Shown: positions 1 through 64,000 of the stretch, piece after piece
How the letters are laid out: each line of letters starts with the position of its first letter
Position numbering within the stretch: position 1 is the stretch's first letter
Origin: Ruminococcus sp.
Lineage (GTDB): Bacteria > Bacillota > Clostridia > Oscillospirales > Ruminococcaceae
Length of the DNA: 64,000 nt
Assembly (NCBI GenBank): GCA_017519415.1
Contig: JAFWSI010000024.1
Span: forward strand, 62,001 to 126,000
Direction of reading: 5' to 3'
The notes under the pieces: generated by a model
Told to the model about the DNA's origin: nothing
Databases searched by the model: none
The model's input: only the letters and a program-made list of their open reading frames with translations
Translations under genes and position numbers: made by a program

Positions 1-423
1 CACGACGGCGGAGTTGTCGGTATCGCAGAGCAGAAGAGCTCGGATATGGATAACCGTCTCGGACTTTTCAACGAGAGCGACAATGCCGTATGCCTGTCCA
101 TACACCAGAATCAGTTTACCGATCCTAAGTACAGCGGCGCCCAGATGTTCTATTCCAATAACAACAAAGCCAGCGAGACCCTTGCCCGGGCGCTACAGGA
201 GCGCTTCCGCAGTATGCTCCAGCCCGATAATGAGAGAGAGATAAAGCTCTGCGGAAAGGAGCTGTTCCTGTGCTATTACAGCAGCAATCCCACGGTAATG
301 GCAGAGTGCGGCTTCCTTTCAAATCCGGAGGAAGCGGCAATGCTCAATACCGACGAGTACCGCGGGAAGGTGGCGTTCACTCTCCTTGCGGGGATAAACG
401 ACTTTGTGAACTGCAAAAAATAG
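1..423 (+). CDS. cwlD: N-acetylmuramoyl-L-alanine amidase, CwlD-like (5' end missing)
   Basis: This is the C-terminal part of a zinc-dependent Amidase_3 enzyme that cuts the bond between muramic acid and the peptide in peptidoglycan. The reading frame is open from base 1, so the N-terminus lies outside the window. Visible family motifs are SIHQNQF (the second metal-ligand region), GAQMFY, and the C-terminal ECGFLSNPEEA block that carries the catalytic Glu. The ending YRGKVAFTLLAGINDF is typical of the CwlD subgroup. It is followed by a separate promoter for the next gene, so it is probably last in its unit. Family assignment is firm; the sporulation-specific CwlD role is inferred. Confidence 0.88.
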   Translation, partial: HDGGVVGIAEQKSSDMDNRLGLFNESDNAVCLSIHQNQFTDPKYSGAQMFYSNNNKASETLARALQERFRSMLQPDNEREIKLCGKELFLCYYSSNPTVMAECGFLSNPEEAAMLNTDEYRGKVAFTLLAGINDFVNCKK

Positions 424-465
424 AAGAGCTATCATAAAAGCCTTCAAAATGTTACCGTTTTGTAG

Positions 466-494
466 TTGAAAAAAAGCGCTCCCTGTGTTAATAT
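466..494 (+). promoter_or_regulatory. sigma-A type promoter for the lipoprotein gene
   Basis: TTGAAA at 466-471 and TAATAT at 489-494 are separated by 17 bases. It lies about 85 bases upstream of the lipoprotein start. Confidence 0.5.
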
Positions 495-578
495 TATAAC
501 GGACCGCAGAAAAGACATGGCAGTCCGGCCGCAGCCGTTATAAGGCAGGCCTACAATAATATTACAGGAGCGATAAAA

Positions 579-1193
579 ATGAAAAAAATACTTGCCGCCG
601 CACTGATACTCTCAATGCTGCTCTGCGGCTGCGGAAAAGAAAAAGGCAGCTCTGAAAGCAAGGGCTCAGACACACAACCAACAACAGCAGCTTCCGAACA
701 GAAGGAAACTACAACTGCGGAGACACCTGACCACACAGAGACGACCTCCGCCAATGTGACCACGACCGCAGAAGCAGCCGAAACGACTGCCGGCACCGCT
801 GAGGAGACTCCGGAGGAAACGCAGACAGGCACGGTCTCTCTCAATAACGACCCCTTTGAGGGACTTTATGTTGAGGAGGTCGCTCATAACGGCACACTCT
901 CCGTTGACCGTCAGGGCGATATATACAAGGTGCATATCGGTTTCAAGGATTCGGCAGCGGTATATCACGACTGGTATTTCACAGGCGAGTTTGACGGCAG
1001 ACAGGTGCTGCGCTATAATAACTGCTTAAAGAGCACCGTTACCTACAGCGAGGACGGCTCCGCAGACAGCGTGCAGGATTACACCGACGGAACAGGCTAT
1101 ATCAGGATCTCCGAGGAGGGCACCAAAACAGGCCTTATATGGGTCGATGACAAGGAAGACGCAGGCTCAGGCGTATTCTTCGTAAAGCAATAA
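579..1193 (+). CDS. hypothetical lipoprotein with Thr/Glu-rich linker
   Basis: The protein of 204 residues begins with a lipoprotein signal peptide: basic start, hydrophobic run and lipobox LCGC with the lipidated Cys at residue 18. After it comes a low-complexity stretch rich in Thr, Glu and Ser (about residues 20-85), a likely spacer across the cell wall. The last 115 residues form a compact domain with beta-type patterning (VHIGFKDSAAVYHDWYF and following). I do not recognise the domain. The start is supported by AGGAG at 566-570. It should be tethered to the outer face of the membrane; its function is unknown. Confidence 0.8.
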   Translation: MKKILAAALILSMLLCGCGKEKGSSESKGSDTQPTTAASEQKETTTAETPDHTETTSANVTTTAEAAETTAGTAEETPEETQTGTVSLNNDPFEGLYVEEVAHNGTLSVDRQGDIYKVHIGFKDSAAVYHDWYFTGEFDGRQVLRYNNCLKSTVTYSEDGSADSVQDYTDGTGYIRISEEGTKTGLIWVDDKEDAGSGVFFVKQ

Positions 1194-1235
1194 GTAAGCT
1201 TCACGGATTATTATCCGGCAGCACGGAGGATGGTC

Positions 1236-1505
1236 ATGGAAAAGATACGCAGACATATCATATTCTACGGATGTGTTCAGGGCGTGGGATTCAGGTGGAA
1301 GGCCAAGCATACCGCAGTCAGGTACGGCATATCAGGCTGGGTACGCAACCTTGATGACGGCTCCGTGGAAATGGAAGCCGAGGGCACTCCCCGCGACATC
1401 GACGACCTGACGGAAACCCTCAGGAATCACAGCTGGGGAAGCGTGGAACGGACAGAGGAAAGGGACATACCCGTACACGGAGACTACAGCTTTGAGGTCA
1501 GATGA
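1236..1505 (+). CDS. acyP: acylphosphatase
   Basis: A small enzyme of 89 residues that hydrolyses acyl phosphates to carboxylate and phosphate in the cytoplasm. It shows the family signature GCVQGVGFRWKAK, with the catalytic Arg in the GVGFR loop, and the GWVRNLDDGSVE block holding the catalytic Asn. Length matches the family. The ATG at 1236 is preferred over the one at 1230 because GGAGG at 1225-1229 leaves six bases before it. It follows the lipoprotein by 42 bases and may be co-transcribed with it; no functional link is evident. Confidence 0.93.
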   Translation: MEKIRRHIIFYGCVQGVGFRWKAKHTAVRYGISGWVRNLDDGSVEMEAEGTPRDIDDLTETLRNHSWGSVERTEERDIPVHGDYSFEVR

Positions 1506-1521
1506 CATACCCGAAATAAGC

Positions 1522-1549
1522 AGGCCCCGCTGCAATAGCAGCGGGGCCT
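1522..1549. terminator. bidirectional terminator
   Basis: A perfect 12-bp stem (1522-1533 with 1538-1549) with loop AATA lies between the convergent acyP and beta-helix genes. Confidence 0.75.
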
Positions 1550-1555
1550 CTGTTA

Positions 1556-4411
1556 TTATCCGAAGGACTTTATCTCGCCCATGATGAATCGTTTCAGGAG
1601 TACAAGGTCTTCCTCGCCGATGACGCCGTCTCCGTTTACGTCGGCTGCGTCAAAGCGCTCTGCGTCGCCGTCGTCAGCAGCTCTGCGCATCTGCACCAGA
1701 TCGTATATATCCACAGCTCCGTCGCCGTTAAGGTCGCCGGGTATAACTTCAGCCGCAGGAGTATTGGGCTTCCACCAGTTCAGATTGAAGAGATAGCTGT
1801 CTCCGCCCGTAAATACAAGATACACATCATGGCTGCCTGTCACAGGCTCTGTATTGCAGCTGCTCGTAGTCCAGTCCTGCCAGCCGCCTGTGTTTGCCAC
1901 ATCTGCCCTGCCTATGAGCTTTCCGTCCGCACTGTCAAGTCTTACCTCGATAGTGCCGCCCGAGCCGTTTGAAGCTACGCGGAAGTCTATTTTATCTGCT
2001 CCTGTAAGGTCTATATCCCTGAAGCCGATATAGTCGCCGTCCTCGATGTAGCCAACATCTGTGCCGCCCTCCGAGCAGTTCTCTGTGTCGATACCCGACT
2101 TGAAGTCGCAGTCCTCGGCCTCGATAACGCCGTCAGCCTCCGCACTTCCCGTGCCCTTGAGCCGCAGCAGGTGCGAGGACTTGCTCAGCACCCTGCCGCC
2201 TGCGTCAAGAACGTATATCCTGTACTCGCCCTCCTTGGAAGGAGTCTTTATTGAGCCTGCCGTACCTCTTGCCTTGGTCATGTCAGCTCCCGCTGTGAAG
2301 TCAGTCGTGCCGTCGGGAGCTATCCATACTGTGCCGTCAACCTTTCTGACAGGCAGCTTGCTGCCGCAGGTGGTTTCGCAGCTTGCGGGAAAAGCGTAAT
2401 CCGCCGCGGATTTCAGCCATGCGGGCATGAGGCTCCGGTACTCGTCGGAGATACCCGAATTGAGACATACCCTGTACTGCCGGAACGGCCACACATTATC
2501 CGATACCACGATCGGAGCATCTATATCGCTGTAGGGCGGATTCTTGCCCATTTTGTTCACTGTGGCATAGGTGCGCTTTATGGTGAGGTGGTGCTTGTCG
2601 CCGTATTCCTCGCAGTTTATCGTATAGGTAACGTCGGGACTTATCTCGAGGACGTTGTCGTTCTCCTCGATATATGTGGTCCCCTCGTCGTTGTGAAGAC
2701 CGTAGGTAGGAGCTCCGAAGCCTCCCGCGGGTATGCCCTGTATATAGTTCTCGTTGATAACAGTTCCCGGCATCTGACCTATGGTATAGATACCGCCGCT
2801 GTCGTGGAGACGGTTAAGGGAGTTGATGACCCTGTTATAGCATATCTGATTGTCGCGGCAGGTGGTGCTGTCCTTGAAATTGCACCAGCCCCAGCCAAGG
2901 TGGATACCGTTATATGCGGTCTTTTCGATAGTGTTGCTGAGTATCCTCACGGAATCCACGAAGTACGCCGTTATGGCGGCACAGCCGCCGAAGCCGTGAA
3001 CAACGCTTATATCATAGAGAAGATTTTCCGTGATGAGGTCGTTTTTACACAGCCCCTCAACGCCCTTGGGGAACTTCTCACGGTTGTTATCGGTCTTGTC
3101 GCCTATGTAGATATGCTGAGGGTGTCCCACAGTGATACCGCTGGAGGTGATGTCGGTAACGAAGTTTCCCCGCACCTCCGAATCCACAACATCGTTGGTC
3201 ATGGAGATACCGTCCGCACCCGTATGCTTCACCACATTGCCGATGAGCTTTATGTTGCTGCTGCTCGTAATATGAATAGCCGCAGGGAGAGTATCCACCA
3301 TTTCGTAATTCTTGGAATGCCAGTTGGAATCAGCAAAGGCTGTATAGGTCTGAGCCGCCTGACAGGTGGTCTTGCCGTGAGAGCCGGCGACCTCCGTCAG
3401 CTGATAGTCCGTATTTGCAAAGGTAATGCCGCTGAAGCTGATATTGCTGACGCGGTCAGAGGTGGAATTTCCCGCTATCCTTATAAGTCCGTCCGCTACG
3501 GGAGCTTCAACGTCTGCCGCAGTCATATCCTCGCCGCTGCGGGGATAGTAGTACAGCATCTTTTCCGTCTTGTCGAAGTAGAATTCCCCCTCGCTGTCCA
3601 CGAAAGAAAAGGCATTGTAAAGGGTATGGGTGCCGCTGGTGGTGAAGCCTGCTCCCCAGCCTGGAGTCTGGGCTATAGCGCCGTAGGGCTGCTGCATGAG
3701 GAGTATCATACTGCCGCCGTCGTATTTAATATCCCTTGAGCAGACTATATTCTCGTTCCATGTAGTGCCGTTCACCACCTCAAGGTCATCGAAATTGGAG
3801 GTTATCCTCGGCACAGAGCCTGCATCATAGACTATGCCGTCACTCTTTTTTCCTGAGTCCCATGCCCAGTCCGCCTGACCTGCCTGTATGTAGTAATCCC
3901 CGTAGCCGCCATTTGCCTGTACCTGAACGCTGCCCATATCTGCGCGGCGGTCGTTGACATAAAGGTTGCGGAGCTTATAGTCTCTGTCCAGAGGCGCAGC
4001 CCAGAGCTTGTCGTTGTACTTCTTCCAGCCTGTGACCCTTGCGGCACCGTTAATAACGGGAGCTTCTCCCTCACAGGCCTCATACCTGACGGTAAATCCG
4101 CCGGTGCCCGAGTCCCGCGTGTCGAACTCCACGGGCTTTGTGATACGGTAGTCCCCGCCGCGGAGATAAACAACGATGTCTCCTGTCATATTGCCGTTGA
4201 CTGCGCGTACTGCGTCACGGGCCTTTTCCAGCGTTGCAAAGGGAGCCCCTGCCGAGCCGTCGCCGCTGTCGCTACCGTCTGGCGATACATAGAATACAGC
4301 CTGTATCCCGTCCTCCGCACGGACATCTGCCGCAAAACCGCCTGTATTCAGCGCAGAAATCGCCGAAACAGCGCTCACGATGACAGCTGTTCCTTTCAGT
4401 CCTTTGATCAT
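1556..4411 (-). CDS. secreted beta-helix glycoside hydrolase-like protein with CBM6 and dockerin
   Basis: An exported protein of 951 residues. After a signal peptide (about 1-30) comes a right-handed parallel beta-helix region of roughly 600 residues, opening with FYVSPDGSDSGDGS and ending in repeated turns such as SSNIKLIGNVVKHTGADG. This resembles GH141/GH120-type enzymes that act on plant hemicellulose or pectin. About residues 765-890 look like a CBM6 carbohydrate-binding module (VIEAEDCDF, YIEDGDYIGF, LNWWKP). The C-terminus is a two-repeat dockerin (GDLNGDGAVDIYDLVQMRR, DVNGDGVIGEEDLVLLKRF), so it should dock on a cellulosome scaffold. ATG at 4411 is chosen over TTG at 4417 because AAGGAGG sits eight bases upstream. 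Architecture is clear; substrate is inferred. A possible extended -10 lies at 4542-4547. Confidence 0.85.
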   Translation of the reverse strand: MIKGLKGTAVIVSAVSAISALNTGGFAADVRAEDGIQAVFYVSPDGSDSGDGSAGAPFATLEKARDAVRAVNGNMTGDIVVYLRGGDYRITKPVEFDTRDSGTGGFTVRYEACEGEAPVINGAARVTGWKKYNDKLWAAPLDRDYKLRNLYVNDRRADMGSVQVQANGGYGDYYIQAGQADWAWDSGKKSDGIVYDAGSVPRITSNFDDLEVVNGTTWNENIVCSRDIKYDGGSMILLMQQPYGAIAQTPGWGAGFTTSGTHTLYNAFSFVDSEGEFYFDKTEKMLYYYPRSGEDMTAADVEAPVADGLIRIAGNSTSDRVSNISFSGITFANTDYQLTEVAGSHGKTTCQAAQTYTAFADSNWHSKNYEMVDTLPAAIHITSSSNIKLIGNVVKHTGADGISMTNDVVDSEVRGNFVTDITSSGITVGHPQHIYIGDKTDNNREKFPKGVEGLCKNDLITENLLYDISVVHGFGGCAAITAYFVDSVRILSNTIEKTAYNGIHLGWGWCNFKDSTTCRDNQICYNRVINSLNRLHDSGGIYTIGQMPGTVINENYIQGIPAGGFGAPTYGLHNDEGTTYIEENDNVLEISPDVTYTINCEEYGDKHHLTIKRTYATVNKMGKNPPYSDIDAPIVVSDNVWPFRQYRVCLNSGISDEYRSLMPAWLKSAADYAFPASCETTCGSKLPVRKVDGTVWIAPDGTTDFTAGADMTKARGTAGSIKTPSKEGEYRIYVLDAGGRVLSKSSHLLRLKGTGSAEADGVIEAEDCDFKSGIDTENCSEGGTDVGYIEDGDYIGFRDIDLTGADKIDFRVASNGSGGTIEVRLDSADGKLIGRADVANTGGWQDWTTSSCNTEPVTGSHDVYLVFTGGDSYLFNLNWWKPNTPAAEVIPGDLNGDGAVDIYDLVQMRRAADDGDAERFDAADVNGDGVIGEEDLVLLKRFIMGEIKSFG

Positions 4412-4654
4412 ATTCAATTCCTCCTTCTATATCAATCCCCGTTCTTTTTATTTAATCTGAGGATCAATTATTAAACCTTAATACCCCATTGCACGTTCCT
4501 GCATTTTGTATATATTCAACATTTTATTTGTGTATACGTTTATTATATCATTTTATTCATGCACAATAATACAACAATAATGACCTTTACGGTAATATTC
4601 TCTCCTTTCCGGAAATCCCGGCCGATTATTTAATTAAATTACCGTTTACAGATA

Positions 4655-4682
4655 AAAAGGGCGGCATCAACGCCGCCCTTTT
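4655..4682 (-). terminator. terminator of the feo unit
   Basis: An 11-bp stem (4655-4665 with 4672-4682), loop ATCAAC, followed on the minus strand by a T run. It overlaps the stop codon of the small FeoB-associated gene. Confidence 0.75.
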
Positions 4683-4837
4683 GTATCATCATCTTTCTTA
4701 TAACGGCAGCCGATGCAGCCGGAGCAATTCCCGCCGCAGCCTCTGCCGTCTTTTTTATTGCGTATGCACACCGTCACCGCCGCAAGAAATGCCGCCGCGA
4801 TAAGGACGATAAGGATAATATCAACAATATTCATCAT
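4667..4837 (-). CDS. FeoB-associated Cys-rich membrane protein
   Basis: A protein of 56 residues with one N-terminal membrane segment (NIVDIILIVLIAAAFLAAV) and a cytoplasmic tail containing the Cys cluster CGGNCSGCIGC. Small proteins of this kind regularly follow feoB in Firmicutes and are thought to assist Fe(II) uptake, though their exact role is not settled. The start ATG at 4837 overlaps the feoB stop codon (ATGATGA), which implies translational coupling. A longer in-frame start at 4927 would run inside feoB and is not supported. Confidence 0.87.
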   Translation of the reverse strand: MMNIVDIILIVLIAAAFLAAVTVCIRNKKDGRGCGGNCSGCIGCRYKKDDDTKGRR

Positions 4838-7185
4838 ACCGCTCCTGCCGCAATGCCTATGAGCCTTACTATGACAGCCGCCGCCCATGCAATGGCACAC
4901 TGCCATACAACCACTGCCAGCGCCCATTTTTTACCCAGCTCTCTCCTGATAGAAGCCACTGCCGCCACACAGGGAGTATAAAGCAGTGAGAATACCAGCA
5001 GCGAGGCTGCCGAAAGGGACGACATTGACGCTTCCACGCCGTTGCCGTAAAGTATCCCGAGGGTGGATACCACGCTCTCCTTGGCCATGAAGCCGCTCAC
5101 CAGCGATACTATGATACGCCAGTCTCCGAGGCCTGCGGGCTTCATTACGGGAGCGGCAAGTCCTGCCGCTCTTGCAAGTATGCTCTCCTCCGCATTTTCG
5201 ACTATATTCAGGTGCAGGTCGAAATGCTGCAGGAACCATACACAGATAGTTGCAACGAGTATGACCGTAAAGGCTCTCTGAAGGAAATCCTTTGCCTTTT
5301 CCCAGAGTAGCTGAGCTACGTTCCTTGCGCCGGGCAGACGGTAATTCGGCAGCTCCATGACAAAGGGCACTGCCTCGCCGCGGAAAAGGAATCCCTTATA
5401 GAAATAAGCCGCAAGTATACCCGTCACTATGCCGAGAAGATACAGTCCTATCATTATCAGGCCGCCCCTCTTGGGGAAAAAGGCGTTGACAAAGAAGGCG
5501 TATATAGGCAGCTTCGCCGTACAGCTCATAAAGGGCGTAAGGAGTATGGTCATTTTTCTGTCCCTCTCGCTGGGGAGGGTGCGTGTAGCCATTACCGCAG
5601 GCACGGAGCAGCCGAAGCCTATGAGCATCGGCACTATGCTTCTTCCCGAAAGGCCTATCTTTCGCAGGAGCTTGTCCATGAAGAAGGCAACACGTGCGAT
5701 ATATCCGCTGTCCTCCAGCAGGGACAGGAAGAAGAAAAGAGTAACGATAACGGGAAGGAAGCTGAGAACGCTTCCCACGCCCGCAAAGATACCGTCAATG
5801 ACGAGGCTGTGTATTGTACTGTTCACGTCCGCTCTCACAAGAGCCCTGTCTGTGACGGCCGTGAGCCTGTCTATGCCCCCTTCAAGGAGCCCCTGCATCC
5901 ATGCGCCGATAACGTTGAAGGTGAGCCAGAACACCAGTCCCATAATGAGGATAAAGGCAGGGATAGCAGTATATTTTCCCGTAAGGACACTGTCTATCCT
6001 GCGGCTCCTTATGTGCTCCCTGCTCTCGGTTGGCTTGGTGACCGCCTCCTCGCAGAGCTTCTGTATGAATGTAAAGCGCATATCCGCAATAGCCGCGCTC
6101 CTGTCCAGTTCCCTCTCCTTTTCCAGCTGCATTACGATATGGTCTATCATCTCCTCCTCGTTCCTGTCAAGGGAGAGCTTCGAGATTATCAGAGGGTCGT
6201 TCTCGATGACCTTGCAGGCAGCAAAGCGTATGGGGAGCTCCGCCTGCTCGGCATGATCCTCGATAAGATGAGAGATACCGTGTATGCAGCGGTGTACAGC
6301 GCCGCCGTTTTTACTCTTGCCGCAGAAGTCTGTCTCCACGGGCCGCTCCTGATATTTGGCGACATGGAGGGCGTGCTCGATAAGCTCCTCTATGCCCTCG
6401 TTCTTGGCAGCCGAGATAGGAACAACAGGGACTCCGAGGAAGTGCTCCATGCGGTTGACGTCAATGCCGCCGCCGTTGGCCGAGAGCTCGTCCATCATAT
6501 TCAGCGCCACGACCATAGGGATATTCATCTCTATGAGCTGCATGGTGAGGTAGAGATTTCTTTCTATATTTGTAACGTCCACAATGTTTATTATGGCGTG
6601 GGGCTTCTCGTCGAGGACAAAATTCCTCGAAACTATCTCCTCGCTGCTGTAGGGCGACATGGAATATATGCCCGGCAGGTCGGTGATAACGGTATCCTCG
6701 TGGTCTTTTATTGCGCCGTCCTTCCTGTCAACAGTAACACCGGGAAAATTGCCGACGTGCTGCTTTGAGCCGGTGAGCCTGTTGAAAAGAGTGGTCTTTC
6801 CGCAGTTCTGATTGCCCACGAGAGCAAATCTCATCGTCGTACCCTCGGGCAGCGGAGTCCCGTCGCCCTTGGCGTGGAATTTTCCGCCCTCGCCGAGACC
6901 GGGGTGGAATATCTTCTTCTTTTTCTCTGCCTTTTTTTCTGCGATGTCCTTCTTCTCCCCTGCTGGAGCTACCTCTATCTGCTCTGCGTCCGCAAGACGG
7001 AGCGTGAGCTCGTAGCCGTGGAGCCTCAGCTCCACAGGATCTCCCATGGGCGCGTACTTTATCAGTGTTATCTCGGTCCCCGGGATTATGCCCATATCGA
7101 GAAAATGCTGACGGAGAGCGCCGTTCCCGCCCAGTCTGACTACCCTGACCGTCTGACCTATCTTTGCTTCTTTAAGAGTTGACAT
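4834..7185 (-). CDS. feoB: FeoA-FeoB fusion, Fe(II) transporter
   Basis: A 783-residue ferrous iron transporter of the cytoplasmic membrane. Residues 1-75 are a FeoA (SH3-like) domain that is usually a separate protein; a Lys/Glu-rich linker joins it to the FeoB G domain (GNQNCGKT at 124-131, GNFPGVTVDRK, DLPGIYS). The C-terminal half holds the paired Gate motifs with CSVPAVMATR and SCTAKLPIYAF and multiple membrane spans ending near AAVIVRLIGIAAG. The ATG at 7185 has AAAGG eight bases upstream, better than the in-frame GTG at 7194. Transcription likely starts from the promoter at 7236-7265. Fusion of FeoA to FeoB is known in some anaerobes. Confidence 0.96.
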   Translation of the reverse strand: MSTLKEAKIGQTVRVVRLGGNGALRQHFLDMGIIPGTEITLIKYAPMGDPVELRLHGYELTLRLADAEQIEVAPAGEKKDIAEKKAEKKKKIFHPGLGEGGKFHAKGDGTPLPEGTTMRFALVGNQNCGKTTLFNRLTGSKQHVGNFPGVTVDRKDGAIKDHEDTVITDLPGIYSMSPYSSEEIVSRNFVLDEKPHAIINIVDVTNIERNLYLTMQLIEMNIPMVVALNMMDELSANGGGIDVNRMEHFLGVPVVPISAAKNEGIEELIEHALHVAKYQERPVETDFCGKSKNGGAVHRCIHGISHLIEDHAEQAELPIRFAACKVIENDPLIISKLSLDRNEEEMIDHIVMQLEKERELDRSAAIADMRFTFIQKLCEEAVTKPTESREHIRSRRIDSVLTGKYTAIPAFILIMGLVFWLTFNVIGAWMQGLLEGGIDRLTAVTDRALVRADVNSTIHSLVIDGIFAGVGSVLSFLPVIVTLFFFLSLLEDSGYIARVAFFMDKLLRKIGLSGRSIVPMLIGFGCSVPAVMATRTLPSERDRKMTILLTPFMSCTAKLPIYAFFVNAFFPKRGGLIMIGLYLLGIVTGILAAYFYKGFLFRGEAVPFVMELPNYRLPGARNVAQLLWEKAKDFLQRAFTVILVATICVWFLQHFDLHLNIVENAEESILARAAGLAAPVMKPAGLGDWRIIVSLVSGFMAKESVVSTLGILYGNGVEASMSSLSAASLLVFSLLYTPCVAAVASIRRELGKKWALAVVVWQCAIAWAAAVIVRLIGIAAGAV

Positions 7186-7210
7186 TTCATTCACCTTTAT
7201 CCCGAACAGA

Positions 7211-7232
7211 CTTGAATTTCATATACTTCAAG
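7211..7232 (-). promoter_or_regulatory. inverted repeat, possible iron-responsive operator
   Basis: CTTGAA at 7211-7216 and TTCAAG at 7227-7232 form an inverted repeat just downstream of the feo -10 box. The position suits a repressor such as Fur or a DtxR-type regulator. Neither consensus is clearly matched, so the regulator is inference. Confidence 0.35.
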
Positions 7233-7235
7233 ATA

Positions 7236-7265
7236 ATTCTATCACACAGCAGAATTGACTGTCAA
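7236..7265 (-). promoter_or_regulatory. feo promoter
   Basis: On the minus strand, TTGACA (7260-7265) and TAGAAT (7236-7241) are 18 bases apart, about 50 bases upstream of the feoAB start. Confidence 0.65.
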
Positions 7266-7354
7266 TAAGGAGAACGGCAAGGAAATGAAGTTCTACTTTT
7301 TTGACAAAAATACTCCGAACAGACTTGTTACCATAGTATAACATTAAGGTAAAA

Positions 7355-7377
7355 AAGCTCCCCGTCAAGGGGAGCTT
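7355..7377 (-). terminator. terminator of the LRR-dockerin gene
   Basis: A 9-bp stem AAGCTCCCC/GGGGAGCTT with loop GTCAA, followed on the minus strand by six T residues. Confidence 0.8.
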
Positions 7378-7397
7378 AGTTCCGCAAGCGCTGCCGC

Positions 7398-8621
7398 TCA
7401 CTTCTTTTTCATATATTCCTCCATGGAGAGCACCTTTCCCTCTGCCGTGGAGACATAGGCATAGTAGGCAAGAATATCCGAGGCGTCCACGGAATCAATA
7501 AAGCCGTTCATATCCACATCGGCAGCTGCCTGCTGCTTTATGCCGAATCCGCCATCCTGATCGGTTGATACTCTTGCATAATACGCAAGGACCTCGGAAG
7601 CGTCCACAGCGTCAATGACTCCGTCGCCGTTGACGTCGCCGAAGGAATACTCAGCCGGCCTCTCGCCGAGAGACTCGAATCTGTACCCGTACTTTCCGGC
7701 CCAGATCTCAGCCGTCGAACCGTCATAGCCCCTGATTACTCCCGAATAGCTAATGTTATCGTTGGCGAATGTAGTTGCCCTGTCATATATTTTCGCGTCA
7801 GGAGCAAGTATGGTGACCTCCCCGAGAGCGGCACAGTTGGCGAAGGCCTGCACACCAATATCCTCCACCGATTCTGGTATGGTGACCGAGGTCAGGGAAG
7901 AACAGCTTGCAAAGGCATTATGGCCGATTCCTGTCACAGTATCGGGGATAGTAAGAGTCTTCATCAGGCTCTTTCCCCAAAAGGCATCGCTGACGATATA
8001 GGTCACACTGTCGGGTATGACAACATCCTCCCTGTCCACAGCAAACAGAAGGAGACCGTTCACGATGACGAACTGCGACTTCTTCGCCTCGGCATTTAAC
8101 CACGGGGTACCGGTAAAAGCCAATGCTCCTATATATGTCACCGACGATGGTATGGTCACATCGGAAAGGCTTTTGCACATTGCAAACGCCGAGGAGCCTA
8201 TATTCGTAACCGAATTTGGTACCACCAGCGAAGTGAGCGCCCTGCATCCGCTGAAGGAATAGGTCTCTATGGACGTGACCGTATCGGCAATAGCTACGGA
8301 CTCAAGATTGGTACAGCTGTCAAAGGACTGGCTTCCCACCGAGGTTATGCCCTTGCTGATGACTACCTTTTTTATGCTTTCCTTTTCTTCTTCCCAGGGT
8401 ATATCGTAATTTGAATTGCGGCTGTACATATCTCCCGTACCGCTGACGGTGAGAGTACCGTCGCTGTCCAGCTCCCACACTGCGTTCTTTCCGCAGGTGC
8501 CGTTGTCAATTATATACGCAGCCTCCGCAGAAAGAGTAAAAACAACTCCCGACGGCAGCGCGTTCACACCCAGAGCGAACGCCGCGCATATCAGTGCTCT
8601 GACCAGTTTTCCTGTCTTCAT
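7398..8621 (-). CDS. secreted leucine-rich repeat (BspA type) protein with dockerin
   Basis: An exported protein of 407 residues. The signal peptide (about 1-33) is followed by a short beta region and then BspA/LRR_5 repeats of about 23 residues (for example SVTNIGSSAFAMCKSLSDVT), roughly residues 85-290. The C-terminus is a dockerin with two calcium loops, GDVNGDGVIDAVDASEVLA and VDMNGFIDSVDASDILAYY. Such proteins are probably cellulosome-attached and mediate binding to proteins, glycans or host surfaces; no catalytic site is visible. AAGGAGG lies eight bases before the ATG. It is divergent from the GH11-like gene, and both have good promoters in the shared intergenic space. Confidence 0.88.
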   Translation of the reverse strand: MKTGKLVRALICAAFALGVNALPSGVVFTLSAEAAYIIDNGTCGKNAVWELDSDGTLTVSGTGDMYSRNSNYDIPWEEEKESIKKVVISKGITSVGSQSFDSCTNLESVAIADTVTSIETYSFSGCRALTSLVVPNSVTNIGSSAFAMCKSLSDVTIPSSVTYIGALAFTGTPWLNAEAKKSQFVIVNGLLLFAVDREDVVIPDSVTYIVSDAFWGKSLMKTLTIPDTVTGIGHNAFASCSSLTSVTIPESVEDIGVQAFANCAALGEVTILAPDAKIYDRATTFANDNISYSGVIRGYDGSTAEIWAGKYGYRFESLGERPAEYSFGDVNGDGVIDAVDASEVLAYYARVSTDQDGGFGIKQQAAADVDMNGFIDSVDASDILAYYAYVSTAEGKVLSMEEYMKKK

Positions 8622-8656
8622 AGCAATATCCTCCTTTTATAAAAGCTGGTAAGACG

Positions 8657-8685
8657 ATTATATCACAAAAAAGCGTAAAAGTCAA
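8657..8685 (-). promoter_or_regulatory. promoter of the LRR-dockerin gene
   Basis: Minus-strand TTGACT (8680-8685) and TATAAT (8657-8662) with a 17-base spacer. Confidence 0.65.
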
Positions 8686-8749
8686 AGTGACGCCGCGGAT
8701 ACTCCGGCATCGCCATACAGTTTTTTTTGATAAGACAACAAAATTGTAC

Positions 8750-8777
8750 TTGATTTTTCCACACAGATGATATATAA
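8750..8777 (+). promoter_or_regulatory. promoter of the GH11-like dockerin gene
   Basis: TTGATT (8750-8755) and TATAAT (8772-8777), 16-base spacer, about 50 bases before the GTG start. Confidence 0.6.
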
Positions 8778-8827
8778 TTTATGCATATTATATCGTGATA
8801 AATCAAACATCTAAAGGAGGCCTTAAA

Positions 8828-11362
8828 GTGCACAGGCGTATCAGAAACACTTTGTCAGCCATGACCGCGGCCGTGGTCTGCGCCGTTAGCTGCCCCGCTG
8901 TCACAGCGGATTCCGGCGTTATCATCGACCATAACACCGACGGAGTCGAAAATGGCTACAGCTACGAATTCATAAACAACGACCCGAACAGCACTCCCGT
9001 CATGGAGCTCAGCAACAACGCGTCCTTTGAATGCAGCTGGGACAACAAGGAGAGCTTCTCCTCGTCAAGAGGCCTCAGATTTGCGGCTCCCGTGAAGTAT
9101 TCCGAGCTTGGCAGCATATCCGTAAAGTACTGGAGAATGATACAGGCCGGAAGCTATACCGACAAGGAAAAGGGCTATGTAAGGTTCGGAATCCGTCTGC
9201 ACAACAGCAAGGGCGATACCATAACCATACTCGAGCTGGACGATTCCGCAGACGGGCAGAGCATAGCCGGCAAGGACAACAGCCTCGGCAAGCTCGGTCA
9301 GCTGACCGCGACCGAGGTCTTCAGCGACTACAACGTAACGGGACCGCAGGAGGGCGACAGCTTCCCTGTTGACTACACCCTGTACTCGGCTGAGGATAAG
9401 GACGGAAAGACGTCCTATATCTGCCGCAGGGATACTCCCCTCGGGATAAACAACGAGTCCGACGACTTCAGAAGCCTCAGGGTATCGGAAACTCTTGACG
9501 CCATGGCAGAGGCGGGCTTCGATCCGGGCGAGATAACGGATATTTCCCTGTTTGCAGAGAGCGCATACTGCAAAGGCTCTGCAAATATCATGGTAAACGA
9601 CATATCCGTGGAAAATATGCCCGACCTTGCCCCCGACGAATACGAGGAAGGAAATATACTCGTAAAGGGCAACGGCAGCGGCTCCCGCGACGGTTATTAT
9701 TACGACCTCCGCACAAGAACCGGAAGCGGCGAAATGGAACTCGTTTCTCCGTCACTGTTCAGGGCAGGTATCAATACTGCCAACGCGGACTATTACAGAC
9801 CCGATGTGTTTGAGCGCGGCTACAAATTCAGAGAGGGGCAGAATATCGATCATGTCATGGGCTCAAAAGTGGATTATGAGATGAATTTCGCTGTTGAGGG
9901 CTCATACTTCGTCGGCACTCATATAAGTTTCAACGCTCCCGAAACCGAAAGCTCCTATAATAAAACCAACGTATACATCGTGGACGCAAGCGTTGACTGG
10001 AAAGTCCCGGAGGACGCTGAATGCATAGGCTCTGCCAAGGTAAAAGGCGAGAAATACCCCTTGTATCACACTGTAACCGGAATAATAGGCTCAGGAAAGG
10101 GCACCAGGGAGGATGTTTATTATTTCGTATCCCCCGATGCCGAAAGCAGCGGAAAGAACGGAACAGTCTCCGTTCATCACGATCTGGATACGTTCATATT
10201 CACCCTTTATGAATGCAATTACAAGCTGACGGATTCCCTGAATATGCCTGTAGCCCTCGGAGTACAGCTCAGCTGCACAGCCGCAAAGGGAAGCGCTGAG
10301 CTTATCCGCAGCGACATCACAGTTCCCGAAAATCCGAAAGAAAACAGTCTCTATGAATACATGTACAACAGAATAAATCTTGACAACAACGCTCACTGGT
10401 CTCACTCCGCTCATACAATAGCAGGCGGCAGACTGTACGATGCATACGGCTATACGGTATACATGAACGGCTACCCCGACGAGCCCATACAGTGCGAGTG
10501 GAACAGCTATGACCCCACGGGAGAGGACGATCCATATCCCGGCAACAGAACAAACAGATTCAGTGTCGGGAATAACTTCGGTACATACAGCATAATAGAC
10601 CGTAAGGGTATACTGTCATATTACGGTGACGACGAGCTTATTATTGATTACAGCATTGATATAGGAAAGATCAGGAACAAAACAGGTCTTTCCAACTGGC
10701 AGATCGGCGTGTGGATGCAGTGTATGCGCGATCCCTCCGTGCCTGTGGATACCGGTTCGCCCTACGAGGAGCTATTGAAAGAGAGCAATGGCGTAAGGTA
10801 TATAAGCATAGTGGATAAATGGGGCGTCAGCTCCGACCCGACCGGAGACGAAATCGGATACTACGAGGACCCCGATTTCTATCCCACAAAGGATCTCGGC
10901 ACGATCACATCCGACGGAGTCAGCTATAACGTTCAGCTCATGATAAGCAGGAGCAAGGACGCTTCGACTACCGTAAAGCTTATCCGTACAAACGTACTTG
11001 CTTCCACAGAAGCAGATGATGTTCCCGCAGATCATGAACGCTACGAGAATCAGATAGATCTCAGCGATATTATGCGTAAGCTCAGGGCTATCGGTCTTGA
11101 TTTCGGCGGCATAAGCGAAGCCGAATTCTCATTATCGACCTATGACACCGAAGGCTCGGCAATTATCAACCGCGCGGGCTTCAAGCAGCTGATACCCGAA
11201 AACAGGACCTATACCGCCGAGGAAATACAGACCTTCAGCGACTTCCTCCTCGGAAAAAGCCCCAGAATATCAGCAGGCTACAATTACGACCTCAACGGTG
11301 ACGGCAGGTGGGATTCCTACGATCTCTGCCTGATGAAAAGCAGACCCGCTCCCGAAGAATAA
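8828..11362 (+). CDS. secreted protein with three degenerate GH11-like domains and a half dockerin
   Basis: An exported protein of 844 residues starting at a GTG, with AAAGGAGG seven bases upstream (8813-8820); a frame-extending ATG at 8795 has no such site. After the signal peptide (1-27) are three domains, about 30-270, 275-498 and 500-790, each with the sequence pattern of the GH11 xylanase jelly roll: an N-terminal NGYSYEF- or DGYYYDL-like strand, a YIVDKWG-like block and a C-terminal GSAxI block. The GH11 nucleophile Glu appears absent in all three, and only domain 1 keeps a Glu (E244) at the acid/base position. I infer carbohydrate binding rather than catalysis. The C-terminus resembles a dockerin with one intact loop (YDLNGDGRWDSYDLCLMK). 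The GH11 relation was judged by eye. Confidence 0.7.
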   Translation: MHRRIRNTLSAMTAAVVCAVSCPAVTADSGVIIDHNTDGVENGYSYEFINNDPNSTPVMELSNNASFECSWDNKESFSSSRGLRFAAPVKYSELGSISVKYWRMIQAGSYTDKEKGYVRFGIRLHNSKGDTITILELDDSADGQSIAGKDNSLGKLGQLTATEVFSDYNVTGPQEGDSFPVDYTLYSAEDKDGKTSYICRRDTPLGINNESDDFRSLRVSETLDAMAEAGFDPGEITDISLFAESAYCKGSANIMVNDISVENMPDLAPDEYEEGNILVKGNGSGSRDGYYYDLRTRTGSGEMELVSPSLFRAGINTANADYYRPDVFERGYKFREGQNIDHVMGSKVDYEMNFAVEGSYFVGTHISFNAPETESSYNKTNVYIVDASVDWKVPEDAECIGSAKVKGEKYPLYHTVTGIIGSGKGTREDVYYFVSPDAESSGKNGTVSVHHDLDTFIFTLYECNYKLTDSLNMPVALGVQLSCTAAKGSAELIRSDITVPENPKENSLYEYMYNRINLDNNAHWSHSAHTIAGGRLYDAYGYTVYMNGYPDEPIQCEWNSYDPTGEDDPYPGNRTNRFSVGNNFGTYSIIDRKGILSYYGDDELIIDYSIDIGKIRNKTGLSNWQIGVWMQCMRDPSVPVDTGSPYEELLKESNGVRYISIVDKWGVSSDPTGDEIGYYEDPDFYPTKDLGTITSDGVSYNVQLMISRSKDASTTVKLIRTNVLASTEADDVPADHERYENQIDLSDIMRKLRAIGLDFGGISEAEFSLSTYDTEGSAIINRAGFKQLIPENRTYTAEEIQTFSDFLLGKSPRISAGYNYDLNGDGRWDSYDLCLMKSRPAPEE

Positions 11363-11370
11363 CAGCATAA

Positions 11371-11400
11371 AAAGCTCCCGCTATCAATAACGGGAGCTTT
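11371..11400. terminator. bidirectional terminator
   Basis: A 10-bp stem AAAGCTCCCG/CGGGAGCTTT between the convergent GH11-like and sortase genes. Confidence 0.75.
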
Positions 11401-11408
11401 TCTGTATA

Positions 11409-11927
11409 TTAATTGTTATCACGCCGAAGCATACCGACTACGACTTGTCGGAACTCACCGTTATCGGTACAGGATATGACGGTTATGCGGTCATCACCGA
11501 AATCCCCGAGCACACTTGTATCATCGGGAGAAACTATGCGGTATTCCGTGACCCTGTAGGTATAACGGGTACGCTTATCGTCGATGTCCGTCAGATACAT
11601 GGTATCGCCTACTCTCACCTTATCGAGGTCGTTGAATATCTCAGCGTAGATCGTACTGTTGTGTCCTGCGATACAGTAGTTGCCGCGTCCGGGAGCCCCC
11701 CTGCCCTCAAAATGTCCTGCGGAGGCCTGAAGCTCCTTATTCCCCGTACCCTCGAGTACGGGCACTTTTATTTCAAGGACGGGTATCTCGAAGACCACGT
11801 TTTCCCGGAGAAGTCTGCGCAGATAAAGCTCTCTGCTTATCTTTTTATAGGCGAAGACGCCGAAAACGGCAAGTCCGCACAGTATCATCGCATAGCCGAT
11901 GATACGTCTTTTTTTCTTCTTTTCCAT
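11409..11927 (-). CDS. sortase (class D-like)
   Basis: A membrane-bound transpeptidase of 172 residues that cuts LPxTG-type signals between Thr and Gly and links the protein to the cell wall. A basic N-terminus and single membrane anchor (about 10-28) precede the sortase barrel. The catalytic triad is visible as His89 (CIAGHNS), Cys153 (ISCTDN) and Arg160 (GEFRQVV). It lies directly downstream of the LPETG surface protein, separated by a hairpin, so that protein is its obvious substrate. No clear ribosome binding site precedes the ATG, which may hold its level low. The class assignment is tentative. Confidence 0.9.
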   Translation of the reverse strand: MEKKKKRRIIGYAMILCGLAVFGVFAYKKISRELYLRRLLRENVVFEIPVLEIKVPVLEGTGNKELQASAGHFEGRGAPGRGNYCIAGHNSTIYAEIFNDLDKVRVGDTMYLTDIDDKRTRYTYRVTEYRIVSPDDTSVLGDFGDDRITVISCTDNGEFRQVVVGMLRRDNN

Positions 11928-11947
11928 TCTGATATTGTGGGAAACGC

Positions 11948-11973
11948 GAGCGCCGCTTCATACTGCGGCGCTC
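11948..11973 (-). terminator. hairpin between the LPETG protein and the sortase
   Basis: A 9-bp stem GAGCGCCGC/GCGGCGCTC with only a short, broken T run after it on the minus strand. It may act as a weak terminator or attenuator that lowers sortase expression relative to its substrate. Confidence 0.5.
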
Positions 11974-11980
11974 TCATTAT

Positions 11981-14900
11981 TTATTCCTCTTCCTTTTTAT
12001 TCCTTATCACCATAGCTGCGCCTGCCAGAGTCATAAGAACTGCAAGGCCTGCGATGAAGTCAAATGATACGGGATAGCCTGTTTCCGGCAGTGTGGAGCC
12101 TTCGCCCCCGCCGCTCGTTGTAGTCTGAACAGGCTGTGTTGTCGTGGAAGTTACGGTTGTGCTCGATTCCGGAGCATTTGTGGTTGTAGTAGTGGTCGTT
12201 GTTGTAGATGTGGTGGCCGTTGTTGTGGTGGTTGTGGTTGTTGTGGTTGTCGTAGTAATGGTTGTAGTTGAGGTTGTTGATACGATAGGACCATTGCCGC
12301 TGAGATCATAGCCATAGCCGCTGTAGTCCTTTACCTCGCCCTTTGCCAGAAGCTTGCAGCCCTGACCGACAGTTATCTTAGTATAGGGAGTTATAACAAG
12401 CATAAGCTCCTCGGGAACAGTAACGTCCTCAACGATATTCACATCTCCGAATATATAGAGATCAGGCTTCTCCTCTGCCTTTTCAGCGTCAGCCAGTGCT
12501 CCTCTTATATCCTGATAAGCCTGACCGTTGCTGAGCATTGCTGTCGCCTCTTTTGGAAGCTGTGTGCAGTCGATAAGACCGCCGCAGGTATCGCAGAATG
12601 AAGCCATAACTGCGCCGTGATCCTCACCGGGCATATCCAGTATGAAGAATTCACCTTTGCACTCGTGCTCGTCAACTACCTGAACAGGTATGCGCATCTC
12701 CTCCTCGCCGTTTTCCGCAACAGCGCACAGAGTTGCCTTTATGCCGGCCTTCTTGGGTGTTACCTTAATGACAGCATCACTGTCAATAGTGATTGAGCCG
12801 TCCTCGTTTACGGTATACTCGCCGTCAACGACCTCTATATCGAAATCATCGCTGATCGTTTCGCTCTGAGCTCTTACCTTTCTGCCGGGAGCAAACTGTA
12901 TCGTACCGTCAGCTCTTACAACATAGAATATTACGCTTCCGCCTCCCTTGGGTGTACGGACTCTGTAATATACATCATGCATCAGCGTAAGAGAATTCTG
13001 AGTTATTCCTCTGTCATTAATAGATGACGCGCACAGCTGAGTATAGGCATATAAAATGTCATCAGCCGAGGCACCGGGAGCTGTAGCAGACTCAACGAAT
13101 ACTCCCAAATTGTAAACGCCCTGAACGGCATTTGGGGCTCCGCTCTTATCGAGCACCCAGCCCGTCAGATCCCTTGCCAGATTCTTAAGCAGGTCAAATG
13201 AGTATTTATCTGCAAGCTCGGGAGAAATATCGGTAATTATAACCTCATAGGGTATCTGTGTGGTTGAGCCCTCGAGAGTAGCTACCTCCACGCATTTCAG
13301 AACGTGCGCAACTACGATACTGTCAAGGATCGACTTATATACCGTCGATATAAGGTTTATACCGAGAAGATAGGGATTTCTTGACCAGCAGGTCAGAAGG
13401 GTTATAACGTCGGCAGCAATCTTCTGATTGCCTATCTCCTTTTCGAGAATGGATTTCCAGATGTCGTGTATGGTTATCTCCGCCACCAGCTGATCTCCCG
13501 GCTCGAGCTCGTCAAGGCGATAGCTCTGGTTGAGCTGCTCGTTCTGAAGCTGATCGATCTTTACCGATGTATCTATCAGCTTTCCGTCACGGTATTTCTT
13601 TGTTGTCAGCTTTGAATACTGCGTGAAGCCTAAAACAGTATGCTCGATATTGTATATGGGCTTGTCGGAAACGTTCTCAAAGCTTATTGTTACAGGGTAA
13701 TCCTCATCAAAGAAGGAGTATCTCGGAAGTATTATCTTCATTTTCAGAGCGTCGCCTGCGTATACATGAAGAGTATTCTTCGACTTGAAGTTGTACGTGA
13801 AGGGTTCTCCGCCGTTCCAGCCTTTCAGATCTGCCGTGAGATCATAGTCGCCGGCGACGTCGCCCCGCAGGTACCAGTGTATGGTATAGGGACTGCCGAC
13901 CTCAAGCTTGTCAAAGCTCTGTACTCTGTCGCAGTTCATCAGCGTAAGTCCCTCGGGTGAATTCAGGGTTGCAGTACAGTTGGTAAGCGACTGACCCGAT
14001 CCGTCCTTGTTTATGATGATGAGCTGTACATCGTAGAACTCCTTGAGCCACTTGCATTCGCCCCTGATCACCATGTACATCTCTTCTTTTTCGGTCTCCT
14101 GATAGCCGATGACCTTTACTGGTTCATTGTTTATGACAACGCTGGGAGGTATATTTATTGTTCCTCCTCCGCCGCCATAACTTGCAACAGGCTGTACGTC
14201 GTACTTGTTGATAACGACTGCCTCTGCCTCGAAGGTCATTTTGACCTCATACTTGAATACATGGTAGTTGGACGGATCCTCAAGGCTGATGCCTGCCTTC
14301 TTGATGTCGTCCATGTTCATTTCCTTGACGGTCATATCGCCGTCAATGTCCAGCTTATGGGGCTTCGGCGGAACAGGCTCCGTGGTGGTAGTCACGCGAA
14401 CGGTAGTTGCTGCCTTCGTCGTTGAGGTCGTCGCACTTGTGGTCGCAGTTTCAGCTGCCGCCTTTGTTGTAGTGGTTTCCGCGGCAGATGAATCGGAAGT
14501 TGTAGCTGTTGCAGGTGCGGGATCTATTCCCCATTCGCAGATAAAGCCCATGCTATTGACATTGTTGCCCCAGCCGTTGAGCTGATTGTCCTCCCAGCGG
14601 CCGTTATGCTTCATAATGATCATATAATGCTCGAGGCCGAGGAAATTATCGGGCTTTCCTGACTCCCAGTTGGTATAGCCCATTTCTTCGTCAGTTACCC
14701 AGTGGAAGGCACCGTCATCACCGCGGCGGGCGCCCAGCCAGTAATAGGGCTTTTCGGCGGCTTCCGAGCTGAGCGCATCGAATAATGCTTTCTGCTCCTC
14801 CTCGGAGGTTATTACCGCAAGGTGACCGCCTATGCTCTCGCAGTAAGCCTTTGCCTCATCCCATGTGAGACCGTCATCGAATATCTGATACTCCCAGCCG

Positions 14901-17167
14901 GAGGCATTTTTATACGTCAGTTTGGGAGTGAGCTTTGCAGTCGTTGTTGTGGCAGCCGTTGTAGTTGTAGTCGTTGTAGTTGTAGTTGTTGTGGTGGTGG
15001 TCGTGGTTGTTGTAGTTGTCGTAGTTGTGGTGATGGTCGTGGTAGTAGTTGTTATCGAAGCCACGTCCTCCCACTCGCAGATAAAGCCGTAGTTTTCAAT
15101 GGTGAAGAAATCTGCGGGAAATCCGCTTCCGTCCTTTTTGATGTCGTTCCACTCGCCCACAGCGCCGATCTCTTCAACGCCGTAGAGCATAGCAACCAGC
15201 TCATCTCTGGTATTGGGCTCGCCCGCGCTCCAGTTGGAATACTCAAACGCTTCGCCCGTTATCCATACGAAATTACCGTTTTCATCGCGCTCCGCGCCGA
15301 GCCAGTAATTCTTCGGCTCGGGTATTGCACTTATGAGAGCCTCGATCTCCTCCTGCTCCTCCTGAGAGGTTATGGTGACAAGGTGACCGCCGTTGCTCTC
15401 GCAGAATTCCTTTGCCTCGTCCCATGTAAGGCTTTCGCTGAATATCTGATAACGTGAGCTCTTGTCCACGGGAGTTGTTACCTTGTCTCCGTCAACAAGG
15501 AAGAACAGCTCTCCGTCCTTTGTAAGGGACAGCTTTCCGTTGACTCCCGCATTCTCGATATAGGGAGCGATATACCTCGTATCCACATACTTGGACAGGC
15601 CGCTGGTGATAACGCCGGACGCCTCGGAATAAATGGACGTGGAGGCGTTTGTGATGCTGCCTGTTATATTGACCTTTCCGCCCTTGGGGATATAGATTCC
15701 GCCCTTGGGACCGTTGACCGATATATTTCCGCTGAGGCTGAGGATATTATCTCCACGGCAGTATACGCCGTACTCGCTGCCGCTCTTTATGCTGCCGCCC
15801 GAGATATTTATCCTGCCCTTTGACGCTTCACTGTAAACGCAGGCGCCCAGCTCCGAGTATATCTCCGAACCCGTAATATTGATAGTGCCTGCAAAGTTAT
15901 CGGCTATCCACACAGGCGACATATAGTTATTGTCTTTTTTGCCGTCGCTGTTCGGATTTTTCAGTGCTCCTCCCGCAAGATTAACAGTACCGCTGCTCGT
16001 TCTTACAGAGAGGGCATTGCTGTAGTTTCCGATAATCTCGCCGCCGAAGAATTCAAAATTTCCGCCGTTTATCCTTACCGTTGCATAGATGGTGCTGCTA
16101 TCGTAGCCGACAATCCTGCCGCCGTATATGGTAAGATTTCCGTATGATGTGATAAGATTGTCGGACGCCGTGCTTATTATAGCGCCCTTCTTTTCGGGAT
16201 CGCTGTCTCTGATGACAACGTTGCCGCTGCATACTATATCTTTTATTTTTATGGTATGACCGTTGAGATCAATGTCAAGATCACTTACACTGGCACCTGA
16301 ATCCACGGTAACATCGCAGCCCAGCTTATAGCAGCCCTTTGCGGGAAGGCTGGTCTCGTCCGTCCATATGTAGCTGCTGAGAGGCTTGTCGTCCTTCTCC
16401 ATGATATAGCCGAAGTTTTCAAGTCCGTAGAAAGAGTCGCCCAGACAGGTACCGCTTTCATTTATATCGTCCCACGTGCCGACATTGCCGTATCTCTTGC
16501 CATAGAGCAGCACCGCATTCTGCTTGTTATCGATATTCTGCGGATTTCCCGGGTTCCAGTTGGTATAAACGGGGTCTTCGCCCGTTACCCAGACAAAATT
16601 CTTGTTCTCGTCCCATTTGAGACCTATCCAGTAGTTGTTCTTTATATCCTCCTGAGCCCTTATAAGAGCCTCAACCTGAGCCTGCTCCTCGGCGGAGGTT
16701 ATGCAGACAAGGTGGCCGCCGTTCTTCTCGCACTCGGCCTCAGCCTCCTGCCAGGTCAGACCCTTGCCGACCACCGTATAGTTTGCGGGGTCGGGATAGC
16801 GGCTCCACTCGATCTCTCCGTCATAGGGGAGCGTCAGTCCCTTGCTTCCCGTTATAAGCATAAGATAATGCTTCTGCACTATCTCTACGTCTCTCAGAGT
16901 GATCTTGCCGTCGTTGTCCGTGTCCGCCGCCTCAAGGCTGATACCGTCGGCTTCACCCTTGCAGACGTACTTCTCCATGAGTAAAGCGTCCATGATGTCG
17001 ATCATTCCGTTGCCGTCAGCGTCGCCGCAGATCACCTCGGACTTGCTCTCCTCCTCTGCTGCCGTTGCGACGGGGGGCATGACAGCCATGAGCTGACTGC
17101 ACGCAACTGCGGAAGCAGCGAGGACAGACAGGATCCTTTTACCTGCCCTGCCATTGTGTTTATGCAT
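11981..17167 (-). CDS. LPETG-anchored surface protein with dockerin and three C-type lectin domains
   Basis: A 1728-residue protein. The signal peptide (1-37) is followed at once by a dockerin (about 46-106: GDADGNGMIDIMDALLMEK, DTDNDGKITLRDVEIVQK). C-type lectin-like domains lie near 128-258, 570-700 and 760-880, each with a GLTWQEAEAEC-like start, a YWIGLK-type core and an NFGYIME or MGFICEW end. A beta-solenoid-like region spans about 290-560. Thr-rich linkers are near 703-740, 880-930 and 1627-1664. The end has LPETG (about 1691), a membrane helix and KKEEE. ATG at 17167 is chosen because GGAGGT sits seven bases upstream; transcription starts at 17226-17254. A dockerin on a wall-anchored protein suggests a bridge between the cell wall and cohesin-bearing scaffolds, with the lectin domains binding glycans. 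That role is inference. Confidence 0.9.
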   Translation of the reverse strand: MHKHNGRAGKRILSVLAASAVACSQLMAVMPPVATAAEEESKSEVICGDADGNGMIDIMDALLMEKYVCKGEADGISLEAADTDNDGKITLRDVEIVQKHYLMLITGSKGLTLPYDGEIEWSRYPDPANYTVVGKGLTWQEAEAECEKNGGHLVCITSAEEQAQVEALIRAQEDIKNNYWIGLKWDENKNFVWVTGEDPVYTNWNPGNPQNIDNKQNAVLLYGKRYGNVGTWDDINESGTCLGDSFYGLENFGYIMEKDDKPLSSYIWTDETSLPAKGCYKLGCDVTVDSGASVSDLDIDLNGHTIKIKDIVCSGNVVIRDSDPEKKGAIISTASDNLITSYGNLTIYGGRIVGYDSSTIYATVRINGGNFEFFGGEIIGNYSNALSVRTSSGTVNLAGGALKNPNSDGKKDNNYMSPVWIADNFAGTINITGSEIYSELGACVYSEASKGRINISGGSIKSGSEYGVYCRGDNILSLSGNISVNGPKGGIYIPKGGKVNITGSITNASTSIYSEASGVITSGLSKYVDTRYIAPYIENAGVNGKLSLTKDGELFFLVDGDKVTTPVDKSSRYQIFSESLTWDEAKEFCESNGGHLVTITSQEEQEEIEALISAIPEPKNYWLGAERDENGNFVWITGEAFEYSNWSAGEPNTRDELVAMLYGVEEIGAVGEWNDIKKDGSGFPADFFTIENYGFICEWEDVASITTTTTTITTTTTTTTTTTTTTTTTTTTTTTTTAATTTTAKLTPKLTYKNASGWEYQIFDDGLTWDEAKAYCESIGGHLAVITSEEEQKALFDALSSEAAEKPYYWLGARRGDDGAFHWVTDEEMGYTNWESGKPDNFLGLEHYMIIMKHNGRWEDNQLNGWGNNVNSMGFICEWGIDPAPATATTSDSSAAETTTTKAAAETATTSATTSTTKAATTVRVTTTTEPVPPKPHKLDIDGDMTVKEMNMDDIKKAGISLEDPSNYHVFKYEVKMTFEAEAVVINKYDVQPVASYGGGGGTINIPPSVVINNEPVKVIGYQETEKEEMYMVIRGECKWLKEFYDVQLIIINKDGSGQSLTNCTATLNSPEGLTLMNCDRVQSFDKLEVGSPYTIHWYLRGDVAGDYDLTADLKGWNGGEPFTYNFKSKNTLHVYAGDALKMKIILPRYSFFDEDYPVTISFENVSDKPIYNIEHTVLGFTQYSKLTTKKYRDGKLIDTSVKIDQLQNEQLNQSYRLDELEPGDQLVAEITIHDIWKSILEKEIGNQKIAADVITLLTCWSRNPYLLGINLISTVYKSILDSIVVAHVLKCVEVATLEGSTTQIPYEVIITDISPELADKYSFDLLKNLARDLTGWVLDKSGAPNAVQGVYNLGVFVESATAPGASADDILYAYTQLCASSINDRGITQNSLTLMHDVYYRVRTPKGGGSVIFYVVRADGTIQFAPGRKVRAQSETISDDFDIEVVDGEYTVNEDGSITIDSDAVIKVTPKKAGIKATLCAVAENGEEEMRIPVQVVDEHECKGEFFILDMPGEDHGAVMASFCDTCGGLIDCTQLPKEATAMLSNGQAYQDIRGALADAEKAEEKPDLYIFGDVNIVEDVTVPEELMLVITPYTKITVGQGCKLLAKGEVKDYSGYGYDLSGNGPIVSTTSTTTITTTTTTTTTTTTTATTSTTTTTTTTTNAPESSTTVTSTTTQPVQTTTSGGGEGSTLPETGYPVSFDFIAGLAVLMTLAGAAMVIRNKKEEE
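12177..12282 (-). repeat. low-complexity Thr-codon repeat (C-terminal linker)
   Basis: Near-continuous ACN codons, seen on the plus strand as GTNGTNGT repeats, encode a Thr-rich linker just before the LPETG region. Such tracts are prone to length change. Confidence 0.85.
14943..15056 (-). repeat. low-complexity Thr-codon repeat (linker between lectin domains 2 and 3)
   Basis: A run of about 35 Thr codons of mixed ACN usage, interrupted only by an Ile and a pair of Ala. It separates the second and third C-type lectin domains. Confidence 0.85.
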
Positions 17168-17225
17168 TTTCAAGACCTCCATTTCATTTTTCCTTACGGG
17201 TTCTTCCAATAATCTGTCACATTAA

Positions 17226-17254
17226 ATTATATATGAATACGGCACAAAAGTCAA
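17226..17254 (-). promoter_or_regulatory. promoter of the LPETG surface protein
   Basis: Minus-strand TTGACT (17249-17254) and TATAAT (17226-17231), 17-base spacer. Confidence 0.65.
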
Positions 17255-17467
17255 CAGAACAGGCACAAAAATATATCTGTTTTGCGGAAAAGCACCTGCC
17301 CGTCCCAGGCTTCATCTCCCAAAATCCAAATAACTCACAATAGCCCCGGATTAAGAGCTTACGTAAGCCCCTTTTTGCTGCCTCACAGCCCCTGTCTTCA
17401 AAGGCCGCTTACATTTTTCCGATGAAATACGAGGCATTTTTCGTTATTTTTACCAAATTGCAAATGA

Positions 17468-17496
17468 TTGACACGGACACTCCGATGTGATATACT
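17468..17496 (+). promoter_or_regulatory. promoter of the isochorismatase-family gene
   Basis: TTGACA (17468-17473) and TATACT (17491-17496), 17-base spacer, 70 bases before the start codon. Confidence 0.7.
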
Positions 17497-17565
17497 TAAT
17501 AAAAAACAAACTTACTGCCGATGCAGGCAAGCCTCACCGACAGTATCGCCCATGGAGATATGTAT

Positions 17566-18084
17566 ATGAAAGAAGCTTTACTCATCATCGACGTACAGAA
17601 CGACTATCTTGAAGGCGGCGCATGCGAGCTTTACAAGTCCCGCGAGACCGAAGACTGCATAATCGGGCTCCTCAGTGAGAGCCGCAGTATCGGACGTCCA
17701 GTCATCTACATACAGCACATAAACCCTCCGACTGACAGCTGCCTGCTGGAGGACACCCCCGGAGCAAAGATCTCCGAGCGCATAAAGCCTCTCCCCGATG
17801 ACATAGTTATCATGAAGCAGTACCCCAACAGCTTCCTTGAGACAGAGCTCAACGTCTGTCTTCGCAGTCTCGGCGTGGATAAGCTCATAGTATGCGGCAT
17901 GATGACCCATATGAGCGTAGACACCACTGTCCGCGCAGCCATGGATCAGGGTTATTCCGTAGCGGTAGCGGCAAAGGGCTGCACCACAAAGGATCTTGAG
18001 TTCAACGGTGAGACAATACCCGCCGAAACGGTGCAGAAGACCTGTCTTGCCTCCCTTTCGGGCATATTCGCGGAGATAATCTGA
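17566..18084 (+). CDS. isochorismatase-family cysteine hydrolase
   Basis: A cytoplasmic enzyme of 172 residues in the nicotinamidase/isochorismatase fold. The catalytic triad can be placed as Asp in LLIIDVQNDY, Lys in VIMKQYPNSF and Cys in LIVCGMMTHMSVDTTVRAA. The last motif is characteristic of the amidohydrolase side of the family. The substrate cannot be read from sequence; nicotinamide, isochorismate or another small amide are all possible. ATG at 17566 has GGAG eight bases upstream. The gene stands alone with its own promoter and a strong terminator shared with the convergent radical SAM operon. Confidence 0.88.
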   Translation: MKEALLIIDVQNDYLEGGACELYKSRETEDCIIGLLSESRSIGRPVIYIQHINPPTDSCLLEDTPGAKISERIKPLPDDIVIMKQYPNSFLETELNVCLRSLGVDKLIVCGMMTHMSVDTTVRAAMDQGYSVAVAAKGCTTKDLEFNGETIPAETVQKTCLASLSGIFAEII

Positions 18085-18096
18085 CAGTATGACAAA

Positions 18097-18126
18097 AAAG
18101 CCTCGTCACATATGTGACGAGGCTTT
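18097..18126. terminator. bidirectional terminator
   Basis: A perfect palindrome (CCTCGTCACAT and its complement at 18101-18122) extended by AAAG/CTTT, flanked by A and T runs on both sides. It ends both the hydrolase gene and the radical SAM operon. Confidence 0.85.
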
Positions 18127-18133
18127 ATTTTTA

Positions 18134-19207
18134 TCAGAAAAGTATATCCTTGAAGCAGAGCTGCGGCTTGTTGTTGTCGAAGTCCCAGCTGTGATAGGAA
18201 TCGCCGTGGCAGTAATCCTTATGCTCGCATTCCGTGCAGGTCGGATTATCGTCCGCAAGATCGCGCCTGAATATCTGGAACTTGTTCTTCCAGACCTCGC
18301 TGAAACGGTCGCGGAGGATATTGCCCTGAACGAACTCGGGACGGCGCTCGATGTCGAGACAGGCAATGATGTCGCCGTTCGCGGTGATGCTCGCCGTATA
18401 GAGTCCCGCCGTGCAGAGGTAATACCAGTCGCGCACCTCTCTCTCGTACTCCATGCCGAGATAATGGCTGCATCCGTAAACAACGGGCTCGCCTGCTATA
18501 CGCTTGTTCCTGATGAACTCAAAGAGGTATCTGTAATCGTCGGGCGTGAGTATGAGCTCGGGGTGCTGCTTTGCACGTCCCATGGGCTCCATATTGATAA
18601 CACGCCACGAATCTATATCCATACCGTTGAATATCTTATAGAGCTCGTCAAGCTCGCTTATGCTCTTGTGAGTAACGACGGTGGTGACCTGAACGCTCTC
18701 GAAGCCTCCTACACGCAGCAGGCTCTCTATACCGTTCATAGCCTTCTTATAGCCGCCGGGAGTCCTTCTGAAGGCGTCGTGAGTTTCCTCGAGACCGTCG
18801 ATGCTTACGGAGATAGTACCCATACCCACTCTTTTCAGGTCGCGGGCAACAGAATCGTCAATAAGGGTAGCGTTGCTGGTCATTCCCCACTCAAAGCCGA
18901 GCTCGTGAGCAGCTCCGAGAATATCGAAGAAATCCTTTCTCAGCAGAGGCTCTCCGCCCGTTATATCGAGCATCTTGCCTCTTGTGGTCATATCCTCCTT
19001 TACCTGCTGTAAAAACGTCCTGTACTGGTCAACGGTGAGCTCCTCCGAGGTCACATCTCCGCAGTGACTTCCGCAGTGAAGACATCTCTCGTTGCAGCGC
19101 AAGGTGAGCTCAAGGAAGAGGTTGCGAAGCTGGGGCTCCTTCATGAGCTTCTGACGGTAGTCTCTCATCTGATTAAGATGATCGCGCTTCATATTCACAT
19201 CAAGCAT
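18134..19207 (-). CDS. radical SAM/SPASM protein, candidate maturase of the YG-motif proteins
   Basis: A cytoplasmic radical SAM enzyme of 357 residues. The SAM-cluster motif is CNERCLHC (C38, C42, C45), with C49 just after it, and GGEP lies at 84-87. The C-terminal third has a SPASM-like Cys set (C246, C265, C283, C324, C327, C333, C351) expected to hold auxiliary iron-sulfur clusters, as in enzymes that modify peptides. It is the last gene of a four-gene operon, one base after the stop of the 300-residue YG-motif protein, with AGGAG upstream. No separate peptide-recognition (RRE) domain is seen. The context argues for modification of the three upstream exported proteins; the reaction is unknown. 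Alternatives are a sulfatase-maturase-like or heme-d1-type SPASM enzyme. Confidence 0.87.
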   Translation of the reverse strand: MLDVNMKRDHLNQMRDYRQKLMKEPQLRNLFLELTLRCNERCLHCGSHCGDVTSEELTVDQYRTFLQQVKEDMTTRGKMLDITGGEPLLRKDFFDILGAAHELGFEWGMTSNATLIDDSVARDLKRVGMGTISVSIDGLEETHDAFRRTPGGYKKAMNGIESLLRVGGFESVQVTTVVTHKSISELDELYKIFNGMDIDSWRVINMEPMGRAKQHPELILTPDDYRYLFEFIRNKRIAGEPVVYGCSHYLGMEYEREVRDWYYLCTAGLYTASITANGDIIACLDIERRPEFVQGNILRDRFSEVWKNKFQIFRRDLADDNPTCTECEHKDYCHGDSYHSWDFDNNKPQLCFKDILF

Positions 19208-19208
19208 T

Positions 19209-20111
19209 TTACTTCTCCTCTGTGGTATTTGGTTCTGCGGTGGTAGCAGTAGTCTTTGTTCCACTTATATCCTTCGCATACCTGTTGGTATTCATTGTAC
19301 CGTAAACAGGAACTATAAGATCCTTTCTGGGGTCGTAAGTAGTTGTTTCCGTCTTCCAGAGGATCTTATCGGAGGAAGTTGTGGTAGTCGGTACTGACAG
19401 ATCGGCGGTAGTGGTAGTGGAAGTTGTCTTTATGCTGCTGTCGTCGCCCTCAAGAGGAGAACCTGTCATTCCGAGGAGGTATCTTGTAAGCTTTACAACG
19501 TCGCCTATATCGACCTTGTTGTTCTTGTTGAGGTCACAGCGCAGCTGATCGAAATAGCTGTCATACTGCTGGGTGATGACAGTCCTTCTGAGCTTGATAA
19601 GGTCGTATGCATCGATAACGCCGTCGCTGTTTATGTCGCCGTAATCCTTGAAAGTAATGGGCGGGCCGTAGAGAGTCGCCATGGTGGTCTCCGTAGCTGT
19701 AACGATAGTAGTCGGCATTGCGCCGTAAGCAGGCTGAGTCGGCATAGCAGTAGTCTGTGTGAGCGTTGTGGGAATAACGCCGTAAGCAGGCTGCGGAAGC
19801 ATAGTAGTGGTCTGTGTGAGCATTGTGGGCATAACCCCGTATAACGGAACGGTGGTCGTGGCAGTCATTGCAACTGCGGGATCCGAAAAGGTCGTGGTCT
19901 CCACGTCATAGACCGGTGCGGGACCGTATACGTCCTGAGGTATGCTGCTTGCGGCCATTTCCAGCTTGTCCTGCAATGTCTCTATCAGGGACTTGCCGCT
20001 GTCCTGTCTTGTATTGTTTCCGTAGCCCTCTGCTGCCATGGTAGGCATAGCCGACGCATTTGACGCTGCGAACAGAGCGGCCGTCAGTAATGTGTGTATC
20101 GTTTTTTTCAT
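19209..20111 (-). CDS. exported dockerin protein with seven Tyr-Gly motifs
   Basis: A 300-residue protein with a signal peptide (1-27). Tyr-Gly pairs lie at residues 30, 62, 91, 110, 129, 148 and 270. Those at 91-148 are exactly 19 residues apart and read LYGVMP, AYGVIP, AYGAMP and LYGPP in Thr/Gln/Pro-rich linker. A two-repeat dockerin follows (about 157-217: GDINSDGVIDAYDLIKLRR, DLNKNNKVDIGDVVKLTR), then a Thr-rich tail. Only one Cys is present, inside the dockerin. ATG at 20111 is preferred over GTG at 20129 because AAGGAG lies just upstream. The start gap to the previous gene is 43 bases. It is a probable substrate of the radical SAM enzyme encoded next. Confidence 0.82.
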   Translation of the reverse strand: MKKTIHTLLTAALFAASNASAMPTMAAEGYGNNTRQDSGKSLIETLQDKLEMAASSIPQDVYGPAPVYDVETTTFSDPAVAMTATTTVPLYGVMPTMLTQTTTMLPQPAYGVIPTTLTQTTAMPTQPAYGAMPTTIVTATETTMATLYGPPITFKDYGDINSDGVIDAYDLIKLRRTVITQQYDSYFDQLRCDLNKNNKVDIGDVVKLTRYLLGMTGSPLEGDDSSIKTTSTTTTADLSVPTTTTSSDKILWKTETTTYDPRKDLIVPVYGTMNTNRYAKDISGTKTTATTAEPNTTEEK

Positions 20112-20154
20112 GTTCCATCTCTCCTTCACATTTTATGTCAGCAAGGAAAACGGC

Positions 20155-21045
20155 TTATTTCTCCTCGGAAAAATCCGTATCCTTTATCTTGTTTATGGAA
20201 TCCTCAGTGATCTCCCTTACGATGTCTATACTGGGCTTGATGCCGTAGAGGGATATAACAATGTCGCTGCCGGGGTCGAACTTTGAAGTGGTGGTGGTAG
20301 TCACCACGGGCTTCTTGCCTGTTGTGGTAGCGGTATCCGTTACCTTGTCGCCTATCTTCTCGATCTCGATATTATGGCTGCCGTAGAAATAGCCGTACTT
20401 CTTCTGCAGCTCCTGCTTTGACACCTGACCCAGCAGGTATTTCTGGAGGAGCACCAGATCGGCAAGGGTAAGCTTGCCGTCGTTGTTCATATCGGCGTAG
20501 TAGGCTTCCATATATCCGTCCGAATAGCGCTCAACGCCCTTTATCAGCATTTTCTTTACCGCAAGAACGTCAAAGGAATCCACGATGTTGTCAAGATTTA
20601 CGTCTCCCAGGAAATCCTGGAGGGGAGGTCCGTAAACGGGCTGAGGGATAGTTGTTGTGGTAGTTGTCATCCAGGGCTCGAACAGAGTGGTGGAGGTGCC
20701 TGTGGTGGTGGTCTCCTTTTCGTCAGCCTCGGACGAGGTGGTGGTGATCTCCTTTTCGTCAGCCGCAGATGAGGTGGTTGTCGTAGTGAACATCCAGGGC
20801 GAACCGTAGAGGAGAGCGGGCTTCGTAGTAGTTGCAGAGGAGAAATCCCACATATCGTCCCTGAAGGATTCCTTGATGGTCTCATATGTCTTACCGCTGT
20901 TTTTCTCACCGAAGGAAACAGTCTCAACGGGATCGACCTCGGGACGGACGGCTGCGCCGTTATCGGCGGCGGCAGCGGGAACTGCCGAAACGTTTGCGGC
21001 AGCGAACATAGCTGCTGTCAGCAGTGTATGCAGACTTTTTTTCAT
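20155..21045 (-). CDS. exported dockerin protein with Tyr-Gly motifs
   Basis: A 296-residue paralogue of the next gene product, with an almost identical signal peptide start (MKKSLHTLLTAAMFAAANVS against MKKTIHTLLTAALFAASNAS). Tyr-Gly pairs occur at 80 (LLYGSP), 138 (PVYGPP), 217 and 221 (KKYGYFYGS) and 267 (SLYGIKP). Thr-rich linker with DEKE-Thr repeats fills about 85-135. A dockerin lies at about 147-210 (GDVNLDNIVDSFDVLAVKK, DMNNDGKLTLADLVLLQKY). It contains no cysteine at all. AAGGAG is eight bases before the ATG at 21045. It probably docks on a cellulosome scaffold outside the cell. Confidence 0.82.
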   Translation of the reverse strand: MKKSLHTLLTAAMFAAANVSAVPAAAADNGAAVRPEVDPVETVSFGEKNSGKTYETIKESFRDDMWDFSSATTTKPALLYGSPWMFTTTTTSSAADEKEITTTSSEADEKETTTTGTSTTLFEPWMTTTTTTIPQPVYGPPLQDFLGDVNLDNIVDSFDVLAVKKMLIKGVERYSDGYMEAYYADMNNDGKLTLADLVLLQKYLLGQVSKQELQKKYGYFYGSHNIEIEKIGDKVTDTATTTGKKPVVTTTTTSKFDPGSDIVISLYGIKPSIDIVREITEDSINKIKDTDFSEEK

Positions 21046-21138
21046 AGCAAAAACTCCTTTCACCAAAATCGGTAATTATTTTCTGAATTTCCCTTCTCAC
21101 AAGCGCTGTCCTTTTCGAACCGACGGCGCTTTTCTTTC

Positions 21139-21474
21139 TTATTCCTGAGGCGGACCGTAAACGATCTGCACCTTATCCTTTGACACGTCGTAGTTTGTCG
21201 TTACAGGCTCCGTAACAGCGTCTGTGGCAAATGTGTCTGTCTCGGGCGGTCCGTAGAGTGCAGGCACAGTCACAGGCTTTTCCGTCTTTGTGACCTTCTC
21301 GGCCACAGGAGCGCCGTATTCCGTCTGCATGGCCGCTGTAACATCTGTGGTGGCTTCTGTTACAGGCGGTCCGTAAACGTCCTGAACATTATCGCCGCCG
21401 TGCTCACAGCCTGTGAGCACAGCTGCTCCCGTAAGCACAGCAGCTATCAGAGCAGTCTTTTTTGTTTTTTTCAC
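21139..21474 (-). CDS. small lipoprotein with four YG(P/A)P motifs
   Basis: The first gene of the radical SAM operon. With the GTG at 21474 the product has 111 residues: a lipoprotein signal peptide with lipobox LTGC (lipidated Cys23), then a short Thr/Val/Glu-rich mature part carrying VYGPP (Y34), EYGAP (Y53), LYGPP (Y74) and VYGPP (Y106), the last almost at the C-terminus. The only Cys is the lipobox one. The GTG is supported by GGAGG eight bases upstream and by the promoter at 21508-21536, which lies inside the longer open frame (ATG at 21681) and so excludes it. It resembles a minimal, membrane-anchored carrier of the motif and is the simplest candidate substrate. Confidence 0.78.
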   Translation of the reverse strand: MKKTKKTALIAAVLTGAAVLTGCEHGGDNVQDVYGPPVTEATTDVTAAMQTEYGAPVAEKVTKTEKPVTVPALYGPPETDTFATDAVTEPVTTNYDVSKDKVQIVYGPPQE

Positions 21475-21507
21475 AAGCCTCGCCTCCGTGTTGTTATACT
21501 TACTATT

Positions 21508-21536
21508 ATTGTACTCCAAAAAATGGGATTTGTCAA
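21508..21536 (-). promoter_or_regulatory. promoter of the YG-motif/radical SAM operon
   Basis: Minus-strand TTGACA (21531-21536) and TACAAT (21508-21513), 17-base spacer, about 34 bases before the GTG start. Confidence 0.72.
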
Positions 21537-21770
21537 CCGTATACAGCAAAAAACGCCATTTTTTAAGTATGTTTATCAGTTGAGGGGGCTGTTTTAACAG
21601 TTCGGGACTGCCTAAAATAAAAACTCTGTCACAATTAACAAACCGGCAATCTTTTTTGGCGGAACATCTGTGCTTGTACACAAAGTTTCAAAAAACTTTT
21701 TCAATAATCAACCGTTCCGGGTTGATTCGGGGCGTTTTTTCACCCCCTTATGAAAGGATGTGATAAAAAA

Positions 21771-21791
21771 GCTCCCGCATTCTGCGGGAGC
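21771..21791 (-). terminator. terminator of the rodA-like gene
   Basis: A 9-bp stem GCTCCCGCA/TGCGGGAGC with loop TTC and six T residues following on the minus strand. Confidence 0.8.
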
Positions 21792-21797
21792 GCAATA

Positions 21798-22952
21798 TCA
21801 TTCCTCGTCCTCGTCATAGAAGACGTTGTAGCTGACGGCGCGGTGGCTGTAGGTGCTGAGCACAAGGCCGATTATGGCGTACATACTTATCATAGCGGTG
21901 CCGCCCGCGCTGAGGAAGGGCAGCGGAACGCCGATAACGGGGGCGACCTTGAGCACCATTCCTATGTTCATTATACAGTGGGTGAATACAAGTCCGAAAG
22001 CGCCCATACAGATGAACTTTCCGAGATGATCGCGGCAGACTCTGCTGTCGCCGAATATCTTGAGGCATATATAGGAAAGTATGATGACAAGTCCGAGAGT
22101 GCCTATAAAGCCGAAGACCTGTCCCGCATAGGTGAAGATGAAGTCATTGTGTATCTCAGGCACGGTGATATACTCCTCGGGCTTTCCGAAAAGTCCCTTG
22201 CCGAAGACTCCGCCCGATTTGAGGGCAGCAAGTCCGAGATCCTGCTGATACTCCATGTATTCGGGATCCGTTCCGGGGTGGAAGAGAATGAGGATACGCT
22301 TCTTGTGGAACTCGCTGAGAGCGAAGAACCACATGGCCGCAACTCCCGCAGCAATAACGAAGGGCGCTGCCGCAAGGTATTTCCAGGAGATCTTTGCGGA
22401 GCAGATCATAAAGGCGAAAATTCCCGCGAAAACGATAGCCGTTCCGTAGTCGCCCTGAAGGCCTACGATACCAAGGGGGATCATGCCGTGAATGATTATC
22501 AGAAGCATATGGAGGGGCTTGTTCATCTCCTCCTCGTCACGGGAAAGGTGATGAGCGAAGGTGAGTATGAACGCCAGCTTCAGCACCTCCGAGGGCTGGA
22601 ACTGGATAAAGCCGAGGTTGAGCCATGCCTGATCGTCCGCGCCCTCTCGCCTGTAGCCCAGGGAGGTAAAGGTCAGCGCCATAAGTCCCAGCGTAACGGG
22701 TACGAAAAGCACCCAGAGCTTTACGAGCTTACGGTAGTCTATAAACGAGATAATGACCGCGGCAACGATACCCGCCGCCATTGAGAAGGCCTGGGTCTTC
22801 CAGTAGCTGGGACCCACTGTCTCCAGCACCTTGTTATGGGTTATAGAATAGATCAGCAGGGTGCTAACAGCAGCGCAGAGAGTGACCGCAAAGAGGAGGC
22901 CTGCGTCTATGCTGTGCTTGCCCGAGGGCAGTTTTTTGAATGCAGATTTCAT
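21798..22952 (-). CDS. rodA: RodA/FtsW/SpoVE family glycan polymerase
   Basis: A polytopic membrane protein of 384 residues in the SEDS family, which polymerises lipid II into peptidoglycan strands together with a class B penicillin-binding protein. Family marks include the loop with QPSEVLKLAFIL, the GDYGTAIVFAGIF segment and the C-terminal PFLSAGGTAMISMYAIIGLV. I favour RodA over FtsW or SpoVE from its overall look, with modest certainty. ATG at 22952 has AAGGAGA close upstream; longer in-frame starts run through a repeat element and are rejected. No mre or pbp gene is adjacent. Confidence 0.85.
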   Translation of the reverse strand: MKSAFKKLPSGKHSIDAGLLFAVTLCAAVSTLLIYSITHNKVLETVGPSYWKTQAFSMAAGIVAAVIISFIDYRKLVKLWVLFVPVTLGLMALTFTSLGYRREGADDQAWLNLGFIQFQPSEVLKLAFILTFAHHLSRDEEEMNKPLHMLLIIIHGMIPLGIVGLQGDYGTAIVFAGIFAFMICSAKISWKYLAAAPFVIAAGVAAMWFFALSEFHKKRILILFHPGTDPEYMEYQQDLGLAALKSGGVFGKGLFGKPEEYITVPEIHNDFIFTYAGQVFGFIGTLGLVIILSYICLKIFGDSRVCRDHLGKFICMGAFGLVFTHCIMNIGMVLKVAPVIGVPLPFLSAGGTAMISMYAIIGLVLSTYSHRAVSYNVFYDEDEE

Positions 22953-23000
22953 TGTTTCTCCTTTTTTCTTTCTTTTCAAAACGTATTTATATAAATACAA

Positions 23001-23104
23001 AGTTGAGAATTGAGAGTTGAGAGTTATGGAGTCGCCTGAGGCGACAATATTTAAATAACTTGAGCGAAGCGAACACATCAACTCTCAACTCTTCACTCTC
23101 AACT
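23001..23104. repeat. intergenic inverted-repeat element (GTTGAGAGT type)
   Basis: Two 25-base arms, AGTTGAGAATTGAGAGTTGA... at 23001-23025 and its near-complement ending at 23104, flank a small perfect hairpin GTCGCC-TGA-GGCGAC (23031-23045) and the string GAGCGAAGCGAA. The arms are themselves made of a repeated GAGAGTTGA unit. This has the look of a non-coding dispersed repeat between the comM-like and rodA-like genes, in the rodA leader. Confidence 0.75.
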
Positions 23105-23140
23105 CTAAACTGAGTCAAAATTTGATATGCAAATTCTGAT

Positions 23141-24667
23141 TCACTCGCTCCAGTACTTGCGGTCAAGGCTCCTGAACTGAGCCGCTGCCGCTACATGGGG
23201 CTTCCTGATTATCTCCGAGCCCTCAATATCCGCGATGGTACGCGCCACCTTCAGTATCCTGTCATAGGCTCTCGCACTGAGACCGAGCCTGTCGAAAACG
23301 TTTTTCATAAGAGTTTCCGCAGTCTCATCCATGGGACAGAACTCCTGTAATTTATCGGGCGTTATCAGTGCGTTGCAGGCTATGCCGGTCCCTCTGAAGC
23401 GCTCCTCCTGTACGGCTCTTGCAGCCGTGACGCGCTTCCTTATCTCCGCGGAGCTCTCCTCCTTTGTCTTTGAGGAAAGGTCGCCGAACTCCACGGGAGC
23501 CACCTCGATATGAAGGTCGAAGCGGTCCAGCAGCGGTCCCGAGATCCTGGAAAGATAGCCGGTTATCTTATTCTTCGGGCATATGCATTTCCGCTTCGGG
23601 TGCCCGTAGTATCCGCAGGGACAGGGATTCATGGCGCCGATGAGCATTATCGTGCAGGGATAAGTCACAGTGCCCGAAGCGCGGGCAATGGTCACCTTTC
23701 TGTCCTCAAGGGGCTGTCGCAGTATCTCCAGGGTCTTGCGGTCGAATTCCGCGAGCTCGTCAAGGAAGAGCAGTCCGTTATGGGCAAGGGATACCTCTCC
23801 CGGGTGGGGAACTGTTCCGCCGCCCGCCAGTCCCGCCGAGGATATGGTGTGGTGGGGCGAGCGGAAGGGTCTCTTTGTTATTATTGGCGATTCGGGAGTA
23901 AGTAATCCCGAAATCGAATGTATTTTTGTGGTCTCAAGGGCTTCCTCAAAGGTCAGGGGCGGAAGTATTGACGGCATACGCTTTGCAAGCATACTTTTTC
24001 CGCTTCCGGGCGAGCCTATGAGCAGGGCATTGTGTCCGCCCGCAGCCGCTATCTCCAGCGCCTTCTTTGCGGACTGCTGTCCTCTCACGTCCGAAAAATC
24101 AAGGGTCTCGTTATAGGCTGTTTCGGGCGGTATATAGTGCTCGCTGGGCTGAAGCCTCTCCTCGCCGCGGAAATGGCGTATGAGCTCCTCAACGTTACTG
24201 ACCGCGTATATATCAACTCCGTCTATGACAGAGGCTTCCTTTGCGTTATCTGCGGGAACGAATACTGACCTTATACCCATTTCTCTCGCAAGCATGACCA
24301 TGGGCAGCACGCCGTTTATGCGGCGTACGTCGCCGTTCAGGGAGATCTCTCCTATGAAGGAGCAGCCGTCGGTATCCTCGCTTATCATTCTCATGCCGCG
24401 CAGTACCGCCATGAATATGGCCATATCATGCACGGAGCCGCTCTTTTTCGTATCGGCGGGCGCAAGATTCACCATAACAGCCGCCACGGGAAAGCTTATG
24501 CTGCATGAACGCAGGGCAGCGCGTATGCGCTCGCGGCTCTCCTTTACAACGGTGTCGGGAAGTCCGACTATCTCAAACTGCGGATTACCGCGGCTTATGT
24601 CGATCTCCACGTCAACAGGAAACGCATTGAGTCCGAACAGACCGAGACTGGATACCTTGGCAAACAT
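23141..24667 (-). CDS. comM: ComM/YifB family Mg-chelatase-like AAA+ ATPase
   Basis: A cytoplasmic AAA+ protein of 508 residues. The N-terminal Lon-type S5 domain (about 1-170) is followed by the ATPase core with Walker A GSPGSGKSMLAKR, Walker B LLFLDELAEF and the family block AMNPCPCGYYGHP with clustered Cys. In gamma-proteobacteria ComM is a helicase aiding branch migration during natural transformation; a role in recombination is likely but not shown here. GGGGGAAG precedes the ATG. It lies 13 bases after the membrane-protein gene and probably belongs to the pyr unit. Confidence 0.94.
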   Translation of the reverse strand: MFAKVSSLGLFGLNAFPVDVEIDISRGNPQFEIVGLPDTVVKESRERIRAALRSCSISFPVAAVMVNLAPADTKKSGSVHDMAIFMAVLRGMRMISEDTDGCSFIGEISLNGDVRRINGVLPMVMLAREMGIRSVFVPADNAKEASVIDGVDIYAVSNVEELIRHFRGEERLQPSEHYIPPETAYNETLDFSDVRGQQSAKKALEIAAAGGHNALLIGSPGSGKSMLAKRMPSILPPLTFEEALETTKIHSISGLLTPESPIITKRPFRSPHHTISSAGLAGGGTVPHPGEVSLAHNGLLFLDELAEFDRKTLEILRQPLEDRKVTIARASGTVTYPCTIMLIGAMNPCPCGYYGHPKRKCICPKNKITGYLSRISGPLLDRFDLHIEVAPVEFGDLSSKTKEESSAEIRKRVTAARAVQEERFRGTGIACNALITPDKLQEFCPMDETAETLMKNVFDRLGLSARAYDRILKVARTIADIEGSEIIRKPHVAAAAQFRSLDRKYWSE

Positions 24668-24679
24668 ATTTCTTCCCCC

Positions 24680-25444
24680 TTATTTAAGCTTTAGCGGACT
24701 GTCCGAGATAGTCCCCTCTTTTCCGCCTTTCGGGACGAACCTTCCTCCCGACGGCTCTCCGCTGACAAGGTCGCCTATCTCAAGCTCGGGCATATCTCCT
24801 ATGCCGTCCCTGGCATTGCTGCTGCGGTACACCGTATTATGCAGAACAGGCGCTTTATTCTGCGGAGCCTCGCCGCTGTCACCCGTATGCCGCGGGCCGC
24901 CGTATCTCTGTTCAAACTCGGCCTCGCGCTGCTTCTTTTCATCGTACTCCGTAAGGAGAGTATTGAACAGCGGGAAGCCCTCAGTTTCACGGAGCTGAGA
25001 ATAGTCCTTGAAGTCCCTCGGCGCTTTGTAGCCGAAGAACACTCCGCCTCCTCCGATCAGGACCGAGAAGATGTCGAAGGGCGAAATGCGGTAAAACAGC
25101 GGTATAGCCAGCATCAGGAAATATATCAGCAGGAGTATCACGCCGAATATCTTGCTTTTTCCGCAGCCCAGAGCTGCCATGATGATAAGGCTCAGGCATA
25201 CGAGCACCTGAATGCCTACCCAGCCCACGCCTCCGTTGAGATCGCATATCATCATGGGTATCCAGCTTATGACCTGTATACGGGCTCCCATGGCGGATAT
25301 TGCCGAGAGCACCACCGCCGCGATGAGAGTATAGAAAAACATCCTGTGGCCGTTGCGGCTTATGGACTCCATACGTCCGCAGCAGGCCGGATAGTGGGCG
25401 TGTCCGCTCTCTTCAAAAAATGTTGGATCCGGTTTCAAAAACAT
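24680..25444 (-). CDS. hypothetical membrane protein, four predicted spans
   Basis: A protein of 254 residues that I do not recognise. The N-terminal part contains a CC pair (YPACCGRM), then four hydrophobic segments between about 33 and 150 (FFYTLIAAVVLSAISAM, VGIQVLVCLSLIIMAAL, IFGVILLLIYFLMLAIPL and a Gly-rich fourth). The C-terminal third is polar, with QRYGGPRHTGDSGE and a proline/glycine-rich tail, probably cytoplasmic. It sits between pyrD and the comM-like gene with short gaps, so it is likely co-transcribed with them, but the neighbours do not suggest a role. Confidence 0.72.
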   Translation of the reverse strand: MFLKPDPTFFEESGHAHYPACCGRMESISRNGHRMFFYTLIAAVVLSAISAMGARIQVISWIPMMICDLNGGVGWVGIQVLVCLSLIIMAALGCGKSKIFGVILLLIYFLMLAIPLFYRISPFDIFSVLIGGGGVFFGYKAPRDFKDYSQLRETEGFPLFNTLLTEYDEKKQREAEFEQRYGGPRHTGDSGEAPQNKAPVLHNTVYRSSNARDGIGDMPELEIGDLVSGEPSGGRFVPKGGKEGTISDSPLKLK

Positions 25445-25471
25445 AGCATTGTCTCCGTTTTCATGCCGCCG

Positions 25472-26383
25472 TCACCACGGCTTTACAGTTCCGATAATGT
25501 CGCGCACCGAGCCGATACCCCTGCTGTCGAGGAATTCGTTCATTTCCTCGATTATCCTTACAGGCGCATAGGAATCGGTGAATATGGCAGCTCCCACCTG
25601 AACGGCGGAGGCTCCCGCCATCATCAGCTCTATGGCGTCGCGTCCCGAGGATACGCCGCCCATGCCGATAACGGGTATACTTACGGCATTCGCCACCTGC
25701 CATACCATGCGGACGGCTATGGGGAATACGGCAGGACCGCTCATTCCGCCCACATTGTTGCGGAGTACGGGTCTGCCCGTGTTTATGTCTATCCTCATTC
25801 CGAGGAGGGTGTTTATAAGTGATACCGCGTCTGCGCCCGCTGCCTCCACCGACTTAGCTATATCGGCGATACTGGTAACGTTGGGCGAGAGCTTTACCAC
25901 GAGGGGCTTCTTCGTCACTGCGCGGACTCTCCTTGTCACCTCCGCAGCCATTTCGCAGCTGGTGCCGAAGGCTGCTCCGCCCTGCTTTACATTGGGGCAG
26001 GAGATGTTCAGCTCTATCATGTGGACGTCGGTGGCTTCAAGCTTTGCGGCTACCTCCGCGCACTCGTCGGGAGTGGAGCCCGCTATGTTTGCAAGCACCA
26101 CAAGATCCTTTGTGAGAAGATACGGCAGCTCGGTCTCTATGAAGTGATCGATGCCGGGATTCTGGAGGCCCACGGAATTTAGCATTCCCGAGGGAGTCTC
26201 CGCTATTCTCGGGGCAAGGTTGCCCGTGCGGAGATGCAGCGTCGTTCCCTTTGTGGCGATACCGCCGAGCCTGTCCAGCGGGAAGAGCTCCTCGTACTCC
26301 CTGCCGTAGCCGAATACGCCGGAAGCGGGTATTATCGGGTTCTTGAAGTCTGTGCCGCAGACCCTTACGGAAAGATCAGCCAT
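25472..26383 (-). CDS. pyrD: dihydroorotate dehydrogenase B, catalytic subunit
   Basis: A 303-residue FMN enzyme that oxidises dihydroorotate to orotate in pyrimidine synthesis, of the NAD-linked type 1B. Visible marks are NPIIPASGVFGYG, the TPSGMLNSVGLQNPG block, LNISCPNVKQGG with the catalytic Cys of class 1 enzymes, and the phosphate-binding IPVIGMGGVSSGRDA. The start overlaps the pyrK stop by one base (TAATG), which couples the two subunits. Length and motifs are complete. Confidence 0.97.
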   Translation of the reverse strand: MADLSVRVCGTDFKNPIIPASGVFGYGREYEELFPLDRLGGIATKGTTLHLRTGNLAPRIAETPSGMLNSVGLQNPGIDHFIETELPYLLTKDLVVLANIAGSTPDECAEVAAKLEATDVHMIELNISCPNVKQGGAAFGTSCEMAAEVTRRVRAVTKKPLVVKLSPNVTSIADIAKSVEAAGADAVSLINTLLGMRIDINTGRPVLRNNVGGMSGPAVFPIAVRMVWQVANAVSIPVIGMGGVSSGRDAIELMMAGASAVQVGAAIFTDSYAPVRIIEEMNEFLDSRGIGSVRDIIGTVKPW

Positions 26384-27153
26384 TACCAGAGCACCTCCTC
26401 AGCCTTGAATACGGGACCGTCCTTGCAGACGTGGGCGAAATATTCCTCGTCGTTCCTCACGGTGCGGCAGGCGCAGCCCAGACAGGCTCCGATACCGCAG
26501 GCCATGCGCTCTTCAAGGGAGATCTCGCAGTATATTTCATTTTCTCTGCATATTTCCGCAATTCCCCTGAGCATGGGCATGGGTCCGCAGGCGTATACGG
26601 CGTCTATGCCGCCTTTTTCCGCAAGCTCTTTAAGAGGCTGTGTAACAAAGCCGTGTATGCCCGCAGAGCCGTCGTCGGTGCAGAGTATGGTCTCTGCGCC
26701 CGTCCTGCGGAAGTCCTCCTGAAGTATCACTGCGGAGGCGTTCCTGAAGCCGCTTATCGCCACGGCCTTTTCACCGTATATTTTCGCAAGAGGGAGCATC
26801 GGCGGAGTACCTATGCCGCCTCCCACCAGAACGACTTTTCCGAAGCTGTTATCCACCGTGAAGCCGTGTCCCAGCGGAGCCAGCATATCTATCAGGTCGC
26901 CCTTGTTCAGCCTTGCTATCTCGGCGGTGCCCTCTCCTCTTATCTCGAACACTATCCTGAGAGTTCCCTTTTCCCTGTCTATGCCGCAGATAGAAATTGG
27001 TCTGCGTAGAGTGAAGCCGTTCGCCCTTATGTGTACGAACTGTCCCGGGCAGGCTGCGGCAGCCACCTCGGGACATGATACCGTGAAGCTGTACACCTCG
27101 CGGGCTATGGCGGACTTTTCTGTTATTATATATCGTCCCTGCGTATATTTCAT
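26383..27153 (-). CDS. pyrK: dihydroorotate dehydrogenase B, electron transfer subunit
   Basis: A 256-residue FAD and 2Fe-2S protein that passes electrons from PyrD to NAD. The FAD domain shows LRRPISICGID, the NAD-binding part VLVGGGIGTPPMLPLA, and the C-terminal iron-sulfur ligands lie in ACGIGACLGCACR and VCKDGPVF. ATG at 27153 follows a GGAGG and matches family length; the frame extension to 27186 is not needed. It is first in the pyrK-pyrD unit, with a promoter at 27192-27220. Confidence 0.96.
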   Translation of the reverse strand: MKYTQGRYIITEKSAIAREVYSFTVSCPEVAAAACPGQFVHIRANGFTLRRPISICGIDREKGTLRIVFEIRGEGTAEIARLNKGDLIDMLAPLGHGFTVDNSFGKVVLVGGGIGTPPMLPLAKIYGEKAVAISGFRNASAVILQEDFRRTGAETILCTDDGSAGIHGFVTQPLKELAEKGGIDAVYACGPMPMLRGIAEICRENEIYCEISLEERMACGIGACLGCACRTVRNDEEYFAHVCKDGPVFKAEEVLW

Positions 27154-27191
27154 ATATACCTCCCGTATCTGAAACTTATATCTCAAATTAC

Positions 27192-27220
27192 ATTATAACA
27201 TTTTTTCGGCACTGTGTAAA
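27192..27220 (-). promoter_or_regulatory. pyrK promoter
   Basis: Minus-strand TTTACA (27215-27220) and TATAAT (27192-27197), 17-base spacer. Confidence 0.6.
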
Positions 27221-27250
27221 TATCTTTCGGCATTTTTCGGCAGTAAAAAA

Positions 27251-27270
27251 GCCGTCCTGCAAAGGACGGC
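27251..27270 (-). terminator. terminator of the yab/divIC unit
   Basis: An 8-bp stem GCCGTCCT/AGGACGGC with loop GCAA and a T run on the minus strand, directly after the S1-domain gene. Confidence 0.75.
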
Positions 27271-27276
27271 CGTATA

Positions 27277-27831
27277 TCACTTTCTTCTGGTACCGTTTTT
27301 TCTGTCGGTACTGCGCTTGAGGTCGCACATACGCTCCTCGCTGGTCTGCTTGAAGCGGGACATCATATCCTCGAAGGTCATTTCCGAGGGAGGTATCTGC
27401 TTTTTCGGCTCCCACACCACGGGTTTGCTGCGCTGACTGCGCTCGCCGCCCTTATCGAAGCCGCGGTCGCTCTTGTCAGAGCTGCGCTCACCCTTGTCAA
27501 AGCTTCTCTCACCCTTGTCGCCGTCCTTTTCGCCCTTGTCAAAGCCCTTGCCCTGACCCTTGTCGAAGCGGCGCTGACGGGGCTGCGAGTCCTTGTTCTC
27601 GGAGGCCTTCTTTATGGAAAGGCTGACCTTTCCCGCCTCGTTGATGCCTATTACCTTGACCCTGACCTCCTGTTCCTCGGTAAGGTGCTCGTGAATATCG
27701 TTGACATATGTATTTGCCACCTCGGAAATATGCACCATGCCGGTGCCGCCTCCCTCGATGTCCACGAAAGCTCCGTACTGTGTGATGCCCTTCACCCTGC
27801 CATTGTAGATCTTTCCAATTTCCAGCTGCAT
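27277..27831 (-). CDS. S1 RNA-binding domain protein (YabR-like) with FDKGE repeats
   Basis: A cytoplasmic protein of 184 residues. Residues 1-75 are one S1 domain (GKIYNGRVKGITQYGAFVD, GMVHISEVANTYV), which binds RNA and in YabR-like proteins is tied to ribosomes or stress. A charged, repetitive segment follows (about 80-130) built of FDKGE/SFDKGER units, then a conserved-looking tail (EMTFEDMMSRFKQTSEERM). It occupies the place of yabR downstream of divIC in B. subtilis. AAAGGAG precedes the ATG. The repeats are probably disordered and may add RNA contacts. Confidence 0.88.
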   Translation of the reverse strand: MQLEIGKIYNGRVKGITQYGAFVDIEGGGTGMVHISEVANTYVNDIHEHLTEEQEVRVKVIGINEAGKVSLSIKKASENKDSQPRQRRFDKGQGKGFDKGEKDGDKGERSFDKGERSSDKSDRGFDKGGERSQRSKPVVWEPKKQIPPSEMTFEDMMSRFKQTSEERMCDLKRSTDRKNGTRRK

Positions 27832-27876
27832 ATTAATTTATAACTCCTTTTCAAGGATCCTTGTCCGCGGATCCGA

Positions 27877-28179
27877 TTAGTCCCTTGAAGTGTCGTAGAA
27901 TCTGCGCTCGTCGGGATAGGCATAGCCTCTCTCCTCAAGTGCGACCTTTTCCATATACTCATTCAGATCGTCACTGTCAAGGACACGCTGCAGCTCGGCA
28001 TTTTCGGTCTCGTAAGCATCTATTTTAGTCTGTATCAGCTCCATCTGCTTTTCCTTTTCGGCGCAGTCCTTCTGCGTTGACGCAATGAGCACTCCGCAGC
28101 CGACTATAGCCGCAAGAGCGGCAAGCTTGACAAGCCCGCGGTTGAACAGACCCTTTTTTTCTTCCTTTTCATGTCTCAT
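27877..28179 (-). CDS. divIC: DivIC/FtsB-like septum formation protein
   Basis: A bitopic division protein of 100 residues: basic cytoplasmic start, one membrane span (VKLAALAAIVGCGVLIAS), then an extracellular coiled coil (KEKQMELIQTKIDAYETENAELQR) and the short DivIC-type tail GYAYPDERRFYD. It should join FtsL and FtsQ/DivIB homologues at the septum. The ATG at 28179 overlaps the yabQ end; a TTG at 28191 is an alternative start. Its place after yabP-yabQ matches B. subtilis. Confidence 0.88.
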   Translation of the reverse strand: MRHEKEEKKGLFNRGLVKLAALAAIVGCGVLIASTQKDCAEKEKQMELIQTKIDAYETENAELQRVLDSDDLNEYMEKVALEERGYAYPDERRFYDTSRD

Positions 28180-28714
28180 TTTTTTTGACAACGTTATTCA
28201 CGTTCTTTCTCTTTTTATTTTCCATTTTATTATACAACAGATGCCGCCTGTTTAGCAATACTATTTTTATTTTTTTAAATGATTTGACTATTATTTGGAG
28301 ATTTCCAACAAATTCAACCGCAACTTTTTTACGCAGAAATGCAAAAACCGCTTTCAGCGGCTTAGTAATGATCTTCAAAGCTGCGGAAATGACGCCGAAA
28401 AGCTTGCGGAGAGTCCCCATTATCACGCTTCCGACCGTCATGTAATAGATGACGAAGCCTATTACACTGCCGATGAAATGATACAGCCGCAGCTCTCCCC
28501 TTGCCGCCGTGACGGCAAAGGCTGTCATGGCAGCTCCGTAGAGCGTAAGGAATACCGCGTCCTCGATCGCTACAAGGACGCTGTTATGGGGAAATATCAG
28601 CCTGAACGCCCTCAGCACGTCATAGGCGGTGCCAACTCCCGCTCCCAAAAGGCAGGACATTCCGAAGAGGCGGAGCTCCTCCTCAACGGTGAAATAGGTC
28701 TCGGGAACTATCAT
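28169..28714 (-). CDS. yabQ: YabQ-like spore cortex protein
   Basis: A membrane protein of 181 residues with several hydrophobic spans (CLLGAGVGTAYDVLRAFRLIF, DAVFLTLYGAAMTAFAVTAA, FIGSVIGFVIYYMTVGSVIM). The GTAYDVLRAFR pattern and its neighbours identify YabQ, which B. subtilis needs for spore cortex formation. The ATG at 28714 overlaps the yabP stop (ATGA), so the two are translationally coupled. The C-terminal 60 residues are Lys-rich and divergent. Whether this organism makes spores cannot be told from the window. Confidence 0.82.
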   Translation of the reverse strand: MIVPETYFTVEEELRLFGMSCLLGAGVGTAYDVLRAFRLIFPHNSVLVAIEDAVFLTLYGAAMTAFAVTAARGELRLYHFIGSVIGFVIYYMTVGSVIMGTLRKLFGVISAALKIITKPLKAVFAFLRKKVAVEFVGNLQIIVKSFKKIKIVLLNRRHLLYNKMENKKRKNVNNVVKKNET

Positions 28715-28989
28715 CTGAAGAGCCTGCCAAGTGCGGAAATGGGCCCTTTTTTGTCCTTGTCGCCGTAGATCAGCGCCCATATGTCCCCTGTTATGGTCAT
28801 GTCGCCGGTCTCCACGCTCATAGCGTCGATATGGAGCTCCCGCCCCTGCACTGTGAGCTCTCCCAGCTGAGTGTACAGGCTTATCTCCCTCTCGTCGAAG
28901 CTGTCTACGTCGGTTATGCCAGATATACTCAGGCTCTTGCGGTCCTCGAGAATAATGTTGTGGTTCTGCTTTGCGGTCTTGTCCTGCAT
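28711..28989 (-). CDS. yabP: YabP-like spore coat/cortex assembly protein
   Basis: A 92-residue protein of the YabP/YqfC family, with the pattern LEDRKSLSISGITDVDSFDE, LTVQGRELHIDAM and the Gly-containing end GDIWALIYG. YabP is associated with the spore outer surface in B. subtilis. It heads the yabP-yabQ-divIC-yabR order conserved in Firmicutes. The usual upstream neighbour yabO is missing; a GH9 gene and its terminator lie there instead. Confidence 0.88.
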   Translation of the reverse strand: MQDKTAKQNHNIILEDRKSLSISGITDVDSFDEREISLYTQLGELTVQGRELHIDAMSVETGDMTITGDIWALIYGDKDKKGPISALGRLFR

Positions 28990-29096
28990 GGTCGTACCTC
29001 CGTTATTTGATACTCCATGTATATTCGCGGTAACCGGGAAATATGCCTTGCGGGAGCGAGCTATTACACTGCAATTCCCTCATACAGAAAAGCTTT

Positions 29097-29126
29097 GCCC
29101 CGGAGCGATCACGATCGCTCCGGGGC
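29097..29126 (-). terminator. terminator of the GH9 gene
   Basis: A 14-bp stem GCCCCGGAGCGATC with its complement. The same GCCCCGGAGCG...CGCTCCGGGGC stem and flanking bases recur at 44706-44735. Confidence 0.75.
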
Positions 29127-29167
29127 ATTATCTTACATATGTTTCAGCCGGACTGTATCAATTCCGG

Positions 29168-31528
29168 TCAGCCCTGCTTTACAAGGAGCTTCCTCAGCTC
29201 CACCTCGTCGTATACGTCGGTCTTTCCGTCGCCGTTGAAGTCGAACTGATCCGCAGCCTCCTTGCTGCTGAAGGGAGACTCGCCGAGGAGCATCTTGCGA
29301 AGCCTTACCAGCTGCGCCACCTTGTATACCTTAGAGGGCTTCGTTCCGTCGGGCTCGGTGCCGCCTATGAGCTTGCCGCCGGAGTATACGCATACGTTGT
29401 CGCAGCGCTTTGCGAACTCCACGCCGCTGACTACGTTGTCGTAGTCCTCTCCTGCCTCGGTAAGGTCGAGCATTCCCTTCTTGCTCCAGTCATTGGAGGA
29501 ATCCCACTTCTCGCCGTAGTAGTTTCCTATGATGAGCTGATACTTCTTGTTTGAGTTTGCTATGGCGTAATCCGGCCACGAGATCTCGATATAGTATATA
29601 TCGTCCTTGTACTGTTTGGGTCCCGAAAGAACGGCGGATTTGCCCGTTACCTCGGTCTCTACCTGATCGTAGGTCTTCTGGAGCACAAAGCTGCCGGGAA
29701 TCGTCTTGTTGTCAAACTCCTCTATGCTGAAATAGTAACGTATGGATATATCGTCGTGAGGCTCAAGAGAGTCCGTATTCACGAAGAATGTGAGCTTGGT
29801 AACGCCCGAGCCCGTCTTTTCGGGAGCGTCGGAGCAATAGCCTGCCGCCCAGAAATCATCTCCCGAGAAGAGCTCAGTATCGTCCACCTTTTCCGCAGGC
29901 GGGAAGTCCTCCTCAGGCTTCATGGTCTTGTCGTTCTTGTAGAGATAAAGTCCCGCTGCTGCGCCAACTATCGCTGCATTGTAGTCAATGGTGACCTCGT
30001 TGTATACCCAGTCGCTGGTAACGTCGTTGTGCTTGTCATTTGCGTCGGGACCGCCTGCAAGGGCACCGTACAGAACATGCTTGTGCTCGGCGGGATCCTC
30101 GGCCATGGTAAGTCCCGAAGCTGCACGGTGGTGAGGATACTTTACGGAATTCTCGCCGTATCCCACAACGTAGCTTCTGCCGAGGGGATTGTCTCCCGTG
30201 ATGTACTCCATCTGTCCGAGAGCCCACTTCGTAAAGGCATAGTCCTCGTTCTTTTGGTTATAGCAGTCCTTGCCCTTTTTGTACTTGTCGTACACAAGAG
30301 CCGTGAACTGAGCCGCTGTGTTGTATCGTGCGCTGCCCCATGTGTCAAGGTAGAAGTAGCCTGCGGGAGTTATCTTTCCCAGATCTCCTGCCATGATCGT
30401 ATTCACGGCCTTTGCCTCCATCTGCCAGAAGTCCAGCTTCTCATAGGGGCCTCTGCCGATAGCCACGCGTACCTCCTCGCATACCTCGGGGTATATATCC
30501 TGTATGCGTCCGAAAATTATTCCAACGCCGTTCCACATATCGTTCCAGCAGAGAACATATCCCGGAGGAGCGTAATAGTCGATGTATTTCTCGCAGGCGT
30601 CAAGGTAGCTGTGATCCCCGGTTATGAGGTAGAGCCAGCCGCCCGCAAAGCAGAAGTCGTCCTCCCACTTGCTGGAGGTATAGAAGCTCATGGGGCCTTC
30701 GCCGGGAGGTCCCACCGCCTTGCTGTTCTTATTGGCAAAGTCAAAGAGTGCCTTTGCGTATTCAAGGCACTTGGCTGCATACTTGGGATCGGTGTCCTTG
30801 AAATTGTAATAGTTTATCGCAAGAGCAGCCGCGCTCTCGGAAACATCATCCGTTGTGGGAAGCTCCGAGGTGGCAAAGAACGCGGGACGTCCCATTGCGT
30901 CTATCTCCGGAGACTGCCAGTATAGGTGATCCACGCTTCCGTCGCCCACCTGATAGCAGAAAGCCACAACGTCGCCGTTGCTGTCGCGGAAGGTGCTGCG
31001 CATGAAATAATCGCAGAAATGGCGGCATATGGTCTCCACGTGCTCCGCCTGTCCCGTCTCCTCATACGCCTCGCGGAACTCGTAATAGCCCCATGATACC
31101 ACGGAAGCCGCATAGGCCTCGGGAAGTCCGAACTTTACATGGTCGCCTGCGTCGTGGAAGCCGCCCGACACGTCGATGCAGCCGTCCCCGTCGGGATCAA
31201 GTATGTCCTTGTACTTCGTGATGAACGAGGCGGGAAGATTGGTTCCCGTATGGTTGTCGTCGATAGCCTGCATAGGTACCTTCGCGTCGTAAACGTGGCA
31301 GTTGCCCCGCCATGAGAAGCGGTTCTTCTCCGCCACGTCGGTCCCGCACATGTTCGCATCATAGAAATGCAGGGTGTATTGCAGCAGCTTTGCCCAGTTC
31401 TTTTCACTCTCCTCGTAGTCAACAACGTCGGGAGTAGCCGCCGCCCTTGCGCTGAGACCCGTTCCCACGGACGTGAATGCCGTCATGAACGCAGCCGTGC
31501 AGGCCAGTGAACGCCTGAATAGTTTCAT
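29168..31528 (-). CDS. GH9 endoglucanase with CBM3-like module and dockerin
   Basis: A 786-residue exported cellulase. After the signal peptide (1-29) the GH9 (alpha/alpha)6 barrel spans about 35-535. Catalytic marks are the DAGDH motif at 126-130 (base and nucleophile-water Asp), HHRAASG, and the late acid Glu in DWVYNEVTIDYNAA. A beta module follows (about 555-700: LTFFVNTDSLEPHDDISIRY), which fits a CBM3c-like domain often paired with processive GH9 enzymes. The last 65 residues are a degenerate-then-intact dockerin (YKVAQLVRLRKMLLGE; FDFNGDGKTDVYDEVELRK). The ATG has AAGGAGG nine bases upstream and a promoter at 31596-31624. Family is certain; the CBM type is less so. Confidence 0.96.
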   Translation of the reverse strand: MKLFRRSLACTAAFMTAFTSVGTGLSARAAATPDVVDYEESEKNWAKLLQYTLHFYDANMCGTDVAEKNRFSWRGNCHVYDAKVPMQAIDDNHTGTNLPASFITKYKDILDPDGDGCIDVSGGFHDAGDHVKFGLPEAYAASVVSWGYYEFREAYEETGQAEHVETICRHFCDYFMRSTFRDSNGDVVAFCYQVGDGSVDHLYWQSPEIDAMGRPAFFATSELPTTDDVSESAAALAINYYNFKDTDPKYAAKCLEYAKALFDFANKNSKAVGPPGEGPMSFYTSSKWEDDFCFAGGWLYLITGDHSYLDACEKYIDYYAPPGYVLCWNDMWNGVGIIFGRIQDIYPEVCEEVRVAIGRGPYEKLDFWQMEAKAVNTIMAGDLGKITPAGYFYLDTWGSARYNTAAQFTALVYDKYKKGKDCYNQKNEDYAFTKWALGQMEYITGDNPLGRSYVVGYGENSVKYPHHRAASGLTMAEDPAEHKHVLYGALAGGPDANDKHNDVTSDWVYNEVTIDYNAAIVGAAAGLYLYKNDKTMKPEEDFPPAEKVDDTELFSGDDFWAAGYCSDAPEKTGSGVTKLTFFVNTDSLEPHDDISIRYYFSIEEFDNKTIPGSFVLQKTYDQVETEVTGKSAVLSGPKQYKDDIYYIEISWPDYAIANSNKKYQLIIGNYYGEKWDSSNDWSKKGMLDLTEAGEDYDNVVSGVEFAKRCDNVCVYSGGKLIGGTEPDGTKPSKVYKVAQLVRLRKMLLGESPFSSKEAADQFDFNGDGKTDVYDEVELRKLLVKQG

Positions 31529-31595
31529 TTGCCCGATTCCTCCTTTATTTTTCGCTGCTGTCCCCCGCAGCGCTTATTTTCTGTCGCACAAGTAC

Positions 31596-31624
31596 ATTTT
31601 ACTCCATAATTCCCGAAATGTCAA
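31596..31624 (-). promoter_or_regulatory. GH9 promoter
   Basis: Minus-strand TTGACA (31619-31624) and TAAAAT (31596-31601), 17-base spacer, about 65 bases before the start. Confidence 0.65.
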
Positions 31625-31686
31625 CGCATAACTTGCGGTTTTGCCGGAAATGCAGAAGCTTTGTCAGCTGTAATTCCGCTTCCATA

Positions 31687-31724
31687 AAAAAGGCATTGTT
31701 ACCCTGAAGTAATAATGCCTTTTT
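31687..31724 (-). terminator. terminator of the polysaccharide locus
   Basis: A 14-bp stem with one mismatch, AAAAAGGCATTGTT/AATAATGCCTTTTT, directly after the flippase gene. Confidence 0.75.
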
Positions 31725-31730
31725 ATATAT

Positions 31731-33176
31731 TCACCTATTTAATTTCTTTTTTATAACATTTATTCCATACATAAGTGTTTCATTCTTCGTTACAACAAGC
31801 ACAATGCCATAAAGCAGCACGCTGCCTGCAACGCTTGCCGTAAGTCTCGGAACGAATGTTAGCCCTGCCTGTCTTATGATAAGGCAGAAAAGAAGTATCA
31901 GGATACTGCCCGCAGCAGGTCCAGCCGTACGGCGTACAATATGCGAAATATATACTTCTTTTGCGGCATAGGGCAGAAGAATGAACAGGGCAAGCAAATT
32001 TCCGCCGGCAGTTGTGACTGCGGCTCCGACGGCGCCGAATGCAGGTATTATAAACGCATTCGCCGCAATATTTGCCGCTGCTGTGATTGTACAGGCTATC
32101 ATGAACTGTTTTTCCTTTTTGGCCGGTAGCAGAGTGAAATTCCCGCAGAATCCGATACCGAACTGAGATATAAGGAAAGAGACACATAATACCTTCAGAG
32201 GTAATGAAGCACCGGAATAATCGCTGCCGCCTACCAGGAATATCACTTCATCCGACACTGCAAACATTCCAAACGCCGCCGGTAATCCGAACGTTATCAG
32301 GAACGAATAAAGCTTACCGCTGAACTCGTTTATCCCGTCTTTGTTTTTTTCAGCATACAGCAGCGAAAGTCTCGGAAGGGCTACCCACAGAACCGATCCT
32401 ATGAGCTGTGCAACTATCGTGATGCATTTTACGCCGGTGCTGTACAGGCCTGCCTCGTAATCGTTCCTTATAATGCCAAGCATGATAATGTCGGAATTGT
32501 TGAAGACGGTCTGTGACAGGAGCATGCCGAACAGCATTACAATAGACGCAAAATGTGTCCGGAAATCCATGTCCCTTACCAATCCGGTCTTACAGAAACG
32601 TCTGCGGTAGAAAATATTCATCGTATTGAGTATCACGACAGGAAAAACAGCAATTACCGCGCGCTTAATATAATCCTCCGGAGACCTCACGAATATGAAG
32701 ATCGCCGCAAGGGAGATCATCTGCAACACCAATGTGGTCACAGTGACGAAACCGAAATCCTCCATCGCGTTGTTGAGCCACGTTGTACCTATTATCGTAA
32801 AAAAAGTATTAAGGCTTAATATAAGTATAACTGTAACGTACGGAGAAAGCGAGCTGAACACAAAGAGTACAGCAAACATCAGCGCAAACGATAACAGCAT
32901 AGTACATACGTTGATCGAGAAAATCTGACTTGAGACCTTTTCAAGCTTTTTCCTGTCGCCGCGTACCGCAGAGCATTCCCGCACCGCATAGACTTCAACG
33001 CCGAGCGTTGCGAGCAGTGCAAAATATCCCACGAATGCCGAACCGACATCTATCCTGCCGACATATTCCGGAGTCAGTATATGGTTCACGTACGGAAAAA
33101 TGATCAGCGGTAAAACAGTATTTACGCCCGCTTTTATAATATTATAGACAAAATTTTTGGTTATGCTTCGTGCCAT
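31731..33176 (-). CDS. polysaccharide flippase, Wzx-like
   Basis: A polytopic membrane protein of 481 residues in the MATE-like polysaccharide transport family, with about 12 to 14 spans. The opening KNFVYNIIKAGVNTVLPLIIFPYV is typical: members flip lipid-linked oligosaccharide repeat units across the membrane. It is the last gene of the polysaccharide locus and the cluster has the partners it needs: a priming transferase, glycosyltransferases and a polymerase or ligase. Base composition is visibly more AT-rich than in the housekeeping genes. Confidence 0.92.
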   Translation of the reverse strand: MARSITKNFVYNIIKAGVNTVLPLIIFPYVNHILTPEYVGRIDVGSAFVGYFALLATLGVEVYAVRECSAVRGDRKKLEKVSSQIFSINVCTMLLSFALMFAVLFVFSSLSPYVTVILILSLNTFFTIIGTTWLNNAMEDFGFVTVTTLVLQMISLAAIFIFVRSPEDYIKRAVIAVFPVVILNTMNIFYRRRFCKTGLVRDMDFRTHFASIVMLFGMLLSQTVFNNSDIIMLGIIRNDYEAGLYSTGVKCITIVAQLIGSVLWVALPRLSLLYAEKNKDGINEFSGKLYSFLITFGLPAAFGMFAVSDEVIFLVGGSDYSGASLPLKVLCVSFLISQFGIGFCGNFTLLPAKKEKQFMIACTITAAANIAANAFIIPAFGAVGAAVTTAGGNLLALFILLPYAAKEVYISHIVRRTAGPAAGSILILLFCLIIRQAGLTFVPRLTASVAGSVLLYGIVLVVTKNETLMYGINVIKKKLNR

Positions 33177-33182
33177 ATCAAT

Positions 33183-34130
33183 TTACCGTATTGCCCTGCA
33201 TTCTATGATCCCGTGCCTCAGATAAGGAAAAGCAAGCTCCGGATCCTCGGAGAAGAACATATATCCATCACGTACCTTTATGTCATACTCACCGCACTGT
33301 GAAAGAGTATACCTGATCTCATCCTCCGCATACTGCTTGTGATAAACACATATAAGCAATACAGCGTCAGGATTTTTTTCAAGTGTTTTTTTCATGCCGT
33401 TCAGTGCGTTCTGTTCGTAGCCTTCTATATCCATTTTTATCAGCTTTATATCCTCCGGGATATTGTCGCCGAAAAATTCATCCACCGAAACACTGTTGCC
33501 GCTGCTTTTGTCGGACACGAATTTGTCACACAGCACAATTTTATCACGGTATTCAGCAAATGTTTTTTTCAGCGGTTCATGCCAGTCACTGTCCGGTTCA
33601 AACATATATACCCTGTCAGCGTCGTCGATGAACTCAAGTGTGAAGTTTCCCTCAGCAACTCCCATATCAAGCATTGTACCGCCGTTTTTCAGAGCTCCCA
33701 TCACAGTATCCGTGAAATAGAAATGGGGAGAAAGAACATCCTGCTCCATCAAAAGGCATCGGATATAATCACGGCAGAATGCTTTTTCCCATTGCTTCAT
33801 AAAAAACAGTTTTTTTCTGCCGTGAGATCTTGTATTGTAAAAAGTATAATTCAAACCGCAGCTTTTATCTGTAATTATGCGGGCACTGCGTTTATACTTT
33901 TTTGTCCATCCACCGGCGAACGCACAGCATATTCTGCCTTTGTTCATCTCCCTGGCAAATGCTCTCTGTCCGTCATCACCTTTTTCAATTATTTCGTCGA
34001 ATATCGGTCTGAAATTCTTATCGTAATCCTCCCCTAAAGGCTTTTTTTGCCTTGTCAGGAAATGCAGTTCATTAAAGAATGCAATGTCGTTTTTCAGGAC
34101 ATTGATCAGCTTTTTTCCATATTTTATCAT
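33183..34130 (-). CDS. FkbM family methyltransferase
   Basis: A protein of 315 residues with a SAM-dependent methyltransferase domain in the C-terminal half: MLDMGVAEGNFTLEF (SAM loop), VYMFEPDSDW, then DKFVSDKSSGNSVSVDEFF and LIKMDIEGYEQNALNGM, the FkbM signature. Such enzymes in surface polysaccharide loci usually O-methylate sugars. The N-terminal 120 residues match nothing I know. ATG at 34130 has AAAGG eight bases upstream, better than 34136. It sits six bases before the flippase gene. Confidence 0.88.
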   Translation of the reverse strand: MIKYGKKLINVLKNDIAFFNELHFLTRQKKPLGEDYDKNFRPIFDEIIEKGDDGQRAFAREMNKGRICCAFAGGWTKKYKRSARIITDKSCGLNYTFYNTRSHGRKKLFFMKQWEKAFCRDYIRCLLMEQDVLSPHFYFTDTVMGALKNGGTMLDMGVAEGNFTLEFIDDADRVYMFEPDSDWHEPLKKTFAEYRDKIVLCDKFVSDKSSGNSVSVDEFFGDNIPEDIKLIKMDIEGYEQNALNGMKKTLEKNPDAVLLICVYHKQYAEDEIRYTLSQCGEYDIKVRDGYMFFSEDPELAFPYLRHGIIECRAIR

Positions 34131-34318
34131 ATCCATGTCCTTTCTTTCGTAAAATTATGAACATCGCTTTTTACCAAGCCTTTCAGCAGCACTTAGCGTA
34201 TGGATCATCATCCGCACAAACAGTATTATCTTGTGTTAATAATAGGAATACATCGTGAAATTAGCTCTAGAAAGTTTAAGTGTATTCACATAACATCATA
34301 ATTGTAAGATTTTCCATA

Positions 34319-35158
34319 CTATTTATTTCTGTGAGATATTATAATATTCCTAAACGCTTTTTCAAGTTTTCTTTTTATAAGCGAACCATTTGCGAGAAAT
34401 ATAGATAGAAAAACAAAAGGGGCATGCTTATGTGTAATCTTCCACCACTTAATCCAATCACGTGTATATATTTTTGTGCGTATCTTCCGGGAGTCAAGAT
34501 CATCAGTAATCGCGGCAAAATTCTGGGTTATATCTCCCGGAACTATTTCTATGCGATTCAAACCTCTTTCAATCAGTTTATCAGAGAACAAATGATCCAC
34601 CGCGTCAAGGAACAAACGCTCGTCATATCTGCCAATAATATCATAAACTGTGCTTTTTACCGTAAGGCCAGTATTAATACAGTATATGTTGTTATATATT
34701 CCCGGTTCCTGATGGTACTGCTTTATGGAATAGCGGCATCTCGTATCGATTCTTTTTGCCGGAGACAGCACTTTTTCTCCCGCTCTGACTATCCCGCTTA
34801 TTATATCAGTTCTGCCTGCTTTTATGGCTTTTATAACATTTTCTATATATTCTTCCGAAAAGACCGTGTCGTCGTCCGACCACATAACATAGAATTCGTC
34901 GTCCTTTATCGTATCCAGCGCTTTGTTGTATGCCTTGCTGATACCAATATTGCCGCCGTCGTCAACATATATGATCCTGTCTTTATATATGGTTTCGCAA
35001 GCTTCGCGGTTTTTTGCGACAAAATCCTCAGAGGAGTTGTCCATTACCATCAGTCTTATAAAGTCATACTTTCCGGCAAATCGAAGGAATACTTCCAGTG
35101 ATGATATTTCTTCTATTGTGCTGTTATAGAGCACGCAGACTATGTATAGCTTATCCAT
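34319..35158 (-). CDS. family 2 glycosyltransferase (rhamnosyltransferase-like)
   Basis: A GT-A fold transferase of 279 residues: opening VCVLYNSTIEE, nucleotide-binding MVMDNSSEDF, GNIGISKAYNKALD, and WSDDDTVFS in place of the DXD motif. The later DAVDHLFSDKLIERG segment resembles rhamnosyltransferase-type enzymes. It adds a sugar to the lipid-linked repeat unit on the cytoplasmic side; donor and linkage are unknown. Its start overlaps the previous gene by eight bases. A gap of about 190 bases follows. Confidence 0.88.
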   Translation of the reverse strand: MDKLYIVCVLYNSTIEEISSLEVFLRFAGKYDFIRLMVMDNSSEDFVAKNREACETIYKDRIIYVDDGGNIGISKAYNKALDTIKDDEFYVMWSDDDTVFSEEYIENVIKAIKAGRTDIISGIVRAGEKVLSPAKRIDTRCRYSIKQYHQEPGIYNNIYCINTGLTVKSTVYDIIGRYDERLFLDAVDHLFSDKLIERGLNRIEIVPGDITQNFAAITDDLDSRKIRTKIYTRDWIKWWKITHKHAPFVFLSIFLANGSLIKRKLEKAFRNIIISHRNK

Positions 35159-35876
35159 TTGCCTTCTTTTTCCTTCGTTTGTTTTTTTTGTATTTCATAA
35201 CATTCCATGTTAATGCGATACGGTCCGTGAGCTGCTGTGATACGGGCAGGTGCTCAAAGCTTGACGCATTGCCGCTGTGCCGTCTGTAATCCATAAGTAT
35301 CTCATCAAAGAACAGCGAAGTCCCGTTCATTTCCGCTACCAATCCTATCCACTGGTCGTGCAGGCAGCCTTTTTCCGGAAACGGAAACATCTCAGCCTTC
35401 AGCTCCGCCCTGAATGCCATAAGACACCCATGATAGGTGTTGCGTATCATATTTTTCAGCACTCCGTTCCGTACTCTCCTGTGAACGAAGAACGACGGAA
35501 ACAGCACATTTCCGCTGTCATCCTTAACTATTGCGTTATGCTCGATAAGTATATGATCTGTCTCGGCAAACTTGTCACAGACCTTTTTTACCTTGCCGTC
35601 ATACCACACATCATCCTGATCGCACAGAAAAATAATATCTCCCGAACAGTGCCTGACAGCGTTCTCAAAATTCTTCACAAGTCCATTGTGCGGACCGTCA
35701 ATCAGCCTGATCCTGCTGTCTCCGAAGCTCCGTATGATGTCAGAGGTTCTGTCCCGCGAACCGTCGTCACTTATTACGAGTTCATCGTTTTCGCTAAGAT
35801 TTGCGAGAATACTGTCAATCTGTTCTTTTATGAATTTTTCACCGTTGTATGACGCCATTGCGACAGATACCATCAT
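35151..35876 (-). CDS. family 2 glycosyltransferase
   Basis: A 241-residue GT2 enzyme with the classic motifs VSVAMASYNGEKFIKEQID, LVISDDGSRDRTSDIIR, LVKNFENAVRHCSGDIIF and CDQDDVW, the last holding the metal-binding DDV. The end is strongly basic (KYKKNKRRKKK), perhaps for membrane contact. Start ATG-ATG has GGAGG five bases upstream. It is one of three GT2 genes in the locus, so the repeat unit is probably at least a tetrasaccharide, counting the primer sugar; that count is inference. Confidence 0.92.
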   Translation of the reverse strand: MMVSVAMASYNGEKFIKEQIDSILANLSENDELVISDDGSRDRTSDIIRSFGDSRIRLIDGPHNGLVKNFENAVRHCSGDIIFLCDQDDVWYDGKVKKVCDKFAETDHILIEHNAIVKDDSGNVLFPSFFVHRRVRNGVLKNMIRNTYHGCLMAFRAELKAEMFPFPEKGCLHDQWIGLVAEMNGTSLFFDEILMDYRRHSGNASSFEHLPVSQQLTDRIALTWNVMKYKKNKRRKKKANG

Positions 35877-35926
35877 TCTCGCCTCCTCATTTTATTTTCC
35901 CGGACTTATTCACAGCCGTATTACGA

Positions 35927-37384
35927 TCATTTGAACAGATATTTTCTGATATTCATAAACGCCTTGATACTGCGTTTCATATCTGACGGGTCTTTTATAC
36001 CCATTACGATACGATGCAGTATGTATTTCGGACGCATATAGTATTTTTTTCTTGCTTCATCGCAGAATCGGACCAGTTCCTCGCCGGTAAGTCCCGGCAG
36101 CTCAAGCAGACTGTTTAGCGTGCCATCTTCCTTGACATAATCCGTATATCCGCCACGCAAATATCCGTTCTGTTTTGCCCATGAATAAGCCTCTGTTCCC
36201 GGGAATGGGAGCAAAGGATAGAACTGAGCTGTATCAGTATCCAGTTCCAGTGCAAGACGAAGTGTTTCCTGCATAGTCTCCTTTGTTTCACCCTTGTTCC
36301 CAACCATATAGCAGGCATGAACCTGAAGCCCTGCTTTCTTTGCATTCTCTACATAGTTGTGTACTTGTTTTATTGTAGTACCCTTGCGGATATTGTTCAG
36401 TATCTCCTGACTTCCGCTCTCGATACCAGGGATTATAAGATGACATCCGGCTTTTTTCATTGCCTTCATCGTCTCAAGGTCGAGATTGACTCTTGCATTG
36501 CAGAGCCACCTGAAACGTTTGTGCAGCCCCTTTTCAGTCATCAGTCTGCATATCTCCAGAACTCTGTCACGCTTCATGGTGAAGGTATCATCCTCAAAAA
36601 CGATCTCCCTGACATCCGGGAACGTTTTACTGATATATTCCAGTTCCGCAACTACATTCTCCGGACTTCTCATACGGTACTGATGGCCGTGCATGGTCTG
36701 GGGATACACGCAGAAATTACAGCGTGCCATGCATCCGCGTCCTGTGAACATCTGTATCTCAGGATACCTGCCGGCAGCAAAAAAATAGTCCTTGTAACGA
36801 AGATGCCGCTTCACGAATTCCGAAAGAAAAGGTATTTCATCCAGATCCGTTATATACGGCATATCCGGATTGGAAGAGATCTTGCCGTCTTTCCTGTATG
36901 TAAGCCCGTTTACGGAATACGGATCATTGCCGTCACGTATGTTTCGTGCAACATCGCGTACTATGTAATCGTATTCATGCCGCGCTACAGCATCGATACG
37001 CCTGCTGTTTTCTATGGTCTCGTCGGGCAGTGCCGAAGGATGAGTTCCCACAAGCATAACAAAAGCGTCCGGATACATTTCTTTAAGCTTGTCGGCACAA
37101 TCAGTATCATTGACTATCGAAGGAGTGCTTGTATTCACAACGAACAGCTTTGTTCCATCACCATGTTCCTTTATATAACCGAACTGCTGCTTCTGATCCA
37201 TAGATCTTGCGGGCGCATCAAGGAACTCTACCTCAAATCCGTCCTTTTCACAGACCGCTGCCGCATATATCAGCCACATCGGATAATAAAGCGTCCCACT
37301 GCGGGTAACGGTGGGACTGCGATTCTCGCGGGAAAATCTTCCGCAATCAGCTTTGAATGACGGATTGACAAAAAACACTTTCAT
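35927..37384 (-). CDS. B12-binding domain radical SAM enzyme
   Basis: A 485-residue class B-type radical SAM protein. The N-terminal cobalamin-binding Rossmann domain (about 1-190) includes VGTHPSALPDE; the radical SAM motif is CMARCNFC (C218, C222, C225) after QMFTGRG. The later ESGSQEILNNIRKGTT and PLLPFPGTEAY are typical of the HpnJ/BchE-like group. Such enzymes often C-methylate or rearrange unactivated carbons. Its place between glycosyltransferase genes suggests action on a sugar, lipid carrier or decoration of this polysaccharide. The reaction is unknown. It lies two bases after the preceding glycosyltransferase gene. Confidence 0.9.
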   Translation of the reverse strand: MKVFFVNPSFKADCGRFSRENRSPTVTRSGTLYYPMWLIYAAAVCEKDGFEVEFLDAPARSMDQKQQFGYIKEHGDGTKLFVVNTSTPSIVNDTDCADKLKEMYPDAFVMLVGTHPSALPDETIENSRRIDAVARHEYDYIVRDVARNIRDGNDPYSVNGLTYRKDGKISSNPDMPYITDLDEIPFLSEFVKRHLRYKDYFFAAGRYPEIQMFTGRGCMARCNFCVYPQTMHGHQYRMRSPENVVAELEYISKTFPDVREIVFEDDTFTMKRDRVLEICRLMTEKGLHKRFRWLCNARVNLDLETMKAMKKAGCHLIIPGIESGSQEILNNIRKGTTIKQVHNYVENAKKAGLQVHACYMVGNKGETKETMQETLRLALELDTDTAQFYPLLPFPGTEAYSWAKQNGYLRGGYTDYVKEDGTLNSLLELPGLTGEELVRFCDEARKKYYMRPKYILHRIVMGIKDPSDMKRSIKAFMNIRKYLFK

Positions 37385-37386
37385 AT

Positions 37387-38223
37387 TTATTTATCCCTTT
37401 TTTTAAAAGATTTCTTCATTCTGTCCGATCTGAACAGATAGTGATGACGGTGAAACATATGCGCCAGCCCTTTTATATGTTCCCAGTTCATACGGCTTAT
37501 CAGTTTTTTCTTGCTTATCCTCTGCCACTCATGTATTATGCCTGCCTCAGGACAAAATGCGACCTGATAACCTGCCTTCCACACGCGTATGCAGTATTCC
37601 GCATCCTCCGGAGCATAAAAAATCCTTTCATCAAGCAAGCCGGCTTTCTTGAAAACATCCGGACGGACAAGCCAGCACGCACTCATAAGGTAATCCACCG
37701 AATAACTGGCCGCACCGGGATACGGAGGTCTCTGGATCTCCATAAGTTCTCCGCGCTTCTGAAGAGACTTTACCGGCAAAGCCTTGTATATTTTTTCAAG
37801 CAAAGTCGGAAAGCAGCGTGCAGACATCTGTAAAACTCCGGCAGATGTGGAAAGAGAGGGGCCTATTATACCATAACCGGAATGCTTTTTCATCTCTGCA
37901 TCAAGCTTGATAAACGCTTCATCATTGACTACTGTATCGCTGTCAAGGATGCATATATAGTCCGGTCTCATGGTCATCAGCTGCTTTATTCCCGCATTAC
38001 GCGGAACTGTCGTTCCAAGATTTTTCTGATTCTGCATTATTGAGAATTGCTGCGGTGTTTTTTTCTCAAATTGTTTGATAATACTTGCAGTCATGTCCGT
38101 GCTTCCGTTATCCGCGATAAAGACATACGGCTCGACCGCTTTCAATTCAAAGATCGAACGCAGGCAATTGCCTATAACTTTTTCAGAGTTCCATGTTAAT
38201 ATCACAAAGCCAATCCGAATCAT
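37387..38223 (-). CDS. family 2 glycosyltransferase (WbbL-like)
   Basis: A 278-residue GT2 enzyme: GFVILTWNSEKVIGNCLRSI, IADNGSTDMTASII, NLGTTVPRNAGIKQ, LDSDTVVNDEAF, and the acceptor region SACWLVRPDVFKKAGLLDE with YAPEDAEYCIRVWKAG, the ED-carrying catalytic-base segment of WbbL/RfbN-like rhamnosyltransferases. It is first in the downstream transcription unit of the locus, with a promoter at 38402-38430 about 180 bases upstream. Confidence 0.92.
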   Translation of the reverse strand: MIRIGFVILTWNSEKVIGNCLRSIFELKAVEPYVFIADNGSTDMTASIIKQFEKKTPQQFSIMQNQKNLGTTVPRNAGIKQLMTMRPDYICILDSDTVVNDEAFIKLDAEMKKHSGYGIIGPSLSTSAGVLQMSARCFPTLLEKIYKALPVKSLQKRGELMEIQRPPYPGAASYSVDYLMSACWLVRPDVFKKAGLLDERIFYAPEDAEYCIRVWKAGYQVAFCPEAGIIHEWQRISKKKLISRMNWEHIKGLAHMFHRHHYLFRSDRMKKSFKKRDK

Positions 38224-38743
38224 ATTATCATCCCTTATGTAAACATTGCAACTATCCGGCGTATCATCCTTTTCAGATCATCATAAACCATGATCAATGC
38301 AGGTGCGGGAACGGCCGGCGGAATCATCAGGCGGAGACACATCATTATTCACAGCGTTCATAAAAGCTAAAGTCTTTTATTTAGTAACAATATACACTAA
38401 CATTATACTACTCATAGCGGAAAAATTCAAGAGAACGCAGCAGGATTGAAACAAATTCGTCAAATTAACCAACAGCCATCTGCATTTTCTTATATGTTGG
38501 AAAATATATTTTTCTGTGAAGAAGTGCCTGCCAATCGTAAATAATGCAGCGCTTTATAAGCCGAAATCGGGTAAATATCCTGTAAAGCGCGATACAAGAA
38601 CTGCAATACTTAAATATCATCATGTATGCTCCACAAAGAACAGATTGCTGTGACAGAGAAAATGCTGACCTCTCCCGAAGATAAGTCAGCATATATTCAG
38701 TGTGATTTTACACATCATCGGACTGCTGTTTTAATTGTATATA
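38224..38743. other. long non-coding gap within the polysaccharide locus
   Basis: About 520 bases, AT-rich. It holds a strong minus-strand promoter (38402-38430) and a hairpin ATGCTGAC...GTCAGCAT (38662-38692) that could end the priming-transferase transcript. A 75-codon open frame (38465-38692, minus) shows no family features and no good ribosome binding site, so it is not called. Confidence 0.6.
38402..38430 (-). promoter_or_regulatory. promoter of the GT2-to-flippase unit
   Basis: Minus-strand TTGAAT (38425-38430) and TATAAT (38402-38407), 17-base spacer. It splits the polysaccharide locus into at least two transcription units. Confidence 0.68.
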
Positions 38744-40171
38744 TCAGCCTGCACCGTCCTTTTTCAGAACAGCGAAAACCGAACGTACAACACAAAGCAT
38801 ATCGAGATAGAACGAAAAATGCTTTATATAGTAATACTCCAGCTCAAGGCGCTCGCGGTATTCGATATTGGAGCGTCCGTTGCAGCCCCACCAACCCGTG
38901 ATGCCAGGCTTGAAGCGCTGATACAGCTTGAGTCCGCCGTGGGATTCCAGCTCGCCCTCGGCAAGGGGACGGGGGCCCACAAGGCTCATGGTGCCGTTGA
39001 GAAGATTCAGCATCTGCGGAAGCTCATCCACCGAAAGCTTCCTGAGTACCCTGCCGACCTTTGTTATGCGGGGGTCGTTGCGAAGCTTCTGATTTGCTTC
39101 CCATTCCCTGCGGTACTCCTCTTTCTTAAGCAGCTCCCTTAGTACTTTCTCCGCGTCGGTCACCATTGTACGGTATTTATATATTCGTATGGGCTTACCG
39201 TTCAGGCCCATCCTCTTCTGGGAATAGAATATGGGAGCCTTGTCCCCGCTTATCAGGTAAGCGATCTTGATGACAAGGGAGACCGGGATCAGAAAAACCG
39301 CTCCTACAAGTCCCACTATAAGGTCAAGCAGCCTCTTTACCCTGAGATAAAAGAGCTGACCCAGACTGAATGTGAACGCGCCTACGCTCATGGTCCTGCA
39401 TATGCCCACATCCTCAAGATACTGATCCTCTGTCTGCATACCTACAATGGATTCGATCGAAAAGTGCACCGAAACGCCGTTGTCCACCAGCTTCTTTACG
39501 ACCTGAGTGTCAATGGAGGAAGAGGCGATCACCACGTCGCGGATATTACTGCTTACTATAAAGTCGGCATAATCCCCGCCGATGACAGGTACGCCCCTGA
39601 ACTCCCCCTCTCCGTCATCGCCGAGATAAATGCCCTTTATGTCGTAGGGATTTATATCGCCTGCGGTAATGTTTATCAGGGTCTCCTCCGCATTCGGCCT
39701 GTCTGCGACTACGAAGAGAGGTGCAGGCTCCGAACGGAGTATGCCTATCTTTCCCGACAGCACTATCCGTTTCCATATGTACTTCATCACGAAGGACAAC
39801 AACAGATAGAAACAGTAGGTCAGGATAAATACGGTTCGTGAGTAATCCTCGCCTATCTTGAATATGTACACGATAAGCGCCACGGAGATCATATTCTGTA
39901 CGCACAGCTTGAGTGCGCGGAAGACCTCCATATAGTACGGACGGTTGAATATATCATAATAGGGCGCCGTGAGCACCGTGAAGAAAATATCCAGTCCGTA
40001 TATCAGCAGTATGAGCCTCGCCCACACAAGATTGTTCCAGTCGGGACCGGAAAATATCCACAGACCGTGAAATTTCAGAAAAAAAGCAAACGTGAACGAA
40101 ATGAGCATTGCCAGAAGATCAACGGCAAGAAAATCCACGTTCCTGAAAAAACGGTATTTATTCTTATACAT
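38744..40171 (-). CDS. polyprenyl glycosylphosphotransferase, priming enzyme (WbaP-like)
   Basis: A 475-residue membrane protein. Four to five N-terminal spans and a Rossmann-like middle (about 150-250) precede the catalytic bacterial sugar transferase domain, with KRLLDLIVGLVGAVFLIP, APIFYSQKRMGLNGKPI, KYRTMVTDAEKV, RKLSVDELPQMLNLLNG and LVGPRPLAEGE. It moves a sugar-1-phosphate from its nucleotide to undecaprenyl phosphate, the first step of repeat-unit assembly. AAGGTGG lies just before the ATG. Confidence 0.95.
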   Translation of the reverse strand: MYKNKYRFFRNVDFLAVDLLAMLISFTFAFFLKFHGLWIFSGPDWNNLVWARLILLIYGLDIFFTVLTAPYYDIFNRPYYMEVFRALKLCVQNMISVALIVYIFKIGEDYSRTVFILTYCFYLLLSFVMKYIWKRIVLSGKIGILRSEPAPLFVVADRPNAEETLINITAGDINPYDIKGIYLGDDGEGEFRGVPVIGGDYADFIVSSNIRDVVIASSSIDTQVVKKLVDNGVSVHFSIESIVGMQTEDQYLEDVGICRTMSVGAFTFSLGQLFYLRVKRLLDLIVGLVGAVFLIPVSLVIKIAYLISGDKAPIFYSQKRMGLNGKPIRIYKYRTMVTDAEKVLRELLKKEEYRREWEANQKLRNDPRITKVGRVLRKLSVDELPQMLNLLNGTMSLVGPRPLAEGELESHGGLKLYQRFKPGITGWWGCNGRSNIEYRERLELEYYYIKHFSFYLDMLCVVRSVFAVLKKDGAG

Positions 40172-40313
40172 CCGACACCACCTTGTCTGAATGATTTTTA
40201 TCGTATTTCAGTATTATCCCTTATTTCCGCCTTACAGCGTTTAGTGAAATTCCCCCTTAAATATGCACATTTACTCGGTAATGTGCTTGCTCAAAGGGGG
40301 AAATGTAGATCTT

Positions 40314-41699
40314 TTATTTCTTTGCAGATTTCCCGTGTTCCTTCCTGTAGCCGAAGTAACGCTGGTTTTTCTTCGACAGGCAGAGTCCTATCGTTATCCA
40401 GAAATAAGGTACAACGTTTACCACGCTGCTGTTGAAGCAGGCCTGCGCCGCATAACCGAAGAACATTCCCAGGAGTGTCCAGTTCAGGAAGCGCTCCTCG
40501 TCGTCATCGGAATGTATAACGGCTCTTACCGCTGTAACGACTGCCGTAACGAGAAGAGTGAGATAGGTCAGGAGCTGTAACGCGCCCTGAGTTACAAGAT
40601 AGTGAATGTACTCGTTGTGACCCTTGCCCTGAGTGAACATACCGCTTTTGTATTCGGGATCGAGCTTGAAGGCATATCTGTAATTGTCAAGACCTATTCC
40701 GAAGAGCCAGTGATCGGGCACCGTTGCAAGGCCCTTCTTCCATATATATCCTCTGCGAGTACCTATGGATTCGGTATTGCCTTCCTTGAGACTGATCAGC
40801 TCATCAGATGTCCTTTCTATTTTCCATTTCAGCCTGCCGAACACCAGTATGGCGATCGCTGAGATTGCAATGATACCTGCCATAAGAATTCCGAAGCGAA
40901 TGAATATGCTCCTGAGCTTTTCCTTCTTATAGTCCTTTTTCTTCATTATAAGCATGGAAACGAGCATAAAGAATATGTAGGAAAAAACTCCCACCAGCGC
41001 AAGTCTTGCCTCAGTGCAGAAGAGTGTGTAGAAGCATACCAGAGAGAGCACGAAGGAAGCATTCCTGACGATCGTTTTTTCGGCAAAAAGGAATATGCCC
41101 GATGAGCAGGCGAACATGAGCACGCTCAGTCCGCCGTACCAGTTGGAGTGTTCAATAAGTCCGTAGCACATATTCTTTCCCATAAGCTCCTCTGCGTCAT
41201 AGCGGGGCGGCTCAAGGTAACAGCCGAAGGACTGGAACACCGCAACAGTGTTCTGAATGAGTATAACAAGAATGAATGCCCTGATGATCTCCTTTTTCAG
41301 CTTCGTGTCGGTTATGGTGGCAGCTGCCGCCATAAGGCTGAAATAGCAGATGAAGTTAGTGATCCATTCATCGTAATAAAAGCCGAGGAAGGTCGCTTCC
41401 CTGTCGAGAGTGAAAGTGGCCGACAGCGCCGCAAAAACAAACAGCAGCAGGAAAAGCAGATCCGATGGGTAGTACTTTATGTTCTTGTGTATGAGAAAAT
41501 GTACGGCAAGACAGGCAAAGAGCGCTATACCCACCATTTCCACCAGCGTAGGCTGGCTGTTGAAGTCCTGAAAGTGCCTTTCGTCAAAGAGCTCCGATAT
41601 AGGCAGAGCCAGCATCAGGAAAATGATGATCTTGCAAAAGCTCTTTTCCGTCGTTATCTTCTCGAATATATCCTTTAGGTTTTTCTTTATCTCCTGCAT
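40314..41699 (-). CDS. O-antigen ligase/polymerase family protein (Wzy_C)
   Basis: A 461-residue membrane protein with about ten to twelve spans and the Wzy_C marks WLFGIGLDNYRYAF and GKGHNEYIHYLVTQGALQLL in the large outer loop. Members either polymerise the repeat units or ligate the glycan to an acceptor; with a flippase in the same locus, the polymerase role is likelier. ATG at 41699 has AAGGAGA seven bases upstream; the frame extends to 41759 without a binding site. It heads the locus, with a promoter at 41803-41831. Confidence 0.88.
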   Translation of the reverse strand: MQEIKKNLKDIFEKITTEKSFCKIIIFLMLALPISELFDERHFQDFNSQPTLVEMVGIALFACLAVHFLIHKNIKYYPSDLLFLLLFVFAALSATFTLDREATFLGFYYDEWITNFICYFSLMAAAATITDTKLKKEIIRAFILVILIQNTVAVFQSFGCYLEPPRYDAEELMGKNMCYGLIEHSNWYGGLSVLMFACSSGIFLFAEKTIVRNASFVLSLVCFYTLFCTEARLALVGVFSYIFFMLVSMLIMKKKDYKKEKLRSIFIRFGILMAGIIAISAIAILVFGRLKWKIERTSDELISLKEGNTESIGTRRGYIWKKGLATVPDHWLFGIGLDNYRYAFKLDPEYKSGMFTQGKGHNEYIHYLVTQGALQLLTYLTLLVTAVVTAVRAVIHSDDDEERFLNWTLLGMFFGYAAQACFNSSVVNVVPYFWITIGLCLSKKNQRYFGYRKEHGKSAKK

Positions 41700-41802
41700 A
41701 ATGTCTTCTCCTTGATAGTTTTTATGCGTGAATGCCCCGCCGTTCACGGCAGGAACCATACAAGGCTTTCTACGGAGAAAAAGTCTTGCGTGCGATATTT
41801 AT

Positions 41803-41831
41803 ATTATAGTTTAAAAGTCAGTTTTTGTCAA
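41803..41831 (-). promoter_or_regulatory. promoter of the polysaccharide locus
   Basis: Minus-strand TTGACA (41826-41831) and TATAAT (41803-41808), 17-base spacer. Confidence 0.72.
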
Positions 41832-41967
41832 GAAGAACAGCTCCCCTGCGGACAGGAACGCATGGACTTTACTCAGCGCGGAACGTTTTTATGCTGCGGT
41901 CACGGACGAAATCAGCGAGGAGCCTTTGTTAAAACAAAAAAATATTATTCCGTATGCTGCACTTTTG

Positions 41968-41976
41968 TGATATAAT
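41968..41976 (+). promoter_or_regulatory. extended -10 element before the sigma factor gene
   Basis: TGATATAAT, an extended -10, 52 bases before the ATG; no good -35 is seen. Confidence 0.45.
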
Positions 41977-42027
41977 GTAAATATATATTATGAATGCATT
42001 CAGCACGGAGAAAGGAGGAGCCGCCTG

Positions 42028-42591
42028 ATGAAGCACAGTGAGTACCAAGAGCTGCTGAAAAAAGACAAGGACAAGGCACAGAAGGCTCTGTTCGGAGAAT
42101 ACCTGAATTACGTCTATACTATCGTGTTCAACCGTCTGCGCAGCTGCGGGAGCCGTGAGGACACCGACGAATGCGTCAGCGACGTCTTTACCGATATATT
42201 TGCTTCCTATGAATACAGACCCGACCCCGACAGCGACCTGAAAGGCTTCGTCGGGACCGTAGCCCTGAGAAAGTCCGCAGCGTATTACCACAGACTCTGC
42301 AAAAAAGCAGGTACAGTCTCACTGGACGACGGTAACACCGGCGAGGTCCCCTCCGGAGAGGATATTTCCGAAGCCGCCGAGACAAAGGAAAGACGGCGCA
42401 GGCTCCTCAGCCTCATAGACAGCCTCGGCGAGCCCGATTCGACCATTATCATACAGAAGTATTACTACGGACGAAGCTCCCGCGAGATCTCGGAAGAAGT
42501 CTCGCTTTCCCCTGCAATGGTAAGGGTTCGCAGCAGCAGAGCCCTGAAAAAGCTCAGAAAAATGCTTTCGGACAACGATATTTCTGTCTGA
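42028..42591 (+). CDS. ECF-type RNA polymerase sigma factor
   Basis: A 187-residue sigma-70 family protein with regions 2 and 4 only. Region 2 includes ALFGEYLNYVYTIVFNRL and ECVSDVFTDIFASYEYR; region 4 is a helix-turn-helix near IIIQKYYYGRSSREISEEVS and RVRSSRALKKLRK. It is followed after 12 bases by a single-span membrane protein, the usual arrangement of a sigma factor with its membrane-bound anti-sigma factor. AAAGGAGG lies eight bases before the ATG (42012-42019). What signal it answers to is not shown. Confidence 0.9.
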   Translation: MKHSEYQELLKKDKDKAQKALFGEYLNYVYTIVFNRLRSCGSREDTDECVSDVFTDIFASYEYRPDPDSDLKGFVGTVALRKSAAYYHRLCKKAGTVSLDDGNTGEVPSGEDISEAAETKERRRRLLSLIDSLGEPDSTIIIQKYYYGRSSREISEEVSLSPAMVRVRSSRALKKLRKMLSDNDISV

Positions 42592-42603
42592 AAGGAGGAC
42601 GGC

Positions 42604-44637
42604 ATGATGAAAAAGGAATTTGATCTTAAACTGCTGGAAAATGCCGACAGAGATACTCTCGAGGCGCTTTCCGGGAAATATACGGCAGTCGGCAGCAAGG
42701 AAGCCGAAAAAATTTATCGCCGCATAATGAAGAATACCGGGGATTTTGACGAAGAGGTACAGGTGCAGGGCGTTGAGCTCTACCGCGGAAGCATATGGAA
42801 AAAGGCTCTTGCAGCCGCTGTGACTCTGGTCATTATCGCGGGTGCGGCAGGCGGAGCATATCACTTCGCAGGCCTTAACAAGAACAGACCCGACGGTATA
42901 AGCGATAACGAAGCCGCCGCAAACGGCTCCATATACGAAAAGCTCAGAAAAAACCGGGAATACTATAACCTTGATCTCGCTCTGTGGGATATAACAAAAG
43001 GCGAGTCCTACAGCGAGCTGGACATAGATACAGAAAAATTCTTTGATTTCATGGACAGCCGCGGCACAGCGGAAGAGCTCGCTCCGCAGGATTTCAGCGC
43101 CGGCAGCAGAAGCGTGAGATTATTCTTCAACGATATGTATGCAGAGGCAGGGGGCGTTACCTACAGCTTTGAACTGTTCGACAACGGCACCTTCACATGG
43201 AAGGAAAACGACGGCGGAAAGGAAAGAATGACATATCACCGCTTTACGGACGGCAGCAGCTCATATGAGGAGCTTATGAAGATATATCTGGAAAACCTTA
43301 TCATAGCCGAAATTGAAAATGTCACGCAGGAAGAGCAGGAGCTTCTGCTGCGGAGTGAGCTGGAGCTTTTGCTTCGGAACGGCTTTGATACGCGCTCCGC
43401 TAATATAGCCTATTTCCGTCCCGCGGGTAAAGATCAGAGCATTGGGTACACTGTTTCTGACACGGAGGGCTTCAGAAAGGCTCTTTTCGGACTTGAATGG
43501 GAAAGGGCTGACTCATACAGCAGCGAAAATTCGTATCTTCTCGGCTCCATCGGACTGAACAATGAAGGCGGAATGCAGATCATTTACAAAGGTAAAGAAC
43601 GCAATTACAAACTGAAAAACAATGACCAGCTCGATGTGTTCAGAACCGTTATCGCCAAGCATCTTATCCTGAACAAATTCGGTACGGATGCCTCAAAGGA
43701 GGACATACTTGACGCCTTCAACAGGGATTTCGGCGGCAAAAAAGCCGAATTCCGCACCGATTCAGGTCAGTTCACAAAGGGCTCCGCTTATATCATCACG
43801 AACTACAGCGGACTTAAAAACGAGCTTGCAGACCTTGAATGGGTGACCTGTAAGACCGACGAGCAGCTCATTTACAGGGACTTCTACACAGCAGGTGCGA
43901 TCATCAGCAGGAACGGCTACCTGAAGCCGCAGAGCGGCGGCGTTCATCGGTGCGCATATAAGCTGAAAAATGAAAGCGATACGGAAAAGCTACGTGAGAT
44001 ATGCGACAGGTACATGGTCGCCGACATGATGTCGGAGCTTACCGACAAGCTGAGAGACAGCGCCGATTCCTACGAAAACCTGAAGGGCACGTTCTCCCTG
44101 TCCTATCAGCCCGGAAGTACGGACTTCTATATAAACGGCACTGTCGAATGCGACAATAAGAACCATGAGCTGTATCTTTACGGCACCGGCTACGAGCTGG
44201 GCTGCCTTGATCCGCGGCATGACCTGACAGTGGAAACTGCGGTGATGGGAGAAAAGGGTGTATTCAGCGAAGGCGGCTTCGGCTTTGAATATGACAGCAG
44301 CGATCCTTACAGATATATGCTGCAATACGACAGGCTCTATGACGGCATAATCGCCCTTTCCGAGAGATACAGCCGCGAATATGGCGAATGCAGAGTCAGT
44401 AAAGAAGAGCAGGAAAACGGATATACAAAGTATACCCTCACCTGCGGAAACTCGTATACCGGCTTCACCGTGATATTTGACGAAAAGGGACGGCTCATAT
44501 CCTACGAGCTCCCCAACGGCTACCATTTTACGCTCGAAACCTATGAATTTGACTCGCCTTACTTTGTAAGCTCTGATATTCCCGCAAAATACGAGGACAT
44601 AAAGAGCAGAGCCAATGAAATGCAGGGAGTGCGCTGA
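42604..44637 (+). CDS. probable membrane anti-sigma factor with large outer domain
   Basis: A 677-residue bitopic protein. About 60 cytoplasmic residues (LLENADRDTLEALSGKYTAV) precede one membrane span (KKALAAAVTLVIIAGAAGGA, about 66-85). The remaining 590 residues lie outside the cell and contain repeated modules; similar strings such as EFRTDSGQFTKGSAYII and YFRPAGKDQSIGYTVSD suggest duplicated domains. The position after an ECF sigma gene and the topology make it a likely anti-sigma or sensor, but the cytoplasmic part does not match a well-known anti-sigma domain. AAGGAGG precedes the ATG pair. The outer domain is not recognised. Confidence 0.7.
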   Translation: MMKKEFDLKLLENADRDTLEALSGKYTAVGSKEAEKIYRRIMKNTGDFDEEVQVQGVELYRGSIWKKALAAAVTLVIIAGAAGGAYHFAGLNKNRPDGISDNEAAANGSIYEKLRKNREYYNLDLALWDITKGESYSELDIDTEKFFDFMDSRGTAEELAPQDFSAGSRSVRLFFNDMYAEAGGVTYSFELFDNGTFTWKENDGGKERMTYHRFTDGSSSYEELMKIYLENLIIAEIENVTQEEQELLLRSELELLLRNGFDTRSANIAYFRPAGKDQSIGYTVSDTEGFRKALFGLEWERADSYSSENSYLLGSIGLNNEGGMQIIYKGKERNYKLKNNDQLDVFRTVIAKHLILNKFGTDASKEDILDAFNRDFGGKKAEFRTDSGQFTKGSAYIITNYSGLKNELADLEWVTCKTDEQLIYRDFYTAGAIISRNGYLKPQSGGVHRCAYKLKNESDTEKLREICDRYMVADMMSELTDKLRDSADSYENLKGTFSLSYQPGSTDFYINGTVECDNKNHELYLYGTGYELGCLDPRHDLTVETAVMGEKGVFSEGGFGFEYDSSDPYRYMLQYDRLYDGIIALSERYSREYGECRVSKEEQENGYTKYTLTCGNSYTGFTVIFDEKGRLISYELPNGYHFTLETYEFDSPYFVSSDIPAKYEDIKSRANEMQGVR

Positions 44638-44705
44638 CCGTTTTTTACAGCTGACGCTCATACAAAAAACTCCGTAAACTAAACGGATACCCATATATAA
44701 GTTTT

Positions 44706-44735
44706 GCCCCGGAGCGTTTCAAAGCGCTCCGGGGC
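44706..44735. terminator. bidirectional terminator
   Basis: An 11-bp stem GCCCCGGAGCG/CGCTCCGGGGC between the convergent anti-sigma-like and asnB genes. It shares its stem and flanks with the GH9 terminator at 29097. Confidence 0.75.
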
Positions 44736-44816
44736 ATTATGTTTTTCCGGTTGCTGAGTATTCTGTTGTTTCTTTTCCTCGTCTGATAACGGCTCTATTT
44801 TCCAGCTGACTTTTAT

Positions 44817-46634
44817 TTATATCAGCCGTATATCAAACCTTTCCAGCCAGTAGTTCAGCTGTATGAAATAGGCTATGGTCTGAGGAAGATTCATCAGCTG
44901 TCCGTACCACTGTACATTATCCTCGTGGCGCAGCAGCTTTTCGAGCTCCTCCCTCTTTACGAGCTGCGTCAGTCTTTCTCCGCCGCTGTCGAGGATACAG
45001 CGGAGCTTCACGGTCACTCCCTCGAGAAAGGCGGGATCATGCGTTTTGGGGTAGGGACTTTTCTTCCGCCACAGCACCTTTTCCGGGAGCCATTCCTTCA
45101 TGGCTTCGCGGAGAAGTCCTTTTTCCCTGCCCATATAGTCCTTGTACTCCCACGGCACATTGTAGAGGTATTCGGCTATGCGGTAGTCGCAGAAGGGCAC
45201 CCGTACCTCAAGTCCGCTGTACATGGACATTCTGTCCTTGCGGTCGAGTAGGGTCTGCATGAACCAGTGAAAGTTGAGCTGGGTCATTTCCCGCATACGG
45301 TATTCAAGGGCGCTGTCGCCGGGAAGCTTTTCTGCGTAGTCTGCGGTGGCTCTGTATGCGGAATAGACGTAATCCCCGGCGTTTATACGCTCTGCATAGT
45401 CATCACAAAGGAAGCGTTTTCGGTAGGCAGTGCTCTGAGCCCACGGAAAGCCGTCCGTCATGCGTATGTCCTTATCCCTGTACCACGGATAGCCGCCGAA
45501 TATCTCGTCGGCACACTCTCCGGAAAGGGCTACTGTGCCATACTGCTTTATCTCACGGCAGAAAAGCAGCAGAGAAGCGTCCACGTCTGCCATGCCCGGC
45601 AGTCCGCGGGCTTCCGTGGCTTCATCGAGGGCGGAAACAAGCTGATCATTGTCTATAATCGTCCAATGGTGATCGGTGCCGAGATATTCCGTCATGCAGG
45701 CAATGTATTCGGGGTCGCTGTCGGGCTGGAAACGGCTTTTTATGAAGTATTTATCGTTGTTGCGGTAGTCGACAGAGAATGTGGTCAGCTGTCTGCCCTG
45801 CTTTTTCAGCTCTGAGGCTGCCACGGAAGAGATGAGACTTGAATCGAGGCCGCCCGAAAGGAAGGTGCATACCGGCACATCTGAGACCAGCTGCCGCCTT
45901 ATGGAGTCGAGCACAAGCTGACGGACGTGCTCTGTCGTCTGTTCAAAGGTCTCGTGGAGCTCGAATGCGCGGAGCCGCCAGTATTCACGCAGATCAAGCC
46001 CGTTTTCGGTGTAGTATCCGCACCAGCCCGCCTTCAGCTCCTTTACGCCCCGTATCACTCCGCAGCCCATAGTCCGCCCCGGCGCCATGAGAAGCAGCTC
46101 TGCGGCTCCCTGTTCGTCAATCTCATGGGAAATGTCCGGGTGCTCCAGCAGAGCGGGGAGCTCCGAAGCGAATATGAGCTTTTTTCCTGTGTCAAAGTAG
46201 AAAAGGGGCTTCACGCCTATCCTGTCGCGGGCAAGGAAAATGCGGTGCTCCTTTTCGTCGTAAACTGCAAAGGCAAAGATACCGTTTAACCGGTCTACGC
46301 AGGAGCTGCCCCATTTTATGTAGCTTTTCAGGAGCACCTCCGTATCGGAGCGGGTGGCAAAATCAAATTCGTCTGCCAGTTCGCGGCGAAGCTCATCGGT
46401 GTTATAGAGCTCGCCGTTATAGACAATGGTGTATTTCCCGAAGCTCATGGGCTGTCTGCCGCCGTTTGCGTCTATGACCGCAAGACGCGTGTGTATGAGG
46501 GCGGCCTCGCGGTTCAGCAGCATTCCACGCTGGTCGGGACCGCGCCTGATAAGGGCACGCTGCATCTTTTCGCAGGCTCTCATTTCCTCCCGCATATCGT
46601 CGATAAAGCTTATAACTCCTGCAATTCCGCACAT
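44817..46634 (-). CDS. asnB: asparagine synthase, glutamine-hydrolysing
   Basis: A 605-residue cytoplasmic enzyme making asparagine from aspartate, ATP and glutamine. The class II glutaminase domain starts with catalytic Cys2 (MCGIAGVI), with RGPDQRG and YNGELYN; the synthetase domain has the ATP pyrophosphatase loop FLSGGLDSSLISS and the SGECADEIFGGYPWY block. GCGGAGG precedes the ATG. It is a single gene between terminators. Related enzymes also amidate surface polymers, so its real acceptor could differ. Confidence 0.95.
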   Translation of the reverse strand: MCGIAGVISFIDDMREEMRACEKMQRALIRRGPDQRGMLLNREAALIHTRLAVIDANGGRQPMSFGKYTIVYNGELYNTDELRRELADEFDFATRSDTEVLLKSYIKWGSSCVDRLNGIFAFAVYDEKEHRIFLARDRIGVKPLFYFDTGKKLIFASELPALLEHPDISHEIDEQGAAELLLMAPGRTMGCGVIRGVKELKAGWCGYYTENGLDLREYWRLRAFELHETFEQTTEHVRQLVLDSIRRQLVSDVPVCTFLSGGLDSSLISSVAASELKKQGRQLTTFSVDYRNNDKYFIKSRFQPDSDPEYIACMTEYLGTDHHWTIIDNDQLVSALDEATEARGLPGMADVDASLLLFCREIKQYGTVALSGECADEIFGGYPWYRDKDIRMTDGFPWAQSTAYRKRFLCDDYAERINAGDYVYSAYRATADYAEKLPGDSALEYRMREMTQLNFHWFMQTLLDRKDRMSMYSGLEVRVPFCDYRIAEYLYNVPWEYKDYMGREKGLLREAMKEWLPEKVLWRKKSPYPKTHDPAFLEGVTVKLRCILDSGGERLTQLVKREELEKLLRHEDNVQWYGQLMNLPQTIAYFIQLNYWLERFDIRLI

Positions 46635-46680
46635 AAAAATTCCTCCGCCGCTTTACAGCATACGGCACGCCGGTATTTAA

Positions 46681-46790
46681 AGCCGTTAGGAGCGGCTTTG
46701 CCGCGTTTAAATCGGGCTGCCAAAGGCAGCCCCTGCATAAGCTAATGGCTAACGGCTTAGGTTATAATTTTGCTTTGCAAAATTATAACC
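46681..46790. repeat. intergenic hairpin cluster with repeated GCGGCTTTGCCGC-type unit
   Basis: Consecutive stems: AAGCCG...CGGCTT near 46679-46700, GGGCTGCC/GGCAGCCC (46714-46732), and a perfect 14-bp stem at 46760-46790 with loop TTT. The part around GCATAAGCTAATGGCTAACGG resembles the sequence at 48991-49027. It looks like a dispersed non-coding repeat upstream of asnB. Confidence 0.6.
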
Positions 46791-46804
46791 TATTATATGC
46801 AAAA

Positions 46805-46828
46805 GACCCCTGTCGTGTGACAGGGGTC
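46805..46828 (-). terminator. terminator of the cca-pflA unit
   Basis: A 10-bp stem GACCCCTGTC/GACAGGGGTC with loop GTGT and a T run on the minus strand. Confidence 0.75.
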
Positions 46829-46838
46829 GCTTCTTTCC

Positions 46839-47582
46839 CTATTTTTGCTTGCGGAGTCCTGATTTTATGCCTGAGATTATGGTCTCACGGGCCTTCACGG
46901 CTTCCGCTTTTGTGAGAGGAGGCGTATCGTCCAACGGGTATTCTATGCCAAGCTCCGCATATTTCTGCTTCGCCATATCGTGATAGGGCAGCACGTCCAG
47001 CGCCTTTAAATTGCTGAGCGTTGAGAGATATTCCCCGAGGGCAAAAAGTTCGTCATGGCTGTCGGTTATCCCCGGGATCACCACATGGCGGATCCATACG
47101 GGTATGCCGATATCGCGGATATGCTCTGCAAAAGCCAGTATATTACGGTTGCTCACTCCTGTCAGGCGCTTATGGCTCTCATCGTCTATGTGCTTTATAT
47201 CGAGCATGACAAGATCGGTGTATTTCAGTACCTCATCGATGCTTTCGGGGTGAGCGGGATCGAATACTCCCGCAGAGGTGTCAAGGCAGGTGTGTATACC
47301 CTTGCTCTTCGCTGCGCCGAACAGCTCCGCCAGGAATCGGGGCTGTGCCAGCGGCTCGCCGCCTGTTGCGGTTATTCCCCCCGATCTGAGGAACTCCTTA
47401 TAGGAGTCGTATTCCTTCAGCAGCTCCTCCGCGGTGACCTCTCTGCCGCCGCTGAAGTCCCATGTATCGGGATTGTGGCAATACATACATCTCAGCGGGC
47501 AGCCCTGAAAAAACACCACGAAGCGTATTCCCGGACCGTCTACCGTTCCGAAGCTCTCTGTGGAGTGTATGCGTCCTTTCAT
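46839..47582 (-). CDS. pflA: pyruvate formate-lyase activating enzyme
   Basis: A 247-residue radical SAM enzyme that installs the glycyl radical on pyruvate formate-lyase. Marks are FGTVDGPGIRFVVFFQGC, the cluster motif CPLRCMYCHNPDTW (CxxxCxxC), TATGGEPLAQPRF and LLDIKHID-type strands (VMLDIKHIDDESHKRLTG). The ATG at 47582 overlaps the cca stop (ATGA). No pfl gene is in the window, so its partner lies elsewhere. A role with another glycyl radical enzyme is possible but less likely. Confidence 0.93.
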   Translation of the reverse strand: MKGRIHSTESFGTVDGPGIRFVVFFQGCPLRCMYCHNPDTWDFSGGREVTAEELLKEYDSYKEFLRSGGITATGGEPLAQPRFLAELFGAAKSKGIHTCLDTSAGVFDPAHPESIDEVLKYTDLVMLDIKHIDDESHKRLTGVSNRNILAFAEHIRDIGIPVWIRHVVIPGITDSHDELFALGEYLSTLSNLKALDVLPYHDMAKQKYAELGIEYPLDDTPPLTKAEAVKARETIISGIKSGLRKQK

Positions 47583-48904
47583 CTGCTGCACCTCTGTTCT
47601 GCGTAGTTTAACAGCTCGGCCCGTGTGTTTTCAAGACCTTCCGTTATCACGAGCTCAAGGAGCTCCTTCTGCATTTTACCAATTTCCGCTCCCTCATATC
47701 CGAGCATAACGAGCTCGTCGCCTGAAATGGCAAGTCCGCGGATATTCCTGCATTCGTTGTTTTTGATTATTTCATGTCCCATGTCACTGAGTTTGTCAAA
47801 GAAGCCGTTCTCCTTGATGACAAAGTCGTTTTTTGCCGAATTATCACATTTTTTCAGCTTCATGAGAGTAAAGAACAGCTCGTCGCCGATCACGGACATC
47901 ATTCTTTTCACATCGGCTCTGCACCTCAGCTTTTTGCTGTGATTGGCTATAAGTGCCGTGGATAAGGCAATCGAGCTGTTATCATAGCGCAGCCTTTTCA
48001 TTACCTCGCCCGTCATTGCGGCGCCTACGCTGTCGTGCTTTTTGAAATGGCCTCTGCCTGTCTCGTCAAGTCTCATACAGGCTGGTTTTCCTATGTCGTG
48101 GAAAAGCAGAGTCCTTCGGAGCAAAATATCGTCTTCAGGAGCCGAGGCTATCGCGCGGACGGTGTGCTCCCAGACATTGTATCTGTGGTACGGAGAGTGC
48201 TGGTCAAGGCCTATACATGGCTCAAGCTCGGGTATTATCGCGGTGATGATGTCACTGTACTCCAGCAGTACCCTTATGCAGTCCCTGCCGCAGATCAGCT
48301 TGTCCAGTTCGTCGCGGACACGCTCGCGGGAGATATTATCAAGGCTGCCCTTCATGCTGTGTATAGCCTCTGCGGTGGGCGTGTCGATAGTGAAGCCAAG
48401 CTGCGAAGCAAAGCGGACAGCACGCATTATGCGGAGAGCGTCCTCGGAAAAGCGTTTTTCCGGCTCGCCTACGCAGCGTATGATGCCTGCTTCTATGTCG
48501 GACTTGCCGCCGAAGGGGTCGATGATACTGCCGCGCCTGTCCATTGCTATTGCATTGATTGTGAAATCACGGCGGGCAAGGTCGCTGGTTATATCCGAGG
48601 TGAATTCCACTTTGTCCGGACGGCGGTGGTCGGTATATTCGCCGTCGATGCGGTATGTGGTGACCTCAAAGGGCACGCCCTCTGCGAGTACGGTGACTGT
48701 GCCGTGCATTATGCCTGTCGGTATCACCTTGTAGCCGCTGAAAACTCCGAGTATCTCATCAGGGCGGGCGTTGGTGGTTATATCGGTGTCGTGGCAGACT
48801 CTGCCCATTATCATATCGCGGACGCAGCCGCCTACCATATAGGCTTCAAAGCCGTTTTTTTCCAGCTCTGACAGTATGAGACCTGTGTTTTTGTCTGTAT
48901 TCAT
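47579..48904 (-). CDS. cca: CCA tRNA nucleotidyltransferase with HD domain
   Basis: A 441-residue enzyme that adds or repairs the 3' CCA of tRNA. The head has GGCVRDMIMG and HDTDITTNARPDE (catalytic acidic pair), the neck RRDFTINAIAMD and ERVRDELDKL; an HD phosphohydrolase motif LLFHDIGKP lies in the second half. ATG at 48904 has AAAGGAGG eight bases upstream. The promoter at 49070-49098 leaves a leader of about 160 bases that includes a repeat. Confidence 0.95.
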   Translation of the reverse strand: MNTDKNTGLILSELEKNGFEAYMVGGCVRDMIMGRVCHDTDITTNARPDEILGVFSGYKVIPTGIMHGTVTVLAEGVPFEVTTYRIDGEYTDHRRPDKVEFTSDITSDLARRDFTINAIAMDRRGSIIDPFGGKSDIEAGIIRCVGEPEKRFSEDALRIMRAVRFASQLGFTIDTPTAEAIHSMKGSLDNISRERVRDELDKLICGRDCIRVLLEYSDIITAIIPELEPCIGLDQHSPYHRYNVWEHTVRAIASAPEDDILLRRTLLFHDIGKPACMRLDETGRGHFKKHDSVGAAMTGEVMKRLRYDNSSIALSTALIANHSKKLRCRADVKRMMSVIGDELFFTLMKLKKCDNSAKNDFVIKENGFFDKLSDMGHEIIKNNECRNIRGLAISGDELVMLGYEGAEIGKMQKELLELVITEGLENTRAELLNYAEQRCSR

Positions 48905-48990
48905 GGCAGCTGCCTCCTTTCTTATCATAAATCCGAGCTGAGCCTGCGCTCCCTTGCCACGCTGCCGCTCATAAACCCGCTCACTCCCAA

Positions 48991-49027
48991 ATGCGGCAAA
49001 GCCGCTTGCATAACAGCTAAAGGCTTA
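48991..49027. repeat. second copy of the intergenic hairpin unit
   Basis: GCGGCAAAGCCGC hairpin followed by TTGCATAACAGCTAAAGGCTTA, close to the end of the 46681-46760 sequence. It lies in the cca leader. Confidence 0.5.
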
Positions 49028-49069
49028 AAAAAATGACTGCAAGTCCGTTATATTTTGATTCATACTATC

Positions 49070-49098
49070 ATTATATATCAAACGGGCGGTTTTTGCAA
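49070..49098 (-). promoter_or_regulatory. cca promoter
   Basis: Minus-strand TTGCAA (49093-49098) and TATAAT (49070-49075), 17-base spacer. Confidence 0.55.
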
Positions 49099-49213
49099 GT
49101 CTTGCGGCACTTGTCCTCAAAATGGTATTCCTCTGCATTCCTGTCCGCAAATCACAGCACTCAATGGTAATATTTCTCCTCAAATGCCTTGCTTAGGTCA
49201 TTTCTGCCCTTTT

Positions 49214-49242
49214 TTAAGGTTATTTTAAGGTGAATATATTAT
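49214..49242 (+). promoter_or_regulatory. promoter with TTAAGG direct repeats
   Basis: TTAAGG at 49214-49219 and again at 49225-49230, an 11-base period. The first copy stands 17 bases before TATTAT (49237-49242), at the -35 position. Such spacing is typical of OmpR/PhoB-family activator sites. Confidence 0.45.
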
Positions 49243-49258
49243 AGTAAAATAAGCTAAG

Positions 49259-49274
49259 TATAGTTTGAACTATA
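49259..49274 (+). promoter_or_regulatory. inverted repeat in the dockerin gene leader
   Basis: TATAGTT-TG-AACTATA, a perfect 7-base inverted repeat about 20 bases downstream of the likely transcription start. It could be an operator or a small mRNA hairpin. Confidence 0.35.
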
Positions 49275-49308
49275 AGCTATATTCTGAAGGTGAAGGAGAT
49301 TGATCATT

Positions 49309-50787
49309 ATGAAAAAAGCGTATATCAAAAAGCTTCTTGCAGGCTTTTCGGCGATCTGCATGGTTGCTTCGGCAATGCCTCTGACAGGCTTTGCTGCTGA
49401 TGCTGAAAAGGAGGGGGCTTCGGCAGTTGTAGGCGATTCCAACTGCGACAGTCAGGTCGATATGTCGGACGCCGTTCTTATCATGCAGGCGCTTTCAAAT
49501 CCAAATAAGTACGGTATCGGGGGATCCGACAAAAATGCTATCACAGAGGCCGGCTGGGCCAACGCGGACTGCGACGGCGCTGCCAACGGCGTTTCAAATA
49601 TGGACGCCCTTGCCATACAGAAATACCTCCTCGGCGCAGGCGAGCTCAGCAGCGGCAAGAGCGATCCCGTGACCGAGGCTACAAAGATACATCTCAAGAA
49701 CACCTCTATAGAGGTTGAGGGCGACAATGCCACAGTTGACGGAACTACCGTTACAATCACTCATTCGGGTGAATACTATGTTGACGGTACTCTCGACGAC
49801 GGTCAGATCAACGTCAATATAGCCGATGAGACTGCCGATCCCGATACGGTAAAGATATTCCTCAACGGAGTAAATATCACAGGAAAGAGCGCTCCCGCTA
49901 TTTTCGTTACAAATGCGGAGAATACATCTGTAAATATCGTGGACGGTACAGAAAATACCATTACCGACGGAGAGACTGCATACGAGGGCGATAACGCAAA
50001 GTCAGCCCTTATCGAAGCAAAGGACGATATTACTTTCAAGGGCGGCGAAAAAGGAGACGGAATCCTTAATATAACATCAAATAATCAGGACGCTGTCTCC
50101 TGTAACAATGATATCAAAATCAACGGCGGAAAGATAAATATCACCACAGTGAACGAGGAGAACAATATCGACGGAATCAAAGCCAAGAAGTCCGTTACAG
50201 TAAAGAGCGGAACGATCAATATTGATGCTGAAGGCGACGGTATCAAGTCCAGCAAGGAAGGCATTTCATTCACAGGCGGCAAGACAAAGATCAAGGCGGG
50301 CAATGACGCTGTACAGGCCGAGACTGCTATCGAAGTAAGCGGCGGCACGGTTATTGCGGGCGGCGACCGCGGATTTACTGCTGCGGCGATAAATATCACG
50401 GGCGGTCTTGCAATTGCGACAGCTACCGATAATCAGGTGGATAAGGCGCTTCTTGAGGGTACAACTCAGACTGCCGTGCTTCTCAACTGTATCGACGATC
50501 CTTCAAATGAAAAGGACGGTACATGGAAGAAGGATAATGCGCTGGTTGCAAGCGACACCGAGGTCAAGTATCAGAAGAAGTACAAATATGTGCTTTACAG
50601 CGATTCTGCAATAAACGGTGCAAAGTCCTGCGGCTTCAAAAATCTTGCGACAGGCGCTGCCGTAACTCATACAGACGGCAAGCAGACACAGTTCCAGCTG
50701 AGCCTTATAAGTGTATTCGACAATGTCGATCCCGCAGGTATTGCTCCGAGTGAAAATGCTGAGTCTGCAAGCAAGACAGCAGAATAA
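49309..50787 (+). CDS. secreted carbohydrate-binding-domain protein with N-terminal dockerin
   Basis: A 492-residue exported protein. The signal peptide (1-30, ending near LTGFAADA) is followed by a variant dockerin (about 40-112: GDSNCDSQVDMSDAVLIM, ADCDGAANGVSNMDALAIQK). The rest is a repetitive beta-rich domain of the carbohydrate-binding family often annotated DUF4353, with repeated ITSNNQDAVSCNNDIKINGG and DAEGDGIKSSKEGISFTGG turns. ATG at 49309 has AGGAGA nine bases upstream; a TTG at 49300 is too close to the site. It is likely a cellulosome or surface component; no catalytic residues are evident. Confidence 0.86.
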   Translation: MKKAYIKKLLAGFSAICMVASAMPLTGFAADAEKEGASAVVGDSNCDSQVDMSDAVLIMQALSNPNKYGIGGSDKNAITEAGWANADCDGAANGVSNMDALAIQKYLLGAGELSSGKSDPVTEATKIHLKNTSIEVEGDNATVDGTTVTITHSGEYYVDGTLDDGQINVNIADETADPDTVKIFLNGVNITGKSAPAIFVTNAENTSVNIVDGTENTITDGETAYEGDNAKSALIEAKDDITFKGGEKGDGILNITSNNQDAVSCNNDIKINGGKINITTVNEENNIDGIKAKKSVTVKSGTINIDAEGDGIKSSKEGISFTGGKTKIKAGNDAVQAETAIEVSGGTVIAGGDRGFTAAAINITGGLAIATATDNQVDKALLEGTTQTAVLLNCIDDPSNEKDGTWKKDNALVASDTEVKYQKKYKYVLYSDSAINGAKSCGFKNLATGAAVTHTDGKQTQFQLSLISVFDNVDPAGIAPSENAESASKTAE

Positions 50788-50892
50788 TCCGGCAAGAAAA
50801 ATTTACCAGACGAAACAGGCTTATTGAGCCATTTTGGTCCTTTTTCTCCATTTAGAGCCGCAGCCCGGCTGCGGCTCGTTTCCCTGTAAAAA

Positions 50893-50919
50893 AAGCGCTT
50901 CTCATATCGAGAAGCGCTT
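50893..50919. terminator. bidirectional terminator
   Basis: An 11-bp stem AAGCGCTTCTC/GAGAAGCGCTT with loop ATATC between convergent genes, T-rich on both strands. Confidence 0.8.
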
Positions 50920-50932
50920 GCTTTTTTATTTA

Positions 50933-52921
50933 TCAGCCCTGACCGCCGTCATCGGGATTCGGATTGTCAACAGGCGGGTCATCGGGAACGATAGGAGATG
51001 TTGAGGGCTCGGGAGGCAGTGTTGTCGGCAATTCTGTTATAACAGGAGGCTGAGTAGTCGGAGCCTGAGTTGTGATCTCTGCCGTAGTTACAGCCTCTGT
51101 GGTGGTGGGAGCCTGAGTGGTATATGCCTGTGTATTGGCATTCTCGGGCGTATAGTAAACAGTCAGCTTCTTGCCGCCCTTATTGTTGAATTCCATACCT
51201 GAGTATACGACCTTGCCGTCTACCTGGAGCTCAACAATGGAGTTGGCTCTTGCGTAGGAGTTCTTTGACTCTACGAAGTGGCAGTTGGACTCGGGAATAC
51301 CCGCTTTTTCAAGAGCGGTCTTGTACTGCTCGAGAGTAAAGCCCGAATAGTCGGGGATAATGGCGGTCTCCTTGCCCTTGCTTACCTTTACCTTGACGAC
51401 CTGACCGCGGGAGATCATTTCTCCTGCCTCGACGCTCTGCTCGTAGATCATGTCGTTTTCGTATTTATCATTGTAGGCGTACTCCGCGTCGAGCACGAAA
51501 TAATCCTTCCATCTTGCCTTTGAATTCTCGAAATATTTGCCTACGAGATCGGGCATTTCCGTATCGCCTGCCGCCTTGGTGTCTTCCTCGACTACGTTGG
51601 TGCTCACCGATGAGCGTCTTACCCTTGAGGAGCTTACCTCGCTTCCGTTGTCGGGAGCAAGTATGCGCCATATGATAACTGCAAGTATCATAAGTATCGC
51701 AAGCAGCAAGAGCGCTACTATCACGGGTACCTTTATACGGTCAACGGTATTAACCTTTTCGTAGCTGTAATCGTCGTTGCGGCGCTTTTTTACGGGAGCG
51801 CTGCGCTGGTGGATAACGTTCTGGGGCTCGGGCTGGGATACGTGCTGCTGATGATATACGGCAGGCTGCGGAGCAGCGGGAGCGGATTCGGTACGGGGCT
51901 CTTCAAGGAGCATGGTACTGTCGTTATCCGTGATATTATTATCTTCCTCGTCATCTGCGGGCTGTTCAAAGAGCTTTGTAACGAGCTCGGTGATAGTCTG
52001 TATACGGTCTCTGCCGTTGAGGTTCATGCCCTCCATGATGACTCTTGAAACGTGTCTGGGTATGCGTGAATCGAGCATATGCGGCTCGTGGAGGTCGTCA
52101 TGCTTCTGACGGCTAACCGAGTCCACAGGCATACAGCCGGTGAGAGCTCTGTAAAGGAGAGCGCTTACGCCGTATACGTCTGTCCATGAGCCCTGACGGC
52201 TCGAGCTGCTTGCCGAATACTGTTCGGGAGCGGCATAGCCCTTGAAAAGCTCGTACTCGAGACCTGCATTGGCGGTCCTTACTGCAGATACGCAGAAGCC
52301 TGAGAGCCTGAGCTCGCCCTTGTCGGTTATATACACCGTATCGGGGCTTATAGCGCGGTGCAGGATTCCTGCGTTATGAAGTATGCCTATTGTAGTGAAA
52401 AGGGGCGGGAATATCTTCGATACCTGTTCCCAGCTGAGCTCGCCTGCGTTTTCCTTCAGGTAATCCAGCATTTTCACGCCTTCAATGTTCTCGAAGATAG
52501 TATAGGTTGTATTGTTCTCCGCAAACATATCTATAACGGTAGCAATGCTGGAATTGTTCCTGAGCCTTGCAAGAGACTTGTTCAGCTCGGTATATTCAGC
52601 CATGAACGCCTTGTACTTTGCAAGGTTGTTGTAGTTCACGCTGATGGTCGGCTTGCTTTTTACGCGGGTACAGAGGTTGATAGGCATATATTCCCTTATG
52701 AGGACTTTTTTGCCTGTAGATACATCGCTGCCGACATAGGTAGCTCCCTCGCCGTTATATTCCAGAAGATTACCGCAGATGTACTTGCCGTGGAGTATCG
52801 TACCGGGTGGGACGTACATAGGATCGTAAACGGAGGTCTCAACGTATCCGCATGACGGACAGACGTGAAGTGACTCGTCGTATTGTTCCATACATTTGAA
52901 GCAATATTTACTGTCTCCCAA
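50933..52921 (-). CDS. zinc-ribbon, pseudokinase and PASTA membrane protein
   Basis: A 662-residue protein starting at a TTG with GGAGG seven bases upstream. A zinc ribbon (C7, C10, C21, C24) precedes a Ser/Thr kinase fold (about 40-315). The ATP-anchoring Lys of the usual VAIKEYFP motif is Arg76 (VLIREYMP), the HRD Asp is Ala190 (HRAISPDTV), and the DFG Asp is Ser207 (SGF). It therefore should not catalyse phosphotransfer by the standard route. A Pro/Gln-rich linker leads to one membrane span (about 405-430), two PASTA-like domains (MPDLVGKYF, IPDYSGFTLEQYKTAL) that may bind cell-wall fragments, and a Thr/Pro-rich tail. I infer a wall-sensing scaffold. Confidence 0.88.
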   Translation of the reverse strand: MGDSKYCFKCMEQYDESLHVCPSCGYVETSVYDPMYVPPGTILHGKYICGNLLEYNGEGATYVGSDVSTGKKVLIREYMPINLCTRVKSKPTISVNYNNLAKYKAFMAEYTELNKSLARLRNNSSIATVIDMFAENNTTYTIFENIEGVKMLDYLKENAGELSWEQVSKIFPPLFTTIGILHNAGILHRAISPDTVYITDKGELRLSGFCVSAVRTANAGLEYELFKGYAAPEQYSASSSSRQGSWTDVYGVSALLYRALTGCMPVDSVSRQKHDDLHEPHMLDSRIPRHVSRVIMEGMNLNGRDRIQTITELVTKLFEQPADDEEDNNITDNDSTMLLEEPRTESAPAAPQPAVYHQQHVSQPEPQNVIHQRSAPVKKRRNDDYSYEKVNTVDRIKVPVIVALLLLAILMILAVIIWRILAPDNGSEVSSSRVRRSSVSTNVVEEDTKAAGDTEMPDLVGKYFENSKARWKDYFVLDAEYAYNDKYENDMIYEQSVEAGEMISRGQVVKVKVSKGKETAIIPDYSGFTLEQYKTALEKAGIPESNCHFVESKNSYARANSIVELQVDGKVVYSGMEFNNKGGKKLTVYYTPENANTQAYTTQAPTTTEAVTTAEITTQAPTTQPPVITELPTTLPPEPSTSPIVPDDPPVDNPNPDDGGQG

Positions 52922-52972
52922 AGCAGCTCCTCCTCCTAAAAATAATCAATGCATAAAAAAGGCATCATATCT

Positions 52973-53001
52973 ATTTTATCAGCAAAACAGCAAAATGTCA
53001 A
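52973..53001 (-). promoter_or_regulatory. promoter of the pseudokinase gene
   Basis: Minus-strand TTGACA (52996-53001) and TAAAAT (52973-52978), 17-base spacer. Confidence 0.65.
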
Positions 53002-53105
53002 CTGTTTGACAGACGATAATTCAAAAACCTGTGAATTTGTATTTTTTTTGTAATAATTTCAGCTTTAATACCGCTCAATTGTAACCATTGACGGATAATA
53101 AAAGA

Positions 53106-53125
53106 GTCCGGAATCGCTTCCGGAC
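53106..53125 (-). terminator. terminator of the pro unit
   Basis: An 8-bp stem GTCCGGAA/TTCCGGAC with loop TCGC, followed on the minus strand by CTCTTTTATT. Confidence 0.7.
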
Positions 53126-53134
53126 CCTGATACA

Positions 53135-55576
53135 TCAAAGGTTGCCGTTGTTTACGGAAATAAGCTTCATGGAGCTGTACCTGAAGGTACCGTCCTCGTT
53201 TTCGGTCAGCTTGTATTCAGCCTGCTTTGCAACGGTCTTTTCCATCCACGCGGGAAGCTCCGCGATATAATCGACCGTGAGGGTATACTCGCTGCCGTTC
53301 TTTACGATGGATTTTATCTCAGGCGAATATGTATGCGTTACGGGCTTGACCTTTACGTTGTATGCGCCATCTGCAAAATAGAACCTTGATTCCGGCGGAC
53401 CTGTGGTAACGTGCTCGAAGGCGGGGAGATTTTCTCCGAAGAGCTCTACCGCATACTTCTCCACATCCACGGCGGGTATAGTTGCCATATCCATGGTTAT
53501 CGGATACTTTGAGATCTTGTTGTCGTCCATGATGACGGACCATATGGTAGCGGTCACGATCTGCTCCGAGGTGAGCTGGGAGGGATCGCTGAACGGTTCA
53601 ATATCCATTATTGCCGCGGGGTAGATCATCTGCGTGAAGCCGTCCTTCTTTACCTCTCCCGAGGTAAAGCTGCGGACAAGGCCAACACCCTTGAGAATGG
53701 TGGCAATAAGGCCTATCACGGCAAATACGGTGAATATGATACCAAGTACGGTAAAGAGCTTTTTCTTCTTATCTGCGGCGGGAACTGCTGCTTCGCCGCT
53801 GCTTTCCACTACCTCCTTGCGCTGAGCTATGAGCTCTGCGGGATCCTCCTCGAGTATGCGTGCAAGAGCCGACGTAACAGGTCCCTTTGGCTTGTTTTCC
53901 TTTTCGGGAGCCTTTTCCGCAGCGGGCTCTTCCGGCTTTCCGGCAGGCTGCTCCTGCTCTTCCCCGTCAGGCTTTTCCTCCTCAGAGCTTTCCTCTTCGG
54001 GCTGTACGGGCTCCTCCGATATTTCCTCTTCTTCGGGGAGTTCCTCGGGGAGAGGCTCCTCTTCGGGCTCGTCAATGACAACAGGCGGAGCGATAGCGCC
54101 CATCTGCGCTCTTCTCATTTCGATGACCTGCCGCTGCTTGTCGGCAGACAGCTCGTCAAAACGCTTTTTGAGCTCGGGAGTAAGACCCGCTATTATATCA
54201 TCGTCTGACATTATGAGAGGCTCGGCAGTCCTTGCGGGAGCTTCGGGCTCCTCCTCGGGCTTTTCCATATCCGCGATAGCCTCTGCGGCGTCCTCTCGGA
54301 TATTTTCCAGCATATTTCCCACAGGATCGCTGCTGTCGGAGCTGTCCTCATCGTCTTCGTTGTTTATTGCTGCTATTGCGGCATTTATAAGGTCGGTAGC
54401 GGAAACGGAATCGTCCTCTGCTTCAAAGAGTCCCTCCTCGGGAGCGGACAGCTCCTCCGCGGCGGCTTCTTCCCCTTCCCTTGCCTCGTCCTTGTTTTTA
54501 TTTATGAGCTTCTTGAAGAAACCGAGCTTCTTCGGCTTTTCCGTCTCTGAGGATATTTCCCCGCTGACTTCCTGCACTGCTTCCGGCTGTCCGGCAGCAG
54601 TTTCCCCGGTGATGGCTGTCTGTTCGGACTCTTCCACAGGGGGAGCAAAGGCCTTTTCAGCCTCCTCCTTGGCGATACGGAGCCTTTCCGCAGCCTCTTT
54701 CTCAAGTCTGCGCTGCCTCTCGACCTCTTCCTGAGCAAGCCGTGCTCTTTCGGCTTCTTCCTCAAGTCTGCGCTGTCTCTCGGCCTCCTCCTGAGCAAGA
54801 CGTGCCTTCTCGGCTTCCTCGGCAAGCCTGAGCTGCCTCTCGGCCTCCTCCTGAGCAAGACGTGCTTTTTCAGCTTCCTCGGCAAGCCTGAGCTGCCTCT
54901 CGGCCTCCTCCTGAGCAAGGCGTGCCTTCTCGGCTTCCTCGGCAAGTCTGCGCTGCATTTCAGCTTCTTCCTGAGCGCGGCGGCGCTGCTCCGCCTCTTC
55001 CGCAAGGCGCTGTCTTTCAGCAGCGGCTTCGGCGGCTCTGCGGGCTCTTTCGGCTGCGCGGGCTTCCTCCCTGGCTGCCTCTGCGGCTAACTTTGCCTGC
55101 CTTTCACGCTCGAATTCTTCACGGCGAAGAGCCTCGTAGTCGGGGAGCTCTCCTGTGATAACTATCTTCTTTTTTCTTGCGGGCTTAGGTATCTCGTCCG
55201 CAGGCGGTATCGTATCGAATACCCTTGTCACTTCCGCGGAGGCTTCCGTGTGCATGACCTCTTCTATGACATTGGGTATCTCCTCATGTTCGGGCAGATC
55301 CGACCCTTTGACAGGCTCTGCGGCGTTTTCGGAGGGCGGGGCGAATTCCCATACGGAGGGAGGAGACTGATCGTCGCCGCCTGATGTATGCGACTCCTCC
55401 TCCATGTGCCGTCTTTCGTCCTCCAGTGCGTGGAGAAGGTCATCGACCGACATATCGTCGAATCTGCTCTTCCTTGCGGCTCTGGGAGTAGTATGGCTCC
55501 TTGCGGGAGCGCTTCCGCCTCCGCCGCCGTCCATAAGGCTGTTGAGCATATCGTCAAGATCTTTTCTAATAGCCAT
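53135..55576 (-). CDS. coiled-coil, acidic-repeat membrane protein of unknown function
   Basis: An 813-residue protein I do not recognise. The first 50 residues are Gly/Ser/Arg-rich with a DDMLNSL start. Residues about 165-310 form a highly charged Ala/Glu/Arg coiled coil with a 20-residue period (AEEAEKARLAQEEAERQ units). An acidic Pro/Glu-rich part follows, then one membrane span (about 605-630: KLFTVLGIIFTVFAVIGLIA). The last 185 residues lie outside and form a folded domain resembling no family I can name. GGAGGTC precedes the ATG. It ends the proB-proA run but its start has its own ribosome site; a cytoskeletal or surface-organising role is only a guess. Confidence 0.72.
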   Translation of the reverse strand: MAIRKDLDDMLNSLMDGGGGGSAPARSHTTPRAARKSRFDDMSVDDLLHALEDERRHMEEESHTSGGDDQSPPSVWEFAPPSENAAEPVKGSDLPEHEEIPNVIEEVMHTEASAEVTRVFDTIPPADEIPKPARKKKIVITGELPDYEALRREEFERERQAKLAAEAAREEARAAERARRAAEAAAERQRLAEEAEQRRRAQEEAEMQRRLAEEAEKARLAQEEAERQLRLAEEAEKARLAQEEAERQLRLAEEAEKARLAQEEAERQRRLEEEAERARLAQEEVERQRRLEKEAAERLRIAKEEAEKAFAPPVEESEQTAITGETAAGQPEAVQEVSGEISSETEKPKKLGFFKKLINKNKDEAREGEEAAAEELSAPEEGLFEAEDDSVSATDLINAAIAAINNEDDEDSSDSSDPVGNMLENIREDAAEAIADMEKPEEEPEAPARTAEPLIMSDDDIIAGLTPELKKRFDELSADKQRQVIEMRRAQMGAIAPPVVIDEPEEEPLPEELPEEEEISEEPVQPEEESSEEEKPDGEEQEQPAGKPEEPAAEKAPEKENKPKGPVTSALARILEEDPAELIAQRKEVVESSGEAAVPAADKKKKLFTVLGIIFTVFAVIGLIATILKGVGLVRSFTSGEVKKDGFTQMIYPAAIMDIEPFSDPSQLTSEQIVTATIWSVIMDDNKISKYPITMDMATIPAVDVEKYAVELFGENLPAFEHVTTGPPESRFYFADGAYNVKVKPVTHTYSPEIKSIVKNGSEYTLTVDYIAELPAWMEKTVAKQAEYKLTENEDGTFRYSSMKLISVNNGNL
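54690..54975 (-). repeat. 60-base tandem repeat in the coiled-coil coding region
   Basis: Nearly identical 60-base units encode the 20-residue motif LRLAEEAEKARLAQEEAERQ about four to five times, the central copies differing by very few bases. Such tracts change length readily. Confidence 0.85.
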
Positions 55577-55622
55577 TTTGACCTCCAGGATTCAAATGAA
55601 TGAAGAATATTGGGTAATGCCC

Positions 55623-56870
55623 TTATCTGATCTGTCCGTTTCCGTTGATCAGGTACTTAACTGTGGTAAGCTCTGTGAGACCCATGGGTCCTCTTGCGTG
55701 GAGCTTCTGGGTGGATATTCCTATCTCTGCGCCGAAGCCGAATTCTCCGCCGTCGGTGAAGCGCGTGGAAGCGTTGACGTAAACTGCCGCAGCGTCTACC
55801 TGTTTCTGGAATTTCCGTGCGTTCTCGAGAGAGCTCGTAACTATGCACTCGGAATGGCGGGTGCTGTACTTTCTTATATGGGCGATCGCCTCGTCGATGT
55901 CGTCAACCACCTTCACGGCTATGACGAAATCATTGAATTCTGTGGCGTACTCAGTCTCAGTGGCCTTTTCGATGCCGCCGCCGAGTATTGCGATTGTCCT
56001 GTCGCAGCCGTATATCTTTACATTGTGCTTCTTGAAGCGCTCGGCTATCATCGGAAGGAACCTGTCGGCTGCGTCCTTGTGTACCAGCAGGGTCTCGATG
56101 GCATTGCACACCGAGGGACGCTGGGTCTTGGCGTTGTCCGTGATCTCCACGGCCATATCAAGGTCTGCGGAGCTGTCGATGTATACGTGGCAGTTGCCTG
56201 CGCCTGTCTCGATAACAGGTACGGTGGCGTTCTTCACGACAGCCTGTATGAGGTTTGCACCTCCGCGGGGTATGATAACGTCCACATATCCGTTAAGGCG
56301 CATGAGCTCTGTGGTGGTCTCGCGGTCGGTATTCTCAACGACCTGTATAACATCTGCGGGAAGTCCTGCTTCCTCCACAGCCTTCCTCATTATATTTCCG
56401 AGGCATACGTTTGAGTTTATGGCTTCCTTGCCGCCCTTGAGTATTACGACGTTTCCAGCCTTGAGACAAAGAGCGGCAGCGTCAACTGTTACATTGGGGC
56501 GGGACTCGAAGATTATGCCTATAACTCCCAGCGGAACGCGGGTCTTGATTATCTGTAAGCCGTTGGGACGCTCGCCGCCGCCGATGATCCCGCCGATGGG
56601 GTCTGCAAGAGCTATGAGCTCGTCCACGCCCTTTGCTATGCCGTCAATGCGGGCGCTGTCAAGCTTCAGTCTGTCCTGCTTTGCCTCGGACATACCGTTG
56701 GCCTTTGCAGCAGCTATATCCTTTGCGTTCTCAGCTATTATGAGCTCCTTGTTTGCGGTAAGAGCCTTGGAAATAGCTGCAAGAGCGTTGTTTTTCTGCA
56801 ATGTGGAGGCGGTGGCCGCAGCGGTCTCGGCTGCCTTGGCTCTTCTGCCCAGTTCCTCTGTATAACTCAT
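55623..56870 (-). CDS. proA: gamma-glutamyl phosphate reductase
   Basis: A 415-residue NADPH enzyme that reduces gamma-glutamyl phosphate to glutamate semialdehyde in proline synthesis. Marks are VPLGVIGIIFESRPNVT, LKGGKEAINSN, the catalytic Cys in KTQRPSVCNAIETLLVH and the TRFTDGGEFGFGAEIGIST end. AAGAGGTG precedes the ATG. It shares the minus-strand run with proB, though two genes lie between them. Confidence 0.97.
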   Translation of the reverse strand: MSYTEELGRRAKAAETAAATASTLQKNNALAAISKALTANKELIIAENAKDIAAAKANGMSEAKQDRLKLDSARIDGIAKGVDELIALADPIGGIIGGGERPNGLQIIKTRVPLGVIGIIFESRPNVTVDAAALCLKAGNVVILKGGKEAINSNVCLGNIMRKAVEEAGLPADVIQVVENTDRETTTELMRLNGYVDVIIPRGGANLIQAVVKNATVPVIETGAGNCHVYIDSSADLDMAVEITDNAKTQRPSVCNAIETLLVHKDAADRFLPMIAERFKKHNVKIYGCDRTIAILGGGIEKATETEYATEFNDFVIAVKVVDDIDEAIAHIRKYSTRHSECIVTSSLENARKFQKQVDAAAVYVNASTRFTDGGEFGFGAEIGISTQKLHARGPMGLTELTTVKYLINGNGQIR

Positions 56871-56872
56871 AA

Positions 56873-57211
56873 TTACACCTCTTGTTGTTTATATATGATG
56901 AATATTCTGTTTTCCGTACAGGACGAAGCCTGTATTATGGCTTCGTAGTCGATTTCCACGGACTTCCCCAGCTGATCGAACAGGAACGGCTCGTAGTCCC
57001 TGTGTCCCGACAGTATGAATACAGCCGTGCCGTCCTTCATTCTCAGTGCAAGTCCCATATCATCGTAAAACGGACCCACGTCTGTGGTAAGGATAATGGC
57101 CTCTTCCAGCTCACCTATGGGAAAGCTGTGAGCGCTGCCGTTCACAACGGTCTTTATAACACCGTTTTCCAGCGAGAGGCTGTCCTCCGGGGTCTGTATA
57201 AGTATCTTCAT
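56873..57211 (-). CDS. hypothetical protein in the pro unit
   Basis: A 112-residue protein of alternating beta strands (ILIQTPEDSLSLENGVIKTV, GMGLALRMKDGTAVFILSGH-like patterning) with no signal peptide or membrane span. I do not recognise it. ATG at 57211 overlaps the dCMP deaminase stop (ATGA), so translation is probably coupled, and two bases separate it from proA. The tight spacing argues that it is a real gene. Confidence 0.72.
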   Translation of the reverse strand: MKILIQTPEDSLSLENGVIKTVVNGSAHSFPIGELEEAIILTTDVGPFYDDMGLALRMKDGTAVFILSGHRDYEPFLFDQLGKSVEIDYEAIIQASSCTENRIFIIYKQQEV

Positions 57212-57702
57212 TCCCGGGTCTCCTTGTACCATTCAAGCTCGGAAGCGGGGATCACGGTGTAATCGCCTGCTTTGTCGCTTTGTCTGAGATAAACGTTCCT
57301 TATGCCTGCCTGTATTATGTGCCTTGCGCACAGAGGACAGGGCTTTGCTTTATGCACCGAGCCGTCCGCGGGATTGACTCCCGTAAGGTAAAGATCGGCG
57401 CCCACTGTCTGCTCGCGGGAGCAGTTAAGGAGAGCATTTGCCTCCGCATGAACGGCCTTGCACATGGCATATCCGTCGCCCTGATGCATATCAAGAGCTA
57501 TCCTCGGACATTCTCCCTTGTCACAGCAGTTCTCCATGCCTCTCGGCGAGCCGTTGTAGCCTGTGGAGATAACGACGTCATTCTTTACGATGACGGCGCC
57601 GTACTTTCTTTTGAGACAGGTGCTCCTGTAGGCGAAGACCTCGGCGCAGTTAAGATATGTGTCGGTTTTGGAAACGCGCTCTGCGCCCTTTGAAATTACC
57701 AT
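57208..57702 (-). CDS. comEB: deoxycytidylate deaminase, ComEB-like
   Basis: A 164-residue zinc enzyme that converts dCMP to dUMP for thymidylate synthesis. The zinc site shows as HAEANALLNC (His and catalytic Glu) and KPCPLCARHII (two Cys); an additional Cys-rich insert, GMENCCDKGECPR, is typical of the ComEB/dCMP deaminase group. AAGGAG precedes the ATG. It lies ten bases downstream of proB. Confidence 0.94.
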   Translation of the reverse strand: MVISKGAERVSKTDTYLNCAEVFAYRSTCLKRKYGAVIVKNDVVISTGYNGSPRGMENCCDKGECPRIALDMHQGDGYAMCKAVHAEANALLNCSREQTVGADLYLTGVNPADGSVHKAKPCPLCARHIIQAGIRNVYLRQSDKAGDYTVIPASELEWYKETRE

Positions 57703-57712
57703 GAGGAGCTCC

Positions 57713-58504
57713 TTACTGTGCCTTGAAAAGAGTGCCGATCTCCTTGTTCTCGAAGAGGTCGTAGAGCTTTTCGGGATCCTTTCCGTTCATGATTATCATG
57801 TCGATACCTGCATTTGTGGCTATCTTGGCGGCAGTTATCTTTGTGGACATACCGCCCGTACCGAGACTTGTGCCTGCGCCTCCTGCCACTGACTCTATCT
57901 CGGGAGTTATCTTCTCGACTATCGGGATAGGCTTGGCATCGGGATTTGTGCGGGGATCGTCGTCGTAGAGAGCATCGATGTCGGAGAGTATCAGAAGCAG
58001 GTCAGCTCTTGACAGCTCCGCCACCAGAGCCGAAAGGGAGTCGTTCTCGCCGATCTCGAGCTCCAGCTCATCTATAGCTATGGTATCGTTTTCGTTGACT
58101 ATGGGGATAACGTCCATATTCACCAGCTTCTCCACAGTGTTCATGAAGTTCTCGCAGTGACTGGGGTTATTGATTATGGCCTTGGTGAGCAGTATCTGCG
58201 CCACCGTGATGCTGTATTTAGCGAACATATCGTCGTATACGTGCATGAGCTCGCACTGGCCGATAGCGGCAACAGCTTGCTTGGTCTTGGTATCCTTGGG
58301 CTTTTCGGGAAGTCCCAGCTTGCCTGCGCCCAGTCCGACGGCACCTGAGGAGACCATGATTATCTCACGTCCCGAGTTGTGCAGGTCGGAAATGACCCTC
58401 ACGAGATTGGTCATGCGGCGTATATTCAGCTTGCCCGTCTTGTGGGCAAGGGTGGAAGTACCCAGCTTTATGACGATACGCTGTTTATCGGATATATTTC
58501 TCAT
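57713..58504 (-). CDS. proB: glutamate 5-kinase (short form, no PUA domain)
   Basis: A 263-residue amino acid kinase that phosphorylates glutamate, the first and feedback-controlled step of proline synthesis. Marks are VIKLGTSTLAHKTGKLN, IMVSSGAVGLGAGKLG, VNENDTIAIDELE, GDN-type GENDSLSALVAEL and GTGGMSTKITAAKIA. The C-terminal PUA domain of the longer E. coli-type enzyme is absent, as in many Firmicutes. GGATG precedes the ATG. Confidence 0.96.
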   Translation of the reverse strand: MRNISDKQRIVIKLGTSTLAHKTGKLNIRRMTNLVRVISDLHNSGREIIMVSSGAVGLGAGKLGLPEKPKDTKTKQAVAAIGQCELMHVYDDMFAKYSITVAQILLTKAIINNPSHCENFMNTVEKLVNMDVIPIVNENDTIAIDELELEIGENDSLSALVAELSRADLLLILSDIDALYDDDPRTNPDAKPIPIVEKITPEIESVAGGAGTSLGTGGMSTKITAAKIATNAGIDMIIMNGKDPEKLYDLFENKEIGTLFKAQ

Positions 58505-58518
58505 ATATTTGACATCCT

Positions 58519-59469
58519 TCAGTTGACTTTGTTGCGGGGCGAGCCCTTCTGCCAGGCTCTTATATTATCGCATACGATGTCTGCAAGCCGCTGTCTAGTT
58601 TCGAGAGCCGCCCATGCGGTATGGGGAGTTATGAAGCAGTTCCTCACACCCTTCAGGGGCGTATCCGGAGACATGGGCTCATTTACCAGCACGTCCAGGT
58701 ATGCGGCGGCTATTTTTCCGCTGCTGAGAGCCTCTGCAAGGTCAGCCTCGTTAACAACTCCGCCGCGGGAGGTATTTATCAGCATGGCCGTCGGCTTCAT
58801 ACGGGATAGGAGCTCACTGTTTACCATGCCTGCGGTCTTATCTGTGAGAGGACAGTGGAATGTGAGTACGTCCGCCTTTCCGGCAGCTGTATAAAGGTCT
58901 GTTACCTCGTAGGGACAGTCCTCCGGCTTGGTCCTTGTGCTCACCACGATATTCATGCCGAAGGCAGAGCCTATCTCAGCTACCCTGCGGCCGATAGAGC
59001 CGAAGCCTACTATGGAGAGGGTCTTGCCTGCAAGCTCTGCCGTAGGTATCGGGAAATACGAAAAAGCGGGAGAACGCTCCCACTCGCCGTTTCTTACGGC
59101 GCTGTCGTAGTCTCTTATACGGCTGAAGCGGTCGAGTATGTATGCGAAGGTCTGCTGGGCAACGGCGTTGGTGGAATACTGTCCCGCATTGCAGACGGGT
59201 ATGCCCTTTTCTGCGGCATATGCCGTATCCACATTATTGTAGCCTGTTGCGAAAAGACCTATGTATTTTATGTTCGGGCAGGCGTCCATTACTTCCTTGG
59301 TGATGAGCACCTTGTTGCAGAGCACTATGTCTGCATCGCCGATATTGGCGGCGGTCTCTCCGGGCTTTGTAAGGGGTATGACCTTTACCTCGCCCAGCTC
59401 CTCGAGCTTTGAAATGGGAACGTCGCCGTTCACGCTGACCGTGTACCAGTCAAGGACTGCTATCTTCAA
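58519..59469 (-). CDS. D-2-hydroxyacid dehydrogenase
   Basis: A 316-residue NAD-dependent enzyme of the glycerate/hydroxypyruvate reductase type. The NAD fold shows VGFGSIGRRVAEIGSAFGM; the catalytic residues are Arg in MLINTSRGGVVNEADL, Glu in LDVLVNEPMSPDT and His in CFITPHTAWAALETR. The start is a TTG at 59469 with GGGAGGAA seven bases upstream. It could act on glycerate or hydroxypyruvate; the exact substrate is not fixed by the sequence. Confidence 0.9.
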   Translation of the reverse strand: MKIAVLDWYTVSVNGDVPISKLEELGEVKVIPLTKPGETAANIGDADIVLCNKVLITKEVMDACPNIKYIGLFATGYNNVDTAYAAEKGIPVCNAGQYSTNAVAQQTFAYILDRFSRIRDYDSAVRNGEWERSPAFSYFPIPTAELAGKTLSIVGFGSIGRRVAEIGSAFGMNIVVSTRTKPEDCPYEVTDLYTAAGKADVLTFHCPLTDKTAGMVNSELLSRMKPTAMLINTSRGGVVNEADLAEALSSGKIAAAYLDVLVNEPMSPDTPLKGVRNCFITPHTAWAALETRQRLADIVCDNIRAWQKGSPRNKVN

Positions 59470-59472
59470 GAC

Positions 59473-59805
59473 TCAGTTCCTCCCGGAGTTCTTTGCGTTC
59501 TTCTCTGTCTTATCGGGCTTTGAAGCTATTGTCATAACTATCGCCAGCAGTATGAGTATGAGCTCCACAAGGCCGAGACCGTAGAAAAGGGTCTTGCTGT
59601 CAGAGAGCCATATCAGCAGCGAAAGCGGGACTGCGATAGCGAATATTATCTGAAAAGGCTTTTTCTGCGATACAAATCTGAATCCGAAGAATACCAGCGA
59701 TATGATCGCAAGTCCGAGATGGAGCGAGAACGGGAACGGAAAAATCGTCGGATTGTTTGAGTCCGAGATCTGTGCCAGTAATGCGAATGTATTGAATATG
59801 TTCAT
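59473..59805 (-). CDS. hypothetical small membrane protein
   Basis: A 110-residue protein with three hydrophobic spans (LHLGLAIISLVFFGFRF, PFQIIFAIAVPLSLLIWL, LFYGLGLVELILILLAIVM) and a polar C-terminus. No family is recognised. CGGAGGATCGGAG precedes the ATG. It is first in the long minus-strand run and sits three bases before the dehydrogenase, so the two are co-transcribed from the promoter at 59874-59902. Confidence 0.75.
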   Translation of the reverse strand: MNIFNTFALLAQISDSNNPTIFPFPFSLHLGLAIISLVFFGFRFVSQKKPFQIIFAIAVPLSLLIWLSDSKTLFYGLGLVELILILLAIVMTIASKPDKTEKNAKNSGRN

Positions 59806-59873
59806 GTTTTCTCCGATCCTCCGCCCTTGAAAAAAGGCGGATATTTATAAGATTGCAAAAGTCTGCACATTAC

Positions 59874-59902
59874 AGTATAACACAAACAGCTGAGAAATTC
59901 AA
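59874..59902 (-). promoter_or_regulatory. promoter of the long pro-containing run
   Basis: Minus-strand TTGAAT (59897-59902) and TATACT (59874-59879), 17-base spacer. Confidence 0.65.
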
Positions 59903-59973
59903 CTATTTTTTAAAAAATACACAAAAAATTTATAGCGCATATCCGCATATTTTCGGCTGTTTTTAACAGGGGC

Positions 59974-60002
59974 TTGAATTTGTCCTCCGATTAACGTATA
60001 AT
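59974..60002 (+). promoter_or_regulatory. promoter of the two-component pair
   Basis: TTGAAT (59974-59979) and TATAAT (59997-60002), 17-base spacer. Confidence 0.7.
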
Positions 60003-60150
60003 ATTACTGTAAAACATATTTGCAGCGTGACGCTGAACCATGCCGCGCCGGCGCCCGCGGTCCCGCTTACGGCGCTGTAATTGTAAATTATTGATATGGC
60101 AAAAAATCCCTGCCATGCACTGATCACTAAATCAAAAGGAGGTGCGCAGA

Positions 60151-60834
60151 ATGATATATATGCTCGAGGATGAGGAAGGAATAAGAAATTTCGTGCTCTA
60201 TGCGCTAAGGAGCTCAGGCATGGAGGCGGAAGGCTTTGAGACTCCGTCGGCTCTGCGGGCAGCTATGGCGGAAAGGCTCCCCGAGCTGCTCCTGCTGGAC
60301 AGGATGCTCCCCGAGGAGGACGGACTTTCCGTACTGAAAAAGCTGAGGAGCGATCCAGGGACAAGGAAGCTCCCCGTAATAATGCTGACCGCCAAGGACT
60401 CAGAGCTTGATAAGGTGGAGGGACTTGACGGCGGAGCGGACGACTATATTGCCAAGCCCTTCGGAACGCTGGAGCTGCTGTCGCGTATAAAGGCTCTGCT
60501 CAGGCGCACCGCCGACGATAACGCCGGGGCGGACAGGCTCATGCTCGGAGGATTGTGTATCTGTCCGTCAAAGCATGAGGTGACTGCCGACGGCAGCAGG
60601 GTCGCTCTTACACTCAAGGAATACGACATGCTGCTGTTCCTTGTCAGGCACAGGGGCGAAGTCTTTTCGAGAGAAAGCCTGCTGCGTGAGATATGGGGCT
60701 ATGATTTCAGCGGCGAGAGCAGGACCGTGGACGTTCACATAAGGACTCTGCGCTCAAAGCTGGGAAGCTGCGGAGAGCTGATACAGACTATCCGCGGAGT
60801 GGGCTATAAGGCAGGTGAAGAGCCTCTTGACTAA
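60151..60834 (+). CDS. OmpR/PhoB-family response regulator
   Basis: A 227-residue regulator. The receiver domain shows the acidic pocket MLEDEEG, the phospho-acceptor Asp50 in LLLLDRMLPEEDG, LTAKDS and Lys in YIAKPFG; the C-terminal winged helix holds TLKEYDMLLFLV and RTVDVHIRTLRSKLG with GVGYK. ATG at 60151 has AAAGGAGGT seven bases upstream. It overlaps the histidine kinase gene by 20 bases. Its targets are unknown; PhoB-type regulation of phosphate genes is possible but no phosphate genes are nearby. Confidence 0.94.
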   Translation: MIYMLEDEEGIRNFVLYALRSSGMEAEGFETPSALRAAMAERLPELLLLDRMLPEEDGLSVLKKLRSDPGTRKLPVIMLTAKDSELDKVEGLDGGADDYIAKPFGTLELLSRIKALLRRTADDNAGADRLMLGGLCICPSKHEVTADGSRVALTLKEYDMLLFLVRHRGEVFSRESLLREIWGYDFSGESRTVDVHIRTLRSKLGSCGELIQTIRGVGYKAGEEPLD

Positions 60835-62500
60835 AAAGATATTCATTGGAATAATGACCATATGTGCTGTTTCTGTCATAGCTGCGATAATGCTTGTAAC
60901 GGCGGTGCTTTACAGCAGGTCTGCGGATAAGGCTGCGGCCGAGGTGCGGACAGAGGCAAGGCTCATAGCCGCTGCCGTGGAAAGGAACGGAGAGAGCTAT
61001 CTCAGTGATATAAAGCCCGGCAGCGGTATCCGTATCACATGGATAGACGCCAGAGGAACGGTCATATATGACAGCGAGAGCGATCCTGAGCAGCTCGAGA
61101 ACCACTCCGACCGTGAGGAAATATCCGAGGCAATGGAGAAGGGAGAGGGCAGCTCTTCAAGATATTCAAGGACTATAATGAAGAAGACCGTCAACCATGC
61201 CGTAAGGCTGTCGGACGGCTCTGTCATAAGAGTTTCGGGAGCTTTCAGCTCCATGCCGGCTCATCTTCTCAAGGTAATAAATCCCATGCTGCTGATACTT
61301 GCTGCTGTAGTGCTCTTCTCGGCGCTTTCCGCAACGGGAGTGTCACGCAGTATCGTAAGACCGATAAACAATATCGACCTCGATCACCCTGTCAGCCGCA
61401 GGAGCTACAAGGAGCTGGCGCCGCTGCTGGAAAAGCTCCGCAGTCAGAACATAAAGGTCAGCAGACAAATGGACGAGCTCCAGAGCAGCCGCGAGCAGTT
61501 CAGCCTAATGACGGAGAGCATGACCGAGGGACTTATCATCGCCGACCCGAAGCTCATAGTGCTGGCCTGCAATTCCAGCGCACTGAAGCTCCTCGGTGCA
61601 GGCTCCTTCACGAAAGGGCAGAGCATATATGCCCTGAACAATTCCGACGTGTTCAGGCGCTGTCTGCTGGACGCCCTTGGAGGAAGGCGCTCGGAGTGCA
61701 TACTCCGCACGGGTGAGGGACAGCGCGAGGTCATAGCCAGTCCCGCAAACAGTACGGATATGATATGCGGACTTGTGGTATTCATTATGGACGTTACCGA
61801 AAAGCAGGAGCTTGAGACCATGCGCAGGGAGTTCACCTCAAATGTCTCCCACGAGCTGAAAACTCCCCTCACCACTATCTACGGAATTGCCGATATGCTT
61901 GCCAACGGAATGGTGAAGCAGGAGGATGTCCCCCAGTTCGGGGATAATATCCGAAGCGAAGCGGAAAGACTCATAAATCTTATAGGCGATATAGTTTCCC
62001 TGTCAAAGCTGGACGAGGACTCTGCTCCCCGCGATAATGAGAATGTGGAGCTTTACGGACTTGCCGCCGAGGTGCTTGAACGGCTGAAGCTCAGCGCCGA
62101 GGAAAAGGGCGTTGCCACGGAACTTTCCGGAGAAAAGGTATCTGTGTACGGAAGCAGGACCATACTTGGAGAGGTGCTGTACAATCTCTGCGACAACGCG
62201 ATAAAGTACAATGTCAGCGGCGGAAGGCTGGACGTAAAGACAGCTCACGTCCCGAGGAGAGCCATAATAACCGTGAGCGACACGGGAATGGGTATTCCTC
62301 AGGAGCACATCGGACGTATCTTCGAGCGCTTCTACCGCGTGGACAAGAGCCGCTCCCGCAGGATCAAGGGCACGGGCCTCGGACTTTCCATTGTCAAGCA
62401 CGGAGTTATGTACCACAACGGTACGGTGCGGGTGGACAGCGAGCCCGGAAAAGGTACCGTTTTCACGGTGGAGCTGCCCGTGGAAAAGCGTCAGAAATAA
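60815..62500 (+). CDS. PhoR-type sensor histidine kinase
   Basis: A 561-residue membrane kinase paired with the preceding regulator. Two spans (about 8-32 and 158-180) enclose an outer sensor domain of about 125 residues. Inside follow a linker, a PAS domain (FSLMTESMTEGLIIADPKL), the phospho-acceptor HisKA box SHELKTPLTTIYG and the ATPase boxes LYNLCDNAIKYN, DTGMGIPQEHIG and GTGLGLSIVKHG. The start is a GTG at 60815 inside the regulator gene; a TTG slightly downstream is an alternative. The sensed signal is not evident. Confidence 0.93.
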   Translation: MKSLLTKKIFIGIMTICAVSVIAAIMLVTAVLYSRSADKAAAEVRTEARLIAAAVERNGESYLSDIKPGSGIRITWIDARGTVIYDSESDPEQLENHSDREEISEAMEKGEGSSSRYSRTIMKKTVNHAVRLSDGSVIRVSGAFSSMPAHLLKVINPMLLILAAVVLFSALSATGVSRSIVRPINNIDLDHPVSRRSYKELAPLLEKLRSQNIKVSRQMDELQSSREQFSLMTESMTEGLIIADPKLIVLACNSSALKLLGAGSFTKGQSIYALNNSDVFRRCLLDALGGRRSECILRTGEGQREVIASPANSTDMICGLVVFIMDVTEKQELETMRREFTSNVSHELKTPLTTIYGIADMLANGMVKQEDVPQFGDNIRSEAERLINLIGDIVSLSKLDEDSAPRDNENVELYGLAAEVLERLKLSAEEKGVATELSGEKVSVYGSRTILGEVLYNLCDNAIKYNVSGGRLDVKTAHVPRRAIITVSDTGMGIPQEHIGRIFERFYRVDKSRSRRIKGTGLGLSIVKHGVMYHNGTVRVDSEPGKGTVFTVELPVEKRQK

Positions 62501-62508
62501 AAATACCG

Positions 62509-62536
62509 GGGACGTGGAAAACACGTCCCTTTTTTT
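62509..62536 (+). terminator. terminator of the two-component unit
   Basis: An 8-bp stem GGGACGTG/CACGTCCC with loop GAAAA and seven T residues. Confidence 0.85.
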
Positions 62537-62620
62537 CCGGACTGTTTATGCGCCTAAACTGTTGCATTTCAGCGCGGATTGTGTTATAATAATTTGTAAG
62601 ACCGCGAAGGGAGGCTCTGT

Positions 62621-63058
62621 ATGGAATTTGTACTTGTTATCGCTGTGATAGTGGTCCTTTGCATACTCCTCGGAGTAAGCGTGAAGCTTCTCCTTATCGG
62701 AGCCGCCGCTCTCGTGGGACTCATGTTCGCCGCTGCGGTACTGCTTCTGGGAGTTTTCTTCGTGAGACTGCTCTTTGCAAAGAAAAAGAAGGCTGTCTTC
62801 TCAAGGATAGACAAGAGCCCCCGCGGCCGTTTCAAGGTGGCATACTATGTTATCGACGGCACGGAATATCCCAATGTTTTCCCGGAGGAAGGCCTGTTCA
62901 GGAGCGTCCTTTACAAAAGCAGCAGGAGCTCTACGGTATTCCTTGCAAGGAACAAGAGGTTCGTTTACGATAAATTTGCCTGCGCAACGTGTATCATAGG
63001 CTTTGCTGCGGGCATTGCGGCAGCCGTTTATGTTACGGCGCTTTTTCTGACTACATAA
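62621..63058 (+). CDS. hypothetical small membrane protein
   Basis: A 145-residue protein with two tandem N-terminal spans (about 2-50: VLVIAVIVVLCILLGVSV, LIGAAALVGLMFAAAVLLL) and one C-terminal span (CIIGFAAGIAAAVYVTALF). The cytoplasmic or outer middle part is basic, with a YVIDGTEYPNVFPEEG segment. I do not recognise it. AGGGAGG precedes the ATG. The ArsR-type gene follows after 14 bases, so they likely share a transcript. Confidence 0.75.
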   Translation: MEFVLVIAVIVVLCILLGVSVKLLLIGAAALVGLMFAAAVLLLGVFFVRLLFAKKKKAVFSRIDKSPRGRFKVAYYVIDGTEYPNVFPEEGLFRSVLYKSSRSSTVFLARNKRFVYDKFACATCIIGFAAGIAAAVYVTALFLTT

Positions 63059-63072
63059 GGAGGAGAACACGG

Positions 63073-63423
63073 ATGGAAGAACACATCTGCGGCACTCACG
63101 GAGTGCATAAGGACATAGTTGACAGGGTATCGAAGGTGATGCCCGACGAGGCCGTCCTTTATGACGCTGCGGAGCTGCTGAAGGTATTCGGCGACTCCAC
63201 AAGGATAAGGATAATCTTCGTGCTCTGTCAGAGCGAGATGTGCGTTTGCGATATAGCAAGGCTGCTGGGCATGACCCAGTCGGCTATCTCACATCAGCTG
63301 AGAGTGCTCAAGCAGGCAAGGCTCGTAAGCTCCCGCAGGGACGGCAAGACCATATACTATTCCCTCTGCGACGACCATGTAAAGACCATATTCTACCATG
63401 CCATGGAGCACGTTCTGGAGTAA
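63073..63423 (+). CDS. ArsR/SmtB-family metal-responsive repressor (CadC-like)
   Basis: A 116-residue winged-helix repressor that releases DNA when it binds metal. It carries MCVCDIARLLGM, close to the ELCVCD metal site of CadC/ArsR, an N-terminal Cys/His patch (HICGTHGVH) that could complete a CadC-like site, and the recognition helix TQSAISHQLRVLKQ. The frame has an open extension upstream, but ATG at 63073 follows AAGGAGGA and fits the family length. No metal pump is beside it in the window; cadmium, lead, zinc or arsenite are all possible inducers. Confidence 0.92.
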   Translation: MEEHICGTHGVHKDIVDRVSKVMPDEAVLYDAAELLKVFGDSTRIRIIFVLCQSEMCVCDIARLLGMTQSAISHQLRVLKQARLVSSRRDGKTIYYSLCDDHVKTIFYHAMEHVLE

Positions 63424-63432
63424 TGCAGCGGT

Positions 63433-64000
63433 ATGAGATACTTTGATTTCCATACCCATGCCTTTACGGATCAGCTTGCTCCGCGAGCCCTCTCGGGACT
63501 CGCCGAGACCAGCGGGATAGCTCCCGCCACCGACGGCACCCTTGACGGGCTCCGCAGAAAAATGGCGGAGAACGGCATAGACAGGGCGATGATACTTCCC
63601 GTTGCCACAAAGCCGTCTCAGCAGACTGCTATCAATAACTGGGCGGCTGAGATCATGGGCGGAGGCATATACTGCTGCGGAACGGTACACCCTGATGCCG
63701 GGGACGCTCTCGCAGAGGTGGAGCGGATACGCTCCCTCGGACTGTACGGAGTCAAATTCCATTCGGAGTATCAGCTCTTCCGTCCCGACGAGGAGAGAAT
63801 GTTCCCAATATACGAAAAGATCGCGGAGCTGGGACTCATCGCCGTTTTTCACGGCGGCTGGGATCCTTATTCGGGAGATGAGGTAAGAGCGGTGCCTGAG
63901 AGCTTTGCTGCCGTAGCGGGCAGGTTCCCGCAGCTCAGGATAGTTGCCGCTCATCTCGGCGGCATGAAAATGTGGGAGGACGTGGAAAGGTATACGGCGG
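63433..64000 (+). CDS. amidohydrolase-like protein (3' end missing)
   Basis: The frame runs open from ATG at 63433 to the window end, giving 189 residues. The start RYFDFHTHAFTD has the metal-binding HxH of the amidohydrolase superfamily; further marks are GLYGVKFHSEYQLF with a candidate His, FHGGWDP (His) and VAAHLGGMKMWEDV (His), as in the Amidohydro_2/uronate- or TIM-type metal hydrolases. The reaction may be hydrolysis or decarboxylation; the substrate is unknown. It follows the ArsR-type gene by nine bases and is probably in the same transcript. Confidence 0.86.
   Translation, partial: MRYFDFHTHAFTDQLAPRALSGLAETSGIAPATDGTLDGLRRKMAENGIDRAMILPVATKPSQQTAINNWAAEIMGGGIYCCGTVHPDAGDALAEVERIRSLGLYGVKFHSEYQLFRPDEERMFPIYEKIAELGLIAVFHGGWDPYSGDEVRAVPESFAAVAGRFPQLRIVAAHLGGMKMWEDVERYTA

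Follow-up and report, generated by a model that had tools for sequence, protein, structure and literature searches.

The described systems close to the locus analysed here include the PlpXY spliceases, in which a radical SAM/SPASM enzyme, PlpX, excises tyramine at XYG sites. According to the published account, splicing occurs natively at MYG and LYG sites, a ten-residue tag such as PIRPxYGLPI is accepted, the leader is not needed, and hydroxylamine or a tetrazine has served to probe the resulting ketoamides (PMC10533398). In Nostoc, a TIGR04103 enzyme comes after a Nif11 precursor with the C-terminal end SIALYGLPPELF; a PlpX-type precursor ends in LYGLPPELF. Also close are two NCBIfam entries, TIGR04133 (rSAM_w_lipo) and the 'radical SAM-associated putative lipoprotein' (TIGR04134), which form an orphan pair with no function assigned; within the open-licence portion of the PMC literature, no description was found of TIGR04133/TIGR04134, of YGPP in connection with a radical SAM enzyme or, judged by titles and abstracts, of the present system. 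Since NCBIfam already holds this pair, the system is not wholly new, and the 'candidate new' of the initial annotation is not supported in that form.

The window, i.e. the whole 64,000-nt stretch of Ruminococcus sp. DNA that was analysed, contains a single minus-strand operon with the following features:

21508..21536, minus strand: sigma-70-like promoter, TTGACA-17-TACAAT, 11/12 matches in a consensus scan
21139..21474, minus strand: lipoprotein of 111 aa, GTG start at 21474, lipobox LTGC, four YGxP motifs
20155..21045, minus strand: dockerin protein A, 296 aa, Sec-type signal, type I dockerin (Dockerin_1, 41.1 bits)
19209..20111, minus strand: dockerin protein B, 300 aa, Sec-type signal, type I dockerin (Dockerin_1, 33.1 bits)
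18134..19207, minus strand: radical SAM/SPASM enzyme, 357 aa, TIGR04133-like (matches to TIGR04133, Radical_SAM and SPASM)
18097..18126, minus strand: intrinsic terminator, 13-bp stem, 4-base loop and T run

When rechecked, the gene order and the coordinates came out as first annotated, and so did the operon's own promoter and its own terminator-like site. Three promoter-like sites were found across the whole region against a shuffle mean of 4.1, i.e. without enrichment, so that the promoter call leans on the quality and position of the site. Both dockerin scores are above the gathering score of PF00404 (22.9 bits). For the lipoprotein, the profile search gave no Pfam or NCBIfam family close to its cut-off. 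TIGR04134 was considered as its family and rejected: the lipoprotein had no match at E 1 and its genome none at E 0.001, two weak matches being found in one other genome (G043).

All three exported proteins carry repeated Tyr-Gly motifs, as claimed initially. In order, these are VYGPP, EYGAP, LYGPP and VYGPP in the lipoprotein (four YGx(x)P), LYGSP, VYGPP and LYGIKP in dockerin protein A (three), and VYGPAP, LYGVMP, AYGVIP, AYGAMP and LYGPP in dockerin protein B (five), which has an additional VYGTMN where the Pro is missing. The YGPP codons, located by pattern matching on the genome, are at:

21365..21378, minus strand: VYGPP, lipoprotein motif 1 (genome match G000:C22:83365-83378, minus 62000)
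21245..21258, minus strand: LYGPP, lipoprotein motif 3
21149..21162, minus strand: VYGPP, lipoprotein motif 4
20624..20637, minus strand: VYGPP, dockerin protein A
19660..19673, minus strand: LYGPP, dockerin protein B

In 20,000 composition shuffles of the mature part of each protein, the four motifs of the lipoprotein and the five of dockerin protein B were never attained, and the three of dockerin protein A only once. These counts are also the top three among the window's 120 mechanically called ORFs (100 aa or longer), where the next highest count is 1; the earlier statement that the other exported proteins of the window show no comparable set of repeats is borne out. The YGPP codon pattern has 13 occurrences in the genome, five of them inside the operon, versus 14 for the backward control pattern.

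The enzyme matches the Pfam families Radical_SAM and SPASM. Its AlphaFold2 model is confident (pLDDT 94.4) and displays, judged on secondary structure only, one N-terminal helix before the barrel and no separate three-strand, three-helix domain of the RRE type. By its sequence, the enzyme is a relative of TIGR04133 that scores under the cut-off of this family (272.2 versus 425 bits), and it groups in our tree with bona fide TIGR04133 enzymes, including those of Phocaeicola, Parabacteroides and Treponema (15 rows, support 100/99). The TIGR04133-type and TIGR04103/TIGR03913-type enzymes together form one group, with a support of 96/92 in the tree of 39 rows, of 96/88 after removal of seven long or doubtful rows (32 rows) and of 91/86 in a first, smaller tree. 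The PlpX-type kin in these trees are of the TIGR04103 type only, PlpX itself not being a row; the 39-row tree was built after removal of own_L004, own_L005 and L051, the last being identical to L113, and own_L002, the longest minus-strand frame with the motif, is possibly misread. The alternative grouping of TIGR04133 with the AhbD/NirJ types was rejected (p-AU 0.016), with one of the four rows labelled AhbD being over the cut-off of that family.

Residue counts point the same way for four positions. Gly46 is present in 21/21 TIGR04133/PlpX-type signature rows versus 0/18 other SPASM proteins, Ser47 and Trp201 each in 21/21 versus 2/18, and Glu255 in 20/21 versus 0/18; L113 and L131, two of these 21 rows, stem from a wider scan, one of whose two search patterns included HCGS, which was therefore partly selected in its loci. 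The auxiliary-cluster cysteines differ from the seven-cysteine SPASM pattern that includes CX3C: the CX3C Cys (position 337) is found in 6/6 PlpX-type rows, whereas the TIGR04133-type rows have Ser, Ala or Gly there (15/15) and the Cys is also absent in 43/43 close homologues. Cys246 is found instead, in 14/15 TIGR04133-type rows and 43/43 close homologues. Profile scores do not single out spliceases, since several SPASM families score alike: against TIGR04103, which we take to be the same as IPR026482, PlpX's InterPro family, the enzyme obtains 121.9 bits (cut-off 725), less than against TIGR04545 (138), mycofactocin MftC (134) or NirJ2 (126). The profile ranking was accordingly dropped as a means of choosing the chemistry, in favour of the trees and residue counts.

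The initial annotation named no chemistry. Given the XYG motif of the substrates and the phylogeny, we favour as best explanation, with a probability of roughly 0.58, a two-part system in which tyramine would be excised at the XYG sites of exported substrates before Sec export. Many SPASM enzymes form cross-links or epimers. A different radical reaction at the YGxP sites, i.e. a Tyr aryl-to-carbon or ether cross-link, an epimerisation, or an oxidation of Gly or Pro, would agree with this habit of the superfamily, with the divergent auxiliary-cluster cysteines and with the even profile scores. We nevertheless consider it rather unlikely: the nearest sampled relatives are of the PlpX type, and across the wider family only Tyr, Gly and the Pro at +3 stay nearly constant, the position after Gly being taken by P, S, T, M, V or A. 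This pattern fits an XYG reaction better than a cross-link, whose partner residue would be fixed.

That the enzyme and the Tyr-Gly proteins belong together is supported by the neighbourhoods of its homologues, which the initial annotation had proposed to search. It had named homologues lying mostly away from YG-motif genes as the refuting outcome, and this outcome did not occur. Among congeneric loci, 16/16 have a same-strand YGPP ORF (own locus excluded); at the class level, 13/16 have one, and 15/16 a YGxP ORF (own locus included). The wider scan of genome contigs, for which the best 80 of 577 confirmed loci were considered, gave a same-strand YGPP ORF in 74/80, no more than 300 bases from the enzyme frame in 71 of these 74. 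Four of the six YGPP-free loci among these 80 have upstream DNA: L116 has a lipoprotein with CGYGPS, and no candidate substrate was seen in L108, L109 and L134; the other two (L096 and L128) are truncated on their upstream side. Within the genus, at least two V/L-YGPP sites were counted by eye at the enzyme locus in 15 of the 17 enzyme-bearing genomes; the same count found a V/L-YGPP cluster in only one of the 19 genomes without an enzyme match, and there the contig breaks off right at the cluster, on the flank expected to carry the enzyme. Three plasmid-borne relatives, from Phocaeicola, Parabacteroides and Treponema, adjoin YGxP lipoproteins. As a control, 22 loci of other radical SAM enzymes were inspected, most of them with no more than 0.4 to 1.5 kb of flanking sequence; one frame had a single IYGMP and otherwise there was none.

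In the 103 YGPP ORFs, each picked for at least one YGPP so that one site per ORF is fixed by selection, Tyr occupies 276/276 [VLIAM]xGPP sites and Gly 276/276 [VLIAM]YxPP sites, and YGxP occurs 293 times, where 4.3 would be expected and the backward motif is seen 5 times. A Pfam scan of 63 substrates (picks from the listed YGPP ORFs plus the three of the window) found a dockerin in 21. Judging from the maintenance of this pairing in related bacteria, the enzyme probably rewrites the exported proteins at the Tyr-Gly-Pro-Pro motif prior to their arrival at the surface. YGPP could instead be a structural, sorting or binding motif, with the enzyme acting elsewhere and sharing the operon for co-expression only. 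In favour of this, VYGPP proteins are found away from the enzyme (e.g. a zinc-ribbon protein in G008), the LYGPPG of RuvB is part of its Walker A motif, and 14/103 YGPP ORFs have no signal recognisable by a crude pattern, some being truncated or missed. This explanation seems to us quite improbable, considering that in the best 80 of 577 loci nothing but YGPP ORFs recurs beside the enzyme (no other gene family, its antisense or overlapping frames aside, occurs in more than seven), that the pairing extends to Bacteroidota and Spirochaetota and that site clusters track the enzyme within the genus.

Very improbable indeed is a role of the Sec signal peptide as a RiPP-type leader bound by the enzyme, with products cut out as small peptides: substrate signals are more alike than control signals (6.3 versus 3.8 identities in 20 across loci; 10.7 among the three own signals versus 5.0 between them and 19 pattern-picked controls from the same genome), but common ancestry is just as good an explanation, neither a dedicated protease nor an ABC transporter is a recurrent neighbour in the best 80 of 577 loci, and dockerins and lipoboxes point to retention as proteins.

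Under the splicing model, the single radical SAM/SPASM enzyme would act in the cytoplasm on still-unfolded substrates with several [V/L/A/E]-Tyr-Gly-x-Pro sites, ahead of Sec export. As with the PlpX splicease, tyramine excision would leave alpha-keto-beta-amino acids, with a loss of C8H9NO (135.08 Da) at XYG. The lipoprotein would then display ketoamides at the membrane, and the cellulosome would receive them through the dockerin proteins; there they may act as protease inhibitors or react with nucleophiles. A possible role is that of electrophilic or protease-inhibiting proteins on the surface and the cellulosome. More tentatively, at somewhat under even odds, we envisage a leaderless, PlpY-free splicing system with a rewired auxiliary Fe-S site and multi-site backbone editing of lipoproteins and dockerin proteins, yielding ketoamide protease traps or covalent adhesins, with relatives in Clostridia, Bacteroidota and Spirochaetota, gut commensals included. 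For a family of orphan enzymes from gut and rumen bacteria, the analysis supplies a concrete substrate set, one testable reaction and an expected mass shift. If tyramine excision is true, backbone-edited beta-amino acids would extend beyond small natural products to ordinary surface and cellulosome proteins, and a PlpY-free, leader-free enzyme would be a handy protein-labelling tool.

With the PlpXY spliceases, the system shares a radical SAM/SPASM enzyme, XYG sites in a paired substrate, an LYGxP context, the same sampled clade and the HCGS, Trp and Glu residues. It differs by its enzyme, with Cys246 and without the CX3C cysteine, and by its substrates, which are exported proteins with Sec or lipoprotein signals and dockerins and no Nif11 or nitrile-hydratase leader. 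It may also differ by lacking PlpY: one distant, PlpY-like 71-aa query for this small, fast-diverging protein found no counterpart in the ORFs of the best 80 of 577 loci or in the own genome. In the phylum, one of 299 genomes has a TIGR04103 match at E 1e-60, below the cut-off of that family, and beside this enzyme no small peptide with XYG was seen. The TIGR03913 enzymes (GDL-motif, DUF1843 peptides) group with the PlpX-type rows, and PYG occurs in some DUF1843 peptides, but their partners are short, cytoplasmic-looking peptides, unlike the substrates of this operon. In the TIGR04133 pair, as here, a homologous enzyme adjoins an exported protein with YGxP near the N-terminus (CEYGSP in Parabacteroides, CEYGTP in Phocaeicola, CYGMP in Treponema); repeated sites and dockerins set the present substrates apart. 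Finally, a study of a related cellulosome, that of Ruminococcus flavefaciens FD-1, reports non-catalytic dockerin proteins that include serine protease inhibitors (PMC2721979). The parallel with the dockerin proteins described here is ours: the FD-1 serpins are folded inhibitors, whereas here inhibition would stem from the modified backbone.

The operon comprises four genes:

21474-21139, minus strand, lipoprotein (first gene)
21045-20155, minus strand, dockerin protein A (second gene)
20111-19209, minus strand, dockerin protein B (third gene)
19207-18134, minus strand, radical SAM/SPASM enzyme (last gene)

A near-consensus promoter (5') and an intrinsic terminator (3') flank it; these coordinates agree with the operon of a lipoprotein, two dockerin proteins and a SPASM enzyme delineated in the initial annotation. 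The YGx(x)P motif is found four times in the lipoprotein, three times in dockerin protein A and five times in dockerin protein B, counts equalled in 0, 1 and 0 of 20,000 residue shuffles, respectively. The remaining window ORFs (120 examined in total) have at most one each, in agreement with the initial annotation, which saw no comparable set of repeats in the other exported proteins of the window. Genome-wide, the YGPP codon pattern occurs 13 times (five inside the operon, one of the others in a gene named from its sequence as RuvB) versus 105 dockerin matches. The dockerin protein of 1742 aa encoded at 11981-17209 (minus strand), which has lectin-like repeats and long stretches of Thr, is unlike the operon's proteins: it contains three [VLIAM]YG and zero YGxP.

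The pairing of the enzyme with YGPP proteins is real and old. The enzyme was present in 17 of the 60 relatives searched (own genome counted), every one within the genus, and a same-strand YGPP ORF stood beside it in all 16 other enzyme-bearing genomes. Its locus held at least two V/L-YGPP sites in 15 of these 17 genomes and one site in each of the other two. Only 1 of 19 genus genomes without an enzyme match, G004, had a V/L-YGPP cluster; it sits on a 3,012-base contig ending at the enzyme's expected place, and the G004 enzyme probably lies off this contig. A YGPP dockerin protein and a lipoprotein are encoded at the contig edge (L207:1-1043). A class-wide sample gave a homologue at E 1e-60 in 16 of 391 genomes (own counted), with a same-strand YGxP ORF at 15 of the 16 loci and a YGPP ORF at 13. 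Among the best 80 of 577 confirmed loci of the genome_contigs scan (48-89% identity), 74 had a same-strand YGPP ORF, with two or more motifs in 66, so that the search for enzyme homologues beside YG-motif genes, proposed in the initial annotation, favoured the pairing here as in the genus (16/16). Two of the six loci lacking such an ORF are cut off upstream; one of the six has a lipoprotein with CGYGPS, and three showed no substrate candidate. Once frames antisense to the enzyme or overlapping it were set aside, ORF clustering in the 80 loci gave no further partner family in more than seven.

The 103 ORFs collected from the loci, each chosen for at least one YGPP, hold 293 YGxP sites, where Tyr is preceded by Val (67%) or Leu (21%) and Gly is followed by Pro (98%). 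In these ORFs Tyr occupies 276/276 [VLIAM]xGPP sites and Gly 276/276 [VLIAM]YxPP sites. The middle residue varies in distant Clostridia relatives (MYGPP, MYGSP, LYGVP); Bacteroidota and Treponema relatives have CEYGSP, CEYGTP and SCYGMP, and the class-level locus L043 has only AYGID, the Pro missing. The constant core is X-Tyr-Gly-x-Pro.

A signal-like N-terminus was detected (crude pattern) in 89 of the 103 ORFs, and a dockerin in 21 of 63 YGPP proteins scanned. At two loci (L073:148-3982 and L075:62-3982) six tandem YGPP proteins, several with dockerins, lie ahead of the enzyme, a strong expansion of the substrate set. In genome G018, a lone 71-aa lipoprotein with two CVYGPP sites (L206:2062-2277, contig 70) is apart from the enzyme locus (contig 90) and is a possible substrate in trans. 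Genome G008 encodes a signal-less zinc-ribbon-like protein with CVYGPPP between its cysteine pairs (L208:1469-2743).

The closest NCBIfam family of the enzyme is TIGR04133 (score 272.2, cut-off 425), a hypothetical equivalog without assigned function. According to PMC10533398, Pleurocapsa PlpX with PlpY removes a tyramine unit at XYG, natively MYG and LYG; a ten-residue tag (LYGLP or GYGLP context) functions within unrelated proteins, the leader being dispensable, though FtsZ accepted only 2 of 16 listed tag designs. On a Nostoc plasmid, a PlpX-type gene (TIGR04103, 853 bits) is preceded by a Nif11 precursor with the C-terminal end SIALYGLPPELF and followed by a 71-aa, PlpY-sized protein. A 39-protein SPASM tree (AhbD-like, NirJ, MftC and others as outgroups) unites the TIGR04133-type (15 rows) and PlpX-type (6 rows) in one group (96/92), also recovered after removal of seven long or doubtful rows (96/88) and in an earlier 30-row tree (91/86); a constrained topology placing TIGR04133 with AhbD/NirJ was rejected (p-AU 0.016). 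Common to both types, and rare among the 18 other SPASM proteins, are the Gly-Ser that follows the SAM-cluster motif and the residues Trp201 and Glu255. Because of the PlpX reaction, the Nostoc precursor, the trees, the AU test and the common residues, tyramine excision appears the likeliest reaction of the enzyme. Two plasmid loci touch on the PlpX group itself. In Agathobacter rectalis, a 68-aa frame ending in VMYGTGVRM, directly before a PlpX-group radical SAM gene (L153:2234-2440), is a candidate unannotated spliceotide precursor; in Tropicibacter oceani, a gene annotated as phosphotransferase, with FYGLPP inside, adjoins a PlpX-group enzyme (L186:1206-2177).

The substrates would be synthesised with Sec or lipoprotein signals, edited unfolded in the cytoplasm, exported, and then displayed at the membrane or attached to the cellulosome. 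Protease inhibition has been described for the ketoamides of spliceotides (PMC10373908, PMC11117315) and R. flavefaciens FD-1 has dockerin-bearing serpins (PMC2721979), so that shielding of the cellulosome from rumen proteases would be a plausible role. The signal peptides of the substrates resemble one another, a hint that these may also aid recognition by the enzyme; common descent accounts for them equally well.

The work of Scott et al. may already cover the enzyme's clade. We do not class the enzyme as a PlpXY splicease, since four features do not fit: a search of the ORFs of the 80 loci (best 80 of 577) and of the own genome, with a single small protein as query, turned up no PlpY-like gene; the substrates, unlike splicease precursors, have no RiPP leader; TIGR04103 does not score ahead of AhbD, MftC or NirJ2; and the cluster cysteines differ. 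All 15/15 TIGR04133-type rows and 43/43 close homologues lack the CX3C cysteine in their SPASM domain, Cys246 is present in 14/15 and 43/43, and His339 in 15/15, whereas PlpX-type rows show the opposite pattern at positions 337 and 246. We read this as an altered set of ligands at the first auxiliary cluster, with either different chemistry or only different tuning as a possible consequence. The enzyme is nevertheless proposed to act like a PlpXY splicease. As to the novelty initially claimed, NCBIfam already lists enzyme and lipoprotein as an orphan pair; to this the present analysis adds the substrates with dockerins, the repetition of the sites, the chemistry proposed above and the change in the cysteines.
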